Positions 1 to 55,375 of a stretch of DNA of 55,375 nt are shown one piece after another. The notes beneath the pieces are model-generated. The model was not told where the DNA came from. It saw only the letters and a program-made list of their open reading frames with translations, and ran no database searches. Position 1 is the first letter of the stretch. The number at the start of each line of letters is the position of its first letter. The DNA comes from Nitrospirota bacterium (GTDB taxonomy: Bacteria > Nitrospirota > 9FT-COMBO-42-15 > HDB-SIOI813). The stretch spans positions 1 through 55,375 of the forward strand of contig JADLDG010000086.1 of NCBI GenBank assembly GCA_020846775.1, in the 5' to 3' direction. Made by a program: the position numbers and the translations under genes.

Positions 1-539
1 AATTCTTCATTGATAAATCCTTTAGAATATTTCTCTGATTTTTCGTGTGATAGAATATTTATAAAATTGTTGCCTAACATTATTTCAAATTCATCTTTAA
101 GGATAATATCAGCTTCAGTATTATTTGCAAAAATCAGTTTATTATTTTCAACTTTATTCCTGGACTTAAGGTCTCTTAAGATGGCGATAAATGGAGTTAC
201 TCCCGCGCCGCCCGCTATGAATACGCCCTCACCTTTGTAATTGATTAAACCCCAGGGATCGCTGATAATCAGCTCATCACCGGTTTTAAGATTACCAATC
301 TCTTTAGTAACGCCATTATGATCATTATAAATTTTGATTGTGAATTCAAGATAATTCCACTCATTTAAGCTAGTAAAAGTGAATGGTCGTTTTTCATTAA
401 CGTAGTTCGGTTTGTTTATAGAAACATCAGCGGCTTGTCCGGGAGTAAAAATAAAGCCTTTTGGCTTCTCAAATTTTAATGATCTTACATTATGTGTAAC
501 ATTTTTAATATCGCTTATTTTTACTTTATGATCGCTCAT
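1..539 (-). CDS. FAD-binding ferredoxin/flavodoxin reductase-like oxidoreductase (3' end cut by window)
   Basis: An open frame runs leftward from an ATG at 539 to the window edge (179 complete codons, no stop). The upstream bases, read on the minus strand, include GGGGGA, a good ribosome binding site. The protein carries the flavin-binding RPFTFTSL motif (R-x-F-T/S type) near residue 50 and the nucleotide-binding GGAGVTPF motif near residue 100. These are hallmarks of the ferredoxin-NADP reductase fold, which moves electrons between NAD(P)H, FAD and an iron-sulfur or flavoprotein partner. The substrate cannot be named. The gene is visibly richer in A and T than the core genes further right, which hints at a foreign origin. 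It lies next to gene remnants, so the local context is accessory. Family assignment is fairly sure, specific function unknown. Confidence 0.75.
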   Translation of the reverse strand, partial: MSDHKVKISDIKNVTHNVRSLKFEKPKGFIFTPGQAADVSINKPNYVNEKRPFTFTSLNEWNYLEFTIKIYNDHNGVTKEIGNLKTGDELIISDPWGLINYKGEGVFIAGGAGVTPFIAILRDLKSRNKVENNKLIFANNTEADIILKDEFEIMLGNNFINILSHEKSEKYSKGFINEE

Positions 540-615
540 AGTATCCCCCGCTTTAATATTGTTGATTGAAAAGAATTTTTAGTGTCAGTTTTCACAATCG
601 GACATTTAACTAAAG

Positions 616-747
616 CTAACATTTATGCTGATCTTCACCGAGTGCAATGGCATCTTTTGTGTGCATTTCCAGGCAATGTGCGCATCCGTTTATTTGATAT
701 ATCAATAGGACAATCGAAGAACTAAGTCCAATAATACTCCGCAAAAT
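616..747 (-). pseudogene. Remnant of a carboxymuconolactone decarboxylase/AhpD-like protein
   Basis: Between in-frame stops, 43 codons read on the minus strand as a CMD/AhpD-like core: QINGCAHCLEMHTKDA followed by IALGED. The CxxC plus downstream His (C-A-H-C-x3-H) is the redox signature of the alkylhydroperoxidase D-like family, which normally spans 100 or more residues. Here the sequence stops five residues after GED and a TAG precedes it, so the N-terminus and the C-terminal helix are missing. A TTG inside could serve as a start, but there is no good ribosome site. I read it as a decayed fragment upstream of the reductase-like gene, possibly once its operon partner. Confidence 0.6.
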
Positions 748-973
748 CTAAGGTGTCAAGACGATTTTTAGGGGTTTTAGAGGTTTTTGAAGGGCCGTCA
801 GCGGCGGGTATGGGTCAAATTTTCCTATTTTGAACTGACTTTTATTTCACCGGGAACGGAGGTGAACACACTTTTTTTTTGGCACACCTGGTGGGCAGGA
901 CTTTTTGAGATTTTTCAATTGGCATACCCGGTATTGTGGAAGTAAGACTCCGCAGAGAAGGTCAGAGAGATAG

Positions 974-1165
974 ATGGAGCTGCTCGCAGCTCGTGTCCCA
1001 TCTCCTTATGAAAGCCTCGAATATTATTATGGTATCTATTGCAGCTCACACAGGGAAAGAGAGAATGGAAAACTGGGATGATCAGAATGGGCTCGATTAA
1101 TCCGTCGTGTCTTTGAAGTAAAACCGCTCCAACGTATAAAATGCGAGGGCAATCAGACATCCTCC
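974..1165 (+). pseudogene. Degenerate C-terminus of an IS91-type (Y2/HUH) transposase
   Basis: The forward frame reads VPSPYESLEYYYGIY, then a TGA stop at 1079-1081, then in the same frame EWARLIRRVFEVKPL. From memory this matches the C-terminal part of IS91-like transposases, where a Y-Y-G-x-Y-S segment is followed by W-A-R-L-I-x-x-V-(F/Y)-E-V-D-P-L and a zinc-binding C-P-x-C. Here the Cys motif is decayed (one Cys left) and the frame drifts afterwards. No N-terminal HUH or tyrosine region is visible upstream. It marks past transposon activity in this patch. I see nothing recognisable in 748-973. The opposite-strand open frame over this stretch is a shadow. Confidence 0.55.
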
Positions 1166-1337
1166 CTTAAGATTTCCCTAATTCCAGTTGACAGCAGAAT
1201 CTTATCCTGTTACCTTATCCTCAAGAAAAGCAAATCCCTATTCTGAATCTCCAATGGTTTTACCTGAACCATGTTTTTTCCTTATCATCGTCGGTCGGAT
1301 AGGAGATTGTTCAAACTCAGCAACGAAGAGGACGTTC

Positions 1338-1880
1338 ATGGAAACAGCCAAAACAGTGATGTACACCTTGTTTTTTGTGGTTCTGGCCACCCTTCTGGGA
1401 AGTCTAATCTTCATATATTCCGGGGTATTCGATGTTTCCGCCCGTTGGGAAGACGGCCCTCTGGTGAAGTGGGCGATCATCACCACCCGCGAACACTCCA
1501 TTGATGTTCGCAAGCAGGGGATTAAGGTCCCTTCTGACCTGGACAACCCTAAGGTCGTCACGGAGGGATTCAAGCATTATCGGGAAATGTGCGTTGGGTG
1601 CCACCAGGCGCCCGGTCTGCAAGACTCGGAGATCAGTAAGGGCCTCAATCCGAAGGCACCGAACTTTGGCCGCCTGAAGGCAATGGATGTGGATCCTGCA
1701 GAGTTCTTCTGGATCATCAAAAACGGCATCCGCATGACTGCCATGCCAGCCTGGGGCGTCACCCATAGCGACGAAAAGATCTGGGCCATGGTGGCCTTTT
1801 TGCAAAAGCTGCCCAATATGACCCCGGAACAATACAAGGCCATAGACAGAAAGGCCGGCCCGGAGACGGAGCATGACTAA
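1338..1880 (+). CDS. Membrane-anchored class I cytochrome c
   Basis: This is a 180-residue protein with an N-terminal membrane anchor (about residues 7-30) and one c-type haem site CVGCH (Cys85, Cys88, His89). Downstream, RMTAMPAWG supplies a likely distal methionine ligand. It should sit on the periplasmic face of the inner membrane and carry electrons to or from a respiratory enzyme. The ATG at 1338 is chosen because GAGGA lies just upstream and the anchor starts immediately; the frame is open to 1188 but that extension looks non-coding. The stop is TAA at 1878-1880. Fifteen further codons in the same frame, up to a TGA at 1923-1925, encode a His/Asp-rich stretch (EHNHDHSH), so a metal-binding tail may have been lost by a nonsense change. 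No operon partner is evident. Confidence 0.8.
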   Translation: METAKTVMYTLFFVVLATLLGSLIFIYSGVFDVSARWEDGPLVKWAIITTREHSIDVRKQGIKVPSDLDNPKVVTEGFKHYREMCVGCHQAPGLQDSEISKGLNPKAPNFGRLKAMDVDPAEFFWIIKNGIRMTAMPAWGVTHSDEKIWAMVAFLQKLPNMTPEQYKAIDRKAGPETEHD

Positions 1881-1950
1881 GAGGCAAACGACGCCGATGA
1901 ACATAATCACGATCACAGTCACTGATCAGAGCAGAGGCGATAGAAAAGTA

Positions 1951-1977
1951 AAAATAAAAAGGGGACGGTTCTATTTT
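1951..1977 (+). repeat. Dispersed REP-like element (GGGGACGGTTCTATTTT type)
   Basis: An A-rich stretch runs into GGGGACGGTTCTATTTT between the cytochrome c and DUF488 genes. It resembles the GGGGACAGAATT-type short repeats seen at 14919 and 53108 and common, from memory, in genomes with REP-associated transposases. No such transposase is in the window. Confidence 0.35.
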
Positions 1978-2119
1978 ATAGTGAAGCATTGATTTCCCTT
2001 TGTAGATCAGGGGAGAGACAGGTACTGTGTCGGGAGGACGACGGTGGTTTGGTCTATTTTAAGTGTCTGCTAAAGAGCGTCGTGGAGAAAGGGCCCATTG
2101 TGAATTCCAGGGAGTAACT

Positions 2120-2485
2120 ATGCCGAAGGTAAAGCGTTTTTATGAGGCAGCTGAGAGAAGCGATGGGGTTCGCTTTTTGGTTGAACGGTTATGGCCGCGC
2201 GGAATGAAAAAGGAGGATCTGATCATGCAGGCCTGGCTGAAAGACGTTGCACCCAGTAACAATTTGCGGCGCTGGTTTGAACACGACCCTCTTAAGTGGA
2301 GAGAATTTCAGAAGCGTTATCAGGCTGAATTGGATGGCAATCCTAACGTATGAAAACCCATCCTGGAGTCCGCCAAACATGCTGATGTGACTTTATTGTA
2401 CAGCTCCCGGGATACCGAACATAACAATGCCATTGCGCTGATGCTGTATTTGGAAGCACGCAATTCGCAGGAAGCAGAGAAATGA
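2120..2485 (+). pseudogene. DUF488 family protein interrupted by an in-frame TGA
   Basis: Starting at ATG 2120 (GGGAG just upstream), the frame gives the DUF488 hallmarks VERLWPRG and WLKDVAPSNNLRRWF. At 2351-2353 a TGA interrupts it, and the same frame continues without shift through KPILESAKHADVTLLYSSRD and TEHNNAIAL to the natural end at 2485. In intact relatives I recall a tryptophan at or next to this position (W-x-P-L-L), so a TGG to TGA change is the simplest explanation. The full frame would be about 121 residues, normal for the family. It overlaps the NDH-2 start by four bases (ATGA), indicating former translational coupling. The family function is uncertain. Readthrough cannot be excluded from sequence. 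Confidence 0.75.
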
Positions 2486-3834
2486 TATTTCCTGATCGCC
2501 CCCGCGTGGTCATCGTCGGAGCTGGATTTGCAGGCCTATGGGCTGCCCGAACCTTATCACAATCACAGACCGACGTTCTTCTTTTGGATAAGCACAATTA
2601 CCATACTTTTTTCCCACTGCTCTATCAAGTCGCGGCAGGGGAGCTTGAACCGGAGGATATTGTTTATCCAGTGAGAAGTATTTTACGCAGGCAGCAAAAT
2701 ATCCGTTTTCTAATGAATGTAGTTACAGAGATAGACCTTGTTGCCAAACAGGTCAAAACCACGGATCACGTTTTCCCTTACGACTTTCTTGTCATGGCCA
2801 TCGGTAGCACCCCCCACTTCTTTGGAGTGACAGGCGCAGACGAGTATACTTTCCAACTGAAGACGCTGGAACAGGCAATCGCCCTGCGCAACCATATCCT
2901 GTTTTGTTTTGAACGGGCATTGTGTGAAACCGACCCTGAGCGGCGGCGACGAATGCTGACCTTTGCCATTGTTGGAGGCGGGCCGACCGGAGTGGAATTA
3001 GCTGGCGCTCTTGCCGAACTGATTCGTGGTCCACTGGTAAAGGACTATAAGGCCATAGACCCTGGGGAGATGCATGTCCTGTTGCTGGAAGCAAGTGACC
3101 GTCTGCTCGCACCCTTTCCTGAGCGTCTTGGAACATATGCCGTAAAACGGCTGAAGAAGATGGGATTGGAAATACATCTGCGAGCGATAGTAAGCCAAAT
3201 CACACCTGAGTATGTGAAATTAAAGGATGAGACAACGATCCCTCTTGAAACTGTGATTTGGACAGCTGGCGTGCGAGGTGAGTCTATCAATGCAGAACTT
3301 CCAACAATGCGGAATGGGCAGATACGGGTTCTTCCAACGCTTCAAACTCCTGACCATCCCGAAGTCTATGTAATTGGTGACCTGGCCTTTATGGAGCAAG
3401 ATGGACATTCACTGCCAATGCTTGCCCCTGTTGCCACTCAACAAGGTGAAGCAGCCGCCCGCAACATTATCCGCCAGGCAAACGAACAAGAGCCTATGCC
3501 TTTTTACTATCACAACCGGGGTACGATGGTCACTATAGGCAGAAATGCTGCTATAGCCTGTATAAAGGGTCATGCTTTTGCTGGCTTTCCGGCCTGGGTT
3601 CTATGGCTGAGCATACATTTATACAGCCTGATAGGATTTCGTAACCGGCTACTTGTTTTAATCGAATGGGCCTGGGATTACTTTTTTTATGAGCGTCCCC
3701 TGAGTCTTATTGTATCTTTGCCGATTTCACGAATGATGCAGACAAAGAAGATTTTCCCTGTAGCCGATTCGAAAGGTACTGTTTCCCCTAACCAAAAACA
3801 TTCTGAGAGTAAGGGATATCGCAAGACTGACTGA
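2482..3834 (+). CDS. ndh: Type II NADH:quinone oxidoreductase (NDH-2)
   Basis: This 450-residue flavoprotein has two Rossmann motifs. VIVGAGFAGLWAAR (residues 10-23) should bind FAD and IVGGGPTGVELAG (about 162-174) should bind NADH. YVIGDLAFM matches the conserved FAD-contacting GD segment. The C-terminal region (VLWLSIHLYSLIGF and following) is amphipathic to hydrophobic, as in NDH-2 enzymes that sit on the inner membrane surface. The enzyme passes electrons from NADH to quinone without pumping protons, an alternative to the complex I encoded at 33-49 kb. Length fits the family (about 420-450). It starts on the ATGA that ends the DUF488 pseudogene. It appears intact although its neighbours are decayed. 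Confidence 0.88.
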   Translation: MIFPDRPRVVIVGAGFAGLWAARTLSQSQTDVLLLDKHNYHTFFPLLYQVAAGELEPEDIVYPVRSILRRQQNIRFLMNVVTEIDLVAKQVKTTDHVFPYDFLVMAIGSTPHFFGVTGADEYTFQLKTLEQAIALRNHILFCFERALCETDPERRRRMLTFAIVGGGPTGVELAGALAELIRGPLVKDYKAIDPGEMHVLLLEASDRLLAPFPERLGTYAVKRLKKMGLEIHLRAIVSQITPEYVKLKDETTIPLETVIWTAGVRGESINAELPTMRNGQIRVLPTLQTPDHPEVYVIGDLAFMEQDGHSLPMLAPVATQQGEAAARNIIRQANEQEPMPFYYHNRGTMVTIGRNAAIACIKGHAFAGFPAWVLWLSIHLYSLIGFRNRLLVLIEWAWDYFFYERPLSLIVSLPISRMMQTKKIFPVADSKGTVSPNQKHSESKGYRKTD

Positions 3835-3959
3835 TATAAAACTTATTTTAAAAAATGACAGATCTTAGTTTAATCTGTAACTAATTATAGTGACAGTAAA
3901 AGACCCTATATGCGTTTCCCAAGATGTAATATTCAAAGCTTAGATAAAGGATTTTACTG

Positions 3960-5288
3960 TCAATGCATAGGTTGTGATGCTATTGCAGAAGGTGGGCAAT
4001 GTGTATTAAGTTCATTTCTGGGAAAGCGAAACCTTCCGGGCTCCAGCATATAGACTGTGGAGTGAGGGATATCCCGCTCCACGAGACGGGCCGAAGCTTT
4101 CAGGACTTCCTGCAACTGATAAGCGCCGACGGCTGTAAGGATCACGCGCTGACGCGCCGCCTGATGACCCGCCCAATCCAGACGATGCGCTCCCATCTCA
4201 AAAAGACGGGTTGCTTCATCCACAGTAAAGAGATCGGGCGACGCATCTATCTTCGGGACAACCAGCGTCCATATCTGCCCGTGTGTTTGATATATCCGGC
4301 TAATAACGACGGCGGCTGTGTTGTAATCAGGCACAAACATGGCCCGCGACACGTCCGAAGGCTCGCCGAGCATCGCCTCGGCCATGGACGGGTCCTGGTG
4401 CGATCGCTCATTTTTGGCATTTTCCCATGTATGGGAAGTTAGCACCAGCGGCACGGAAAGCCAGCCCGGACGACGACCGACCTCATTGCAGTGGTCTACG
4501 AAGATGACTTCCTGACGGACAACGCCGTGCATCTTTGTGTCGAAGGCCTCATAGGTGTGGATGAAATTGATACCGCCTTTGTTTGCCAGGGCAGCGGCGG
4601 CTACCGCCTCTTCGTTAAGGGCCGTGATAACAGCGCCCTGGATATCCTCCGGCATGCCCGGCTCGGGGTCGGTCACACGGAACTTCAGCTTTTTCAGAGT
4701 CTGGATCATACGGTTAGAGCGCATTTCATCGGGGTTACCCACCCGGACACGAAGGCGCTTATTGGCCTGAACTGTGGCCAGGAACATAGCATCTACCGCG
4801 AACATTGGGGAGGTCCTGGTCCATCCTGACGGATCTCGCCGGTTTTCCGGCACAGGCCGGGAAACCGTCTGGGGAACTTCGCGTAAATTTACTATTCTAT
4901 TTACCAGGGCATGGTCACGCTCCCTGGGCCTGCCAGTTGCCGGATGATTCTGAAATGTTACGATGGAATCGTTGAGCTCCTGCGGAGGCACACGCAACTT
5001 TCGTGCGCCCTCATTGAAATATCCGGCTGCCGCAGTATCGGTACTCGGATTAGACATAAGTGGCAGATTGTGGGCGAGGTTAGTTCCTTCGCCGTAGAAA
5101 CCGGCGCCTTTGGGCGCCATGGCTATACCGTAAGGAAGCATCAAGGGGTAATTACCGGCACTATATCGTATTGCATCGGATGCAGCCTCAAGACGGCGCT
5201 CCATTTCAAATATAGCCCAGGCAAAGGCTGCCGGGTCTCTCCCGTCAAAGACGATAGGGTCGAAACCGTTGAGTTTCAGATGCTCCAC
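3960..5288 (-). pseudogene. N-terminally truncated phosphoketolase
   Basis: The minus-strand frame (442 residues from a GTG at 5288, open back to a TGA at 5313-5315) matches the phosphoketolase family: GFDPIVFDGRDPAAF, MLPYGIAMAPKGAGF, SHTWENAKNERSHQDPSMAE and PDYNTAAVVISRI. Phosphoketolases split xylulose-5-P or fructose-6-P into acetyl-P using thiamine diphosphate and are about 800 residues long. By my recollection of the family, roughly the first 240 residues, with most of the cofactor diphosphate-binding region, are missing. The missing part would lie inside ettA. No convincing ribosome site precedes the GTG. GC is higher than in the neighbours. I read it as a truncated, probably inactive gene, though a divergent stand-alone fragment is possible. 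The long plus-strand frames here are shadows. Confidence 0.7.
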
Positions 5289-5295
5289 GAACCAG

Positions 5296-6987
5296 TCAGT
5301 CCCGCCCTCTGGTCAGGTGTCTGTACTTGATCCTGTGCGGCTGATCTGCTGCGGCGCCGAGACGGGTCTTTCTGTCTGCCTCATATTCAGAGTAGTTTCC
5401 CTCGAACCAGACCACCTTGCTGTCACCCTCAAATGCAAGCATGTGGGTGGCGATACGGTCGAGGAACCAGCGGTCGTGGCTGATTACTACGGCACAGCCT
5501 GCAAAGCTCTCCAGCGCCTCTTCAAGGGCACGCATGGTGTTTACGTCGAGGTCATTGGTAGGTTCATCAAGGAGGAGGACATTGGCCTCTTCTTTCAGCA
5601 TGCGGGCCAGATGCACGCGGTTTCTCTCGCCTCCGGAGAGTGTCGAGACCTTTTTCTGCTGGTCACTGCCTGAGAAGTTAAACCGGGCGACATAGGCACG
5701 GGAGTTGATCTGTCTCTTTCCGAGCGAAACGACCTCCAAGCCGTCAGAGATTATCTCCCAAATGGATTTATTAGGGTTAAGGTCATTTCTACTCTGGTCA
5801 ACATATGCGAGCTTTACGGTCTCTCCTATCCTGAATGTCCCTGAGTCAGGTTTTTCCTGCCCGGTAATCATACGGAACAGCGTTGTCTTTCCTGCACCGT
5901 TCGGTCCGATGACTCCTATAATACCGCCCGGAGGAAGGGAGAATGTCATTTCATCCATCAGTATATTATCACCGAATGCCTTGCTGACATTATTGGCCTC
6001 AATAACGACATTACCAAGTCTGGGACCCGGTGGGATGTATATCTCCATCTCTTTTAATCCCTTATCAGCATCCTGACGGAGCAGCTCCTCATAAGAGGAG
6101 ATACGGGCCTTTGATTTTGCATGACGTCCCTTTGGAGACATCCTTATCCACTCAAGCTCGCGCTGTAAGGTCTTCTGCCTCTCGCTCTCTGTTGCCTCTT
6201 CCTGCTGGAGACGGTTCTTCTTCTGCTCAAGCCATGATGAGTAATTCCCTTTCCATGGAATACCCTGACCTCGGTCGAGTTCCAGGATCCAGCCTGCTAC
6301 ATTATCAAGGAAGTAGCGGTCATGGGTTACTGCAATGACAGTACCCGCATAGTTCTGCAGATGATGCTCAAGCCATGCCACACTCTCGGCATCCAGATGA
6401 TTCGTAGGTTCGTCAAGAAGCAGGATGTCCGGTTTCTGGAGGAGCAGTCTGCAAAGTGCTACACGGCGTTTCTCTCCGCCGGATAAGAGATTAACGGCTG
6501 CATCTCCGGGCGGACAGCGCAGCGCATCCATAGCCATCTCAAGACGGGAATCAAGTTCCCATGCGTCCATGGCCTCAAGCTTTTCCTGTATTACTCCCTG
6601 CTGCTCGATAAGTTTACCCATCTCATCATCTGACATGGGTTCGGCAAATCTTTCATTTATCCTGTTATATTCATTAAGTGCATCCACTACTTCCTGCACG
6701 CCTTCTTCCACAACCTGTCTTACAGTCTTGCTTTCGTCCAGTTCCGGTTCCTGAGTGAATAGACCAACGGTGTAGCCCGGTGCGAGGACAGTCTCTCCGT
6801 TAAACTCTTTATCCCTTCCGGCAAGGATACGCAGGAGTGAGCTTTTCCCTGAACCGTTGAGACCAAGGACTCCGATCTTTGCCCCGTAGAAATATGACAG
6901 GAAGATGTCTTTCAACACCGCCTTCTTGTCGTAAAATTTGCTTACTCCAATCATGGAGTAAATGACCTTATTTGGTTCAATGCTCAT
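5296..6987 (-). CDS. ettA: Energy-dependent translational throttle protein EttA (ABC-F)
   Basis: This 563-residue soluble protein has two ABC ATPase domains and no membrane segments. The first Walker A is GLNGSGKSS (residues 42-50), with signature LSGGEKRR and Walker [15 protein letters not shown]. The second has [17 protein letters not shown] and [11 protein letters not shown]. Between them lies the charged linker rich in Lys and Arg that reaches the ribosomal P site. The C-terminal [12 protein letters not shown] is the usual EttA ending; the last three residues (GRD) appear to come from the phosphoketolase-side sequence. EttA gates the ribosome E site in response to the ATP/ADP ratio. ATG at 6987. 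The tRNA-Glu gene lies only 23 bases upstream on the same strand. Confidence 0.93.
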
Positions 6988-7010
6988 AGTTTAGATGCTG
7001 CTGTAAAAAA

Positions 7011-7088
7011 TGGCGTCCCCAGGGGGATTTGAACCCCCGTTTGCGCCGTGAAAGGGCGACGTCCTGAGCCGAGCTAGACGATGGGGAC
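7011..7088 (-). tRNA. tRNA-Glu(TTC)
   Basis: Minus-strand cloverleaf with acceptor GTCCCCA/TGGGGAC, anticodon loop CTTTCAC giving TTC, T-loop GGTTCAAATCC and an encoded CCA at 7011-7013. It is transcribed with tRNA-Lys just upstream (9-base gap) and possibly into ettA. Confidence 0.95.
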
Positions 7089-7097
7089 GCTGATGAA

Positions 7098-7170
7098 TGA
7101 GCCGCGATGGATTCGAACCATCGACAGCCGCCTTAAAAGGGCGGTGCTCTACCAACTGAGCTAGCGGCCC
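7098..7170 (-). tRNA. tRNA-Lys(TTT)
   Basis: Minus-strand cloverleaf with acceptor GGGCCGC/GCGGCTC (one G-U pair), D-arm TAGCTCAGTTGGTAGAGC, anticodon loop CTTTTAA giving TTT, and T-loop GGTTCGAATCC. The CCA end is not encoded, unlike the neighbouring tRNA-Glu. Confidence 0.95.
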
Positions 7171-7282
7171 ATAGATAAGCTTAGAACATATGTTTATATC
7201 ATTTACTCATTATTGATGTCAATCATTTTTAAGAGATTAAAATAAGTGATACTTATTGTGTTCACATGAAAATACACCTTTC

Positions 7283-7350
7283 AAATCCCCCCTTACCCAC
7301 CTTTTCTAAAGGGGGGGCTTTATTTCCCCCTTTGAAAAAGGGGGATTATT
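7283..7350. repeat. CCCCCTTT/AAAGGGGG palindromic repeat cluster
   Basis: Two successive palindromes (AAATCCCCCCTTA followed by CTTTTCTAAAGGGGGG, then TTTCCCCCTTTGAAAAAGGGGG) sit just beyond the 3' end of rmuC. The same family occurs at 18308 (inside a gene) and 29066. These GC-box hairpins could also end transcription. Confidence 0.7.
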
Positions 7351-7364
7351 TTCATGCCCTTTTC

Positions 7365-8810
7365 TCATGCCGGTTTTTCCTCATTGCCCGGCATGTCAGG
7401 CATCCCGCTCCACATGGCTGTGTTTCTAGGTTTTCTGTCTATCTGCTCAATGGTCGGGATGTCTTCACTGCCTGTGACACCAAGCTCTTTAAATTTCCTG
7501 ACTGTAGGAAGCACCCTTGATTCCATGGAACCAACTACCTTGTTGTACGTATCAACCCCCCTGCTTATTGCAGTTCCAAGGTCATCAAAGTGTCCTGCTA
7601 ATGTGCTTATTCTTTCATACAATTCCTTACCGAGAATACTAACCTGCTTTGCGTTTTCAGTGATCTGCTCCTGCCGCCAGCCGTATGCAATTGCTCTTAG
7701 AAGGGCGATAAAGGTTGCCGGCGTGGCAATTATGACCCCTTTCTGGATACCATCCTCTATTAGAGAACTATCCATCTCGAGGGCCGGGCTCAGGAATGAC
7801 TCGCCTGGGATGAAAAGGACCACAAACTCAGGTGATTTATCAAACTGGCTCCAGTATTCCTTGGAGGCAAGCTTATTCATATGAGTCCTTACATGCTGAG
7901 TATGCCTCGTCATTTTCTCTTTTTTTTCATCTTCACTATTTACGGATATGGCATCGAGGTATGCCTCAAGCGGCACCTTTGAGTCTACGACTATCTCCCT
8001 GTTCATTGGAAGATGAACTATCATGTCAGGCCTTATCCTTCCCCTGTCCGTATCAACGGATAACTGTTCAGTGAAATCACAGTGTTCAGACATCCCTGAA
8101 AGCTCAGCAACCCTCCTTAAAGTCACCTCACCCCATCTTCCGCGCACCTGGGGTTTCCTCAATGCAGTGACAAGGTTTCCTGTCTCTTTCTGGAGTTGTT
8201 CCTGTGAAATAGTAAGCGACTTAAGTTGTGACTCAAGGCTGCCGTATGCCTTATGCCTGTTCTCCTCTATGGACCGTATCTGCTCATCAAATCTTTTAAG
8301 TGCATCATTTAATGGTTTTATCATGCCATCCATGGCAACCTGATGCTCGCCAAGCCTGCCTTTCGTGTCAGATACAATGCGGTTAAGATTTTCAGAGGCC
8401 AGTTTCAGGAATTCATCACTGCTGCTTTTAAGTGCAGCAGATGACAATGCATTGAATGTATTTGTCATATCACCCTTCATAGTCTCGAGAAGCTTACGTT
8501 GTGCTTCAAGGTTCTCATGTGAGGCCTCCAGTCTGGTGAGCGCCTCAACTTTGGATTTTCTCTCTGTCTCAATTTCAACTCTGATCTTATTAAGGTCTGA
8601 ATCCTTCTGCTGATTCTGTTGTCTGAGCTCATTAATAACTGCCTCTGCACTCATGGCCCTTCCTTCAAGTTCTGATAACCGATTGGAGTTGTCTGAATTG
8701 AGTTCTGCTATCTCCCTTGAATGGATGTCATGCAGCCTGGTTCTTGCGAGGAACCATGTTAGTCCGCCGCCGATTATTATTCCTATTATTATATAGATAA
8801 TATTTTCCAT
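7365..8810 (-). CDS. rmuC: RmuC family DNA recombination protein
   Basis: This 481-residue protein has one N-terminal membrane anchor (about residues 3-20, rich in Ile/Gly), then a long coiled coil (about 30-130, Glu/Lys/Gln/Leu heptads), then the conserved RmuC domain with KPQVRGRWGEVTLRR, VDSKVPLEAYLDA and VLFIPGESFLSPAL. RmuC limits inversions and recombination at short inverted repeats and has a PD-(D/E)xK-like nuclease fold. The domain motifs and length (about 400-500) match the family. It is preceded on the same strand by the TPR gene (88-base gap) and followed by a palindromic repeat cluster, which is fitting but probably coincidental. Confidence 0.92.
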   Translation of the reverse strand: MENIIYIIIGIIIGGGLTWFLARTRLHDIHSREIAELNSDNSNRLSELEGRAMSAEAVINELRQQNQQKDSDLNKIRVEIETERKSKVEALTRLEASHENLEAQRKLLETMKGDMTNTFNALSSAALKSSSDEFLKLASENLNRIVSDTKGRLGEHQVAMDGMIKPLNDALKRFDEQIRSIEENRHKAYGSLESQLKSLTISQEQLQKETGNLVTALRKPQVRGRWGEVTLRRVAELSGMSEHCDFTEQLSVDTDRGRIRPDMIVHLPMNREIVVDSKVPLEAYLDAISVNSEDEKKEKMTRHTQHVRTHMNKLASKEYWSQFDKSPEFVVLFIPGESFLSPALEMDSSLIEDGIQKGVIIATPATFIALLRAIAYGWRQEQITENAKQVSILGKELYERISTLAGHFDDLGTAISRGVDTYNKVVGSMESRVLPTVRKFKELGVTGSEDIPTIEQIDRKPRNTAMWSGMPDMPGNEEKPA

Positions 8811-8898
8811 ACTCAGTATTGTTTGAGATCCTGAAATGAATTCAGTATGACACTAATTAATCGTAACGTGGATGTTCATATCCCACACATGACAATCG

Positions 8899-9804
8899 TC
8901 ATTCCTTGTTGTTCCTGTTGTTTTTCCTGAGCGGGAGACCGAGTGCCTTGATCTCCTGTTCTATCACCTTTACCCTGTCGTTCATCCCGAGTTCTCTGTA
9001 AATATCCAGAAGCCTCTCAAGGACAACCATGTGGTCGGATTTTGTAATAACCATCTTCTTTGCCTTAAGAAAATAGCGTTCAGCAGACTCCTTGTCTCCA
9101 AGGCTTAACATTGCATCACCTGCATTTATAATGACCCACATATCATTAGGAAATCGCATTATATTTTCTTCAATCTGCATAAGGGCTTCTTCTCTTCTGC
9201 CTGCGTCTGCCAGTATGCAAGCAGTGTCTCTCAGAAAATTCTGTGGCTGACCGGAAAGCGCTGAAAACCATCTCCCGATGTTAACGGCCTGATCTGTAAG
9301 TCCATGCCTGGAAAGTTCATGCGGAATGCTGAGAAGGAATCCATCGAAGTCACTGTGTGCATACCACGTCATGTCATTGTAGAGATCAACATTGGGACTC
9401 CCGTCTTCATTCAGCAGCCTATGATAGAAATCCCTAACCCGATCATAGATATTTACCATAAAATATTGCTCATGCGTCTCAGGACTTTCCTCATAAGTAT
9501 TAAAAATGTCATCAATAAATTCTGCCAATATCTCAGGCGTCCGCTTATCATTACCCAGGTGCCTTCTCCAGAGTTCGAAGATAGCGCTGTAAAGAAAGGT
9601 GTCTTCCTCAGCAGTCCAGGTTCCGAACATATAGGCCCAGTTGCCTGCAAGCATTTCAGGCGATCCAGCCTTCATCGCCTCAGCCTTGAAATCATCTATG
9701 GTAATCTCCAGCCCCTCATCACTCAACCTCTCCAGTATTTCTTCATCAGTAAGGTCTCTTGGATCAGGCGTAAAACCCTCATCACCTGTCATGCCATGGC
9801 GCAT
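8899..9804 (-). CDS. Tetratricopeptide-repeat protein of unknown function
   Basis: This is a 301-residue soluble protein without signal peptide or membrane segments. The acidic N-terminal half contains LTDEEILERLSDEGLEI and a Trp-rich helical region (NWAYMFGTW, FLYSAIFELWRRH). The C-terminal half (about 190-285) holds TPR-like helix pairs with typical A/G/Y spacing: ADAGRREEALMQIEENI, then INAGDAMLSLGDKESAERYF, then LERLLDIYRELGMNDRV. TPRs mediate protein contacts, so it is probably an adaptor or part of an assembly. The N-terminal part is not a family I recognise. The ATG at 9804 is the annotated start; an ATG four codons later is equally possible. The 224 bases between it and tadA show no clear element. 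Confidence 0.75.
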   Translation of the reverse strand: MRHGMTGDEGFTPDPRDLTDEEILERLSDEGLEITIDDFKAEAMKAGSPEMLAGNWAYMFGTWTAEEDTFLYSAIFELWRRHLGNDKRTPEILAEFIDDIFNTYEESPETHEQYFMVNIYDRVRDFYHRLLNEDGSPNVDLYNDMTWYAHSDFDGFLLSIPHELSRHGLTDQAVNIGRWFSALSGQPQNFLRDTACILADAGRREEALMQIEENIMRFPNDMWVIINAGDAMLSLGDKESAERYFLKAKKMVITKSDHMVVLERLLDIYRELGMNDRVKVIEQEIKALGLPLRKNNRNNKE

Positions 9805-10004
9805 AATGCAGATGCTCCTTCCATTGATTCAGCTTATTTAATTGAGCAATAAGCAGTATGAATTGTCAAGAATTATTTGGAGTTTCTTGACACTGACAAA
9901 GATTTCCTCTAATCTCAAACTCATGCTGGCAAACAGAGCGGTCACCAGGGACGTTTAACATTTTGTACGTCACCCAATATATCTGGGGTAGGTCTGGATT
10001 TTAG

Positions 10005-10511
<507 letters not shown>

Positions 10512-10567
10512 AGTTGAAATAAATTGATTCTTTGCTATAATACATCACTTTGCCGGGTTTCTCTTAT

Positions 10568-11038
10568 ATGCCCACTATGACAGAAGACGCTAATTACGCA
10601 AAGACGGAGACGTCAGATGCGCACGAATATCATAAGGCAGGCATTTTTAACAGGTTTGTTGCCAGGGTCATTGATCTGATAATAGCTGCTGCCTTTTCAA
10701 TGCTGCTATATCCTGTAGGCTTTTTCGCGGGACTTACATATATCCTGATAGCAGATGGTTTTTTTGATGGAAAAAGCCTCGGCAAGAAACTCATTAATCT
10801 GAGGACCATAAAGAGTGATGGGGAACTGTGCTCGTATAAAGAGTCTGTTCTCAGAAATATTACAATTGCAGGGGGGTATCTCTTCTTTTTTATTCCGTAC
10901 GTGGGGTGGTTGTTCACTCTCGCAATAGTTGGGGTCGAAACGTTGATTATTATTGGTAATGAAAAGGGTTTAAGAATTGGTGACGAACTTGCAAAGACAA
11001 TCGTAATAGAAAATGGAGGGGTAAAAATTGTTAAGTAG
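10568..11038 (+). CDS. RDD family membrane protein
   Basis: A protein of about 156 residues with the RDD signature ([17 protein letters not shown]) followed by hydrophobic segments and the typical [13 protein letters not shown] loop, then two more membrane helices ([21 protein letters not shown]). RDD proteins are small integral membrane proteins, some of which act as Na+(Li+,K+)/H+ antiporters; this one cannot be assigned a substrate. The frame opens at a TTG (10550), but the ATG codons at 10568 and 10577 are more plausible, and neither has a strong ribosome site. The 3' end overlaps mreB by 11 bases, suggesting co-transcription with the cell-shape genes. Confidence 0.82.
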
Positions 11039-12056
11039 TATATTAGGGTGGTTTTCAACGGATTTGGCAATAGACCTCGGTACGGCCAGTACCCTTGTCT
11101 ATGTGAAGGGTAAGGGGATTGTTTGTAACGAACCCTCGGTAGTTGCCATAGAAAAGAAATCAGGGAAGGTTCTTGCAGTAGGCGCAGAGGCAAAAAGAAT
11201 GCTGGGAAGGACTCCCGGAAATATTGTCGCAATAAGGCCGATAAAGGATGGAGTAATTGCCGACTTTGACGTTACTGAAAAGATGCTGAGTCATTTTATA
11301 ACAAAGGCACACAACAGAAAGGCATTCGTAAGCCCGCGCGTAATTATAGGCATCCCTGCAAAGATTACCCAGGTTGAACAAAGGGCAGTCCGGGACTCTG
11401 CAGAGTTGGCAGGGGCCAGGGAGGTCTACCTCATTGAACAGCCAATAGCCGCGGCCATAGGCGCAGGTCTGCCTATAACAGAACCATCAGGTAATATGGT
11501 AGTAGACATAGGCGGGGGGACTACTGATATAGCTGTCATATCACTTGCCGGTATAGTTTACAGCGACTCGGTCAGGGTAGCCGGAGACAAGATGGACGAG
11601 GCGATCCTCTCCTACATTAAGCGTAAATATAATCTCCTGTTGGGCGAACATATGGCAGAGATGATAAAAATGGAGTTAGGTTCAGCCTATAAGATGGAAG
11701 AAAAACGTTCCATGCTGATGAAGGGACGGGACCTCATATCAGGAATACCCAAGACCCTGGAGGTCAACAGTGATGAGATAAGGGAGGCGCTTGAAGAACC
11801 GGTTAGCGCCATAGTTGACGCTGTTAAGGTTGCCCTTGAAAATACCCCTCCTGAACTTGCAGCTGATATAATAGACCGCGGGATTGTTCTGGCTGGAGGG
11901 GGTTCAATGCTGCGGGGACTGGATCTGAGGCTGAGGGAAGAAGTAAATCTTCCCATAATAACTGTGGAGGACCCTTTAACGGCTGTTGTCATGGGGACAG
12001 GAAAGGTACTGGATGAACTTGACCTTCTGAAGAAGGTCTCTGTGCTTACCCAGTAA
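11028..12056 (+). CDS. mreB: Rod shape-determining protein MreB
   Basis: This 342-residue actin-like ATPase has phosphate-1 motif [15 protein letters not shown] near the N-terminus, phosphate-2 motif [15 protein letters not shown], and the adenosine motif [15 protein letters not shown]. The amphipathic N-terminal start ([18 protein letters not shown]) suits membrane attachment. MreB filaments guide lateral cell-wall synthesis, so the organism is probably rod-shaped or curved. The start is a TTG at 11028: GGAGGGG lies 6-7 bases upstream and no ATG fits. It is the first gene of mreB-mreC-mreD-mrdA-rodA. Confidence 0.96.
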
Positions 12057-12075
12057 TACAGCAGGCAGGGTATGC

Positions 12076-12936
12076 ATGTTCAGGTTTCTGACTTTTAACA
12101 GAAAGATCTTAATTGCCTTTATCCTCCTTATAGGAATCTTTGTATTACTCTCTCCTGAGATTAAACAGAGTCCGAGATACAATCTCCTTGAAAGACCTTT
12201 TTTAAATATTACAGGTTTTGTTCAGTCAGGTCTCGCCGCCATCTCTAACGGAATTTCATCAACATGGTTTGGATATATATATCTGATAAATGTTCAGAAG
12301 GAAAATGAAATGCTTGTTGAAGAAGTGAGAAAACTTCACTCTGAAGCCGTATTCCTTAAGGAAAAGGCATCAACAGGCGACAGGCTGACGGAACTGCTGA
12401 AACTTGGTGATTCATCTGCTGTTAAACAAGCTGTTGCCGTCATCATTGCAAAAGATCCCGCAAACTGGTATGAGGCATTAGTTATAAACAAAGGTGAAAA
12501 GGAAGGGATAAAGCCGGGTATGGGTGTAATTACAGCAGGAGGGGTTATCGGCAGGGTGGTCAAGACATCGCCTGATTATTCGAGGGTACTCCTGATATCT
12601 GACAGGAACAGCGCCGTTGCCGGACTTATACAACGCACTGGTTATGAGGGTATTGTGGCGGGACAACAGGGTAGTACCCTCCGGCTTAACTATATTTTAG
12701 CAGATGAGGATGTTAAAAATGGCGACATTATCATTACATCAGGCACTGACGGTGTCTTTCCGCGGGGGATTATGGTCGGCAGGGTCAATAGTGTAGTAAA
12801 AACTCAGAACCGGTTATTCCAGTCAGTGACGCTGATACCCGAGGCAAATATTTCCAGGGAAAGAGAGGTTTTGGTAATAAAATCTCCTATGTCATATGAT
12901 GGTTACAGACTTCTTGAGGGGGAAAAAGAGGAGTGA
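12076..12936 (+). CDS. mreC: Rod shape-determining protein MreC
   Basis: This 286-residue bitopic protein has an N-terminal transmembrane helix (about residues 8-26), a coiled coil (NVQKENEMLVEEVRKLHSE, about 75-110), and the periplasmic beta-barrel domain (INKGEKEGIKPGMGVIT, GGVIGRVVKTSPDYSRVLLISD). MreC links MreB filaments inside the cell to PBP2/RodA outside. Length and order match the family. It starts 19 bases after mreB and overlaps mreD by four bases (GTGA). Confidence 0.93.
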   Translation: MFRFLTFNRKILIAFILLIGIFVLLSPEIKQSPRYNLLERPFLNITGFVQSGLAAISNGISSTWFGYIYLINVQKENEMLVEEVRKLHSEAVFLKEKASTGDRLTELLKLGDSSAVKQAVAVIIAKDPANWYEALVINKGEKEGIKPGMGVITAGGVIGRVVKTSPDYSRVLLISDRNSAVAGLIQRTGYEGIVAGQQGSTLRLNYILADEDVKNGDIIITSGTDGVFPRGIMVGRVNSVVKTQNRLFQSVTLIPEANISREREVLVIKSPMSYDGYRLLEGEKEE

Positions 12937-13427
12937 GGACAATCCTGTGGTCGTTGTTCCTGATACTAATTGCAGCGTTTCAGGGCAGTGTATCGAATCC
13001 TATAGAGGCAGGCGGTATTCGGCCTGACTTTATACTGATAACCGTATATTTCCTGGGAATGTTCCGCGGAGAGGCAAGGGGTGGACTTGTAGGTGCCCTG
13101 CTCGGATTCTTCCTCGACGTCACATCTGCGGGACCTGTCTACAGTAATATCTTTTCGAAATCTTTTATAGGTTATCTCTCCGGTGTTATAGGACGCTGGG
13201 TTCATAACCCGGGTTATCTCCTGCATATGACCCTTATATTTTTAGTTTCTTTAATCCAGGGACTGATCATCTTCCTTATATTCTTATTCCTCGGAACCGA
13301 ACGGTTTCCCGGGGACATTTTGTATATAGCCATTCCTCAGGCTTTTCTTGACGGTCTCCTTGGCGGGATCATATATTCACTAATATCACTGGTGAGCAAA
13401 AAAACATTTCATATCGTTAAATTATAA
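12933..13427 (+). CDS. mreD: Rod shape-determining protein MreD
   Basis: This 164-residue protein has five to six transmembrane helices and almost no soluble part. Conserved features are RPDFILITVYFLGMFRGEARG and GALLGFFLDVTSAGP. MreD is the integral-membrane partner of MreC in the elongasome. It starts at a GTG overlapping the mreC stop, with AGAGG upstream. It ends two bases before mrdA, so translation of the three genes is probably coupled. Confidence 0.9.
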   Translation: MRTILWSLFLILIAAFQGSVSNPIEAGGIRPDFILITVYFLGMFRGEARGGLVGALLGFFLDVTSAGPVYSNIFSKSFIGYLSGVIGRWVHNPGYLLHMTLIFLVSLIQGLIIFLIFLFLGTERFPGDILYIAIPQAFLDGLLGGIIYSLISLVSKKTFHIVKL

Positions 13428-13429
13428 TA

Positions 13430-15328
13430 ATGGAACAGCAGGATAAAAACAGGGGGCTTCGGAAACGCATTGGACACCTCAGGATTTTTTTTATTATTCT
13501 CCTTGCGATTATCCTGTTCAAGGCGTGGCATATGCAGATAATGCAGGGGAAGTATTACAGGAAGCTTGCTGAAAACAACAGGGTCAGGAGTGTCGTAGTT
13601 CCCCCGTTACGCGGGATAATCTATGACCGTAACAGGGAGGTCATGGCAAAAAATGTGGCATCTTTTGACCTTGGTCTTGTTCGCGCTGATATTGAAGACC
13701 TGGAGATGACCTTGAGAATCATTTCTCCAATCACAGGGCTTTCTCCTGAAGAAATGAAAGACATTATAATAGAGAATAAAAACCCTGACCCATTCTCACC
13801 GTTGATTATCAAATATGATATCTCGATGAGAGATGTTGCCCTTATAGAATCCCGCAAATGGCTGCTGCCGGGAGTTCAGGTAGTGGTGGAAGGAAGACGC
13901 GAATATCCTCACATGGAAAGTGCAGCACACCTGCTTGGATATGTCGGCGAGATCAGTAAGTCACAGTTAAAAGACCCAGAATATGCCGCAGAGATCCCCG
14001 GCAGGATTATAGGACAGTATGGAATAGAAAAGGTCTACGATAATCTATTACGGGGAAGTTTGGGAAGGAAGTATATAGAAGTAGATGCAGCCGGACGTGA
14101 GCGCCGGGAACTCGATACTATAGAACCGGTATCAGGTGATAATATCATTCTGTCTGTAGACATGAGATTGCAGAGGATGGCTGAAGACGCCCTGGGGGAA
14201 AGAAGGGGTGCGGTTGTAGTTATGAAATCCGATACCGGAGAGATACTGGCGCTTGTCAGCAGCCCTGCTTTTGATCCAAATCTGCTGTCAAAAAGGCTGA
14301 CGCATAAGGTTTGGCAGCAGATTGTGAATGACCCTGAATTTCCCATGAACAACAGGGCAACTCAGGGGACGTATCCCCCAGGCTCTGTATTTAAGGTAGT
14401 GATGTCAGCAGGAGGTCTCGAAGAGGGATTAATTGATGATAAGGCAAGGATCTCATGCAGCGGAGGGATGCGCTTCGGAAACAGGGTTTTCAGAGACTGG
14501 AAGCCCGAGGGGCACGGCTCTGTTGACCTTAAAAAAGCCATAGTCGAATCATGTGATGTATATTTCTATCAGCTCGGTAATCGGATGGGGGTGGACACTA
14601 TAGAGAAATACGCATCTCTCTTTGGCCTGGGAACTATTACAGGCATTGATCTGCCGTCAGAAAAGAAGGGGCTGGTGCCCTCAACACAATGGAAACTGGC
14701 AGCAAAAAAGGAGCGCTGGTATCCGGGTGAGACATTATCTGTAGCAATTGGTCAGGGGTACATGTCAGTTACGCCTCTGCAGCAGGCAGTCATGTTAAAT
14801 ACTGTGGCCAATTCAGGTGTCGTAGTGAGGCCGAGAATACTGAAAGGGATAATGCCTGAACAATCTGTCAGTCAGGCAGTAAGTAAGGATGGCAGTCAAA
14901 CCGGGGCTTACAGTCTTGCGGGGACAGAGTTTAATTCTGTCCCCAATGCAGGGAGCGACATTCCCACCAACCGTGTCTACGAGTTCCCTCCTGTTGAAAT
15001 AAGAAACACAGGCATCAATGAACACACATTGATGCTGATCAAGGAGGCGCTGAAAGGTGTCGTTAACAATGCCGGAGGGACTGGCGGGGCCGCAAGGAGC
15101 AATCTTGTCGAGATCGCCGGAAAAACGGGAACTGCGCAGGCTGTAGGAAGAAAGTCCAAGGCAGGCCCGGGCAGCTTCAATGATCACGCCTGGTTTGCAG
15201 CATTCGCACCTGCAGATAAACCTGAAATAACAGTTGCGGTGCTTGTTGAGCATGGTGGTCATGGTGGAACTGCTGCAGCTCCTGTTGCAAAGAAGATTAT
15301 TGAGGAATATATAAAAAATGCTGAATAA
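13430..15328 (+). CDS. mrdA: Penicillin-binding protein 2 (elongasome transpeptidase)
   Basis: A 632-residue class B PBP with a short cytoplasmic start, one membrane helix (about residues 18-36) and the pedestal/dimerisation domain (PPLRGIIYDRN, EGRREYPHMESAAHLLGYVG). The transpeptidase domain follows, with the active-site motif GSVFK (Ser319, Lys322), S-x-D motif ESCDVYFYQLG and KTGTAQ (about 565-570). It cross-links peptidoglycan with RodA during elongation. The family is usually about 600-650 residues. Between about residues 478 and 520 there is a low-complexity insert (SVSQAVSKDGSQTG and onward) containing a palindromic repeat at 14919-14943. It sits in a surface loop before the KTG motif, so activity is probably kept. 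It overlaps rodA by 11 bases. Confidence 0.95.
   Translation: MEQQDKNRGLRKRIGHLRIFFIILLAIILFKAWHMQIMQGKYYRKLAENNRVRSVVVPPLRGIIYDRNREVMAKNVASFDLGLVRADIEDLEMTLRIISPITGLSPEEMKDIIIENKNPDPFSPLIIKYDISMRDVALIESRKWLLPGVQVVVEGRREYPHMESAAHLLGYVGEISKSQLKDPEYAAEIPGRIIGQYGIEKVYDNLLRGSLGRKYIEVDAAGRERRELDTIEPVSGDNIILSVDMRLQRMAEDALGERRGAVVVMKSDTGEILALVSSPAFDPNLLSKRLTHKVWQQIVNDPEFPMNNRATQGTYPPGSVFKVVMSAGGLEEGLIDDKARISCSGGMRFGNRVFRDWKPEGHGSVDLKKAIVESCDVYFYQLGNRMGVDTIEKYASLFGLGTITGIDLPSEKKGLVPSTQWKLAAKKERWYPGETLSVAIGQGYMSVTPLQQAVMLNTVANSGVVVRPRILKGIMPEQSVSQAVSKDGSQTGAYSLAGTEFNSVPNAGSDIPTNRVYEFPPVEIRNTGINEHTLMLIKEALKGVVNNAGGTGGAARSNLVEIAGKTGTAQAVGRKSKAGPGSFNDHAWFAAFAPADKPEITVAVLVEHGGHGGTAAAPVAKKIIEEYIKNAE
14919..14943. 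repeat. GGGGACAGA...TCTGTCCCC palindromic repeat inside mrdA
   Basis: A 25-base imperfect palindrome (9-bp arms GGGGACAGA/TCTGTCCCC) lies in frame within mrdA and is translated as part of AGTEFNSVPNAG. A related copy is at 53108-53133. It looks like a dispersed REP-type element that has entered a coding region. Confidence 0.6.
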
Positions 15329-16433
15329 AAGCACAATAACCCTGTTCGACTGGAAGGCATTTATCATAGTTGTCCTGATAATGCTTATTGGTCTATCAAC
15401 CATATTCAGTGCAACATACACCAGTACCCCTGAGAATGTTGCCCCTCTGTACATAAAGCAGGTAGGCTGGATTATCATAGGCATATTCTTTATGTTAGTC
15501 GGAAACTACATTGATTATCAGGCTATTGCGAGGTACGCGTATTATCTTTATGCATTATCCTTCATATTATTGCTGGTTGTCCTGGTGGCCGGGAGAAGCG
15601 GATTTGGGGCTCAACGGTGGATTGCCATAGGAGGATTCTCATTTCAGCCGTCAGAACTCGCAAAGCTGGCGACTGCATTCGCCATTACAAGATATTTCGC
15701 AGACTATCCGGCCCGACATGGTTACAATGTTAAGGAACTGCTGATCCCGGGAGTTCTTATAGCAATCCCGGTACTCCTCGTATTAAAGCAGCCTGATCTC
15801 GGGACAGGAATGGTCATAACATTTGTCTCTGTTGTCTTAATCTTCCTTGTAAGGATCCGCTCTCGTGTCTTTGGCATCATGACCCTGCTGATTTTAATGA
15901 CCTCCCCATTCATATGGCATATATTCTGGGATAACCTGAAGGAGTACCAGAAGACGAGGCTTCTGGTATTCATAAATCCGTCAGCGGACCCTACAGGAAC
16001 AGGATATCACATTATTCAGTCAAAGATAGCCATCGGGTCCGGGGGGTTTTCCGGAAAAGGTATTTTTCAGAGCACACAGAGTCAGTTGAACTTTCTCCCT
16101 GCAAGACACACTGATTTTATATTCTCTGTATTTGCAGAAGAATGGGGTTTTGCAGGCATAGTTGTCCTCCTGCTATTATATCTATCTCTGATTACATGGG
16201 GTGTGGATGTTGCCATAAAGGCAAAGGACAGACTCGGCATGTTAATGGCATGCAGTGTAGTAACGATTTTTACTTTTTATTGTGTAATTAACATCGGGAT
16301 GACCCTCGGGGTCTTTCCTGTTGTAGGAATACCACTTCCCCTCATGAGTTATGGCGGCACATCCATGATTACCACCTTGTTTTCTATTGGCATATTGTTT
16401 AATATAAGAAAGAAACGGTTTTTGTTCCACTGA
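15318..16433 (+). CDS. rodA: Rod shape-determining peptidoglycan glycosyltransferase RodA
   Basis: A 371-residue SEDS-family polytopic membrane protein with about ten helices. Conserved segments are FSATYTS near helix 1, RSGFGAQRWIAIGGFSFQPSELAK, LKQPDLGTGMV, NPSADPTGTGYHIIQSKIAIGSGG, and the catalytic-region ARHTDFIFSVFAEEWGF, which contains the Asp of the SEDS active site. The C-terminal GIPLPLMSYGGTSM is also typical. RodA polymerises lipid II into glycan strands and pairs with PBP2, encoded immediately upstream with an 11-base overlap. It ends the five-gene mre operon; the next gene starts 20 bases downstream. Confidence 0.95.
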   Translation: MLNKSTITLFDWKAFIIVVLIMLIGLSTIFSATYTSTPENVAPLYIKQVGWIIIGIFFMLVGNYIDYQAIARYAYYLYALSFILLLVVLVAGRSGFGAQRWIAIGGFSFQPSELAKLATAFAITRYFADYPARHGYNVKELLIPGVLIAIPVLLVLKQPDLGTGMVITFVSVVLIFLVRIRSRVFGIMTLLILMTSPFIWHIFWDNLKEYQKTRLLVFINPSADPTGTGYHIIQSKIAIGSGGFSGKGIFQSTQSQLNFLPARHTDFIFSVFAEEWGFAGIVVLLLLYLSLITWGVDVAIKAKDRLGMLMACSVVTIFTFYCVINIGMTLGVFPVVGIPLPLMSYGGTSMITTLFSIGILFNIRKKRFLFH

Positions 16434-16453
16434 TCATTGACCCCGTATTTACT

Positions 16454-19093
16454 ATGTACACTGACATCCTGTTATCCGTCTCCAGGCCTTCACGCTACAT
16501 TGGCCATGAGATCAATACCCTTAAGAAAGATCCGGCATCGGTTCGAACAAGGGTTGCTTTAATATTCCCTGATACATATGAGATAGGTATGTCCCACCTC
16601 GGGATCAAGATATTGTATCAGGTTATTAATAATATGGGCCATATTGTTGCGGAAAGGGCATTTGTCCCCTGGACAGATATGGAAGAGGCACTTATATCGA
16701 AAGGACTTCCAGTTCTGTCAGTCGAATCATCTACTCCTCTTGCAGGGTTTGACATCCTTGGATTCACGCTCCCATATGAACTTTGCTATACAAACATTCT
16801 TACTATGCTGTCTCTTTCAGGCATCCCCCTTTACTCATCGGAACGTGATTCCTCGTTTCCCCTCATAATAGGCGGAGGAAGCGCCGTATTTAACCCAGAA
16901 CCGGTGGCAGATTTTTTTGACCTTTTTTTCCTTGGCGACGGTGAAGAGGGGATAAGGGACATAATCAAAATATACGATAAATGGAAAGCGGGCGGAAGTT
17001 CCAGAAAATCCCTGCTTAAAGACCTGTCGAAGATTGAAGGTGTGTATGTCCCATCCCTGTACCATCCGGAATATAACGATGACCTGACTATCAGCGCCAT
17101 AGTGCCGACAGAAGGCGCTCCCGATTCCGTCAGAAGGCGAGTGCTGGAGGATCTGAATGAGGCTCCTTTTCCTACAGCCCCTGTAGTTCCTTACATGCAG
17201 GCAGTACATGACCGTCTCACAATAGAGATTGCCAGGGGGTGTACACATGGATGCAGGTTCTGTCAGGCTGGAATAACCTACAGGCCGGTTCGGGAGAGAC
17301 GTCCTGAAAAGATACTAAGCATTATAGAGGATTCCCTCAGGAACACCGGATATGAAGAGGTTTCATTATCTTCCCTTAGCACAGGTGATTATGCCTGTCT
17401 CAGCAGTACACTTACTTCTCTTGTAAATACTTACGGTGATAAACATGTATCTTTTTCACTTCCATCCCTTCGCGTTGGTACATTGACGCCTGCAATAATA
17501 GAGCAGATAACCAAAACAAAAAACGCAGGTTTCACTATTGCGCCTGAAGCAGGGACAGAGCGGCTCAGGAAGGTAATCAATAAGGAGATGGATGAAGGTA
17601 TTCTTGAGACAACTGTAAGAGATGTCTTCAGCAGGGGGGTAAAATCAATCAAGATGTATTTTATGGTTGGTCTCCCCACTGAAACTGATGAAGACCTTCA
17701 GGGTATAATCACCCTTGCTCAAAAGGTAAAAGACATAGGTAAACGATTTAGTAAAGGGGCAAAAGAAATTACTGTAAGTATATCTGCGTTTGTGCCTAAG
17801 GCCCACACACCCTTTCAATGGTACGGCCATATATCGCCTGATGAGCTTATGAGAAGGCTTAATTATCTTCGTGATGGCCTTAAGAAGGTCAGGATAAATT
17901 TAAAGTGGCACAAACCTGATATGAGTTATCTTGAATCAGTATTTTCAAGGGGGGACAGAAGGCTTGGGAAGGCTATAGAGACTGCATGGAGGTCCGGATG
18001 CAGGTTTGACAGCTGGACAGAAAAGCTCGACATGGATAAGTGGGAAGATGCCTTTAAGGTATGCGGTATTGAACCTGACTGGTATTCTTCAAGACACATT
18101 CAACTTGATGAAGTTCTCCCCTGGGAGCATTTGCATACAGGCGTTGAAAAGGAGTTTCTGATAAAGGAATACGAACGGGCGGAATCATGCCGCACGATCC
18201 CTGACTGCAGATACGGTCTTTGTCCGAATTGCGGCCTGTGTGATATGGAGGCTGTAAAAGGGAAGAAGGCAGAGGGGATCAGGCCGATAGCATACAGACA
18301 TGATGAAAAAATCCCCCTTAATCCCCCTTTTCTAAAGGGGGGATTTGAGTCAGGCACCAGGATGACTGGCGTCAGGATAAAGATGCGCATTAAATATACC
18401 AAGTCAGGAGATCTCAGAATGCTCTCTCAGCTTGAGGTAATGACCACATTTGAAAGGGCGTTCAGAAGGGCATCTGTTCCAATACTGTTTTCAGAAGGAT
18501 TTCATCCGCACCCGAAAATATCCTTCGGTCCGGCCCTTCCTGTTGGCGTTGAAAGTATCTGTGAGTATATGGATGTCGAACTGCCGGTCCCGGTTGCTTC
18601 ATATGAGATTAAATCCAGGTCCAATAAACATTTGCCCGATGGTTTGAAGATCATCAATGTGAAGGAAATCCCGGTTAATACGCCATCACTAAATGCATTC
18701 ATAACTCATTTTGCTTATGAGATCAGCCTTGATAGAAATATGCTAAGTCTGCCGGACTGTCAACCTGAATTTAGCTTGTCAGACGTCACGGAACTTAAAG
18801 TAGAAAGAGTCACGGAAAAAGATGGAAGAAAGATAACGAAGATAATTAATACCAGGCCTTTTATTGATGAAATACACTGGCTTACTATAGACACAATATT
18901 TCTGAAGTTAAGATCAATTGACAGGGAATGCTGCCGGCCGTCTGATGTGTTAAAGGCATTATTCAATATCTCCCATTTAAACCCGGGTGTCATGATAAGA
19001 CGTGTTGGTCTGTATGGAAAGACAGGCGGTCTACAGGTATCACCGGATGGACATAAAATTGAAACGGAGAATCTATGCCTACTGAAATCATAA
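16454..19093 (+). CDS. Fused radical SAM protein (TIGR03960 type) and DUF2344 domain
   Basis: An 879-residue two-part protein. The first part (about 1-610) has an N-terminal domain resembling B12-binding radical SAM proteins (ALIFPDTYEIGMSHLGIKILY) and a radical SAM core with cluster cysteines Cys263, Cys267 and Cys270 (GCTHGCRFCQ). A Cys-rich end (CRYGLCPNCGLCD) follows. The second part (about 640-875) is the DUF2344/TIGR03936 domain (RIKYTKSGDLRMLSQLEV, FSEGFHPHPKISFGPALPVG). Both are often neighbours of rng and ribosomal L21/L27 genes, and an RNA or tRNA modification role is plausible but unproven. The linker (about 618-631) is encoded by a palindromic repeat and reads IPLNPPFLKGGF. It overlaps rng by 19 bases. 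Confidence 0.88.
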   Translation: MYTDILLSVSRPSRYIGHEINTLKKDPASVRTRVALIFPDTYEIGMSHLGIKILYQVINNMGHIVAERAFVPWTDMEEALISKGLPVLSVESSTPLAGFDILGFTLPYELCYTNILTMLSLSGIPLYSSERDSSFPLIIGGGSAVFNPEPVADFFDLFFLGDGEEGIRDIIKIYDKWKAGGSSRKSLLKDLSKIEGVYVPSLYHPEYNDDLTISAIVPTEGAPDSVRRRVLEDLNEAPFPTAPVVPYMQAVHDRLTIEIARGCTHGCRFCQAGITYRPVRERRPEKILSIIEDSLRNTGYEEVSLSSLSTGDYACLSSTLTSLVNTYGDKHVSFSLPSLRVGTLTPAIIEQITKTKNAGFTIAPEAGTERLRKVINKEMDEGILETTVRDVFSRGVKSIKMYFMVGLPTETDEDLQGIITLAQKVKDIGKRFSKGAKEITVSISAFVPKAHTPFQWYGHISPDELMRRLNYLRDGLKKVRINLKWHKPDMSYLESVFSRGDRRLGKAIETAWRSGCRFDSWTEKLDMDKWEDAFKVCGIEPDWYSSRHIQLDEVLPWEHLHTGVEKEFLIKEYERAESCRTIPDCRYGLCPNCGLCDMEAVKGKKAEGIRPIAYRHDEKIPLNPPFLKGGFESGTRMTGVRIKMRIKYTKSGDLRMLSQLEVMTTFERAFRRASVPILFSEGFHPHPKISFGPALPVGVESICEYMDVELPVPVASYEIKSRSNKHLPDGLKIINVKEIPVNTPSLNAFITHFAYEISLDRNMLSLPDCQPEFSLSDVTELKVERVTEKDGRKITKIINTRPFIDEIHWLTIDTIFLKLRSIDRECCRPSDVLKALFNISHLNPGVMIRRVGLYGKTGGLQVSPDGHKIETENLCLLKS
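18308..18346. repeat. CCCCCTTT/AAAGGGGG palindromic repeat inside the radical SAM fusion gene
   Basis: A 39-base copy of the repeat (AAATCCCCC then TTAATCCCCCTTT, loop TCT, AAAGGGGGGATTT) lies in frame between two domains and is translated as IPLNPPFLKGGF. Intergenic copies are at 7283 and 29066. Confidence 0.8.
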
Positions 19094-20571
19094 TAAATGC
19101 CCTTCCTGAAGAGGTAAGGGTCGCCCTGCTTGAGAACAGGGAAGTAGTAGAAATATACATAGACAGGAGGAACGAAGGGAGCATAGTTGGTAACGTATAT
19201 AAAGGCAAGGTTGTCAAGATACTGCCGGGGATGCAGGCGGCCTTCGTTGATATCGGCCTCGACCGTGCGGCTTTCCTTTATGTGAGTGATGCCGGAGCTG
19301 ACGCAGAAGAATATGCAAGGATGATAGAAGAGGAAGGGGTGGAGGGGAAACTGGAGTTCAAGGCCACGCATTACAGCATTGAAGATATCCTGCAGGAAGG
19401 CCAGGAGATCATGGTCCAGGTCTCAAAAGAACCCCTTGGCACAAAAGGCGCGCGTATCACATCATATATTTCACTCCCAGGGAGATGCCTCGTTCTTATG
19501 CCTACTGTCGAACATATAGGGATATCAAGGCGTATCAGGGAAGGACGCGAGCGTTCAAGGCTTAGGGAGTTGGTTCAGTCTATAAAAAAGCCCGGGATGG
19601 GCTATATCATAAGGACTGCAAGTGAAGACATGGACATTGAATCTCTCACTGCCGATGCCGAATTTCTTGAACTCCTCTGGCAGAATATTCAACAGAAGAG
19701 AGAAACAGTTTCAGCCCCTGCATTGCTTTATTCTGAGTTAGATTTGATCTTTCGTACTATCCGGGACCTCTTTACCATGAAGGTAGACAAACTGGTGATA
19801 GATTCCAGGTCTGAGTATGAGAGGATAAAAGAATTTGTAAGGCTTTATCTTCCTGACATGCTCCCGCGAATTGAACTATACGATCGTGAAGAACCAATAT
19901 TTGAATCATACAGGATCGAGGTAGAGATAAACAGGGCGTTGAATAAGAAGGTCTGGCTGAAGTCAGGTGGATACATTGTAATTGACCATGCAGAGGCCCT
20001 TACAGTAATTGATGTGAACACTGGTAAGTATGTAGGAAAGAGAGACCCTGAAGAGACAATTACCCAGACAAACCTGGAGGCGGTTAAGGAAACAGCGTAT
20101 CAGTTACGCCTCAGAAATATCGGCGGCATAATAATAACCGACTTCATAGACATGGAAAAAGAGAAGAACAGGGAGAAGGTCTTTAATGCAATGGTAGATG
20201 CATTTTCAGAGGACCGTGCCAGGACAAACATCATCAGGATGTCTGAACTAGGGCTTATAGAGATGTCCAGGAAGCGCACGAGGGAGAATCTGATGCGGAC
20301 CCTTTGCGAGTCGTGCAGTTACTGTAATGGCCGGGGCTATACAAAGTCTGCCGTTACAATCTGCCATGAATTGTTCAGGGATGTCAGAAAGACTGCGAGG
20401 TCAACAAAAGATAAGAAGATAATCGTTACGGCAAGCCAGAGTGTGGCAACCCATATTTTTGATGACGAAAGGCAAATTGTCGAGGAACTCGAAAAGGAAT
20501 ATCAGAAGCGAATTGTTATCAAGGGTGACAAGAGTCTGCACATAGAAGAATATGACATAGTGACCTTATAA
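19075..20571 (+). CDS. rng: Ribonuclease G/E family endoribonuclease
   Basis: This 498-residue protein starts PTEIIINALPEEVRVALLE, the classic RNase G opening. An S1 RNA-binding domain (about 35-125, GNVYKGKVVKILPGMQAAF) and the RNase H-like catalytic core follow, with LTVIDVNTGKYVG and IIITDFIDME supplying the metal-binding aspartates. The zinc-link-like cysteines are in CESCSYCNGRG near residue 410. It processes rRNA 5' ends and degrades mRNA. No long C-terminal scaffold is present, so it is RNase G-like rather than RNase E. The start overlaps the upstream radical SAM gene by 19 bases. The 3' end overlaps the convergent HD-GYP gene by six bases. Confidence 0.93.
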   Translation: MPTEIIINALPEEVRVALLENREVVEIYIDRRNEGSIVGNVYKGKVVKILPGMQAAFVDIGLDRAAFLYVSDAGADAEEYARMIEEEGVEGKLEFKATHYSIEDILQEGQEIMVQVSKEPLGTKGARITSYISLPGRCLVLMPTVEHIGISRRIREGRERSRLRELVQSIKKPGMGYIIRTASEDMDIESLTADAEFLELLWQNIQQKRETVSAPALLYSELDLIFRTIRDLFTMKVDKLVIDSRSEYERIKEFVRLYLPDMLPRIELYDREEPIFESYRIEVEINRALNKKVWLKSGGYIVIDHAEALTVIDVNTGKYVGKRDPEETITQTNLEAVKETAYQLRLRNIGGIIITDFIDMEKEKNREKVFNAMVDAFSEDRARTNIIRMSELGLIEMSRKRTRENLMRTLCESCSYCNGRGYTKSAVTICHELFRDVRKTARSTKDKKIIVTASQSVATHIFDDERQIVEELEKEYQKRIVIKGDKSLHIEEYDIVTL

Positions 20572-21744
20572 CAACAGGAGCGGAATAGGGTCTTTTTCAT
20601 GTCCTAAGGTCCGGTCCAGATCCTGGAAAATGATATTATCAGCCTTCATACCGGCAATGTTTTCTTTAATACTGGACCATTTAGTTTCCGGAATATTAAA
20701 GAAGGTATCAACGACAACAGGATCAAACTGGCTGCTCCTGCATCGTAAAATTTCATCCCTCGCGTCCTTGTCAGGGAGGGCCTTTCTGTAGGGCCTGTCC
20801 GTAGTCATAGAGTCATAAGTATCAGCAAGGGCAAATATCCTTGCGCCTATTACGATCTGCTCCCTCTTCAAACCCTGAGGGTACCCTGTACCGTCATATT
20901 TCTCCTGATGGTGAAGTACAAGACAAGAGGCATCCTTAAGGAACGGAATGCCCTTGAGCATACTGTAACCATATTCAACATGTCTTCTCATCTGCACCCA
21001 CTCTTCCGAGGTAAGTGTAGCAGGCTTTCTAAGTACCGAATCAGGCACTCCGATCTTTCCAATATCGTGCAGCAATGTCCCCTGGGCCAGGTTTTGAAGC
21101 TCTTTGCTGCTAAGTCCCAGCGCCTTTCCGACTTCAATGCTGTATTGAACTACCCGCTGTGAATGTCCTTCAGTTGCGCTATCCCTGTAGTCAAGAGCTG
21201 TTGAAAGCGCCTCGAGGGTAGTATTATATGTGACCTCTATCTCTGCCAGTGCTCTGTTCAATTCTGCTGTTTTTTGTTGTTCCACTGAGAGCAGCCCCCT
21301 GATCTCAGCGGTCTGAGCCTTGACTATTTCTTCAAGATGTTCCTGATACCCCCTGTTTTCAAGGATAAGCCGCCGCTTATCCAGGGCACGCTGTATGCTT
21401 ATCACTATCTCTTCAAGATTGAACGGTTTTATCAGATAATCCGAGGCCCCATGTTTGAGAGCCTCAATCGCTGCATTGGCATTTGATACTGCAGTTATCA
21501 TAACTACAGCAGTGTCCGGATACAGTACCCTGACCTTTTTAATAAGATCAATTCCGTCTATCCCCGGCATCATAATATCACTGAGGATCACTGGAAACGT
21601 CATCTCCCGCATCTTGTCGAGAGCCTCAAAGGCATTCTCAACGGCCACGGGCCGATATCCTGAGCTTGTAAGCTTTCTTATGAGAATATCCCTTATAATT
21701 GGCTCATCGTCTACTACGAGTATGTCTTTATCTTCAGTCATCAT
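20566..21744 (-). CDS. Response regulator with HD-GYP phosphodiesterase domain
   Basis: A 392-residue protein. An N-terminal receiver domain (about 8-125) has LVVDDEPIIRD, the phospho-acceptor segment ILSDIMMPGIDG, and DYLIKPF. A coiled coil (about 130-165) follows, then an HD-GYP domain with HSQRVVQYS, HDIGKIGVPD and HHQEKYDGTGYPQGL. HD-GYP enzymes hydrolyse cyclic di-GMP, so phosphorylation probably switches c-di-GMP breakdown. No membrane segment. It is divergent from the hybrid kinase gene (about 195 bases between starts) and likely belongs with the kinase and the GGDEF protein. It ends six bases inside rng on the opposite strand. Confidence 0.92.
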   Translation of the reverse strand: MMTEDKDILVVDDEPIIRDILIRKLTSSGYRPVAVENAFEALDKMREMTFPVILSDIMMPGIDGIDLIKKVRVLYPDTAVVMITAVSNANAAIEALKHGASDYLIKPFNLEEIVISIQRALDKRRLILENRGYQEHLEEIVKAQTAEIRGLLSVEQQKTAELNRALAEIEVTYNTTLEALSTALDYRDSATEGHSQRVVQYSIEVGKALGLSSKELQNLAQGTLLHDIGKIGVPDSVLRKPATLTSEEWVQMRRHVEYGYSMLKGIPFLKDASCLVLHHQEKYDGTGYPQGLKREQIVIGARIFALADTYDSMTTDRPYRKALPDKDARDEILRCRSSQFDPVVVDTFFNIPETKWSSIKENIAGMKADNIIFQDLDRTLGHEKDPIPLLLL

Positions 21745-21938
21745 TACAATAATAAGCTATATTATAAAGCGGTTTTAATGTCAACAGATTTAACAACTAT
21801 AAATAGACTGATTTGTTTCAGCATGATAAGATGATAGTCAGTGTAAAGTTATTGCCAATGACATGTGAATTTCCTGCTTTAGTGATTTAGTTAACTCCCT
21901 TACACTCAGACAGCAGTAATCCACAGGTGGGAGGTGTT

Positions 21939-24900
21939 ATGCTAACTACGGTCAACGTCCCTGAACAATTCATATCTGTGTTCGAAAAAGCCCAGGATTA
22001 TGTAAACAGATTTTTCGCTGATAAAAGGGAAGATCCATCAAAAGGCACTATAGAAATATTTGGAGAACGTTACATACTCGTACGGGCTGCATCAATGTCC
22101 GTTGATTTTTTTGAGACTATTGAAAAACTCTATTTTAAGGAGGGGCAGGAGGAGGCTTCAAACATTGCGAGACAACTGCTCTTCGACATAGCCCATACCA
22201 TTGGCAAACAGGACGCAAGGAATCTACACCAGAAGCTTGGATTGAAAGACCCTATAGAAAGGCTCTCTGCCGGGCCGGTACACTTTGCACATTCAGGGTG
22301 GGCCTTTGTTGACATATTACAGGAATCAAAACCTTCACCTGATGATGATTATTATCTTATCTATGAGCATCCCTATTCATTCGAGTCAGCCGCATGGATT
22401 GCTGCCGGTAAGAGCAGCGAATTTCCGGTCTGTGCGATGAACGCAGGGTATTCGTCAGGATGGTGCGAGGAAAGCTTTGGTATAGCTCTTGTCTCATCTG
22501 AGATTATTTGCCGGGCAAAAGGAGATCATACCTGCCGTTTCATTATGGCGCCTCCGTCGAGGCTGCAGGGACATATCGAAGCGTACATGAACAGTACAAG
22601 AGAAGAGGTAATAAGGACGATAAGATATGAAGTGCCGGGTTTTTTCAAACGCAAGGTTATTGAGTCTGAGCTGCGGAAATCGGAAGAGATGTTCAGGGCC
22701 ATCTTCAACGACTCTATTGATGGGATGCTTCTTGCAGATGTCGAAAATAAGAATTTCGTACTGGCCAATGATTCAATTTGCCAAATGCTTGGCTACAACA
22801 GGAAGGAGATTTTAAAACTGGCGATAGACAATATCCATCCCGAAAAAGACCTTCCTTACATCAAAAGTCAGTTAGAGAAGCTGGCACGGAAGGAGATAAG
22901 TGTAGCAGTTAATCTGCCAGTAATAAGAAAGGGTGGCGCTGTCTTTTATGCGAACATCAGTACATCCGTCATCTCATTAAATGGCAAGAGCTACATGTTT
23001 GGTGTATTCAGGGATGTTTCTGAGCGTATGAGGCTGGAAAATGAAATCAGGGCTTCTGAGGAACGTTACAGGGGGGTAGTTGATAATATAGGGATCGGTG
23101 TGTCGCTGATAAGTCCTGATATGGAGATAATGACACTGAACAATCAGATGAAGAGGTGGTTCCCTGATATTGACGCTGCGGACAGGCCTATATGCTACAA
23201 GGCTTTTAATCAGCCTTCAAGAGACGATATTTGCTCTTATTGTCCAACAGCCATTACTCTCAGGGATGGACAGATACATGAGGCAGTGACCGAGACTCCT
23301 GCGGCAAACGAGATAAGAAATTACAGGATAGTTGCATCACCACTAAAGGACGCGGAGGGGAACATTATAGCGGCAGTCGAGATGGTAGAAGATATTACGG
23401 ACCGCAAACGCATTGAGCGTGAACTTCTTGCAGCAAAGGAAGATGCTCAGGAGGCCAACCGCCTGAAGAGCGAATTTCTTGCAAACATGAGTCATGAGAT
23501 ACGAACCCCGATGAACGGCGTAATAGGCATGACAGAATTGCTGCTGGAAACTGAACTTACTAAAGAACAGAAGGAATACGTCAGTGCCGTGAAGCTTTCT
23601 GCCGAGTCGTTGCTGACCATAATCAACGATGTACTTGATTTCTCAAAGATCGAGGCCGCGAGACTGGATCTTGAGCCTATTGAATTCAAATTACGTGACT
23701 GCATCAGTGATGCGCTTAACGTAGTGGCACTGAAGGCATCAGAAAAGCACCTTGAGCTGGCCTTTCGTATTTCCCCTGATGTACCTGATGAGGTTATTGG
23801 AGACCCGGGGCGCCTGAGACAGATATTGGTCAACCTTGTGGGAAATGCCATCAAATTCACTGAGAAGGGCGAGGTTATGGTTTCTGTTACTTCAGAAGAA
23901 GCTCCAATGGGAGAGTCTTTTTTCCACTTTACCGTGGCTGATACCGGTGTAGGTATCCCTCTTGAGAAACAAGAGATAATTTTCGAGGCATTTTCACAAG
24001 CAGACGCCTCGACTACACGCCGGTACGGCGGGTCCGGTCTCGGACTGACTATCTCCTCAAGGCTGGTGAAAATGATGGGAGGTCAAATGTGGATTGAGAG
24101 TCAGGTGGATAAAGGAAGCAGCGTTCACTTTACTATAACTCTTGGAATCAAGCAGGGAGCACAACCTGTGCAGAAAACTGAAAAAACGGAAAACACTAAT
24201 GGTGTGAAGGTGCTGGTGGTTGATGATAACGCAACTAACAGGCGCATACTCGAAGAGTTATTTATAAACTGGGGTATGTATCCAGTTACAGCAGATAGTG
24301 CACAAGCGGCGTTAAGGGCTATGGAGGAGACATGGAAATCTGGTGAGCCTTTCAGACTTATTCTTGTAGATGCAAATATGCCGGTCATGAACGGTTTTGA
24401 ATTAGCAGAGAGTATAAAACGTAACCATGACTTCGATGGAGCCATTATTATGATGCTTGCTTCTTCCGGACAACACCGGGAAGTTGACCGCTGCCGCAGG
24501 CTTGGGATTTCAGCACATCTTGTCAAGCCGGTAAAGCCCTCTTCACTTCTTGATCTAATTCAACTCGTCCTGGGGGGAACGAAACAGGAGGCCGTTAAAT
24601 CACCACCGGTTACGATGCACACGATTCGGGGAAAACAGCGGCCACTGAATATCCTGCTGGCTGAAGACAACCTTGTTAACAAAAAAATTGTTTCCGGGAT
24701 ACTTGATAAGCGAGGCCATATGGTTGTTATTGTAAAAAATGGAAAAGAGGCAGTTTCGGCCTACGAAGAACGTCCCGGTTTTTTCGATATCATCGTAATG
24801 GACATACAGATGCCGGAGATGGACGGCCTTGAGGCCGCAGCCTTAATCAGGTCAAGAGAAGAGATATCAGGAGGACACATCCCCATACTCGCTCTTACCG

Positions 24901-25433
24901 CCCATGCAATGAAGGGGACCAGGGAGAAGTGCCTCATAGCCGGTATGGATGGATATGTCTCAAAACCCGTCAAGATCAATGAGCTTATATCAGAAATAGA
25001 AGAGGCAATAAATTTGGGAAAGGCAAAAAACAGGGACTTGTCGCCTCAAAAATCTGAAGAGTCTGAACCTATTTTAGATATGGATGCAGCTTTGGCGTGT
25101 GCAGATGGAGATATTGAGCTTGTAAGAAAGGTGGCCGGCTTGTTTTTGAAGGAGTGCCCTGGAATGCTTGCAGCGATAATTAATGCTATAAAAAACAGGG
25201 ATGCCCCGGGTGTCAGCAGGACATCACATACCCTTAAAGGTTCTGCAGCAAATTTTGGCGCACGCACAGTTGTAGAAATTTCCCTGAAACTGGAAGATAT
25301 GGGAAAGAGCGGTAAACTTTCAAACGCAGCAGGAACATTTTCAATGCTTGAGGCTGATACACGGCGGCTTATGAAGGATCTCAAAATATTACTGTCTGGA
25401 GGCAATAATGCGTATACTGATAGCAGAAGATGA
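21939..25433 (+). CDS. Hybrid sensor histidine kinase with XylR_N/V4R input domains
   Basis: A 1164-residue, apparently cytosolic kinase. Residues about 10-200 resemble the XylR N-terminal plus V4R small-molecule sensor ([20 protein letters not shown], then Cys-rich [11 protein letters not shown]). Two PAS domains (about 235-345 and 365-480) and a coiled coil follow. The HisKA box contains His519 ([13 protein letters not shown]) and is followed by the ATPase domain ([21 protein letters not shown]). Then come two receiver domains (Asp811 in [11 protein letters not shown]; Asp955 in [11 protein letters not shown]) and an Hpt domain (His1097 in [12 protein letters not shown]). The chain His-Asp-His suggests phosphorelay to the next gene. 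ATG at 21939 is chosen for its GGGAGGTG site rather than the in-frame GTG at 21927. Confidence 0.92.
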
Positions 25434-26322
25434 TCCCGGGTCGAGGTTGCTTTTAGAAACAATCCTTTTAAAATGGGGCTATGAGGTTGTTGTGACCTGC
25501 GATGGGGATGAGGCATTGAAGGCCCTGCAGGCAGAGGACGCCCCCAGTGTGGCGATCCTTGACTGGATAATGCCTGTTATGAACGGCGTTGAAGTGTGCC
25601 GGAGGGTAAGGAAAGAGGGCAAGGAACCCTATATTTACATTATCCTTCTTACTGCCCTCTATCCTGAGGAAGATCTTGTCACCGGTATGGAGGCCGGAGC
25701 TGATGATTACATTACTAAACCTTTCAAGACGAATGACTTGAGGTTGCGGTTGAAAGCCGTCCGCCGCATTATTGAGCTGCAGGATGAACTCATTGTAGCA
25801 CGCGAATCATTAAGGGTGAAAGCGGCTCACGACCAGCTTACCGGTCTTCTGAATCATGAGGAAATTCTTCGTATTCTGAGTCTTGAGATGGACAGGGTTA
25901 AAAGGGAGGGCGGCAAAGTTGGCATAGCAATGGCTGATCTTGACCACTTCAGGAATATAAACGATACATACGGACATATGGCCGGTGATCTGGTTTTACG
26001 CAAAGCTGCCGAAAGGATACTTTCTACTACACGTTCCTTTGATTCAATCGGCAGATTTGGGGGAGAGAAATTTCTGTTAGTGTTTCCGGGATGCGATGAG
26101 AAAGGAGTTACATCTTTAGCTGAACGACTTCGTTTAAGCATAAGCAACAACCTGCTCGAGACCTCTGAAGAAGTGATACCGGTAACAGTCAGTATTGGGG
26201 TGACTTCAATAATGGGAAAGATCATTGGAGATATGGATACCGTTATCCGGGCGGCGGATGAGGCCCTTTACAGGGCTAAGATTAACGGACGAAACCGTGT
26301 TGAGCCAGCCTCTGAAAAATAG
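25408..26322 (+). CDS. Response regulator with GGDEF-like domain (degenerate GGEKF)
   Basis: A 304-residue protein. The receiver domain (about 1-120) has [15 protein letters not shown], Asp52 in [10 protein letters not shown], and [10 protein letters not shown] helical linker follows, then a GGDEF domain (about 145-300) with [30 protein letters not shown] and [14 protein letters not shown]. The signature at residues 218-222 is GGEKF rather than GG(D/E)EF, so the second acidic residue is a lysine. Active diguanylate cyclases need the acidic pair for metal and substrate, so it may be a c-di-GMP or GTP sensor or be inactive. It overlaps the kinase gene by 26 bases and is the likely phosphorelay target. 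Confidence 0.9.
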
Positions 26323-26399
26323 ATGACCGTACCATCTCAAACTGAACAAGAAATCTATAACATGACAATAGCTTAGCATATTGCTTAATAATAAAATCC

Positions 26400-26428
26400 T
26401 TGACGCCCAATATTTACGAGTATAAAAT
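26400..26428 (+). promoter_or_regulatory. Candidate sigma-70 promoter for the tat/mob cluster
   Basis: TTGACG at 26400-26405 and TAAAAT at 26423-26428, 17-base spacing, lie about 135 bases upstream of the first tatA-like gene in a 242-base gap that otherwise shows no gene. A second TATAAT-like hexamer occurs near 26452. Confidence 0.4.
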
Positions 26429-26564
26429 ACAGACATTATACTGATAAAAGGTATAATGTGCGGTTTAACTTTCCTGAACCTGGTAGACTGATCCGACCGG
26501 TAATCCCAGTATCGGCAGGTCATGTCTTGATCAGGTTACATGTACAGCAAGAAGGAGGCGTTAA

Positions 26565-26753
26565 ATGTTTGGCCTTGGATTATCAGAGTTACTTGTAATA
26601 CTCGCCATCATTCTAATTATCTTTGGCGCTGGAAAACTCCCCCAGATAGGTGAAGGACTGGGGAAAGCAATCAGCGGATTCAAAAAGGGTTTAGCCGAGC
26701 CGTCGAAGTTGGAGGAGTTGAAAAAAGAAGGCGAAAAGGATGCAAAGGTTTGA
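26565..26753 (+). CDS. tatA: Twin-arginine translocase subunit TatA
   Basis: This 62-residue protein has one N-terminal transmembrane helix ([20 protein letters not shown]), the conserved hinge [17 protein letters not shown], and a charged amphipathic tail. TatA oligomers form the pore that exports folded, cofactor-loaded proteins bearing RR signals. AAGGAGG lies six to eight bases upstream of the ATG. A second TatA/B-like gene follows 25 bases downstream. No tatC is in the window. The downstream genes for Mo cofactor and a twin-arginine ferredoxin suggest the exported cargo. Confidence 0.93.
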
Positions 26754-26778
26754 CTTAATAGAAACCCTGGTATAATAC

Positions 26779-26994
26779 ATGTTTGGTATTGGCACATCAG
26801 AGTTAATTATTATTCTCATTATAGCGTTTCTTGTGGTAGGGCCTAAGGACTTGCCAAAGGTTGGTAAAGAGATAGGCAAGGCATTCCGGAGTTTTCAGCG
26901 TGCCAAGGCTGATTTAACTGACAGTATAACGCGGGATGTTGCAGACATTAACAGAGATAAAGGGTCAGGGAGTGATGAAGAAAAACGGGGCTAA
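26779..26994 (+). CDS. Second TatA/TatB-family protein
   Basis: This 71-residue Tat-family protein opens MFGIGTSELIIILIIAFLVVGPKDLPKVGKE when read across residues 1-31, with GPKDLP at the hinge instead of FGAGKLP. It continues into a longer charged helix with RSFQRAKADLTDSITRDV. The VGPKDLP(K) hinge and the Glu in helix one (TSEL) are closer to TatB than to TatA, so this may be the TatB partner, though it is shorter than most TatB proteins. It starts 25 bases after tatA, with no strong ribosome site. Its 3' end overlaps the ModE-type gene by 20 bases. Confidence 0.82.
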   Translation: MFGIGTSELIIILIIAFLVVGPKDLPKVGKEIGKAFRSFQRAKADLTDSITRDVADINRDKGSGSDEEKRG

Positions 26995-27349
26995 GGGCAG
27001 CAGTTATGGAATGGATGACCTCATTACTGTACGTGCAAAATTGTGGCTTGAGATTGATGGCAGGCCTTTCTTCGGTGAGGGGAGGTTCCAGCTTCTGAAG
27101 GGTATAGACAAGTATGGCTCTATAAACCAGGCTGCAAAGGCAGCGAGGATACCCTACAGACGGGCATGGAGTTATCTTCATGCCATGGAAGACCGTCTCG
27201 GAATACAGATGATAGTAACTCAGACAGGTGGCAGTAATGGCGGCGGTACGGTGCTGTCAATGGAGGCAAAGGAGTTTTTAAAGAGGTATGAAGGGATGAT
27301 GGCAGACCTTGAAGGTGTTCTGAAAAAAAAGACGTGGAATTTTTTATAA
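26975..27349 (+). CDS. ModE-type winged-helix transcriptional regulator (HTH domain only)
   Basis: A protein of about 124 residues matching the N-terminal DNA-binding half of the molybdate regulator ModE: RAKLWLEIDGRPFFGEGRF, then LLKGIDKYGSINQAAKAARI, then PYRRAWSYLHAMEDRLG. The molybdate-binding Mop/TOBE domains of full ModE (about 260 residues) are absent, so metal sensing here needs another partner or is lost. ATG at 26975 is chosen for the AGGGAG just upstream; it overlaps the Tat gene by 20 bases. A perfect 22-bp palindrome with CGTTAT/ATAACG ends follows five bases after its stop, and Mo-cofactor genes come next. Confidence 0.85.
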   Translation: MKKNGAKGSSYGMDDLITVRAKLWLEIDGRPFFGEGRFQLLKGIDKYGSINQAAKAARIPYRRAWSYLHAMEDRLGIQMIVTQTGGSNGGGTVLSMEAKEFLKRYEGMMADLEGVLKKKTWNFL

Positions 27350-27354
27350 TCCTG

Positions 27355-27376
27355 CGTTATGCTATATAGCATAACG
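27355..27376. promoter_or_regulatory. Perfect 22-bp palindrome, likely ModE-type operator
   Basis: The arms CGTTATGCTAT and ATAGCATAACG are exact reverse complements with no spacer. ModE operators known from other bacteria have CGTTATAT-type half-sites facing ATATAACG. The palindrome sits between the ModE-type gene and mobB, where it could repress mobB and the genes after it. It lacks a T-run, so it is not a terminator. Confidence 0.6.
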
Positions 27377-27391
27377 GTAAGACAATATTAA

Positions 27392-27910
27392 ATGATTCAA
27401 ACAAAAACATCAATTCCGGTGATATGCTTTGTAGGGTCTTCCAGCAGCGGTAAGACTACGCTTATAGAAAAGGTTATAGGGTTACTTGCACGAAAGGGTT
27501 ATGATGTGGCTACTGTCAAGCATACACATAAGAACGTCAGCATGGATACAGAAGGCAAGGACAGCAGGCGTCACAAAGAAGCCGGTGCGAAGACAGTTGT
27601 ACTTGCATCTCCATCACAGTTTTCTGTTGTATCTGACAGTGATAGTGAGCTTACAATTGAAGATATCCTGGAGAGGTTTATTTCTAAGGCGGATATACTT
27701 ATCGTCGAGGGGTTTAAGAGGGATTCATATCCCAAGATTGAGGTCAGCAGGAATGGCAGCGGCAATGATCTGAGGTGCCTTAATGATCCTTCAATTATAG
27801 CAGTGGCGTCTGACAAACTGCTTAACTTGACCATACCTGCATTTGATATTAACAATGCTGAAGGTATTACCGGATTCATAGAAGAGAGGTTCCTGCAGGA
27901 TAAGCAATAA
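27392..27910 (+). CDS. mobB: Molybdopterin-guanine dinucleotide biosynthesis adaptor MobB
   Basis: A 172-residue P-loop GTPase with Walker A GSSSSGKTTLIEK (about residues 15-27), KHTHKN, and DILIVEGFKRDSYPKIEV near residue 110. MobB binds GTP and helps MobA attach GMP to molybdopterin, making the MGD cofactor of DMSO-reductase-family enzymes. Length is typical. It starts 16 bases after the palindrome, and mobA is encoded two genes on. Confidence 0.92.
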   Translation: MIQTKTSIPVICFVGSSSSGKTTLIEKVIGLLARKGYDVATVKHTHKNVSMDTEGKDSRRHKEAGAKTVVLASPSQFSVVSDSDSELTIEDILERFISKADILIVEGFKRDSYPKIEVSRNGSGNDLRCLNDPSIIAVASDKLLNLTIPAFDINNAEGITGFIEERFLQDKQ

Positions 27911-27954
27911 AATAGAATTCAGCCGGCGGTTCAAAAACCAGGGAGGGCATATCA

Positions 27955-28449
27955 ATGATAAAGGTTGCCGTATTAACAATGAGTGACAAGGGTTCAAGGG
28001 GGGAGCGTATTGATGAGAGCGGAAAACTGATCTGTCAGATGGTAAAAGATATTGATGGTGACGTTATTGTGCATGACATTATTCCCGACGAGCAGAATTT
28101 GATCGAGGATAAGTTGCGGTATTTTGCAGACGTTATGAAGGCAGATCTTATTGTGACAACCGGAGGAACAGGGGTCAGTCCAAGAGATATAACGCCCGAG
28201 GCGACAAAGAATGTAATGGAAAGAGAAATTCCGGGATTAGCGGAGTTGATGAGGGCGGAAGGCTGTAAGAAAACGCTGAGGGCTGCTATCTCCCGTGGAC
28301 TGGTTGGCACAAGGGGCAGATCCATGATAGTCAATCTCCCTGGAAGTCCAAAAGGGGTTGCAGAAAGCCTTGGTGTGATACTAACGACGATACCGCACGT
28401 TATTGAGAAATTACGCGGTGATGAATCGGACTGTGGTAAGCCTGTATAA
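27955..28449 (+). CDS. moaB: Molybdenum cofactor biosynthesis protein MoaB/Mog family
   Basis: A 164-residue MPT-binding fold protein: VAVLTMSDKGSRGERIDESG at the start, LIVTTGGTGVSPRDITPEA in the centre, and VNLPGSPKGVAESL near the end. It adenylylates molybdopterin before molybdate insertion. MoaB and MogA cannot be told apart with certainty, but the SPRDVTPEA-type loop and small size fit both. AGGGAGG upstream of the ATG is a strong ribosome site. The stop overlaps the mobA start by one base (TAATG). Confidence 0.9.
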   Translation: MIKVAVLTMSDKGSRGERIDESGKLICQMVKDIDGDVIVHDIIPDEQNLIEDKLRYFADVMKADLIVTTGGTGVSPRDITPEATKNVMEREIPGLAELMRAEGCKKTLRAAISRGLVGTRGRSMIVNLPGSPKGVAESLGVILTTIPHVIEKLRGDESDCGKPV

Positions 28450-29051
28450 TGACCGGTGTTATCCTGACAGGTGGAAAGAGCAGCCGTATGGGACAGGACA
28501 AGGCGCTTCTGACTGTAGGCGGCGTACAGTTGATAAGAAGGATTATAGATGTGTACGAGAAGCTTTTTGATGAGATACTTGTAGTCACAAACAAGGCAGG
28601 GCGGCACGAAGGTCCCGGATACAGGGAAGTGACGGATATTATACCTGAGTGCGGACCTCTCGGAGGTATATACACAGGGTTGTCATACGCCAAATATGAC
28701 AGGATCTTTGTGGCCTCCTGTGACTTGCCATTTATAATGGATTCAACTGTCAGGATTGTAATCAGTGAACCTGTAAGTTATGATATAGTGGTTCCGGACG
28801 ACGGCCTCAGACTGCATCCACTTCACGCAGTGTACAGTAGAAAGTGTGTGCCTCAAATGCGTAAATGGCTTGATAATGGGTTGTATAATGTCACTAAATT
28901 TATCAATGAAGTTGAAGGATTGAGTGTCCGGAAAATTCAGATGTCTGAAATAACAGCAGGAGACCAGGATTTCAAGTCCTTTTTCAATATGAATACTCAG
29001 GAGGACTTGGCTGCAGCTAATACGGTTGCGGATAAAGAGAAATTGAAATAA
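28449..29051 (+). CDS. mobA: Molybdenum cofactor guanylyltransferase MobA
   Basis: A 200-residue nucleotidyltransferase opening with the signature ILTGGKSSRMGQDKALL. It continues with VASCDLPFI, the metal-binding aspartate region, and HPLHAVYSRKCVPQM. It transfers GMP from GTP to Mo-molybdopterin. The N-terminal loop and length (about 190-210) match. Translation is coupled to the upstream moaB (shared A). Between its stop and moeA lie two palindromic repeats. Confidence 0.92.
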   Translation: MTGVILTGGKSSRMGQDKALLTVGGVQLIRRIIDVYEKLFDEILVVTNKAGRHEGPGYREVTDIIPECGPLGGIYTGLSYAKYDRIFVASCDLPFIMDSTVRIVISEPVSYDIVVPDDGLRLHPLHAVYSRKCVPQMRKWLDNGLYNVTKFINEVEGLSVRKIQMSEITAGDQDFKSFFNMNTQEDLAAANTVADKEKLK

Positions 29052-29065
29052 TGACTGCATGATGT

Positions 29066-29104
29066 AAATCCCCCTTGATCCCCCTTTTTCAAAGGGGGAA
29101 ATCA
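29066..29104. repeat. CCCCCTTT/AAAGGGGG palindromic repeat
   Basis: AAATCCCCC TTGATCCCCC, then TTTTTCAAAGGGGG, forms a hairpin 15 bases after mobA. Same family as at 7283 and 18308. Confidence 0.75.
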
Positions 29105-29117
29105 GACTTCCCCCTTC

Positions 29118-29154
29118 CCCTCCCCTTCAAGGGGAGGGTTAGGGTGGGGATGGG
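29118..29154. repeat. CCCTCCCCTT/AAGGGGAGGG hairpin repeat
   Basis: Exact 10-bp arms at 29118-29127 and 29129-29138 with a single-base loop, followed by GTTAGGGTGGGGATGGG. A second type of GC-box repeat beside the previous one; it may also slow or stop transcription before moeA. Confidence 0.6.
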
Positions 29155-29193
29155 TTAATCAGGGTATTTTCAAGCAAAAAGGAGGAATCACTT

Positions 29194-30417
29194 ATGCGTT
29201 CAGTAGAAGAGGCGTTAAAGACTGTCCTGGACAGCACAAAGGTGCTTGGCACTGAGAGGATCGCAATTCAGGATGCTCATGAGAGGGTTCTTGCTGAAGA
29301 TGTAACAAGCGGCCTGTTTCATCCGCCCTGGGACAATTCCGCAATGGACGGATTCGCTGTAAGATGGAATGATATTAAAAATGCTTCAAAGGAAAGCGGT
29401 GTTCAGCTTGTTATAGTAGGTGATGTTCGTGCCGGTATAATGCCGGATAAACCTGTAAAAAAAGGCGAGGCAATACGGATAATGACCGGAGCGCCTGTGC
29501 CAGATGGCGCTGATTCTGTTGTGCGTGTCGAGGATACTAAAACTGAGGGTGAAAGCGTTAATATATTTTATGCAGGAAAAATCGGCGAGAATGTCAGACA
29601 CAAGGGTGAAAATATAAAAAAGGGTGATACTGTACTCAGTAAGGGGAGTGTCCTCGGGGCCTCCCATATAGGGGTAATGGCAATGGTAGGGAAACCTGTG
29701 GTCTCTGTTTACAGGAGGCCGAAGGTCATGGTGCTTGCTACGGGTGATGAACTTGCCGACCTCGATGAGGAGATTACTGAGAATAAGATACCCAACAGTA
29801 ATGGATATACAGTTGCGGCCCAGGTTATTGAGGCCGGCGGTGTCCCTCATCTCCTTGGTATTGCCCGAGACAATAAGGAGAGCCTGAGGGAAAAGATAGG
29901 CGAAGGTTTGGAAGGGGACATGCTCCTTGTCTCCGGTGGTGTATCTGTAGGCATGTATGATTTTGTCAAAGACATTCTGAAGGAATATGGGATAGATATG
30001 AAGTTTTGGACGGTAGGGATAAGACCAGGTCATCCTATAGCCTTTGGACTTGTAGGTAACAAGCCGATATTCGGGCTGCCCGGAAATCCGGTGTCTACGA
30101 TGGTGACATTTGAGGTATTCGCAAGACCTGCTCTTTTAAAAATGAGCGGGCATACATCATTATCCAGACCGGTCATTGACGCTGTATGCGAGGCAGAATT
30201 ACGAAGCCGCCCCGGCCGAACCCATTATGTAAGGGCTGTAACACGATATGAGGATGGGAAATACTATGTCAGATCTACCGGCGATCAGGGAAGCGGCATA
30301 TTAATATCAATGTCGCGGGCAAACAGTTTCATAATCCTGCCCCCTGATAAAGAGAAGGTATTGCAGGGTGAGATTGTTAAGGTTCAATTGTTTGCTGGTC
30401 AGGTAGAATACTCATAA
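29194..30417 (+). CDS. moeA: Molybdopterin molybdenumtransferase MoeA
   Basis: A 407-residue protein with all MoeA landmarks: PPWDNSAMDGFAV (about residues 47-59), GEAIRIMTGAPVPDGAD, GKPVVSVYRRPKVMVLATGDEL, VSGGVSVGMYDFV, and GLPGNPVSTMVTFEVF. It inserts molybdate into adenylylated molybdopterin made by MoaB/Mog. AAAGGAGG lies well placed before the ATG, giving it its own strong initiation after the repeat-rich gap. Length (about 400) is normal. Cytosolic. Confidence 0.95.
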   Translation: MRSVEEALKTVLDSTKVLGTERIAIQDAHERVLAEDVTSGLFHPPWDNSAMDGFAVRWNDIKNASKESGVQLVIVGDVRAGIMPDKPVKKGEAIRIMTGAPVPDGADSVVRVEDTKTEGESVNIFYAGKIGENVRHKGENIKKGDTVLSKGSVLGASHIGVMAMVGKPVVSVYRRPKVMVLATGDELADLDEEITENKIPNSNGYTVAAQVIEAGGVPHLLGIARDNKESLREKIGEGLEGDMLLVSGGVSVGMYDFVKDILKEYGIDMKFWTVGIRPGHPIAFGLVGNKPIFGLPGNPVSTMVTFEVFARPALLKMSGHTSLSRPVIDAVCEAELRSRPGRTHYVRAVTRYEDGKYYVRSTGDQGSGILISMSRANSFIILPPDKEKVLQGEIVKVQLFAGQVEYS

Positions 30418-30434
30418 GGGATGGGTGTTTCAGG

Positions 30435-31040
30435 GTGCATGATTCTTCAGATGAAAAAATGATCGGCAGGCGGGGATTTTTCAAGGCTGCCTTTACTGAG
30501 ATTACAAAAAAGCTTGTCGAAATTTCTTTAGAGTCTGAGAGTAAAACTGTCAGGCAGCGAAAGTACCTCAGGCCCCCTGGAGCTGTAGAGGAGACCCTGT
30601 TCCTTTCCCGCTGTACACGATGTAATGAGTGTATCAGGGTCTGCCCTCATTATTGCGTCAGAGGCATTGATTCAGACGTAGAATATGGGATAGGCACCCC
30701 TGTAATAATCCCTGAGATTACACCTTGCAGACTCTGTCCTGACCTGCCATGTATCAGTGCATGCAAAGATAAGGCGCTGATGCCCGTAACGGATGTAAGC
30801 AGCGTTAGAATCGGAATCGCATTAATAGACCGTAACAATTGTAATGATTATTCCCCTGATGCCAGTTCACCGTGCAATAAGTGTTACACAGAATGTCCTC
30901 TTAAGGGAGATGCAATTTATCTTGAAGACTCAAAACCAGTAATAGGGGGAGAGAAATGCACCGGATGCGGTATCTGCGAAAATGTATGTGCTGCTGTAAG
31001 TTATCCCCCGGCGGTCAGGGTAATTCCGAAATATATCTGA
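30435..31040 (+). CDS. Twin-arginine ferredoxin-type protein (NapG/MauM-like)
   Basis: A 201-residue iron-sulfur protein with about four cysteine clusters: CTRCNECIRVCPHYC, CRLCPDLPCISACKD, CNKCYTECP and CTGCGICENVCA. This is the multi-[4Fe-4S] pattern of NapG/MauM-type electron carriers. Near the N-terminus GRRGFFKAAF is a twin-arginine motif, but the following stretch is weakly hydrophobic, so export by Tat is likely yet not certain. It would hand electrons to a periplasmic (molybdo)enzyme. Start at GTG 30435 with an alternative ATG at 30459. Its position after the Mo-cofactor genes supports that link. Confidence 0.85.
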   Translation: MHDSSDEKMIGRRGFFKAAFTEITKKLVEISLESESKTVRQRKYLRPPGAVEETLFLSRCTRCNECIRVCPHYCVRGIDSDVEYGIGTPVIIPEITPCRLCPDLPCISACKDKALMPVTDVSSVRIGIALIDRNNCNDYSPDASSPCNKCYTECPLKGDAIYLEDSKPVIGGEKCTGCGICENVCAAVSYPPAVRVIPKYI

Positions 31041-31083
31041 AGTATTAAAAAAGATGAGCCGCTTTCTTATATATCTCCAGATA

Positions 31084-31106
31084 TTATTCTACTTGACGTA
31101 GAATAA
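31084..31106. promoter_or_regulatory. Inverted-repeat operator of the BlaI/CopY-type repressor
   Basis: Perfect 9-bp arms TTATTCTAC and GTAGAATAA separated by TTGAC end five bases before the repressor ATG. Dimeric BlaI/MecI/CopY regulators bind such short spaced dyads. The TTGAC core could overlap a -35 element. Confidence 0.65.
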
Positions 31107-31111
31107 ATATC

Positions 31112-31558
31112 ATGGTAAAAAGATACATCATGCTTAAACGACTCGCATCCTCATTTAAACCTCACAAGGCAGGGCTTGGGCGTGTACTGGGTGACCTCGA
31201 ACGCCTGGTTATGGACATCTTATGGAACAGGGGGGATGTTACAGGCCGGGAAGTGCTGGAAGAGATAGGAAAAACGAGGCCCCTTGCCTTAACTACAATC
31301 CTGACAGTCATGGACAGGTTGTTAAAGAAAGGACTGATAAAAAGGAAGAAAAGGGGAGGTGTTTTTGTCTATGCCCCCTCCATATCGAGAGATGATTTTG
31401 TGAGGCAGGTCTCAGAAGAGGTAATGCAGGGTATCCTCGATATTTCAGCCGGCTCTGCCGCATCATCCTTTGTTGACATCCTGTATAAGACCAGCCCCGG
31501 GGAGATGGACAGGCTGTCGAGGTTGATAGAAGAGAGGAAGAAGGCAGCAAGTAAATAA
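31112..31558 (+). CDS. BlaI/MecI/CopY family transcriptional repressor
   Basis: A 148-residue winged-helix protein: GDLERLVMDILWNRGDVTGREVLEEI, read in two parts across residues 25-50, then LTTILTVMDRLLKKGLIKRKKRGGVF and a helical dimerisation end (SRLIEERKKA). The family represses beta-lactamase, copper or other stress genes and is often released by proteolysis or metal. No BlaR-type protease lies next to it, so the signal is unknown. The ATG at 31112 or 31130 may be used. The dyad at 31084-31106 points to autoregulation. Confidence 0.85.
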   Translation: MVKRYIMLKRLASSFKPHKAGLGRVLGDLERLVMDILWNRGDVTGREVLEEIGKTRPLALTTILTVMDRLLKKGLIKRKKRGGVFVYAPSISRDDFVRQVSEEVMQGILDISAGSAASSFVDILYKTSPGEMDRLSRLIEERKKAASK

Positions 31559-31959
31559 CCCGAAGAAAAGGCCTTTATCATAGAGACAATCCCGATAGCT
31601 ATCCCGATTATTCCAATTATAATTGCATTGACTTTACCACCTATTGGCATTATATTCTTGTACGTCCAGATTAGACCATTAAAGCCTTTCCACCTGTTTT
31701 CAAAGAAATAACTCAGGATGGAAAATATGCCGCCGAAAAACATCATGATTCCCCAGATAAGGAGCAAGACATCAGCAAGTATTTGGAATCCTCCGGGGAA
31801 AGAGAGTATGCGTACCGTTATTTCACCTATGAGGGCAGCTGAGGCAAGAATAACAAGCACCCATACAGGGTGAACAATGTGTTTTTTCACGAAAAGATTA
31901 TATATGAGAACAGAATGGCAGGCAATGTCCTGTTTCTGGATGACCGGATGGGTTGTCAC
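31369..31959 (-). CDS. Hypothetical polytopic membrane protein, 3' end antisense to the repressor gene
   Basis: The minus-strand frame from a GTG at 31959 gives three to four hydrophobic segments (HPVWVLVILASAALIGEITV; LADVLLLIWGIMMFFGGIF; VNAIIIGIIGIAIGIVSMI) in the first 135 residues, strongly protein-like. The last about 60 residues run through the 3' part of the BlaI-type gene and look like shadow sequence. The natural end was probably near 31560, so the gene may have lost its own stop or be frameshifted. An alternative GTG start lies just before the first helix. I do not recognise the family. Confidence 0.45.
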   Translation of the reverse strand: MTTHPVIQKQDIACHSVLIYNLFVKKHIVHPVWVLVILASAALIGEITVRILSFPGGFQILADVLLLIWGIMMFFGGIFSILSYFFENRWKGFNGLIWTYKNIMPIGGKVNAIIIGIIGIAIGIVSMIKAFSSGYLLAAFFLSSINLDSLSISPGLVLYRMSTKDDAAEPAEISRIPCITSSETCLTKSSLDMEGA

Positions 31960-32009
31960 CCATCCTGCAACCGGGCTAATATTTAAAATAATTGGATTTT
32001 TGGGTGAAC

Positions 32010-32612
32010 ATGTTTAAAAACACAATGCAACTCACACGCCGTCTCTATGACTGGGTCATCCACTGGGCGGCGACCCCTCACGCAGTTGGCGCACTCTTCC
32101 TGATTGCCTTTGCCGAATCATCCTTTTTCCCTGTCCCGCCGGATGTGCTGCTTATTGCTATGGTCATTGCTGTCCCGGCTCGCGCCATGTGGTATGCCCT
32201 TGTCTGTTCCCTTGGTTCTGTGCTTGGAGGTATGGCAGGCTATGCCATAGGCTGGGGAATGTGGGAAATGGTAGACAGTATCTTTATAGGCCACATCTTC
32301 AGTCAGGCGGTCTTTGACAAGGTCGTCCATGCATACAATGACCACGCATTCCTGACTGTGCTGACAGCTGCATTCACGCCAATTCCGTTTAAGGTCATTA
32401 CGATTGCAGCAGGTGTCTCAAAGATAAGTTTCTTAACGTTGGTCACAGCTTCCGCAATAGGACGTTCAATGCGCTTTTTCTTAGTCGCCGGTCTCCTGTA
32501 CTACTTCGGTCCTGTCATGAAAGAGAAGATTGAGAAATACTTTGATCTGCTCGCACTTGCTTTTTTTGCACTCCTCATTGCCGGATTTCTTGTCGTTAAG
32601 TATCTGCTTTAA
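32010..32612 (+). CDS. YqaA/DedA-type (VTT domain) inner membrane protein
   Basis: A protein of about 200 residues with five or so membrane helices and the signature AESSFFPVPPDVLLIAM, then CSLGSVLGGMAGYAIGWGMW and TAAFTPIPFKVITIAAG followed by R-S-M-R-F. This is the SNARE-associated/VTT fold of DedA relatives, which includes lipid scramblases and transporters; YqaA-like members have no assigned substrate. The frame opens at a TTG (31992), but ATG 32010 with GGGTG upstream is preferred. It stands alone between a minus-strand frame and a new promoter. Confidence 0.85.
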   Translation: MFKNTMQLTRRLYDWVIHWAATPHAVGALFLIAFAESSFFPVPPDVLLIAMVIAVPARAMWYALVCSLGSVLGGMAGYAIGWGMWEMVDSIFIGHIFSQAVFDKVVHAYNDHAFLTVLTAAFTPIPFKVITIAAGVSKISFLTLVTASAIGRSMRFFLVAGLLYYFGPVMKEKIEKYFDLLALAFFALLIAGFLVVKYLL

Positions 32613-32622
32613 TTGTACGGTA

Positions 32623-32651
32623 TTGACAGGTGGGATGATATTCTCTTAAAT
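32623..32651 (+). promoter_or_regulatory. Candidate sigma-70 promoter for the thiamine-binding protein gene
   Basis: TTGACA (32623-32628), 17 bases, TTAAAT (32646-32651), about 45 bases before the ATG of the MTH1187-type gene. Confidence 0.5.
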
Positions 32652-32696
32652 GTGTTAAAATAGTGCAGCAGCCTTTACCATACAGGAGGTGCGTAA

Positions 32697-33011
32697 ATGC
32701 CGGTAATCTTGCTTGAATTCAGTATGACCCCGCTTACTAAAGGGGAAAGTGTCAGCAAATATGTTGCAAGATCCCTCGATATTATAGACAAGAGCGGTCT
32801 TGAATACAGGCTGAATCCTATGGGAACTGTGATAGAAGGAGAGTGGGATGAAGTGTTTGAGGTAGTGAAAAAGTGTCTTGACCGGATGAGAAAGGACTGT
32901 GACCGTATATCTGCCAGTATCAAGGTAGATTACAGAAAGGGTAAGGCCGGCAGGATTAAGACGAAGATAGAGAGTGTTGAAAAAAAACTAAAGAGAAGAC
33001 TAACAACTTGA
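32697..33011 (+). CDS. MTH1187 family thiamine-binding protein
   Basis: A 104-residue ferredoxin-like-fold protein: VILLEFSMTPLTKGESVSKYV, then MGTVIEGEWDEVFEVVKKC, then ISASIKVDYRKGKAGRI when taken in pieces. The family (also called YqgV/TIGR00106) binds thiamine in structurally studied members; its physiological role is unclear. Strong ribosome site CAGGAGGTG upstream of the ATG. It is single, with its own promoter, and ends about 105 bases before nuoA. Confidence 0.85.
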   Translation: MPVILLEFSMTPLTKGESVSKYVARSLDIIDKSGLEYRLNPMGTVIEGEWDEVFEVVKKCLDRMRKDCDRISASIKVDYRKGKAGRIKTKIESVEKKLKRRLTT

Positions 33012-33058
33012 ATAATCAGACAAAACATTCTCATATTTAATTTTTCCCTTTTCCCCCC

Positions 33059-33087
33059 TTGACAAAATTCAAGAGTTCTATTAAGGT
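33059..33087 (+). promoter_or_regulatory. Candidate promoter of the nuo operon
   Basis: TTGACA at 33059-33064 and, 17 bases on, the weak -10 TAAGGT at 33082-33087, about 30 bases before nuoA. The poor -10 suggests activator dependence. GGGGGGAAG precedes the nuoA ATG. Confidence 0.45.
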
Positions 33088-33116
33088 GTTTTCTTACCAC
33101 TGGGGGGAAGTAACTA

Positions 33117-33476
33117 ATGCTGATGACCTATCTTCCGGTTTTGTTGATCGCGGGCTTCGTGTCTGCCCTTGCGGTGACCGTTTTGTTTGTCAATTCTATT
33201 GTCAGCCCCAAAAATCCGTTTAAAGAAAAACTATTGCCATGGGAATGCGGTATGGAGCCCATTGGCAGTGCTTCATCAGGGCATTTCAGAATCCATTTTT
33301 TTATCGTAGCAATCCTCTTTGTTGTATTTGATGTTGAAACCGTATTCCTATTTCCATGGGCAGTTGTCCTAAGGGATATCGGCGGGATTGCCTTTGTTGA
33401 AATGCTTATTTTTATAGCCGTGCTTGCTGTCGGACTTATTTATGCCTGGAAGAAAGGTGCTTTGGAATGGGTATAA
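33117..33476 (+). CDS. nuoA: NADH-quinone oxidoreductase subunit A
   Basis: A 119-residue membrane protein with three helices. Conserved loop [16 protein letters not shown] and the acidic helix [21 protein letters not shown] (read as two pieces) define NuoA. It sits at the junction of the peripheral and membrane arms near the quinone site with NuoH, J and K. It is the first gene of the operon and overlaps nuoB by 10 bases. Confidence 0.96.
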
Positions 33477-33943
33477 ACGAGAATGTATTATTTACCACGC
33501 TGGACAATGTTGTAAACTGGGGCCGCAGGTCTGCACTATGGCCGATGACCTTCGGGCTGGCCTGTTGTGCCATAGAAATGATAGCCGCAGGCTGTTCACG
33601 TTATGATACCGACCGGTTTGGCATAGTATTCAGGCCGACCCCCAGGCAGTCTGATGTCATGATAGTGGCAGGGACTATGACAAAGAAGATGGCCCCGGCG
33701 GTGAAGAGATTATATGATCAGATGCCTGAGCCAAAATGGGTGATCGCAATGGGTGGCTGCGCCTCAGCAGGCGGGCCGTTCAATACATATAGTGTGGTTC
33801 AGGGTACAGACCTTGTTGTCCCTGTAGATATTTATATACCCGGGTGTCCACCGAGACCTGAGGCCCTCTTGTTCGGCTTTCTGCAGTTGCAGGAAAAGAT
33901 CCGGAGGGAGATGCCTTCTGTCCTCGAAAAGTTTAAAAGTTGA
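33467..33943 (+). CDS. nuoB: NADH-quinone oxidoreductase subunit B
   Basis: A 158-residue iron-sulfur subunit holding the terminal cluster N2, with ligands in [17 protein letters not shown] (adjacent cysteines), [11 protein letters not shown] and [16 protein letters not shown]2 delivers electrons to quinone at the interface with NuoD and NuoH. Start ATG overlaps nuoA; the stop overlaps the earliest in-frame nuoC codon, implying coupled translation. Confidence 0.97.
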
Positions 33944-33948
33944 GTGTA

Positions 33949-34479
33949 ATGGAATTGAATGATATAGAAAAAGAAAAGGTTCTTATAGAACATCCTGTCC
34001 TGGTTCAGAAGGTCAAGAGCAGGTTTGGGAAATCAATTATCGAAACCGTGATATTCCGTGGCGAGATAACTCATGTAATAGAAACAAGAGATATTGCTGA
34101 TGTGTGCAACTTTCTCAAGTATGATCTCGATTTTCAATTTAATTTTCTTTCAGACGTAATAGGCACTGATTGTCGTCCGCTGAACTCTTTCTTTGAGGTC
34201 GTCTATCAGCTCTACTCTATCCCATTCAGGAATCGCATCAGGTTGAAAGTCAGGGTTAAAGAGGGTGAAAGCGTTCCCTCTGTCACCTCTGTCTGGAGGA
34301 CTGCTAATTTTGCTGAGAGAGAGGCGTTCGATATGGTGGGTGTTGTTTTTGAAGGACACCCTGATTTGAAGCGGATTTATATGCCGCCGGACTGGGAGGG
34401 GTATCCTTTGAGGAAAGACTACCCTCTTGTGGGATATAAGGATCAGTATAATCCGTGCGGGGTTGAGAAGAAGAAATGA
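33949..34479 (+). CDS. nuoC: NADH-quinone oxidoreductase subunit C
   Basis: A protein of about 176 residues of the 30-kDa subunit family. The C-terminal signature EREAFDMVGVVFEGHPDLKR and LPPDWEGYPLRKDYPL-type ending (here MPPDWEGYPLRKDYPLVGY) are diagnostic. It is separate from NuoD rather than fused as in E. coli. The frame opens at a TTG (33940) overlapping nuoB; ATG 33949 is the likelier start. It packs beside NuoD in the peripheral arm. Confidence 0.94.
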   Translation: MELNDIEKEKVLIEHPVLVQKVKSRFGKSIIETVIFRGEITHVIETRDIADVCNFLKYDLDFQFNFLSDVIGTDCRPLNSFFEVVYQLYSIPFRNRIRLKVRVKEGESVPSVTSVWRTANFAEREAFDMVGVVFEGHPDLKRIYMPPDWEGYPLRKDYPLVGYKDQYNPCGVEKKK

Positions 34480-34550
34480 GTATAAGAAGCGATGAGCAAT
34501 GAGTTGAAGCAAGAAGTAAGAAATTAGATATTAGAGAAAATGGAAACTTT

Positions 34551-35759
34551 ATGGCGGATACTTTAGAAGCAACTACAGATAATGCAGAGCTGACGACGCG
34601 GGAGATAACCCTTAATATGGGGCCTCAGCATCCTTCGACTCATGGTGTCATGCACCTCATCCTTTATCTGCAGGGTGAGAAGATTGTTAAGGCAGAGCCT
34701 GACATAGGATACCTTCACAGGGGGATGGAAAAGATTGCTGAAAACCTCCTCTACGGGCAGTTTGTCCCGTACACCGACAGGCTTGACTATCTCAGCAGTA
34801 TGACCAACAACCTCGGCTATGTTTCGGCAGTGGAAAAACTGCTCGATCTTGAGATACCTGAAAGGGGGAAATACATCAGGGTTATAGTATCCGAGCTTTC
34901 GCGGATATCCAGTCACCTCCTTGCTGTAGGCGCATGGGGGCTTGATCTTGGCGCTATTACCATGGTCCTTTATGCATTCAGGGAAAGGGAGATGGTGCTT
35001 GACCTTTTCGAGATGCTTTGCGGTGCCAGACTTACTTATAATTACATGAAGATTGGCGGTGTGAGGGGAGACCTTCCTCCAGGTTTTAAAGAGAAATGTA
35101 CCGAGTTTATCAAAATATTCCCGAAGCGGGTGGATGAATATGAAACCCTTTTGACAGGTAACAGGATATGGCTGCAGAGAAACAAGGGCATCGGGGTTAT
35201 TTCTGCCAAGGATGCAATTGACCTTGGACTTTCAGGGCCCGCTCTCAGGGGGTCCGGTGTCAAATGGGATATAAGGAAAGATAATCCGTATCTTGTATAT
35301 GACAGGTTTGAATTTGATGTGCCGGTTGGTACCAATGGTGATTGTTTTGACAGATATATGTGCAGGGTAGAGGAGATGAGGCAGGCTGCAAGGATAATAT
35401 CTCAGGCTCTGCAGCAGATACCTGACGGGCCTGTGAATGCCAATGCGCCGGAAATAGTTGCGCCGTCGCGGCAGGATGTTTACAACAACATGGAGGCCCT
35501 CATCCACCATTTCAAGATAATTTCTCACGGATTCAAGGCCCCGGTCGGCGAGGTCTATGCTTCTATAGAGGCGCCCAAGGGTGAGCTTGGTTTTTATATA
35601 AAGAGCGATGGCACTGAGAAGCCGTTCAGGGTCAAGATCAGGGCGCCATCCTTTGTAGGATTGCAGAGTATAGACCTGATGTCGAGGGGGGCATATTTTG
35701 CTGATGTAGTATCGGTAATATCGAGCCTCGATCCGGTTTTCGGTGAAGTTGACAAGTAG
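34551..35759 (+). CDS. nuoD: NADH-quinone oxidoreductase subunit D
   Basis: A 402-residue 49-kDa-type subunit: LNMGPQHPSTHGVMHL, DIGYLHRGMEKIAE, then LTYNYMKIGGVRGDLP and the C-terminal RAPSFVGLQSIDLMSRG and DVVSVISSLDPVFGEVD. It forms the quinone head-group pocket with NuoB. The hydrogenase-type active-site cysteines are absent, as expected for complex I. A 71-base gap before it and 54 bases after it contain short AT/AG-rich filler (see repeat finding near 35774). Confidence 0.97.
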   Translation: MADTLEATTDNAELTTREITLNMGPQHPSTHGVMHLILYLQGEKIVKAEPDIGYLHRGMEKIAENLLYGQFVPYTDRLDYLSSMTNNLGYVSAVEKLLDLEIPERGKYIRVIVSELSRISSHLLAVGAWGLDLGAITMVLYAFREREMVLDLFEMLCGARLTYNYMKIGGVRGDLPPGFKEKCTEFIKIFPKRVDEYETLLTGNRIWLQRNKGIGVISAKDAIDLGLSGPALRGSGVKWDIRKDNPYLVYDRFEFDVPVGTNGDCFDRYMCRVEEMRQAARIISQALQQIPDGPVNANAPEIVAPSRQDVYNNMEALIHHFKIISHGFKAPVGEVYASIEAPKGELGFYIKSDGTEKPFRVKIRAPSFVGLQSIDLMSRGAYFADVVSVISSLDPVFGEVDK

Positions 35760-35813
35760 GATATGCGGCAGCAGTGAGCAGGCAACAGGTTATAAATAAA
35801 ACAGAGGAAGAAG

Positions 35814-36278
35814 ATGCTCTCAGAAGCGGCGGTAAATGAGATAAAGGAAATTAGAAAGAGATATGTGACAGCGCGCTCGTGCATCATGCCTTGTCTCTAT
35901 GTTATTCAAAGGGAGTATGGTTACATTACTGAAGATGGTATGCGGGAGATCGCAAAAATACTTGATATAAACCCTATTCTTGTCTTTGAGGTATCCACAT
36001 TCTATACGATGTACAACAAGAAGCCTGTAGGCAAATATCATGTGCAGGTTTGTACCAACATTTCATGCTCCATTTTGGATGGTGAGCATATTTTGGATGT
36101 TATTTCAAAAAAACTGGGCATCAAGGCAAAGGAAACTACACCTGATAAAAAGTTCACACTCTCAACAGTTGAATGCCTTGGTTCATGCGGAACTGCGCCA
36201 ATGATGCAGATAAATGATAAATATTATGAAAACCTTAATGATGCTAAAGTAGAGGAGATACTTAATAGCTTACGATAG
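35814..36278 (+). CDS. nuoE: NADH-quinone oxidoreductase subunit E
   Basis: A 154-residue thioredoxin-like [2Fe-2S] (N1a) subunit. Cysteine ligands lie in CTNISCSILDG and CLGSCGTAPMM. The N-terminal helical part contains PCLYVIQREYGYITEDGM and VFEVSTFYTMYNKKP. It works with NuoF in the NADH-oxidising module. GAGGAAGAAG precedes the ATG. The presence of E, F and G shows a full NADH-dependent enzyme rather than the 11-subunit form. Confidence 0.96.
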   Translation: MLSEAAVNEIKEIRKRYVTARSCIMPCLYVIQREYGYITEDGMREIAKILDINPILVFEVSTFYTMYNKKPVGKYHVQVCTNISCSILDGEHILDVISKKLGIKAKETTPDKKFTLSTVECLGSCGTAPMMQINDKYYENLNDAKVEEILNSLR

Positions 36279-36296
36279 ATTATTTAGTAAAACTTT

Positions 36297-37568
36297 ATGT
36301 TTGAACCCGTAATATTAAAAAATATAAATGTCGCTGATTCACATAAGCTGTCCACCTATCTCGGCAGCGGCGGGTATCAGGGATTAAAGAAGGCGCTGGA
36401 TATGACGCCTGATGCTTTAATCCAGATGGTAAAGGATTCCGGGTTAAGGGGACGGGGCGGTGCTGGGTTTTCTACAGGACTTAAATGGAGCTTCATACCA
36501 AAGGATGCTACTCTGCAGAAGTACCTCTGCTGTAATGCGGATGAAGGAGAGCCGGGTACATTTAAGGACAGGGCAATAATGGAGTATGACCCGCATCAGT
36601 TAATAGAAGGTATGGCTATTGCTTCCTACGCTATCGGAGCCGACACATCATACATCTACATACGAGGTGAATTTGCACTTGCTGCAGACAGACTGGAAGA
36701 TGCTATAAAAGAGGCTTATCAAAAAAAATACCTGGGAAAGAATATCCTGGGTAGCAATTTCAATCATGATATGTATGTCCACAGGGGTGCGGGGGCCTAC
36801 ATATGCGGAGAGGAGACTGCCCTGCTTGAATCAATCGAAGGCAGAAGGGCTTTGCCGCGTATCAAACCGCCGTTTCCTGCGCATGTCGGTCTCTTTGGAA
36901 AACCAACAGTGATAAATAATGTAGAAACGCTTGCCTGTATCCCGCATATAGTGAACAGGGGCGCGAGCTGGTTTGCATCTATAGGTCCGGCAAAAAGCCC
37001 GGGACCCAAATTATATGGAATAAGCGGAAGTGTGAATAAACCGGGGTTATATGAGCTTCCAATGGGGACTCCGCTCAGGGAAATTATTTATACGCATGCA
37101 GGCGGTATAAAGGACGGAAAGAAACTGAAGGCTGTCATACCTGGCGGGGTATCGGCCCCCATGCTTACAGAAAAAGATCTTGATACCCCGATGGACTTTG
37201 ACTCTCTGGCTGCAAAGGGTACGATGCTTGGAAGCGGTGCTGTTATTGTTATTGATGACAGCATGTGTATAGTAAAGGCAGCGCTCATTACGCATGAATT
37301 TTTTCACCATGAATCATGCGGAAAGTGTACGCCATGCAGGGAGGGCCTTGATTGGCTTGTAAAGGTGATGAGGCGTATAGAGCATGGTCAGGGCAAAGAG
37401 GGAGACATCGAGCTTTTGGAGAAATTGTGTGTGGATATATTCGGGAGGACGTTCTGTCCCCTTGGTGACGGCGCAGTTATGGCGCTTAGAGGGGCATTTA
37501 ATAATTTCAGGGAAGAATTTGATTTTCATATAAAAAACAAGAGGTGTATGGTTAATGGCAACCGTTAA
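36297..37568 (+). CDS. nuoF: NADH-quinone oxidoreductase subunit F
   Basis: A 423-residue flavin subunit: GLRGRGGAGFSTGLKWSF binds NADH/FMN, CNADEGEPGTFKDR and GAGAYICGEETALLESIEG line the FMN site, and ESCGKCTPCREG near residue 345 with a later Cys binds cluster N3. It oxidises NADH and passes electrons to the Fe-S chain. Starts 18 bases after nuoE; its 3' end overlaps nuoG by 14 bases. Confidence 0.97.
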   Translation: MFEPVILKNINVADSHKLSTYLGSGGYQGLKKALDMTPDALIQMVKDSGLRGRGGAGFSTGLKWSFIPKDATLQKYLCCNADEGEPGTFKDRAIMEYDPHQLIEGMAIASYAIGADTSYIYIRGEFALAADRLEDAIKEAYQKKYLGKNILGSNFNHDMYVHRGAGAYICGEETALLESIEGRRALPRIKPPFPAHVGLFGKPTVINNVETLACIPHIVNRGASWFASIGPAKSPGPKLYGISGSVNKPGLYELPMGTPLREIIYTHAGGIKDGKKLKAVIPGGVSAPMLTEKDLDTPMDFDSLAAKGTMLGSGAVIVIDDSMCIVKAALITHEFFHHESCGKCTPCREGLDWLVKVMRRIEHGQGKEGDIELLEKLCVDIFGRTFCPLGDGAVMALRGAFNNFREEFDFHIKNKRCMVNGNR

Positions 37569-40020
37569 GATAAACGGTAAAGAGTTGACAGTAGAAGACG
37601 GTACGCTGATACTTGATGCGGCACGGACGGCCGGGTTTGAGATACCTACCATGTGTTATCATGCAAGGTTAAGCAAACTCGCATCATGCCGGGTGTGTCT
37701 TGTTGAGATTGTAGGGCAGAGAAAATTACAGCCGTCCTGTGTAACGCCAGTCATGCATAATATGGAGGTCCTGACCGAGTCTCCTGTCGTGAAGTCTGCC
37801 AGGTCATCTATGATAGAGCTCCTGCTTGCGAATCATCCGCTTGATTGTCCTGTGTGTGATAAGGGTGGTGAGTGTGAGCTGCAGGATGTCACATTCAAGT
37901 TTGGTCCGAGACATAGTCCTTTCGGAGAGAAGAAACGCAGATTTAACGAAGAAGATTACCTCTTAAGTCCTGTTATTGTTCAGAATATAAACAGATGTAT
38001 TCAGTGCAAGAGGTGTGTGCGGATATGTGCCGAGGTAGTCGGAGCAAATGTGCTTGGCTCAATTGGCCGCGGTGCAGGGACTCAGGAGACGAGTTTTGTT
38101 AAGGAATATCTCGATTGTGATCATTGCGGAAACTGTATAGAAGTATGTCCTGTAGGTTCACTGATGAGCAGGACTTTCAGGTATAAGTCGAGGCCATGGG
38201 ACCTTGCCGGTGTTGATACCGTATGTACATTTTGCGGTACAGGATGCCAGCTGACTGTGCAGGCAAGAAAAGGCGAGGTGTTGAGGGTAATCTCCAATCC
38301 TGATACCGGTATAAATAATGAGACTTTATGTGCACGGGGCAGATATGGCTACTCATTCATAAATAGTCATGAGAGGCTTGTCACCCCGTTTGTAAGGGTT
38401 GATGGAAGGCTTGAGCCTGCTACATGGGATGAGGCCGTGGATTCTATCAGGGCAGGATTGAACCAGGCATTAAAAATGGGAGATAAGATAGGCGGCATTG
38501 CCTCAGCCAGGCTTACAAATGAAGAGCTTTATATGTTCCAGAAGCTCATGAGGAATGCATTGAACTCTAACAACCTTGATGCAGGAAGTAGATGGAACAG
38601 TGATACTGTCGCGGATTTCATAGAGGTCATGGGATTAAAGAACGGCGGCGTATCTATCTATGATGCCTTAAAGTCTGATACTTTGATTATAATAGGATCG
38701 GCTATTTCTGAAGAAAACCCGGTGACTGATTACATAATAAGACGGTTATCCTCGTATAGAAAGTTGAACATAATTATAGTATCATCCCGTGGAGTGAGAC
38801 TCGATAGTTCAGCTAAAATGTCATTACGCTGCAAGCCCGGTACTGAAGGAGAAGTAATCAGGACGATTACAAATATTTTATCCGGTCAGGTAAAAGGTGA
38901 ATCAGACAAGGACAGCGCCGGTGCAGCAGAAATTATAAAAAACTCAAGCAGTGTATCAATAGCAGTGGGAACAGATGTTCTCAGGTCCGCTAATCAGTTA
39001 AGTTATTTGAGCAGCCTTGCAGGTATACTGAAGGGACTTGGTAAGGATATTAAACTTATCCCTCTACTTGACCGTGCGAACCAGAGGGGCGCATGGGATA
39101 TGGGTGTTCATCCTGAATTTCTGCCGGGTTACAAAAAAACTGTAAATACAGGGTTGGGCAGTGAGGGGATTGTGCGGGCAGCGCTTAAAGATGAAGTTGG
39201 TGCGCTCTATCTGGCCGGTGAAGATCTGGTCTCTGGTTTTCCGGATGGACGGGCTGCGAGAAAGGCGCTTGGTAAGGTTAAGTTCCTCATAGTGCAGGAT
39301 ATGTTTATGACAGAAACTGCGAAGATGGCGAATGTCGTCCTTCCTTCAGCAAGTTTTGCAGAGAAGGATGGCACCTTTACCAATCAGGAGGGCAGGGTTC
39401 AGCGTCTGAGGAAGCTGCACGATCCTCAGGGTGATATAAAGGCTGATTGGGAGATATTCTCCGCTGTCGGGGAGGCATTGGCGCCGGCATTCGGGGTCAA
39501 ATCGGCAGCTGAAATATTCAATGAGATTAAAGAAGTTGTGCCTGGGTACAGTGACATAAGTTTTGAAAGCCTGAACGGTAACGGTGCAGTTCTGCAATTG
39601 TCTGGGTCCGGTGAGCAGGCAACAGGCAGCCCTGACCCTCATGGCCGGATAAAGGGCCGCAATGAGAAACCTTCAGCTTTGTCCTCAGAGGCGGTTGACA
39701 ATGAATATCCATTTATACTTACGACCGGAAATTACCTTTATCATTCCGGCAGGCTGTCACTTAAGGCTGACAAGCTCAACGAGATAATGAATGAGGCTAT
39801 TGTAGAGCTGAATGCGGAAGATGCAATGACACTCGGCATTACAGAGGGTGTCAAGGTCCGGGTTAAGAGTAAGTCCCATGAGGCATATATGACGGCAAAG
39901 ATAAACCAGGGCATGGCAAAAGGGGTAGTATTTATACCTGAGAATTTTACTGATGTCTATGTGAATATGTTTTTTAATATGGGGGAAGGATTCCCAAGGG
40001 TTAAAGTGCAGATTCCTTAA
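37555..40020 (+). CDS. nuoG: NADH-quinone oxidoreductase subunit G
   Basis: An 821-residue iron-sulfur subunit. N-terminal [2Fe-2S] domain (CYHARLSKLASCRVCLVE), His/Cys cluster N5 (HPLDCPVCDKGGECELQD), ferredoxin clusters (CIQCKRCVRIC, CDHCGNCIEVCPVGSL), then CTFCGTGC plus a later CARG that match the extra N7 cluster. The molybdopterin-oxidoreductase-like domain and the dinucleotide-binding-like end (NEYPFILTTGNYLYHSG) follow. Around residues 685-710 a Gly/Ser/Pro-rich linker shares 16 bases with an intergenic site at 35774. It carries electrons from NuoF towards NuoI. The next gene, a cNMP-binding protein, begins 11 bases on. Confidence 0.95.
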   Translation: MATVKINGKELTVEDGTLILDAARTAGFEIPTMCYHARLSKLASCRVCLVEIVGQRKLQPSCVTPVMHNMEVLTESPVVKSARSSMIELLLANHPLDCPVCDKGGECELQDVTFKFGPRHSPFGEKKRRFNEEDYLLSPVIVQNINRCIQCKRCVRICAEVVGANVLGSIGRGAGTQETSFVKEYLDCDHCGNCIEVCPVGSLMSRTFRYKSRPWDLAGVDTVCTFCGTGCQLTVQARKGEVLRVISNPDTGINNETLCARGRYGYSFINSHERLVTPFVRVDGRLEPATWDEAVDSIRAGLNQALKMGDKIGGIASARLTNEELYMFQKLMRNALNSNNLDAGSRWNSDTVADFIEVMGLKNGGVSIYDALKSDTLIIIGSAISEENPVTDYIIRRLSSYRKLNIIIVSSRGVRLDSSAKMSLRCKPGTEGEVIRTITNILSGQVKGESDKDSAGAAEIIKNSSSVSIAVGTDVLRSANQLSYLSSLAGILKGLGKDIKLIPLLDRANQRGAWDMGVHPEFLPGYKKTVNTGLGSEGIVRAALKDEVGALYLAGEDLVSGFPDGRAARKALGKVKFLIVQDMFMTETAKMANVVLPSASFAEKDGTFTNQEGRVQRLRKLHDPQGDIKADWEIFSAVGEALAPAFGVKSAAEIFNEIKEVVPGYSDISFESLNGNGAVLQLSGSGEQATGSPDPHGRIKGRNEKPSALSSEAVDNEYPFILTTGNYLYHSGRLSLKADKLNEIMNEAIVELNAEDAMTLGITEGVKVRVKSKSHEAYMTAKINQGMAKGVVFIPENFTDVYVNMFFNMGEGFPRVKVQIP

Positions 40021-40031
40021 AGGAGATGAAG

Positions 40032-40502
40032 ATGATAGATCCAAAGTCACTCCGGGAAATAGATTTCCTGACAGACCTCAATGATCAGGAACTTGGTGTC
40101 TTGTCTCAGGTCTTAAAAGAAAACGAGTATCCTACAGGGACCACAGTCTTTAAGGAAGGTGACGATGGTCAGTCCCTCTACATAATAAAGAAGGGTGAGG
40201 TCAAGGCATGCAAGACATCACCTGAAGGGGATCTTCTGACCCTGATGCTGCATAAAGATGGAGATATCTTCGGGGAGATGGCGTTCCTTGACGGTAAACC
40301 AAGATCGGCTACTATAGTTGCGATTGCAGATACCATGACCTACATCCTCGATAAGGATGATTTTGAGACATTGATAGATAATCACCCCAGGTTGATGTAT
40401 AAAATCCTGAGAAACATAGTCTTTCACATTCATACTATTGTAAGGGGAATGAACTCAAGGTATCTCGAAATGATTAATTATATGTGGGGGAGAAAGAGAT
40501 AA
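40032..40502 (+). CDS. Single-domain cyclic-nucleotide-binding protein inside the nuo operon
   Basis: A protein of about 156 residues made of one cNMP-binding domain (Crp/cyclic-nucleotide fold). FLTDLNDQELGVLSQVL opens it, GDDGQSLYIIKKGEVKA forms the barrel, and FGEMAFLDGKPRSATIVA is an intact phosphate-binding cassette with its Gly-Glu and Arg. A C-terminal helix pair (LMYKILRNIVFHIHTIV) follows, but no DNA-binding helix-turn-helix or enzyme domain. It may therefore act by binding a partner, perhaps complex I. The ATG at 40032 is preferred because AGGAG at 40021-40025 is too close to the ATG at 40026. nuoH begins directly after its stop. Confidence 0.87.
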   Translation: MIDPKSLREIDFLTDLNDQELGVLSQVLKENEYPTGTTVFKEGDDGQSLYIIKKGEVKACKTSPEGDLLTLMLHKDGDIFGEMAFLDGKPRSATIVAIADTMTYILDKDDFETLIDNHPRLMYKILRNIVFHIHTIVRGMNSRYLEMINYMWGRKR

Positions 40503-41525
40503 GTGTTTGATCTGATTAATATGAGCCCTGCGTTAATTACGATTTTGGAGGTCGTGATAATCTGTGTCAAAGTCGTTGTCGTCTGCCTGATCCTTTTTAT
40601 GCTGCCTCTGCCGCTTACTTACATGGAGAGAAAAGTCGCAGGCCATATTCAGGTCAGGCTTGGCCCATTCCGTACAGGATTTCATGGTCTCCTGCAGCCC
40701 TTTGCAGACATGCTGAAGTTGATCTTCAAGGAGGATATTATTCCTTCACAGGCTGATCGGTTTCTCTTTAAGATAGCGCCGATAATAGCCATGGTTCCTG
40801 TATTTACCGTCTATGCTACTGTCCCTTTTGGTGAGAGTGTAACTATCCCGTTTATCAATCAGAAACTCAATCTGTATATATCAGACATGAATGTTGGCAT
40901 CCTTTATGTCCTTGCCATAGCAGGTTTGAGTGTCTACGGGATGATTCTTGCCGGCTGGGCATCCAACAGTAAATACCCGATGCTCGGGGGGCTCCGGTCA
41001 TCAGCTCAGATGATCAGCTATGAGCTTGCCCTCAGTCTTGCCGCGGTTGGTGTAGTAATGATGTCTAATTCGCTTAGCCTTTTAGACATAGTGAGGGGAC
41101 AGTATGACTGGCACTGGAATATCATATATCAACCGGTTGGCTTCTTCATCTTCCTCATCGCCGGTATAGCCGAGATTAATCGTATACCATTTGATATGCC
41201 TGAAGATGAAGGCACACTCGGTGCAGGTTATCATTCTGAATACAGTGCAATGAGGTTTGCGTTCTTCATGCTTACAGAATATGTGGCTATGGTTACTATC
41301 TCTACGCTTGGCGTTATCCTCTTCTTCGGTGGCTGGGATGGACCATCATTCCTTCCGGGGATTGTCTGGTTCGTGCTGAAGGTAATAGCCTTTATTTACT
41401 TCTTTATGTGGGCAAGGTTTACTTTTCCAAGATACAGATTTGATCAGTTGATGGCAATAGGGTGGAAGATATTATTGCCGTTAGCGTTATTGAATATCCT
41501 GATTACCGGGCTGGTGATTATATGA
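40503..41525 (+). CDS. nuoH: NADH-quinone oxidoreductase subunit H
   Basis: A 340-residue membrane subunit with about eight helices: TYMERKVAGHIQVRLGPFRTG, GLLQPFADMLKLIFKEDIIP, LGGLRSSAQMISYELALSL and IAGIAEINRIPFDMPEDE are all diagnostic. It contributes to the quinone channel and couples electron transfer to the proton path. It starts at GTG 40503 immediately after the cNMP gene and overlaps nuoI by four bases (ATGA). Confidence 0.96.
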   Translation: MFDLINMSPALITILEVVIICVKVVVVCLILFMLPLPLTYMERKVAGHIQVRLGPFRTGFHGLLQPFADMLKLIFKEDIIPSQADRFLFKIAPIIAMVPVFTVYATVPFGESVTIPFINQKLNLYISDMNVGILYVLAIAGLSVYGMILAGWASNSKYPMLGGLRSSAQMISYELALSLAAVGVVMMSNSLSLLDIVRGQYDWHWNIIYQPVGFFIFLIAGIAEINRIPFDMPEDEGTLGAGYHSEYSAMRFAFFMLTEYVAMVTISTLGVILFFGGWDGPSFLPGIVWFVLKVIAFIYFFMWARFTFPRYRFDQLMAIGWKILLPLALLNILITGLVII

Positions 41526-42100
41526 GTAATAACCGCAAATTAAATTTCAGCATAACAAATATCCTCAAAAAAGTCCTGTTCATAGACCTCATCCAGGGCC
41601 TCGCTGTCACATTTGGCTATACCTTCACAAAGACCATGACCATGAGATACCCTGATGAAGAGACATGGATTCCCTATCAGAGATTCAGGGGGCTTCATAC
41701 ATTAAACAGGAACAAGGCCGGTAGAGAGTTATGTGTAGGTTGTGAGCTCTGCGCAAAGTCATGCCCGACCCAGTGCATTACTGTTGTCCCGATGGAGGAC
41801 AAGACGGGAAAGGGGATTGCAGACAGGGTTGCAGCGAGATGGGAGATAAACCTGTTGCGCTGCATGTTCTGCGGCCTGTGTGAGGATGCATGCCCGACAG
41901 AGGCGCTAAAACTGGGTAGACAGTATGAACTTGCAGGTAAGAAGATGCAGAGACAGTTTCGCTCAAAGGATGAGCTCCTTGCTCCACAGGCAATACCGTT
42001 TGATTTTGAGGGCGGTGTGATAGTCAAGGCACGTTTGGAGAGGGATGAGGATGGCGCTGTTGTGAAGCCGGATTTGAGTTCACAAAAGAGGTGGTGGTAA
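41522..42100 (+). CDS. nuoI: NADH-quinone oxidoreductase subunit I
   Basis: A protein of about 192 residues with two [4Fe-4S] ferredoxin motifs, CVGCELCAKSCPTQC and CMFCGLCEDACPTEAL (clusters N6a and N6b). The preceding PYQRFRGLHTLNRNKAGREL loop is typical. It links NuoG to NuoB. ATG at 41522 is chosen because it overlaps the nuoH stop (ATGA) and the longer frame back to 41462 repeats nuoH sequence. One-base overlap with nuoJ (TAATG). Confidence 0.95.
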   Translation: MSNNRKLNFSITNILKKVLFIDLIQGLAVTFGYTFTKTMTMRYPDEETWIPYQRFRGLHTLNRNKAGRELCVGCELCAKSCPTQCITVVPMEDKTGKGIADRVAARWEINLLRCMFCGLCEDACPTEALKLGRQYELAGKKMQRQFRSKDELLAPQAIPFDFEGGVIVKARLERDEDGAVVKPDLSSQKRWW

Positions 42101-42603
42101 TGGCTGAGATGGTCTTTTTTTTCATATTTGCAGTTATTGCTGTAGTCTCTGCCGTTGGAGTTGTGACATTGCGAAATCCTGTACACAGTGTCCTGTCTCT
42201 TATGGTATGTTTCCTTCAGATGGCGGCGCTGTTTGTTTTGCTCCGTTCTCCCTTTCTGGCTGCGGTTCAGGTATTCGTATATGTCGGCGCCGTCATGGTG
42301 CTTTTCTTATTTGTAATCATGATGCTGGATATACGTCGGGCAAGTATGAAGAGGTTTGTTTCCGGAGGACACTCCTGGGTAATAGCCCTCCTGGTAATTC
42401 TTATTGCTGAAATGGTTCTCATTTTATCCAGGAGCAGATTTGCAGAGATGGCAGTTTCTACAACAAGCCGTCTTGACGGCAGTGTGAAGGAGATGGGTAC
42501 GGTATTGTTTTCAAAGTATCTCCTTCCGTTTGAAATTATTTCCATGATACTTCTTGTAGCCCTGCTTGGCGCAATAGTATTGGGAAAAAAGGAGCTAAGG
42601 TAA
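42100..42603 (+). CDS. nuoJ: NADH-quinone oxidoreductase subunit J
   Basis: A protein of about 167 residues with five helices: [17 protein letters not shown] and [21 protein letters not shown] (two pieces) carry the family signature including the pi-bulge region of helix 3. It belongs to the proton-transfer path next to NuoA, K and H. ATG 42100 is preferred over GTG 42091 because AGAGGTGG is suitably spaced. Confidence 0.94.
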
Positions 42604-42604
42604 G

Positions 42605-42907
42605 ATGGTTCCGTTGTCATGGTACATAATTCTCAGCTCAGTCCTTTTTATCATAGGGACTGCTGGTGTATTGCTCAGAAGGAATATTCTGATAGTCCTG
42701 ATGTCAGTTGAACTGATATTAAACTCAGTAAATATCAACTTTGTTGCCTTTTCGTATTATCATCAGGACCTGAGGGGACAGATATTTTCCATTTTCATTA
42801 TAGCAGTTGCAGCGGCTGAGGTGGCTGTGGCGCTTGGTATATTAATCGCTCTTGTGAGGAACAAATCAGCGCTCAATGTTGATGAAATAAGGACAATGAA
42901 AGGATGA
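42605..42907 (+). CDS. nuoK: NADH-quinone oxidoreductase subunit K
   Basis: A 100-residue three-helix protein: [20 protein letters not shown] holds one conserved membrane Glu and [19 protein letters not shown] the other. Related to MrpC. It links the E-channel to the antiporter-like subunits. One base after nuoJ with AAGGAG upstream; the next antiporter subunit starts four bases after its stop. Confidence 0.95.
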
Positions 42908-42911
42908 TGAA

Positions 42912-44426
42912 TTGGAAGTTATAGAGTCTGTAAGGCCACTTTTAGCGCTATCCGTTTCCTTTATAGCCATGTTTGTGGTGCTGGGATTCAACAAGATGCC
43001 GAATCAGCGCGACATTACATCGTTTGTTGCGGCTATTATAAAGTTTTTGATTGTAATCTCGATGGCCCCGATTATCCTTTCAGGCAATATTATTGAATAT
43101 TCAATGTTTACAGTATTGCCGGGCATAGAGTTCAAGTTCAGGGTGGATGCCCTGGGGATGGTCTTTGCCACCATTGCCTCATTCCTCTGGATCCTGGCTT
43201 CTGTTTATTCCGTAGGCTATATGAGAAGCAGCAAGGAGCATGCACAGACAAGGTTCTTTGCATGTTTTACTGTCAGCATCTTTGCGGCCGTAGGCGGTGC
43301 ATTCTCCGCCAATCTGTTTACACTTCTGGTATTCTATGAAATACTCAGTCTTGCCACATATCCGCTCGTTTATCATAAAGAGACACCGGAGTCATGGGCA
43401 GGAAGTAAAAAATACATTATATACCTGGTAGGAACATCAAAGACATTTTTACTGGCTGCAGTAATCCTGACCTTCGTAATTGCAGGCACCCTTGATTTCG
43501 CGCCTCATGGTCTGCTGGCCGGTGTGAATGCCTCACCTGTTCTTCTGACAGTAGTCTATATCTGTTTTCTTATCGGTTTTGCAAAGGCTGCAATCATGCC
43601 ATTCCACGCATGGCTGCCGGCAGCCATGGTGGCGCCGACCCCCGTCAGTGCGCTTCTGCATGCAGTTGCCGTTGTCAAAATGGGTGTCTTCTGCGTCCTT
43701 CGTGTAGTATTTAATGTATATGGCATTGATCTGATGCGTGATCTCAACCTTGGTATTGCAACTGCCTATGTAGTTTCGTTTACGATAATATTGTCTTCAA
43801 TCTATGCCCTGACGCAGGACAATCTTAAGAGAAGGCTTGCATATTCAACAGTGAGCCAGCTTTCTTATATAGTTCTTGGGGCTGTTTTACTTACGCCGAG
43901 CGGCATGGTAGGCGGTATTGTACATATTGCGAATCATGCATTTTCAAAGATTACTCTCTTCTTTTGTGCAGGTTCAATTTATTGTGCGGCGCACAAGACA
44001 GAGATAAGCGAACTCTCAGGCATAGGGCGAAAACTGCCGTGGACAATGACTGCATTCTTCATAGCATCTCTGAGTATGATAGGGGTATATCCGGCAGCCG
44101 GTTTTATCAGCAAGTGGTATCTTGCTATGGGTTCGATTGAGGCGCATGAGATTCCCATACTTGTTGTTCTTCTTGTAAGTTCAGTCCTTAATGCTGCATA
44201 TTTCCTGCCTATAACGTACAAGGCTTTTTTTGAAAAAGAGGGCAATAAACATAATAAGGAGTGGGACCACGAATTACATAAAGACAGTCATGACGATCAC
44301 GGTCATGGAGAGATTAGAGAGATACCGCTTGTTGCCATACCACTTGTCGTTACGTCTGTAATCTCCATAATAGTGGGCATTTATCCGGACTACTTCCTTG
44401 GTCTGGCAAAGGTAGTAATCAGGTAA
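42912..44426 (+). CDS. MrpD-like proton-translocating antiporter subunit (extra complex I module)
   Basis: A 504-residue, about 14-helix member of the NuoL/M/N-MrpA/D superfamily. The key charges are kept: Glu in FYEILSLATYPLV (helix 5), Lys in GFAKAAIMPFHAWLP (helix 7), Lys in AVAVVKMGVFCVL (helix 8), and Lys in AGFISKWYLAMG (helix 12). The motifs HNAFSKIT-like HIANHAFSKITLFF and AYSTVSQLSY point to MrpD-type rather than NuoL. It lacks a NuoL lateral helix. A His/Asp-rich loop (KDSHDDHGHGE) lies near residue 460. It replaces nuoL at its usual place after nuoK. TTG start with AAAGGATG upstream. Confidence 0.9.
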   Translation: MEVIESVRPLLALSVSFIAMFVVLGFNKMPNQRDITSFVAAIIKFLIVISMAPIILSGNIIEYSMFTVLPGIEFKFRVDALGMVFATIASFLWILASVYSVGYMRSSKEHAQTRFFACFTVSIFAAVGGAFSANLFTLLVFYEILSLATYPLVYHKETPESWAGSKKYIIYLVGTSKTFLLAAVILTFVIAGTLDFAPHGLLAGVNASPVLLTVVYICFLIGFAKAAIMPFHAWLPAAMVAPTPVSALLHAVAVVKMGVFCVLRVVFNVYGIDLMRDLNLGIATAYVVSFTIILSSIYALTQDNLKRRLAYSTVSQLSYIVLGAVLLTPSGMVGGIVHIANHAFSKITLFFCAGSIYCAAHKTEISELSGIGRKLPWTMTAFFIASLSMIGVYPAAGFISKWYLAMGSIEAHEIPILVVLLVSSVLNAAYFLPITYKAFFEKEGNKHNKEWDHELHKDSHDDHGHGEIREIPLVAIPLVVTSVISIIVGIYPDYFLGLAKVVIR

Positions 44427-44453
44427 AAGGCATAATTTTTCGGGAGACGCTCT

Positions 44454-44708
44454 ATGCTTGAAAAGATAATTAACTTTATAGGCGATGCAAAGAACGCGAA
44501 GACAAACAGGATAATTTTCTATATCATACTTGTGGTCGTATTTGCCTCGGATTTCTTTGTAGATCGGGAACATGCCCATTATATATGGGATAAGATACCC
44601 GGATGGGGAGCTTTCTACGGGTTTATCTCCTGTGTCCTCATTATTGTAGTCTCGAAGTTTCTTGGCCATCAGGGAAAACTGATGAAGAAAGAGGATTATT
44701 ATGACTGA
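44454..44708 (+). CDS. Small two-helix membrane protein of the antiporter module
   Basis: An 84-residue protein with two predicted membrane helices (TNRIIFYIILVVVFASDFF; FYGFISCVLIIVVSKFLG) joined by a His/Trp-bearing loop (DREHAHYIWDKIPGWGAFYG) and ending KKEDYYD. I recall similar small proteins beside Mrp-like subunits in other anaerobe-type and Nitrospirota operons, but no function. GGGAGACG lies upstream. It overlaps the next antiporter gene by eight bases, so it is probably a structural or assembly partner of that subunit. Confidence 0.8.
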   Translation: MLEKIINFIGDAKNAKTNRIIFYIILVVVFASDFFVDREHAHYIWDKIPGWGAFYGFISCVLIIVVSKFLGHQGKLMKKEDYYD

Positions 44709-46467
44709 GTCGTTCTTTCATCCAGCGATACTCTTTATAGCAGGCGCCTTTTTAATTCCTCTTTTATGGGGAAAGGTACAGAAGGTATATCTTCTTATAA
44801 TTCCGGCAATCGCATTTTTAGTCTGTATTGGTGCGTCACAGGGTACGTACGGTGTATATCACTTCCTCGGGAACGAGATCATAATTGCAAAAGTAGACAA
44901 GCTCAGTTTAGTATTCTCTTACGTCTTTACCATAATGGCTTTCATCGGTATGATGTATGGCCTGCATGTTAAAGATGCCGGCCAGCACGTGTCGGCATAC
45001 CTCTATATTGGCGGCGCACTTGGTGTGACCTTCGCAGGTGATTACTTTACCCTCTTTTTATTCTGGGAAATCATGGCCTTTTCCTCAGCATACTTAGTGT
45101 TCGCTCAGAGAGAATCTGCGGCTGTCAAGGCAGGTTTCAGATATATCCTTGTGCATATAGCAGGCGGGGTATTACTGCTCGGAGGTATCATACTGCATTA
45201 TGCAGAAACAGGTTCCATCCTGTTCGGCCCCATTGAGCATAGCGGGAGCCTTGCATTCTATTGCATTATGACCGGTTTCATACTGAATGCCGCAGTACCT
45301 CCTCTTCATGCATGGCTTGCGGATGCATACCCTGAGGCAACTGTTACCGGTGCAGTATTTATGTGTGCCTTTACGACAAAGACTGCAGTATATGTCCTGG
45401 TCAGGGCATTTCCAGGCACAGAAATACTTGTCTGGCTCGGTGTTATAATGGCGCTCTACGGTGTCGTATATGCTGTGCTTGAGAACGACTGCAGAAGACT
45501 TCTTGCATACCACATTGTAAGTCAGGTCGGTTACATGGTTGCCGGTGTCGGTATGGGTACATATATGACGCTTAACGGTTCAGTGTCTCATGCCTTTTCT
45601 CACATCCTTTATAAGGCACTCCTGTTCATGGGTGCAGGCGCAGTAATTCAAATGACTGGAAAACGTAAACTGACGGAATTAGGTGGTCTTTACAGGACGA
45701 TGCCGGTTACATTAACCCTCTATATGATAGGGGGGTTTGCTATCTCTGCATTTCCCCTGTTCAGTGGTTTTGTGAGTAAATCCATGGTAGTTGCAGGTGC
45801 GGCTGCGGACCACAGACCAATCGTTGCCTTGTTGTTGACAATGGCGTCAGCAGGAACCTTCCTGCACACAGGCCTTAAACTCCCGTACTATATGTTCTTT
45901 GGCAAGGACTCAGGTCTGAGGCCAAAGGAACCGCCGATGAATATGCTTATTGCCATGGGTATTGCTGCGTTTCTGTGCATTGCCATTGGAGTAGTTCCGG
46001 GTCAGCTCTACAGAGTCCTCCCGTATCCCGTTCACTTTGAACCTTACACAGGAGACCATGTTACCAGTGCACTCGGCATATTGATGTTCACTGCGCTCGG
46101 ATTCTTCCTGCTGCTTAAAAAACTTGACCCTGAACCAACGATAAGCGCTGACACAGACTGGTTCTACAGGAAGGGTGCGTTGGTATTCATGTGGTTTGCA
46201 AGAAAGCCTGTCGGGGCCTGGGAAGGCTTTATAACGGAAATAACCAATACAGCCATAATGCCGTTTATTTATGCGGTTGCAAGGATAGGTTTCTGGATTG
46301 ACAAAAACATAGTTGACAAGGCCGTAAATGGTATTGCAGGCATTATTATGTCCCTGAGTGCCGGTGTAAGGCGAGTGCAGTCAGGCCAGCTTCAGCACTA
46401 TGCCGTAGGTATGGTTTTAGGGATCATGGTGATCATCTTTATATTTTCGATGATAGTGAGGGGATGA
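44701..46467 (+). CDS. Mrp-like antiporter subunit with NuoL-type C-terminal anchor
   Basis: A 588-residue polytopic protein of the NuoL/MrpD superfamily. Helix 5 Glu is present (LFLFWEIMAFSSAYLVF) and helix 8 Lys (CAFTTKTAVYVLVR). At the helix 7 position, where most relatives have Lys, the sequence is GFILNAAVPPLHAWLADAYPE, so Asn replaces it. After helix 14 come about 120 extra residues (SADTDWFYRKGALVFMWFARKP onward) and a final helix preceded by RRVQSGQLQHYAVGMV. That is the hallmark of the NuoL lateral-helix anchor. It therefore probably takes NuoL's distal place. It overlaps the 2-TM gene by eight bases. Confidence 0.9.
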   Translation: MTESFFHPAILFIAGAFLIPLLWGKVQKVYLLIIPAIAFLVCIGASQGTYGVYHFLGNEIIIAKVDKLSLVFSYVFTIMAFIGMMYGLHVKDAGQHVSAYLYIGGALGVTFAGDYFTLFLFWEIMAFSSAYLVFAQRESAAVKAGFRYILVHIAGGVLLLGGIILHYAETGSILFGPIEHSGSLAFYCIMTGFILNAAVPPLHAWLADAYPEATVTGAVFMCAFTTKTAVYVLVRAFPGTEILVWLGVIMALYGVVYAVLENDCRRLLAYHIVSQVGYMVAGVGMGTYMTLNGSVSHAFSHILYKALLFMGAGAVIQMTGKRKLTELGGLYRTMPVTLTLYMIGGFAISAFPLFSGFVSKSMVVAGAAADHRPIVALLLTMASAGTFLHTGLKLPYYMFFGKDSGLRPKEPPMNMLIAMGIAAFLCIAIGVVPGQLYRVLPYPVHFEPYTGDHVTSALGILMFTALGFFLLLKKLDPEPTISADTDWFYRKGALVFMWFARKPVGAWEGFITEITNTAIMPFIYAVARIGFWIDKNIVDKAVNGIAGIIMSLSAGVRRVQSGQLQHYAVGMVLGIMVIIFIFSMIVRG

Positions 46468-46468
46468 A

Positions 46469-47983
46469 GTGATAGAAGCAGTTCATAACAGTATGGGTAT
46501 CCCGATATTAAGTATAGTAACATTTCTGCCGCTCCTTGGAGCACTGATTCTCCTTTTTGTAAGAAATGCCGTTGCAGCCCGGTGGATTGCCCTGGCCTTT
46601 ACAGTCGTTGATTTCCTTGTTGCCATCCCGATCGTCCTGAAGTTCGACAGCACAACGCACAATATGCAGTTTGTGGAACATTATATCTGGATTCCATCAT
46701 GGAATATTACATACTTTATGGGTATAGACGGTATAAGTGTCCTGTTTATATTCCTGTCGTCCCTGCTTGGCTGGGTATGTGTGCTTGCGTCGTGGCGCTC
46801 CATCCAGCATAAGGTTAAAGAATTCATGATGGCGCTTCTTGTCATGCAGACGGCTATGATAGGCGTCTTCTGCGCCCTTGATTTCTTTCTGTTTTACTTA
46901 TTCTGGGAAGCGATGCTTATCCCTATGTATCTGATCATCGGAGTCTGGGGGGGCAAGAACAGGATCTATGCAGCGATTAAGTTCTTTCTCTATACACTGG
47001 CAGGAAGTGTGCTCATGCTTATCGGAATTATTGCACTCTATTTTGCCGGCGGCCATACCTTTGACATCATAGAACTCATGAAACAGAACTATCCTTTCGC
47101 ATTTCAGTTCTGGGTATTTCTCTCATTCTTCATAGCATTTGCAATCAAAGTCCCGATGTTTCCTTTCCATACATGGCTGCCTGATGCCCATGTGGAGGCG
47201 CCGACAGCAGGGAGTATTATACTTGCCGGAGTGCTGCTTAAGATGGGGACATACGGGCTTATTAGATTCAACCTGACACTTTTTGAAGAGGCCGCGAGGT
47301 ACTTTACACCTCTTATACTTGTCATGTCAGTGATAGGAATAATATATGGCGGTTATCTTGCACTTGCGCAGAGCGACATAAAGAAACTTATTGCCTATTC
47401 GAGTATAAGCCACATGGGTTTTGTTACTCTTGGACTCTTTGTCTATAACTCAGCTGGCGTCGAAGGGGCTATAATGCAGATGCTGAATCACGGCATCACA
47501 ACAGGGGCGTTGTTCCTGTGTATCGGGTTGATATATGAGAGGACCCATACGAGAGAGCTTGCTGACTACGGCGGCCTTGCCAAGGCGGTGCCGATTTATA
47601 CTACATTTTTTACGATTTTTATTCTGTCATCCATGGCTATCCCGGGTACCAATTCGTTCATAGGTGAGTTCCTGATACTGGCCGGGGCATTCGGATACAG
47701 TAAGGTTGCCGGTGCGTTTTCAATAATAGGCGCCATGCTCGGTGCAGTTTATCTGCTCAGTATGTATAAGAAGGTTGCTCTTGGAGAGATCAATCACAAA
47801 GGTCATATACATGAGGCACATGATGTCAATGTCAGAGAGCTCGCAGCAATGGTTGCCCTTGCCATATTTGTCTTTTGGATCGGAGTGAATGCAGCTCCGT
47901 TTGTCGAGCTCATACATCCATCAGTTAGTCACCTGCTGGAACAGCTTAACTCAGCCGGGAATATGGTTGCTCATGTTAGATAA
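46469..47983 (+). CDS. nuoM: NADH-quinone oxidoreductase subunit M
   Basis: A 504-residue, 14-helix antiporter-like subunit with full charge set: Glu in FYLFWEAMLIPMYLIIG, Lys in FAIKVPMFPFHTWLPDAHVEA, Lys in AGVLLKMGTYGLIR and Glu in NSFIGEFLILAGAF. The last Glu (rather than Lys) in helix 12 is the NuoM mark. It starts at GTG 46469 two bases after the previous stop. Confidence 0.95.
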   Translation: MIEAVHNSMGIPILSIVTFLPLLGALILLFVRNAVAARWIALAFTVVDFLVAIPIVLKFDSTTHNMQFVEHYIWIPSWNITYFMGIDGISVLFIFLSSLLGWVCVLASWRSIQHKVKEFMMALLVMQTAMIGVFCALDFFLFYLFWEAMLIPMYLIIGVWGGKNRIYAAIKFFLYTLAGSVLMLIGIIALYFAGGHTFDIIELMKQNYPFAFQFWVFLSFFIAFAIKVPMFPFHTWLPDAHVEAPTAGSIILAGVLLKMGTYGLIRFNLTLFEEAARYFTPLILVMSVIGIIYGGYLALAQSDIKKLIAYSSISHMGFVTLGLFVYNSAGVEGAIMQMLNHGITTGALFLCIGLIYERTHTRELADYGGLAKAVPIYTTFFTIFILSSMAIPGTNSFIGEFLILAGAFGYSKVAGAFSIIGAMLGAVYLLSMYKKVALGEINHKGHIHEAHDVNVRELAAMVALAIFVFWIGVNAAPFVELIHPSVSHLLEQLNSAGNMVAHVR

Positions 47984-48021
47984 TCAGGATCTCAATTCGA
48001 AGGGATGAGGGTGGGTTATTA

Positions 48022-49461
48022 ATGAATTTTGATATCAGCAATATAATATTCAGTATGCCGGAGATAATCGTTCTGGCCGGGGCATGCCTGCTCCTTATGT
48101 TCGATCTGATACTTCCTAAAGGTCAGAAACAGGCGATAGCTTATGTCGCCCTGGCTGTTGTCATTATAGCCGGAGCTGAGACCTGGCTGCTTTCTGATAA
48201 TATTGCCCATATATTTAACCGGATGTTCATGTTCGATGGATATTCAATATTCTTTAAATTTGTATTCTACATAGGTACCCTGCTTGCAATACTGCTTTCA
48301 ATCAATTACATGAAGATTGAAGGGGAGGATTATGGAGAATATTATGTTCTGATTCTGTTTGCACTCAGCGGAATGATGATAATGGCCTCTGGCACTGACC
48401 TCCTGAGCATATATGTAGGACTTGAGTTGATGGCTCTTTCCATATACATACTAACCGGTTTTACACAGCGCTCAGGAAAATCAAATGAGGCTGCCATGAA
48501 ATACATTATCCTTGGTTCTTTCTCCTCAGGTGTTTTACTATATGGCATGTCTCTCATCTATGGTATTACCGGTACTACTCAGTTGTCTGATCTTGCATTG
48601 GCGCTTAAAGGGCAGGATAACATGGATATGTCATTAATACTTGCTGTTATTTTCTTAGTGGCCGGCTTTGGTTTCAAGGTCGCTGCCGTGCCCTTCCACA
48701 TGTGGGCGCCGGATGTTTATGAAGGGGCTCCAACATCAATTACTGCATTCATGTCAGTAGGTCCAAAGGCTGCTGCGTTTGCAGCCATCCTGCGGATTTT
48801 CATTGAGGCCCTCGGTCCGGTGGCAGGGAGCTGGGAAACAATACTCGCCCTGGTTGCAGTCCTGACAATGGCGACAGGAAGCATCTTTGCGTTGATTCAG
48901 ACTAACATAAAGAGGATGATCGCATACTCCAGTATTGCTCATGCTGGCTACGCACTCCTTGGTGTAGTTGCAGGCGGTCGGGACGGCATATCAAGTGTGA
49001 TGTTATACATGCTTATATATACTTTAATGAACATGGGTATTTTCGGATTGATCATCATGATGAGGAAAGGGGACTTCCGCGGCGAAAATATTCACGATTA
49101 CACCGGATTGGCTAAGACTAACAAATTAGCGGCACTGCTGATGCTGATATTCCTTTTCTCTCTGGCCGGAATCCCGCCGACCGGAGGTTTTGTAGGTAAG
49201 TTCTATATTTTTATGGCCCTGGTAGGTCAGGGACTGATTCCACTTGCCGTCATTGCTGTAATCTTCAGCGCAGTCTCGGCATTCTTCTATATCCGCATAG
49301 TAATGTTGATGTACATGAAGGAGCCAACCCACAAATTTGACCTTGCAACTACCCCTGCCAGCGGCATTGCCATAGCTATAGCCTTGATCGGCATACTCAT
49401 CATAGGTGTTCTGCCTTCCTGGTTCCTCGAGATGGCCCAGAGGGCCGCGTTTCCTGTGTAA
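48022..49461 (+). CDS. nuoN: NADH-quinone oxidoreductase subunit N
   Basis: A 479-residue, 14-helix subunit: YVGLELMALSIYILTGF (Glu), GFGFKVAAVPFHMWAPDVYEG (Lys, in two pieces), MSVGPKAAAFAAILR (Lys) and GGFVGKFYIFMALV (Lys). It ends the nuo operon. GAGGGTGGG precedes the ATG. The 38-base gap after nuoM is the longest in this part of the operon. Confidence 0.96.
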   Translation: MNFDISNIIFSMPEIIVLAGACLLLMFDLILPKGQKQAIAYVALAVVIIAGAETWLLSDNIAHIFNRMFMFDGYSIFFKFVFYIGTLLAILLSINYMKIEGEDYGEYYVLILFALSGMMIMASGTDLLSIYVGLELMALSIYILTGFTQRSGKSNEAAMKYIILGSFSSGVLLYGMSLIYGITGTTQLSDLALALKGQDNMDMSLILAVIFLVAGFGFKVAAVPFHMWAPDVYEGAPTSITAFMSVGPKAAAFAAILRIFIEALGPVAGSWETILALVAVLTMATGSIFALIQTNIKRMIAYSSIAHAGYALLGVVAGGRDGISSVMLYMLIYTLMNMGIFGLIIMMRKGDFRGENIHDYTGLAKTNKLAALLMLIFLFSLAGIPPTGGFVGKFYIFMALVGQGLIPLAVIAVIFSAVSAFFYIRIVMLMYMKEPTHKFDLATTPASGIAIAIALIGILIIGVLPSWFLEMAQRAAFPV

Positions 49462-49535
49462 GGGAGCGCATATATGATGAGATCACTGGTCTTTTTCCGA
49501 AATTGATTCAGGAAATCTAAGAGAAAGGAATAACT

Positions 49536-50936
49536 ATGAAACTTGTTCTCAGACTCACTTTAGCAGCCATGTTGTTTGTCTCCATAGCGGTCTTTTCAGG
49601 GACAGCGCTTGCGACTAACGGTTATCAATTGATAGGTGTTGGTCAGATCCAGAAGGGTATGGCAGGGGCTGTTACGGCTGCGCCTCTGGATACAATGACG
49701 GCTATCAGTAATCCGGCGGGGATGGCACGTGTTGGCGAGCGGGCTGATTTCAGCATGGAGGCATTTATGCCGGTCCGGTCTGTAGACTTTGGCGCCATGG
49801 GTGGCGGTAAAACAGAGGGTGGGTCAGAACTCTACGGTATTCCATCTGTGGGATGGGTGGCAAATGCCTTCAATCGCGAAGACGTTTATTTTGGCGGCGG
49901 AATGTTTGCGACCTCTGGTCTTGGAGTTGATTATGGTGAGGTGCTGATGATGCCAGGGGCTGCCCTTGATATGATGACAGGAGCGCCATCTGGAACGCAC
50001 AGCGATGTGACATTTGACGGTTTTTCCGCGATTCAATTCTGGAAGATGGCGCCGACCATAGCATGGAATGTTAATGGAGGACTGAGCCTGGGCGCTTCAT
50101 TAAATGTAGACTATCAGTCAGTAACCATAAGGGAGAGGCTGCGCAATGTACCTTTTAACCCTTCCTCTCCTGCCTTTACTCAGATGGACGTCAATCTTGA
50201 CCTTGGAAGACCGACAAGTCAGCTTGGTGTAGGTGCAGCGCTTGGTCTGTTGTATGATCTTACTGAAGAAGTTACACTGGGATTTTCTTACACGAGCAAG
50301 CAGGTCTTTGGCGACGCCGACTTTCGTGTAGGAAAAGATGATGTGAAAAATTATAATGGCGCTATGGGTGTTGCAGGTGTATATCATCTGGATCTCGATT
50401 ATCCACAGCAGGCTGCATTTGGCGTAGCCTTCCAACCTATTGATTCATTGCTTTTCGACTTTGATATAAAATGGATTAACTGGTCAAACACCCATGATAA
50501 GGTAACGCTTAAAGGCCCTTCGAACTCATTTGATACAAATAGTGATTTTATTGGTGATTCAAATCAGACCAGACTCGATTTTGGCTGGGAAGATCAGTAC
50601 ATTTATGCTGTCGGAGCCCAGTATAAACCGACTCAAAGACTGGCCCTTCGTGCTGGTTTTAATTATTCAAAGGCGCCGATTGACAAAGCCGATGTGTTTA
50701 ATAATTTAATCTTTCCTGCCTATGTTGAAAGGCATCTGACCTGTGGTTTTGACTATCAGTTAGGGACGCACTGGGGTATTGGCGCGGCGTACAAAAAGGC
50801 GTTTAAAGAGACTGCTACAGGAAAAGGGGACGTCCCTGCCGGGTTTGTTGCGATGACCCCATTTACTGTTGACTCAGGGGTAAAGGTTTCGTTAGAAGAA
50901 GATTCAATCGGGATGCTGCTTTCATATCGTTTTTAG
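49536..50936 (+). CDS. OmpP1/FadL/TodX-family outer membrane transporter
   Basis: A 466-residue beta-barrel protein with a signal peptide (about residues 1-26, ending GTALA before TNGYQLIGVG). The N-terminal hatch has the family pattern GMAGAVTAAPLDTMTAISNPAGMA (two pieces) and the barrel has alternating aromatic strands, for example VTLGFSYTSKQVFGDADF and LRAGFNYSKAPID. It ends in a terminal aromatic, LLSYRF, as outer-membrane barrels do. The family imports hydrophobic compounds such as fatty acids or aromatics. Its own ribosome site (GAAAGGA) and 74-base gap suggest a separate unit from nuo. Confidence 0.9.
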   Translation: MKLVLRLTLAAMLFVSIAVFSGTALATNGYQLIGVGQIQKGMAGAVTAAPLDTMTAISNPAGMARVGERADFSMEAFMPVRSVDFGAMGGGKTEGGSELYGIPSVGWVANAFNREDVYFGGGMFATSGLGVDYGEVLMMPGAALDMMTGAPSGTHSDVTFDGFSAIQFWKMAPTIAWNVNGGLSLGASLNVDYQSVTIRERLRNVPFNPSSPAFTQMDVNLDLGRPTSQLGVGAALGLLYDLTEEVTLGFSYTSKQVFGDADFRVGKDDVKNYNGAMGVAGVYHLDLDYPQQAAFGVAFQPIDSLLFDFDIKWINWSNTHDKVTLKGPSNSFDTNSDFIGDSNQTRLDFGWEDQYIYAVGAQYKPTQRLALRAGFNYSKAPIDKADVFNNLIFPAYVERHLTCGFDYQLGTHWGIGAAYKKAFKETATGKGDVPAGFVAMTPFTVDSGVKVSLEEDSIGMLLSYRF

Positions 50937-50973
50937 TAGTCAGGTATAATCGTCCTTTTGACAGTTTGCGATA

Positions 50974-51002
50974 TTGACATTCATTATCATGACTGCTATT
51001 GT
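50974..51002 (+). promoter_or_regulatory. Candidate sigma-70 promoter for the secreted-protein gene
   Basis: TTGACA (50974-50979), 17 bases, TATTGT (50997-51002), leaving a leader of about 75 bases before the ATG at 51083. Confidence 0.45.
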
Positions 51003-51082
51003 TCATACAGGGATATCATTTCAACCTCGTAAAAACAGTGTGCACGACGGAGAACCGGGCCACGCAACTGGAGGACAAGGAA

Positions 51083-51670
51083 ATGAAAAGGATGATAAAG
51101 TATTTAGGGCTGATGTCTCTGATCTTATGTTTTTCTTCTGCTGCCATGGCAGCAGACAAAGGAAAAAGTCCCATTCCCGGGATGACCAAAAGCGAGTTGA
51201 TCAAATTGGCAAAGAGTGCGGCTCCAGCCAGCATTGCTGATCATGCTACGGTCATGATTCCGGGAGCAGATGGGAAACTGGTGGAGGCTGTCAAGGGGAC
51301 AAATGGATTTGCCTGTATTCCGGATATTGACGGCCAGGAAGTGCCTGATCCTTTTTGCGGTGATGCCGCTTCCATGGAATGGGCAGATGCTCTGATGAGC
51401 GGTGCAGACAGACCTACCAACACAGTGCCTGGCATTGCATATATGGCCAAAGGAGGCTGGCACTTCGAGAAGGATGGCAAGATCCTGATGAAGGAGGTGC
51501 CAGGCTCAAAACGTGTCAAAGAACCTCCTCATTGGATGCTTTTCTGGCCGGTAGATTCAAAGACAAGCGGCATACCATCATTGCCCAATAAACTGGGAAC
51601 TTATGTAATGTGGGACGGAACTCCGTTTGCTCACTTAATGATCTATCAGGATCCTGGCAAATTGAAGTAG
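51083..51670 (+). CDS. Secreted protein of unknown function
   Basis: A 195-residue protein with a clear signal peptide (MKRMIKYLGLMSLILCFSSA, cleavage after AMA), so it is periplasmic or exported. The mature part has CIPDIDGQEVPDPFCGD, WADALMSGADRPTNTVPG, and a C-terminal HWMLFWPVDSKTSGIPSL followed by WDGTPFAHLMIYQDP. Two cysteines could form a disulfide. I do not recognise a named family. The frame opens earlier (50999), but the start at 51083 has GGAGGACAAGG before it and begins the signal sequence. A strong terminator follows, so it is a single-gene unit. Confidence 0.82.
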   Translation: MKRMIKYLGLMSLILCFSSAAMAADKGKSPIPGMTKSELIKLAKSAAPASIADHATVMIPGADGKLVEAVKGTNGFACIPDIDGQEVPDPFCGDAASMEWADALMSGADRPTNTVPGIAYMAKGGWHFEKDGKILMKEVPGSKRVKEPPHWMLFWPVDSKTSGIPSLPNKLGTYVMWDGTPFAHLMIYQDPGKLK

Positions 51671-51687
51671 AATAAAGGATAGTATTG

Positions 51688-51724
51688 GAGGAGGGGCTCA
51701 AATTATAAGGGACCCTCCTCTTTA
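51688..51724. terminator. Hairpin terminator between convergent genes
   Basis: GAGGAGGG (51688-51695) pairs exactly with CCCTCCTC (51713-51720), followed by TTTAT. It ends the secreted-protein gene and overlaps the last codon of hemW on the other strand, so it may serve mainly the plus strand. Confidence 0.75.
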
Positions 51725-52855
51725 TACAAACCTTATTGATACATTATTATGGAAAAGTAGTCCTTTTTGTGTCAGCCTAAGCCGGCCATTATCAAATGTT
51801 AAGAGATCTCCCCCCGTCATTTCGTCTATTGACTCTTTATAAGCTTCTTCTATTTTCATCCTGAACCTGCTCTCAAAGTCCTTTACGTTAATTCCTTCCA
51901 TCATCCTCAGGCCCAGGAACACGGTCTCTCCCATAGCCATTTCCCTTGTAAGCAGGTCCTCTTCAACCACCGCTGTTCCATTGCGATTTATAAGACTTAG
52001 ATAATTATTCAAGAGCGGGCTATTTGCCATCCTTATACCAAATCCCTTTTTGAAATATGAATGAGCCGACACCCCGAAACCAAAATAATCTCCGCCCTTC
52101 CAATATAACTGATTGTGTTTTGACCTGAAGCCAGGGAGTGCATAGTTTGAGACCTCGTAATGTTCATATCCTGCGGTGCAAAGTAACTCAATTGTGTCAA
52201 GCAGCATTTCTGTCTGATATTCATCCCCTGGAAGGTCCAGTAATCCTTTTTCCTGACTAAGTTGAAATGGTGTTCCTTCTTCGATGGTAAGGTTATACGC
52301 TGAGATATGTTCAGGACGTAGTGATAAAGCCTCTTTAAGATCGTCCTTCCAGTCTTGTAAAGACTCTCCTCCGATGGAATGTATGAGGTCAATGCCTATA
52401 TTATCGAATCCGGCCTTTCTGGCCGATTCTATGGCATTTAACGCTTCTTTACTGCTATGGGACCTGCCGAGGCTCATCAGTAGTCTGTCATTGAAAGACT
52501 GGATGCCGATACTGATACGGTTTATGCCGGCATCTTTGTATCCTCTGAGCCTTTCCATGTCAATAGTGCCGGGATTTGCCTCAATAGTTATCTCAGGATT
52601 TATTAGTCTGAACTTTTTTGCGAGATCCGAGAGGATCTTTGATATACCTGCCGGTGAAATTAGAGAGGGGGTCCCGCCGCCGAAATAAGCTGTTACAATA
52701 TCAGTGGAATTTGATTCGGTGGACCGTGAATTGATCTCTTTCAGCAATGCGTTGATATATTCTTCCTCCGGCACATTGCCCGGTGTGAATGATGTAAAGC
52801 TGCAATATGGACACTTTCTTATGCAGAAAGGGATATGGATATAGATTCCGGTCAT
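51722..52855 (-). CDS. hemW: Radical SAM haem chaperone HemW
   Basis: A 377-residue radical SAM protein: YIHIPFCIRKCPYCSFTSF at the start holds the three cluster cysteines and the extra Cys. TAYFGGGTPSL, EANPGTID, GINRISIGIQSFND and GIDLIHSIGG follow, with the HemN C-terminal domain (LGLRMMEGINVKDFESRF). Short N-terminus and lack of the oxygen-independent coproporphyrinogen oxidase extension make it HemW, which delivers haem to acceptor proteins, rather than HemN. ATG at 52855, 11 bases after the small Cys gene on the same strand. Confidence 0.92.
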   Translation of the reverse strand: MTGIYIHIPFCIRKCPYCSFTSFTPGNVPEEEYINALLKEINSRSTESNSTDIVTAYFGGGTPSLISPAGISKILSDLAKKFRLINPEITIEANPGTIDMERLRGYKDAGINRISIGIQSFNDRLLMSLGRSHSSKEALNAIESARKAGFDNIGIDLIHSIGGESLQDWKDDLKEALSLRPEHISAYNLTIEEGTPFQLSQEKGLLDLPGDEYQTEMLLDTIELLCTAGYEHYEVSNYALPGFRSKHNQLYWKGGDYFGFGVSAHSYFKKGFGIRMANSPLLNNYLSLINRNGTAVVEEDLLTREMAMGETVFLGLRMMEGINVKDFESRFRMKIEEAYKESIDEMTGGDLLTFDNGRLRLTQKGLLFHNNVSIRFV

Positions 52856-52866
52856 TTCCGATTGTG

Positions 52867-53064
52867 TTATTTCTTACGGTTTGATGTCGTTGAAGGTGCT
52901 TTCCCGGCACTCTTTTCAGACCTGTTCTGACTGAGAGTTTTTTTTGAATTACTGAATGTGAAGCGTCCGTGCAATATACAGCCTCTCATGCCAGGCTTAC
53001 AGGTGCGCTCCTCTGAAATGGTACATTTTTCATTCACTTCATGCGGACATCCCCAGTTGCTCAT
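52867..53064 (-). CDS. Small cysteine-rich conserved protein
   Basis: A 65-residue protein: NWGCPHEVNEKCTI, then CKPGMRGCILHGRFTF. The four-cysteine pattern C-x7-C-x8-C-x5-C with GMRGC(I/V)L-x-GRF looks like a small conserved family I recall from Nitrospirota and Proteobacteria, suggesting metal or disulfide binding. The C-terminal third is basic and Ser/Lys-rich. It starts with ATG 53064 and ends 11 bases before hemW, so the two are probably co-transcribed. No function known to me. Confidence 0.7.
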   Translation of the reverse strand: MSNWGCPHEVNEKCTISEERTCKPGMRGCILHGRFTFSNSKKTLSQNRSEKSAGKAPSTTSNRKK

Positions 53065-53107
53065 ATGCCTGTATTTTCATCCTTCCCAACCCGTCTACCC
53101 AACCGCT

Positions 53108-53133
53108 TGGGACAGAATGAGTTCTGTCTCCAA
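53108..53133. repeat. GACAGAA/TTCTGTC palindromic repeat
   Basis: GACAGAA (53111-53117), loop TGAG, TTCTGTC (53122-53128), with partly matching TTGG/CCAA flanks. Related to the element inside mrdA at 14919. Intergenic copy before tRNA-Ser. Confidence 0.5.
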
Positions 53134-53232
53134 TTCCAGATTTTAATCATATATTGTGAAATACATGATGTCAACCAGCCACCCGCCGGTTCTTATTGTC
53201 TAAAAATATGATTTAGACTATACTTACCGGAC

Positions 53233-53324
53233 GGAGAGATGGCCGAGTCCGGTTGAAGGCGACTGCCTCGAAAGCAGTTTCAGGGGTAACTCTGACGGGG
53301 GTTCGAATCCCTCTCTCTCCGCCA
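53233..53324 (+). tRNA. tRNA-Ser(CGA)
   Basis: 92-base class II cloverleaf: acceptor GGAGAGA/TCTCTCC, anticodon loop CTCGAAA giving CGA, long variable arm, T-loop GGTTCGAATCC, and encoded CCA. Followed by the hairpin GAAAATTGC/GCAATTTTC. Confidence 0.96.
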
Positions 53325-53363
53325 GGAAAATTGCTTTGCAATTTTCACTTGTAGCTTATAGCA
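53315..53363 (+). repeat. 49-bp direct repeat, copy 1 (tRNA-Ser 3' end and flank)
   Basis: From CTCTCCGCCAGG to GCTTATAGCA, this matches 54144-54192 at 46 of 49 positions. It includes the tRNA 3' end and the hairpin GAAAATTGC-TTT-GCAATTTTC, which may be the tRNA terminator. Confidence 0.8.
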
Positions 53364-53393
53364 AAAGCGGGACGGATAAATTTCTCCATCTCT

Positions 53394-53975
53394 ATGAAAA
53401 CTTATAGCAAGCCTTTTCTGTCTTTTATAATTTCTGCACTCTTTATCTTAATGTCAGCGCCGTCAGAGGCTGTTATGGGACAGTATGGCATGATTGAAGG
53501 AGACAATATCAACATTGTTGATATCAATGATCCTGATGGTAAGGATGGACTTATTGCAGAGATGAAGGTAATGAGTCCAATTGACCGTACGTGGGATGTA
53601 ATGACTGATTATAGTAGTCTTCCGGAATTTATCCCTAACCTTAAGGTCAGCAGGGTGATAGAGAAAAAAGGTGATGAGATTATACTTTATCAGGAAGGGG
53701 TAACAGGCATCATGATGTTTAAGTTCAGGATAGGTGTTACTGTTAAAATCGTGGAACATCATCATCAAAGTATTGAATTTACAAAGGTTGATGGTGATTT
53801 TGAAATCTTCGAAGGAGAGTGGCGGGTAGTTCCGCTTACTTATGATGAGACATTAATAATCTTTACACTCAAAGCAAAACCAAAATTCTATGCCCCGAAT
53901 TGGGTTATTCGATCTATTATGAAACGGGATATTCCTCTGGGGATGAAGGCATTGCGGGAAAGGATAGAAAAATAG
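53394..53975 (+). CDS. Exported SRPBCC (START/polyketide cyclase-like) protein
   Basis: A 193-residue protein with a signal peptide (about residues 1-26, FIISALFILMSAPSEA) and a SRPBCC helix-grip domain: MSPIDRTWDVMTDYSSLPEF, then IPNLKVSRVIEKKGDEIILY and GDFEIFEGEWRVVP (in pieces). The family binds hydrophobic ligands or lipids in a deep pocket; this one would act in the periplasm. The W-x-V-M-T-D-Y segment is diagnostic. No operon partner: it sits alone between two tRNA-Ser genes with a shared 49-bp 3' repeat. The ligand is unknown. Confidence 0.85.
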   Translation: MKTYSKPFLSFIISALFILMSAPSEAVMGQYGMIEGDNINIVDINDPDGKDGLIAEMKVMSPIDRTWDVMTDYSSLPEFIPNLKVSRVIEKKGDEIILYQEGVTGIMMFKFRIGVTVKIVEHHHQSIEFTKVDGDFEIFEGEWRVVPLTYDETLIIFTLKAKPKFYAPNWVIRSIMKRDIPLGMKALRERIEK

Positions 53976-54061
53976 GGTATTTTAAGGGATGTGTTGTCAG
54001 GATTTGTCTCTTGACCTTATAGTCTGTTTCCAATAGAATTGCAGAACAGTATGAAATGGCC

Positions 54062-54153
54062 GGAGAGGTACCCAAGTACGGCTGAAGGGGCGTGCCTGGA
54101 AAGCACGTGTGCTGGCAACAGTACCATGGGTTCAAATCCCATCCTCTCCGCCA
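54062..54153 (+). tRNA. tRNA-Ser(GGA)
   Basis: 92-base class II cloverleaf: acceptor GGAGAGG/CCTCTCC, anticodon loop CTGGAAA giving GGA, long variable arm, T-loop GGTTCAAATCC and encoded CCA. Confidence 0.96.
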
Positions 54154-54192
54154 GGAAAATTGCTTTGCAATATTCACTTTTGGCTTATAGCA
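54144..54192 (+). repeat. 49-bp direct repeat, copy 2
   Basis: Second copy of the tRNA-Ser 3' end plus flank, three mismatches to 53315-53363. It runs into short direct repeats of CTTATAGCATATAG. Confidence 0.8.
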
Positions 54193-54250
54193 TATAGCTT
54201 ATAGCATAATCAGTAAACAGCAGCAGTAAAGCAAAAGCAGTAAAAAAAGA

Positions 54251-54400
54251 TTGTCTCCTGTACGCAGCCGGGAACAGGGCAGGGGGCTGCGCAACAGAGG
54301 CTTGCGAACCCCGACAGGTCCGGAAGGAAGCATCGGTAAGTGATAACCTTTGTGTGCCGCAGAAACCCTTGTCCTATCCCGGCTGCATTCAGGAGACAAG
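54251..54400 (+). ncRNA. ffs: Signal recognition particle RNA (small bacterial type)
   Basis: Closing helix TTGTCTCCTG (54251) with CAGGAGACAA (54390), then GCAGCCGGGA with TCCCGGCTGC, and the apical domain-IV sequence GACAGGTCCGGAAGGAAGCA that binds Ffh. About 150 bases. Placement just upstream of dnaX is common in bacteria. Confidence 0.93.
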
Positions 54401-54401
54401 T

Positions 54402-54557
54402 GTTAACGCTGAAAAATGGGGGTACCCATTGCTACGAAGTAAATGCAATGGGTAGTGCGGCGTCAGGATTCAGAATTTGAGGTTCAACGTACAACACAGT
54501 ACGCCTCGCCTCAAATTCTGAATCCTTCCTTGCAACTGAGCATTTTTGAGCGTTAAC
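54402..54557. repeat. 156-bp element with terminal inverted repeats and two internal hairpins
   Basis: Ends: GTTAACGCTGAAAAATG (54402-54418) against CATTTTTGAGCGTTAAC (54541-54557), 16 of 17 pairing. Inside: TACCCATTGC/GCAATGGGTA (54423-54454) and a perfect 17-bp pair GGATTCAGAATTTGAGG/CCTCAAATTCTGAATCC (54466-54482, 54509-54525). No open frame. It looks like a small non-autonomous mobile element or structured RNA/DNA between ffs and dnaX. Confidence 0.65.
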
Positions 54558-54592
54558 TTAAGGCATCATGTAGTGAATAATAAGAGTGAATA

Positions 54593-55375
54593 ATGGGTTA
54601 TCAAGTCCTTGCAAGAAAATGGCGTCCCAGATCCTTCCAGGAGCTTACAGGCCAGGAACATGTATCAAAGACGATTGAGAATGCTATCACGGCCAACCGT
54701 ATAGCGCATGCCTATCTCTTTTCCGGTGTACGTGGTGTTGGAAAAACGACTGTTGCACGAATCCTGGCGAAGTCGCTCAATTGTTCCGAAGGCCCCACTC
54801 CGACACCCTGCATGAAATGCGAATCATGCAAAGAGATTACGGATGGTTATTCCGTAGACGTAATGGAGATTGACGGCGCTTCCCATACCGGTGTAGACAG
54901 TATACGGGAACTTCAGGAAAATGCCCAGTATGCCCCCATGAGGGGGCGTTATAAGATATACATAATTGATGAAGTTCACATGCTCTCAACCTCGGCCTTT
55001 AATGCCTTGTTAAAAATCCTGGAGGAGCCGCCTCCGCATTTAGTGTTTATCTTTGCCACGACTGAACCTCATAAGATCCCCAATACTATACACTCGAGAT
55101 GCCAGCACTTCCAGTTCAGGAGGATAAGCTACAGAGAGATTGTTGACAGGCTTAGATTCATACTCAAAGAAGAGGGGATTGTGGCTGGAGAAGATGCGTT
55201 ATCCATAGTTGCCAGATCTTCTGACGGCAGTATGAGAGATGCACTCAGCCTTCTTGATCAGGCGATATCCTATGCTGGAGGCAATCTGACAGGAGAGGAT
55301 GTTTCGTGGATATTGGGCCTGGCGGATAATATGACCCATCCATTTGTCAGGTACATTCTGAATAAGGATTCAGCA
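54593..55375 (+). CDS. dnaX: DNA polymerase III subunit gamma/tau (3' end cut by window)
   Basis: The first 261 codons of DnaX: ARKWRPRSFQELTGQEHV, Walker A FSGVRGVGKTTVARILA, a four-Cys zinc module (CSEGPTPTPCMKCESC), Walker B YIIDEVHMLSTSAFNALLK, and sensor region FATTEPHKIPNTIHSRCQ. It is the ATPase of the clamp loader at the replication fork. The window ends inside the AAA+ domain III, so the tau extension is not seen. ATG at 54593, preceded by AAGAGTGAATA. It follows ffs, a conserved neighbourhood. Confidence 0.95.
   Translation, partial: MGYQVLARKWRPRSFQELTGQEHVSKTIENAITANRIAHAYLFSGVRGVGKTTVARILAKSLNCSEGPTPTPCMKCESCKEITDGYSVDVMEIDGASHTGVDSIRELQENAQYAPMRGRYKIYIIDEVHMLSTSAFNALLKILEEPPPHLVFIFATTEPHKIPNTIHSRCQHFQFRRISYREIVDRLRFILKEEGIVAGEDALSIVARSSDGSMRDALSLLDQAISYAGGNLTGEDVSWILGLADNMTHPFVRYILNKDSA

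Follow-up and report, generated by a model that had tools for sequence, protein, structure and literature searches.

HoxI is a subunit with the fold of cyclic nucleotide-binding (CNB) domains, which occurs in a complex-I-related NAD-reducing hydrogenase (PMC3702609, PMC3189943). In the soluble enzyme of Cupriavidus it is reported to form a homodimer on the NuoEFG-like diaphorase and to provide an NADPH activation site (PMC3702609). A HoxI-like CNB gene has also been described in a group 3b [NiFe]-hydrogenase operon (PMC12319191). For complex I itself, the text of a survey of accessory subunits mentions neither "cyclic" nor "cNMP" (PMC12361115), and the open-access literature searched contained no description of a CNB protein as a subunit of either complex I or a NuoEFG-type formate dehydrogenase (FDH). 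The view of the initial annotation that there is no described bacterial case of such a protein therefore holds for complex I within this literature, but it overlooked HoxI (PMC3702609, PMC3189943). What would be new here is the host enzyme, while a HoxI-like regulatory subunit is a kind of protein already known.

The window analyzed here, a 55,375-nucleotide stretch of a Nitrospirota genome, contains a nuo operon with a CNB gene between nuoG and nuoH (Table 1). An open reading frame spans positions 40026–40502 of the forward strand, and the ATG at 40032, which the initial annotation had chosen as start, was preferred as it is preceded by the AAGGAG site. Reading frame, ribosome-binding site and domain assignment agree on a stand-alone gene for a single CNB domain, tightly enclosed by nuoG and nuoH, just as it had been annotated. 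The match to PF00027 (residues 32–118, E 2.9e-25) reached 88.5 bits at a gathering cut-off of 27.5, and the predicted structure and its Foldseek matches show the CNB fold, so that the protein belongs to this family; a Pfam scan of its 156 residues returned no other domain. It is not a transcription factor of the CRP/FNR type, as it ends after the C-helix without a C-terminal helix-turn-helix. Its phosphate-binding cassette has both canonical residues, Glu82 and Arg91, intact.

Table 1. Features of the nuo operon and its CNB gene (positions in the window).
Feature	Position	Strand	Basis or remark
nuoA, nuoB, nuoC, nuoD	33117–35759	+	ORFs; gene order kept in relatives
nuoE	35814–36278	+	ORF; tblastn synteny with related nuo operons
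nuoF	36297–37568	+	ORF; PF01512 at 36429–36944
nuoG, directly upstream of CNB gene	37555–40020	+	TIGR01973 (E 1.8e-158); PF00384
AAGGAG ribosome-binding site of CNB gene, overlapping nuoG stop	40020–40025	+	Sequence
CNB gene (156 aa), putative accessory subunit of complex I of the HoxI kind	40032–40502	+	PF00027; AF2; synteny
Phosphate-binding cassette FGEMAFLDGKPRSAT, residues 80–94	40269–40313	+	Glu82, Arg91
Second half of C-terminal helix, conserved, VRGMNSRYLEMINYMWGR, residues 137–154	40440–40493	+	Conservation; AF2 model
nuoH, GTG start right after CNB stop codon	40503–41525	+	NF004741 above cut-off
nuoI, nuoJ, nuoK, two MrpD-like antiporter subunits, nuoM, nuoN	41522–49461	+	NCBIfam; PF00420 (nuoK)

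The two MrpD-like antiporter subunits of the operon (42912–46467; NF006236 and NF009310, both above cut-off) occur without a canonical NuoL and bring the number of pump-like subunits, together with NuoM and NuoN, to four. Upstream of the operon (30435–31040) lies a gene for a ferredoxin-type protein of 201 amino acids with several 4Fe-4S (Fer4) domains.

The AF2 model of the CNB protein, a monomer predicted from an alignment of 60 relatives, has a mean pLDDT of 92 and consists of two short N-terminal helices, the CNB beta-roll and a long C-terminal helix (residues 119–152). The closest solved folds found by Foldseek were a CNB protein from Methylobacillus (3gyd) as well as CRP and GlxR. In CRP, the DNA-binding domain continues at the point where the C-terminal helix ends the CNB protein. 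Conservation was 0.90 for the cassette and 0.86 for the end of the C-helix (residues 137–153) compared to 0.74 for the entire protein, which makes the ligand cassette and the helix end the two best-kept regions. We propose that the latter could be a dimer or docking surface, which replaces a DNA-binding domain.

The arrangement nuoG-cnb-nuoH was present in all nine same-family genomes with an assembled nuo operon, including the window genome, and the eight other orthologues at this position are 72–87% identical to the window protein. No CNB gene was found in a tenth same-family genome (G002); as this MAG is only 71% complete and a NuoD match is missing too, this absence is uninformative. A scan of named genomes yielded 54 loci with nuoG-cnb-nuoH (45–80% identity), three of which are truncated on one flank by the end of the contig. 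Their source genomes are MAGs, either of Nitrospirae or filed under Deltaproteobacteria or Proteobacteria; six Nitrospirae loci are contigs of the same-family genomes already counted, and the approximately 48 further loci are mostly from MAGs deposited as Deltaproteobacteria. With 17 further Nitrospirota loci, the co-occurrence inside nuo operons is thus conserved, and the position between nuoG and nuoH is far above chance and no stray insertion. Among the observations that had been named as speaking against a role in complex I was a lack of the gene at this position in every close relative; the same-family operons clearly showed otherwise. The idea that the protein is a conserved accessory component of complex I is further strengthened by the named loci and by the location of relatives beside nuoEFG in other families. 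In a pairwise comparison of the window genome with a congener, dN/dS of the CNB gene was 0.085 and lay inside the range of nine nuo genes (0.03–0.10), so the gene is constrained like that of a structural subunit. NuoD of the MAGs deposited as Deltaproteobacteria (L062–L107) is mostly 64–74% identical to that of the window, whereas other Nitrospirota families reach 59% at best. This suggests, at the level of sequence similarity, that the entire nuo operon including the CNB gene was transferred.

Relatives of the CNB protein are not restricted to this position. A profile search across 396 genomes of the phylum yielded many further full-length relatives, and 60 of them were sampled for their neighbourhood, of which 55 were linked to complex I operons (17) or NuoEFG-type FDH operons (38). 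As NuoD was found in 60 of 61 phylum relatives, but the CNB gene in some families only, the gene is a lineage-specific addition and not a core subunit. At least six other Nitrospirota families (f6, f36, f11, f5, f17 and f21) exhibit the arrangement nuoD-cnb-nuoE. The full-length relatives of f6, located between nuoD and nuoE, are 36–40% identical to the window protein, and one f6 genome has nuoN-cnb-nuoE. A second locus of that same genome (L036; G046:C144:9045-13625) is a free cnb-nuoE-nuoF-nuoG block without other nuo genes and with the CNB gene at its head. According to the identities of their Pfam domains, the FDH operons with CNB relatives encode NuoE-, NuoF- and NuoG-like subunits; the CNB gene is placed there either between fdhA and the gene for formate-tetrahydrofolate ligase (FTHFS) or in the order nuoE-nuoF-cnb-nuoG'. 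Such operons were observed across Nitrospirota (L040, L041, L042, L043, L049, L052, L156–L158, L166, L168–L175, L176–L186 and others), often with the formate-tetrahydrofolate ligase gene next after the CNB gene. An NADH-oxidizing NuoEFG-type module is the common partner in complex I, in the CNB-linked FDHs and in the hydrogenase of HoxI.

An absolute rule that the CNB gene always lies beside nuoEFG does not hold, as the three genomes of family f33 (L162, L194, L195) have nuoD-cnb-nuoH in an operon that lacks nuoEFG; their nuoF genes are located at other sites of the genome. The five sampled relatives outside nuo and FDH operons all belong to family f29 (L161, L187, L188, L191, L192) and have a His cassette; at L161, the one f29 locus inspected, the neighbours are genes for moaA, a trypsin/PDZ protease and an amidotransferase (GATase). 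Another stand-alone CNB gene (L048) had been guessed from gene sizes to be linked to a hydrogenase, a guess that was dropped after Pfam identified transketolase and peptidase genes; the gene sizes at L050 equal those at L048. In a tree of 48 CNB proteins, FDH-linked members and members located between nuoD and nuoE grouped together. HoxI and the hydrogenase-linked protein were left on long branches, therefore no single origin is claimed.

HoxI of Cupriavidus necator (WP_011154015.1, annotated as cyclic nucleotide-binding domain protein) aligns with the window protein over most of its length with 26% identity (BLASTP E 2e-16; hhalign 97.7%) and is, judged by sequence, its closest characterized relative. 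The similarity is at the level of the CNB domain only: 17 of the best 20 matches of HoxI are linked proteins at a base rate of 74%, a mild enrichment. The top two matches (L096 and L097) come from complex I loci, and in the tree HoxI has no clear place. By analogy, the window protein may work like HoxI; orthology is not claimed. The window genome contains a second stand-alone CNB gene (L044:1740-2195; G000:C67) in an operon for a group-3-type [NiFe]-hydrogenase. It directly follows a maturation-protease gene, as in the order hoxH-hoxW-hoxI of Cupriavidus, and its product is 22% identical to the window protein and lacks both Glu82 and Arg91.

The initial annotation had proposed that the protein could be an accessory subunit tuning the assembly or activity of complex I in response to cAMP, cGMP or c-di-GMP. 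The intact Glu82 and Arg91 would fit a true receptor of this kind, and the nearest folds of the protein include the cAMP-bound CRP and GlxR. Across the wider family, however, these residues are not kept. At position 91, the 122 linked sequences contain Arg (50) or His (72) and no other residue, and the 42 unlinked CNB sequences contain Arg (29), His (8, five of them from f29) or others (5). Both residues occur within the nuoG-cnb-nuoH clade, where Arg is the commoner one (46 of 60 alignment rows), whereas every linked relative outside this clade has His, as HoxI does. Glu82 is replaced by L, I, V or T in several complex-I-linked families. Moreover, a search for class III, class I and CYTH cyclases (PF00211, PF01295, PF01928) detected none in the window genome, which is 99.6% complete, and only one of the same-family genomes searched (G006) contains a class III cyclase (PF00211). 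As the Arg and Glu positions vary among linked relatives and no cyclase of these classes was detected, cAMP, cGMP and c-di-GMP are doubtful though, in the case of cAMP, possible ligands, and a cyclic-nucleotide receptor controlling complex I appears distinctly unlikely. Owing to the analogy to HoxI, NADP(H) would be the leading candidate.

The CNB protein could also act transiently, in the assembly or maturation of the peripheral arm, instead of being a stoichiometric subunit. The location of its gene beside the EFG genes and between modules, the fact that the majority of the complex I operons in the phylum have no CNB gene, and the maturation protease upstream of the CNB gene in the hydrogenase locus of the window genome are in agreement with this idea, which nevertheless seems unlikely, given that the conserved cassette suggests ligand sensing and that HoxI, the characterized relative, is an enzyme-bound subunit and no maturase. 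That the protein acts in trans as a signaling protein and merely shares a transcript with the nuo genes is highly improbable: stand-alone CNB proteins do exist in unrelated operons (L048, f29), yet the linkage to complex I or FDH recurs at various positions in many families, and the protein is conserved across two groups of bacteria and has neither a helix-turn-helix nor an output domain.

We therefore favour, with a probability of roughly 0.6, the view that the CNB protein is an accessory subunit of respiratory complex I, similar to HoxI, and would tune the NADH side of the enzyme via nucleotide sensing. The gene is under purifying selection inside nuo operons, it nearly always adjoins the nuoEFG block, its product consists of one domain, and relatives are found in FDH operons. 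As the gene lies inside the complex I genes of dozens of uncultivated bacteria and has relatives in FDH operons, the protein probably represents a regulatory subunit that has been overlooked in NADH-handling enzymes. The reading as a HoxI-like subunit is weakened by f33 breaking the EFG rule, by the f29 relatives outside redox operons, by the restriction of the similarity to the CNB domain and by the His of HoxI being Arg in the window protein. Mechanistically, the protein would dimerize in the manner of CRP, via the long helix at its C-terminus, and the dimer would dock by the conserved helix end (residues 137–153) on the peripheral arm near NuoEFG. A nucleotide in the cassette pocket, with NADP(H) or another cellular nucleotide being likelier than cAMP, may then change the contact of the dimer with the enzyme and thereby tune NADH-side activity; for example, an oxidized or resting enzyme could be switched on or the direction of electron flow be chosen. 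A wider reading, which we regard as possible though slightly on the doubtful side, is that of an undescribed, widespread CNB-fold family regulating NuoEFG-type modules of complex I and FDH in Nitrospirota and other lineages. In most of its members, a His-type cassette would sense not cAMP but some other nucleotide, possibly NADP(H). The nuoG-nuoH clade would for the most part be of the Arg type with a different ligand, and complex I would be nucleotide-gated.

We know of no report of a bacterial complex I that is under direct allosteric control by a subunit dedicated to nucleotide sensing. If the favoured reading is true, NADH oxidation or reverse electron flow would be set at the enzyme instead of by transcription, and HoxI, which is known from hydrogenases so far, would gain a general role in NADH-handling modules, for which complex I and NAD-linked formate dehydrogenases offer clear test systems.

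Compared to known systems, the window protein shares the CNB beta-roll, the phosphate-binding cassette and the C-helix with CRP/FNR regulators and with the CNB domains of PKA-R and PKG. Unlike these, it carries neither a helix-turn-helix nor a kinase domain nor a second CNB domain; the end of its C-helix is conserved instead. The accessory subunits known from bacterial complex I (homologues of NDUFS4, NDUFS6, NDUFA12 and NDUFA9; PMC12361115) are likewise non-core, but belong to unrelated families, and the four pump-like subunits of the window operon resemble the rhizobial "green complex I" (PMC9040806). Group 3b [NiFe]-hydrogenase operons (PMC12319191) also pair a CNB protein with a multi-subunit redox enzyme linked to NAD(P), although they lack the NuoEFG module present in the nuo operon of the window; the hydrogenase locus L044 of the window genome is similar to them. 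The closest parallel is the [NiFe]-hydrogenase HoxFUYHI2 of Cupriavidus necator. Like the window protein, its HoxI is a stand-alone CNB protein of about 160 amino acids without a DNA-binding domain, both are co-encoded with a NuoEFG-like NADH diaphorase, and their C-terminal helix regions can be aligned. The cassette of HoxI (GELGFIDQTPHSLS) is similar to that of the window protein, which does not share the His of HoxI, a feature noted in this analysis and no accepted criterion, but has Arg91 in its place. The gene hoxI follows the protease gene hoxW without touching the diaphorase genes, whereas the CNB gene of the window adjoins nuoG, and HoxI belongs to a soluble hydrogenase, the window protein putatively to the membrane-bound complex I.
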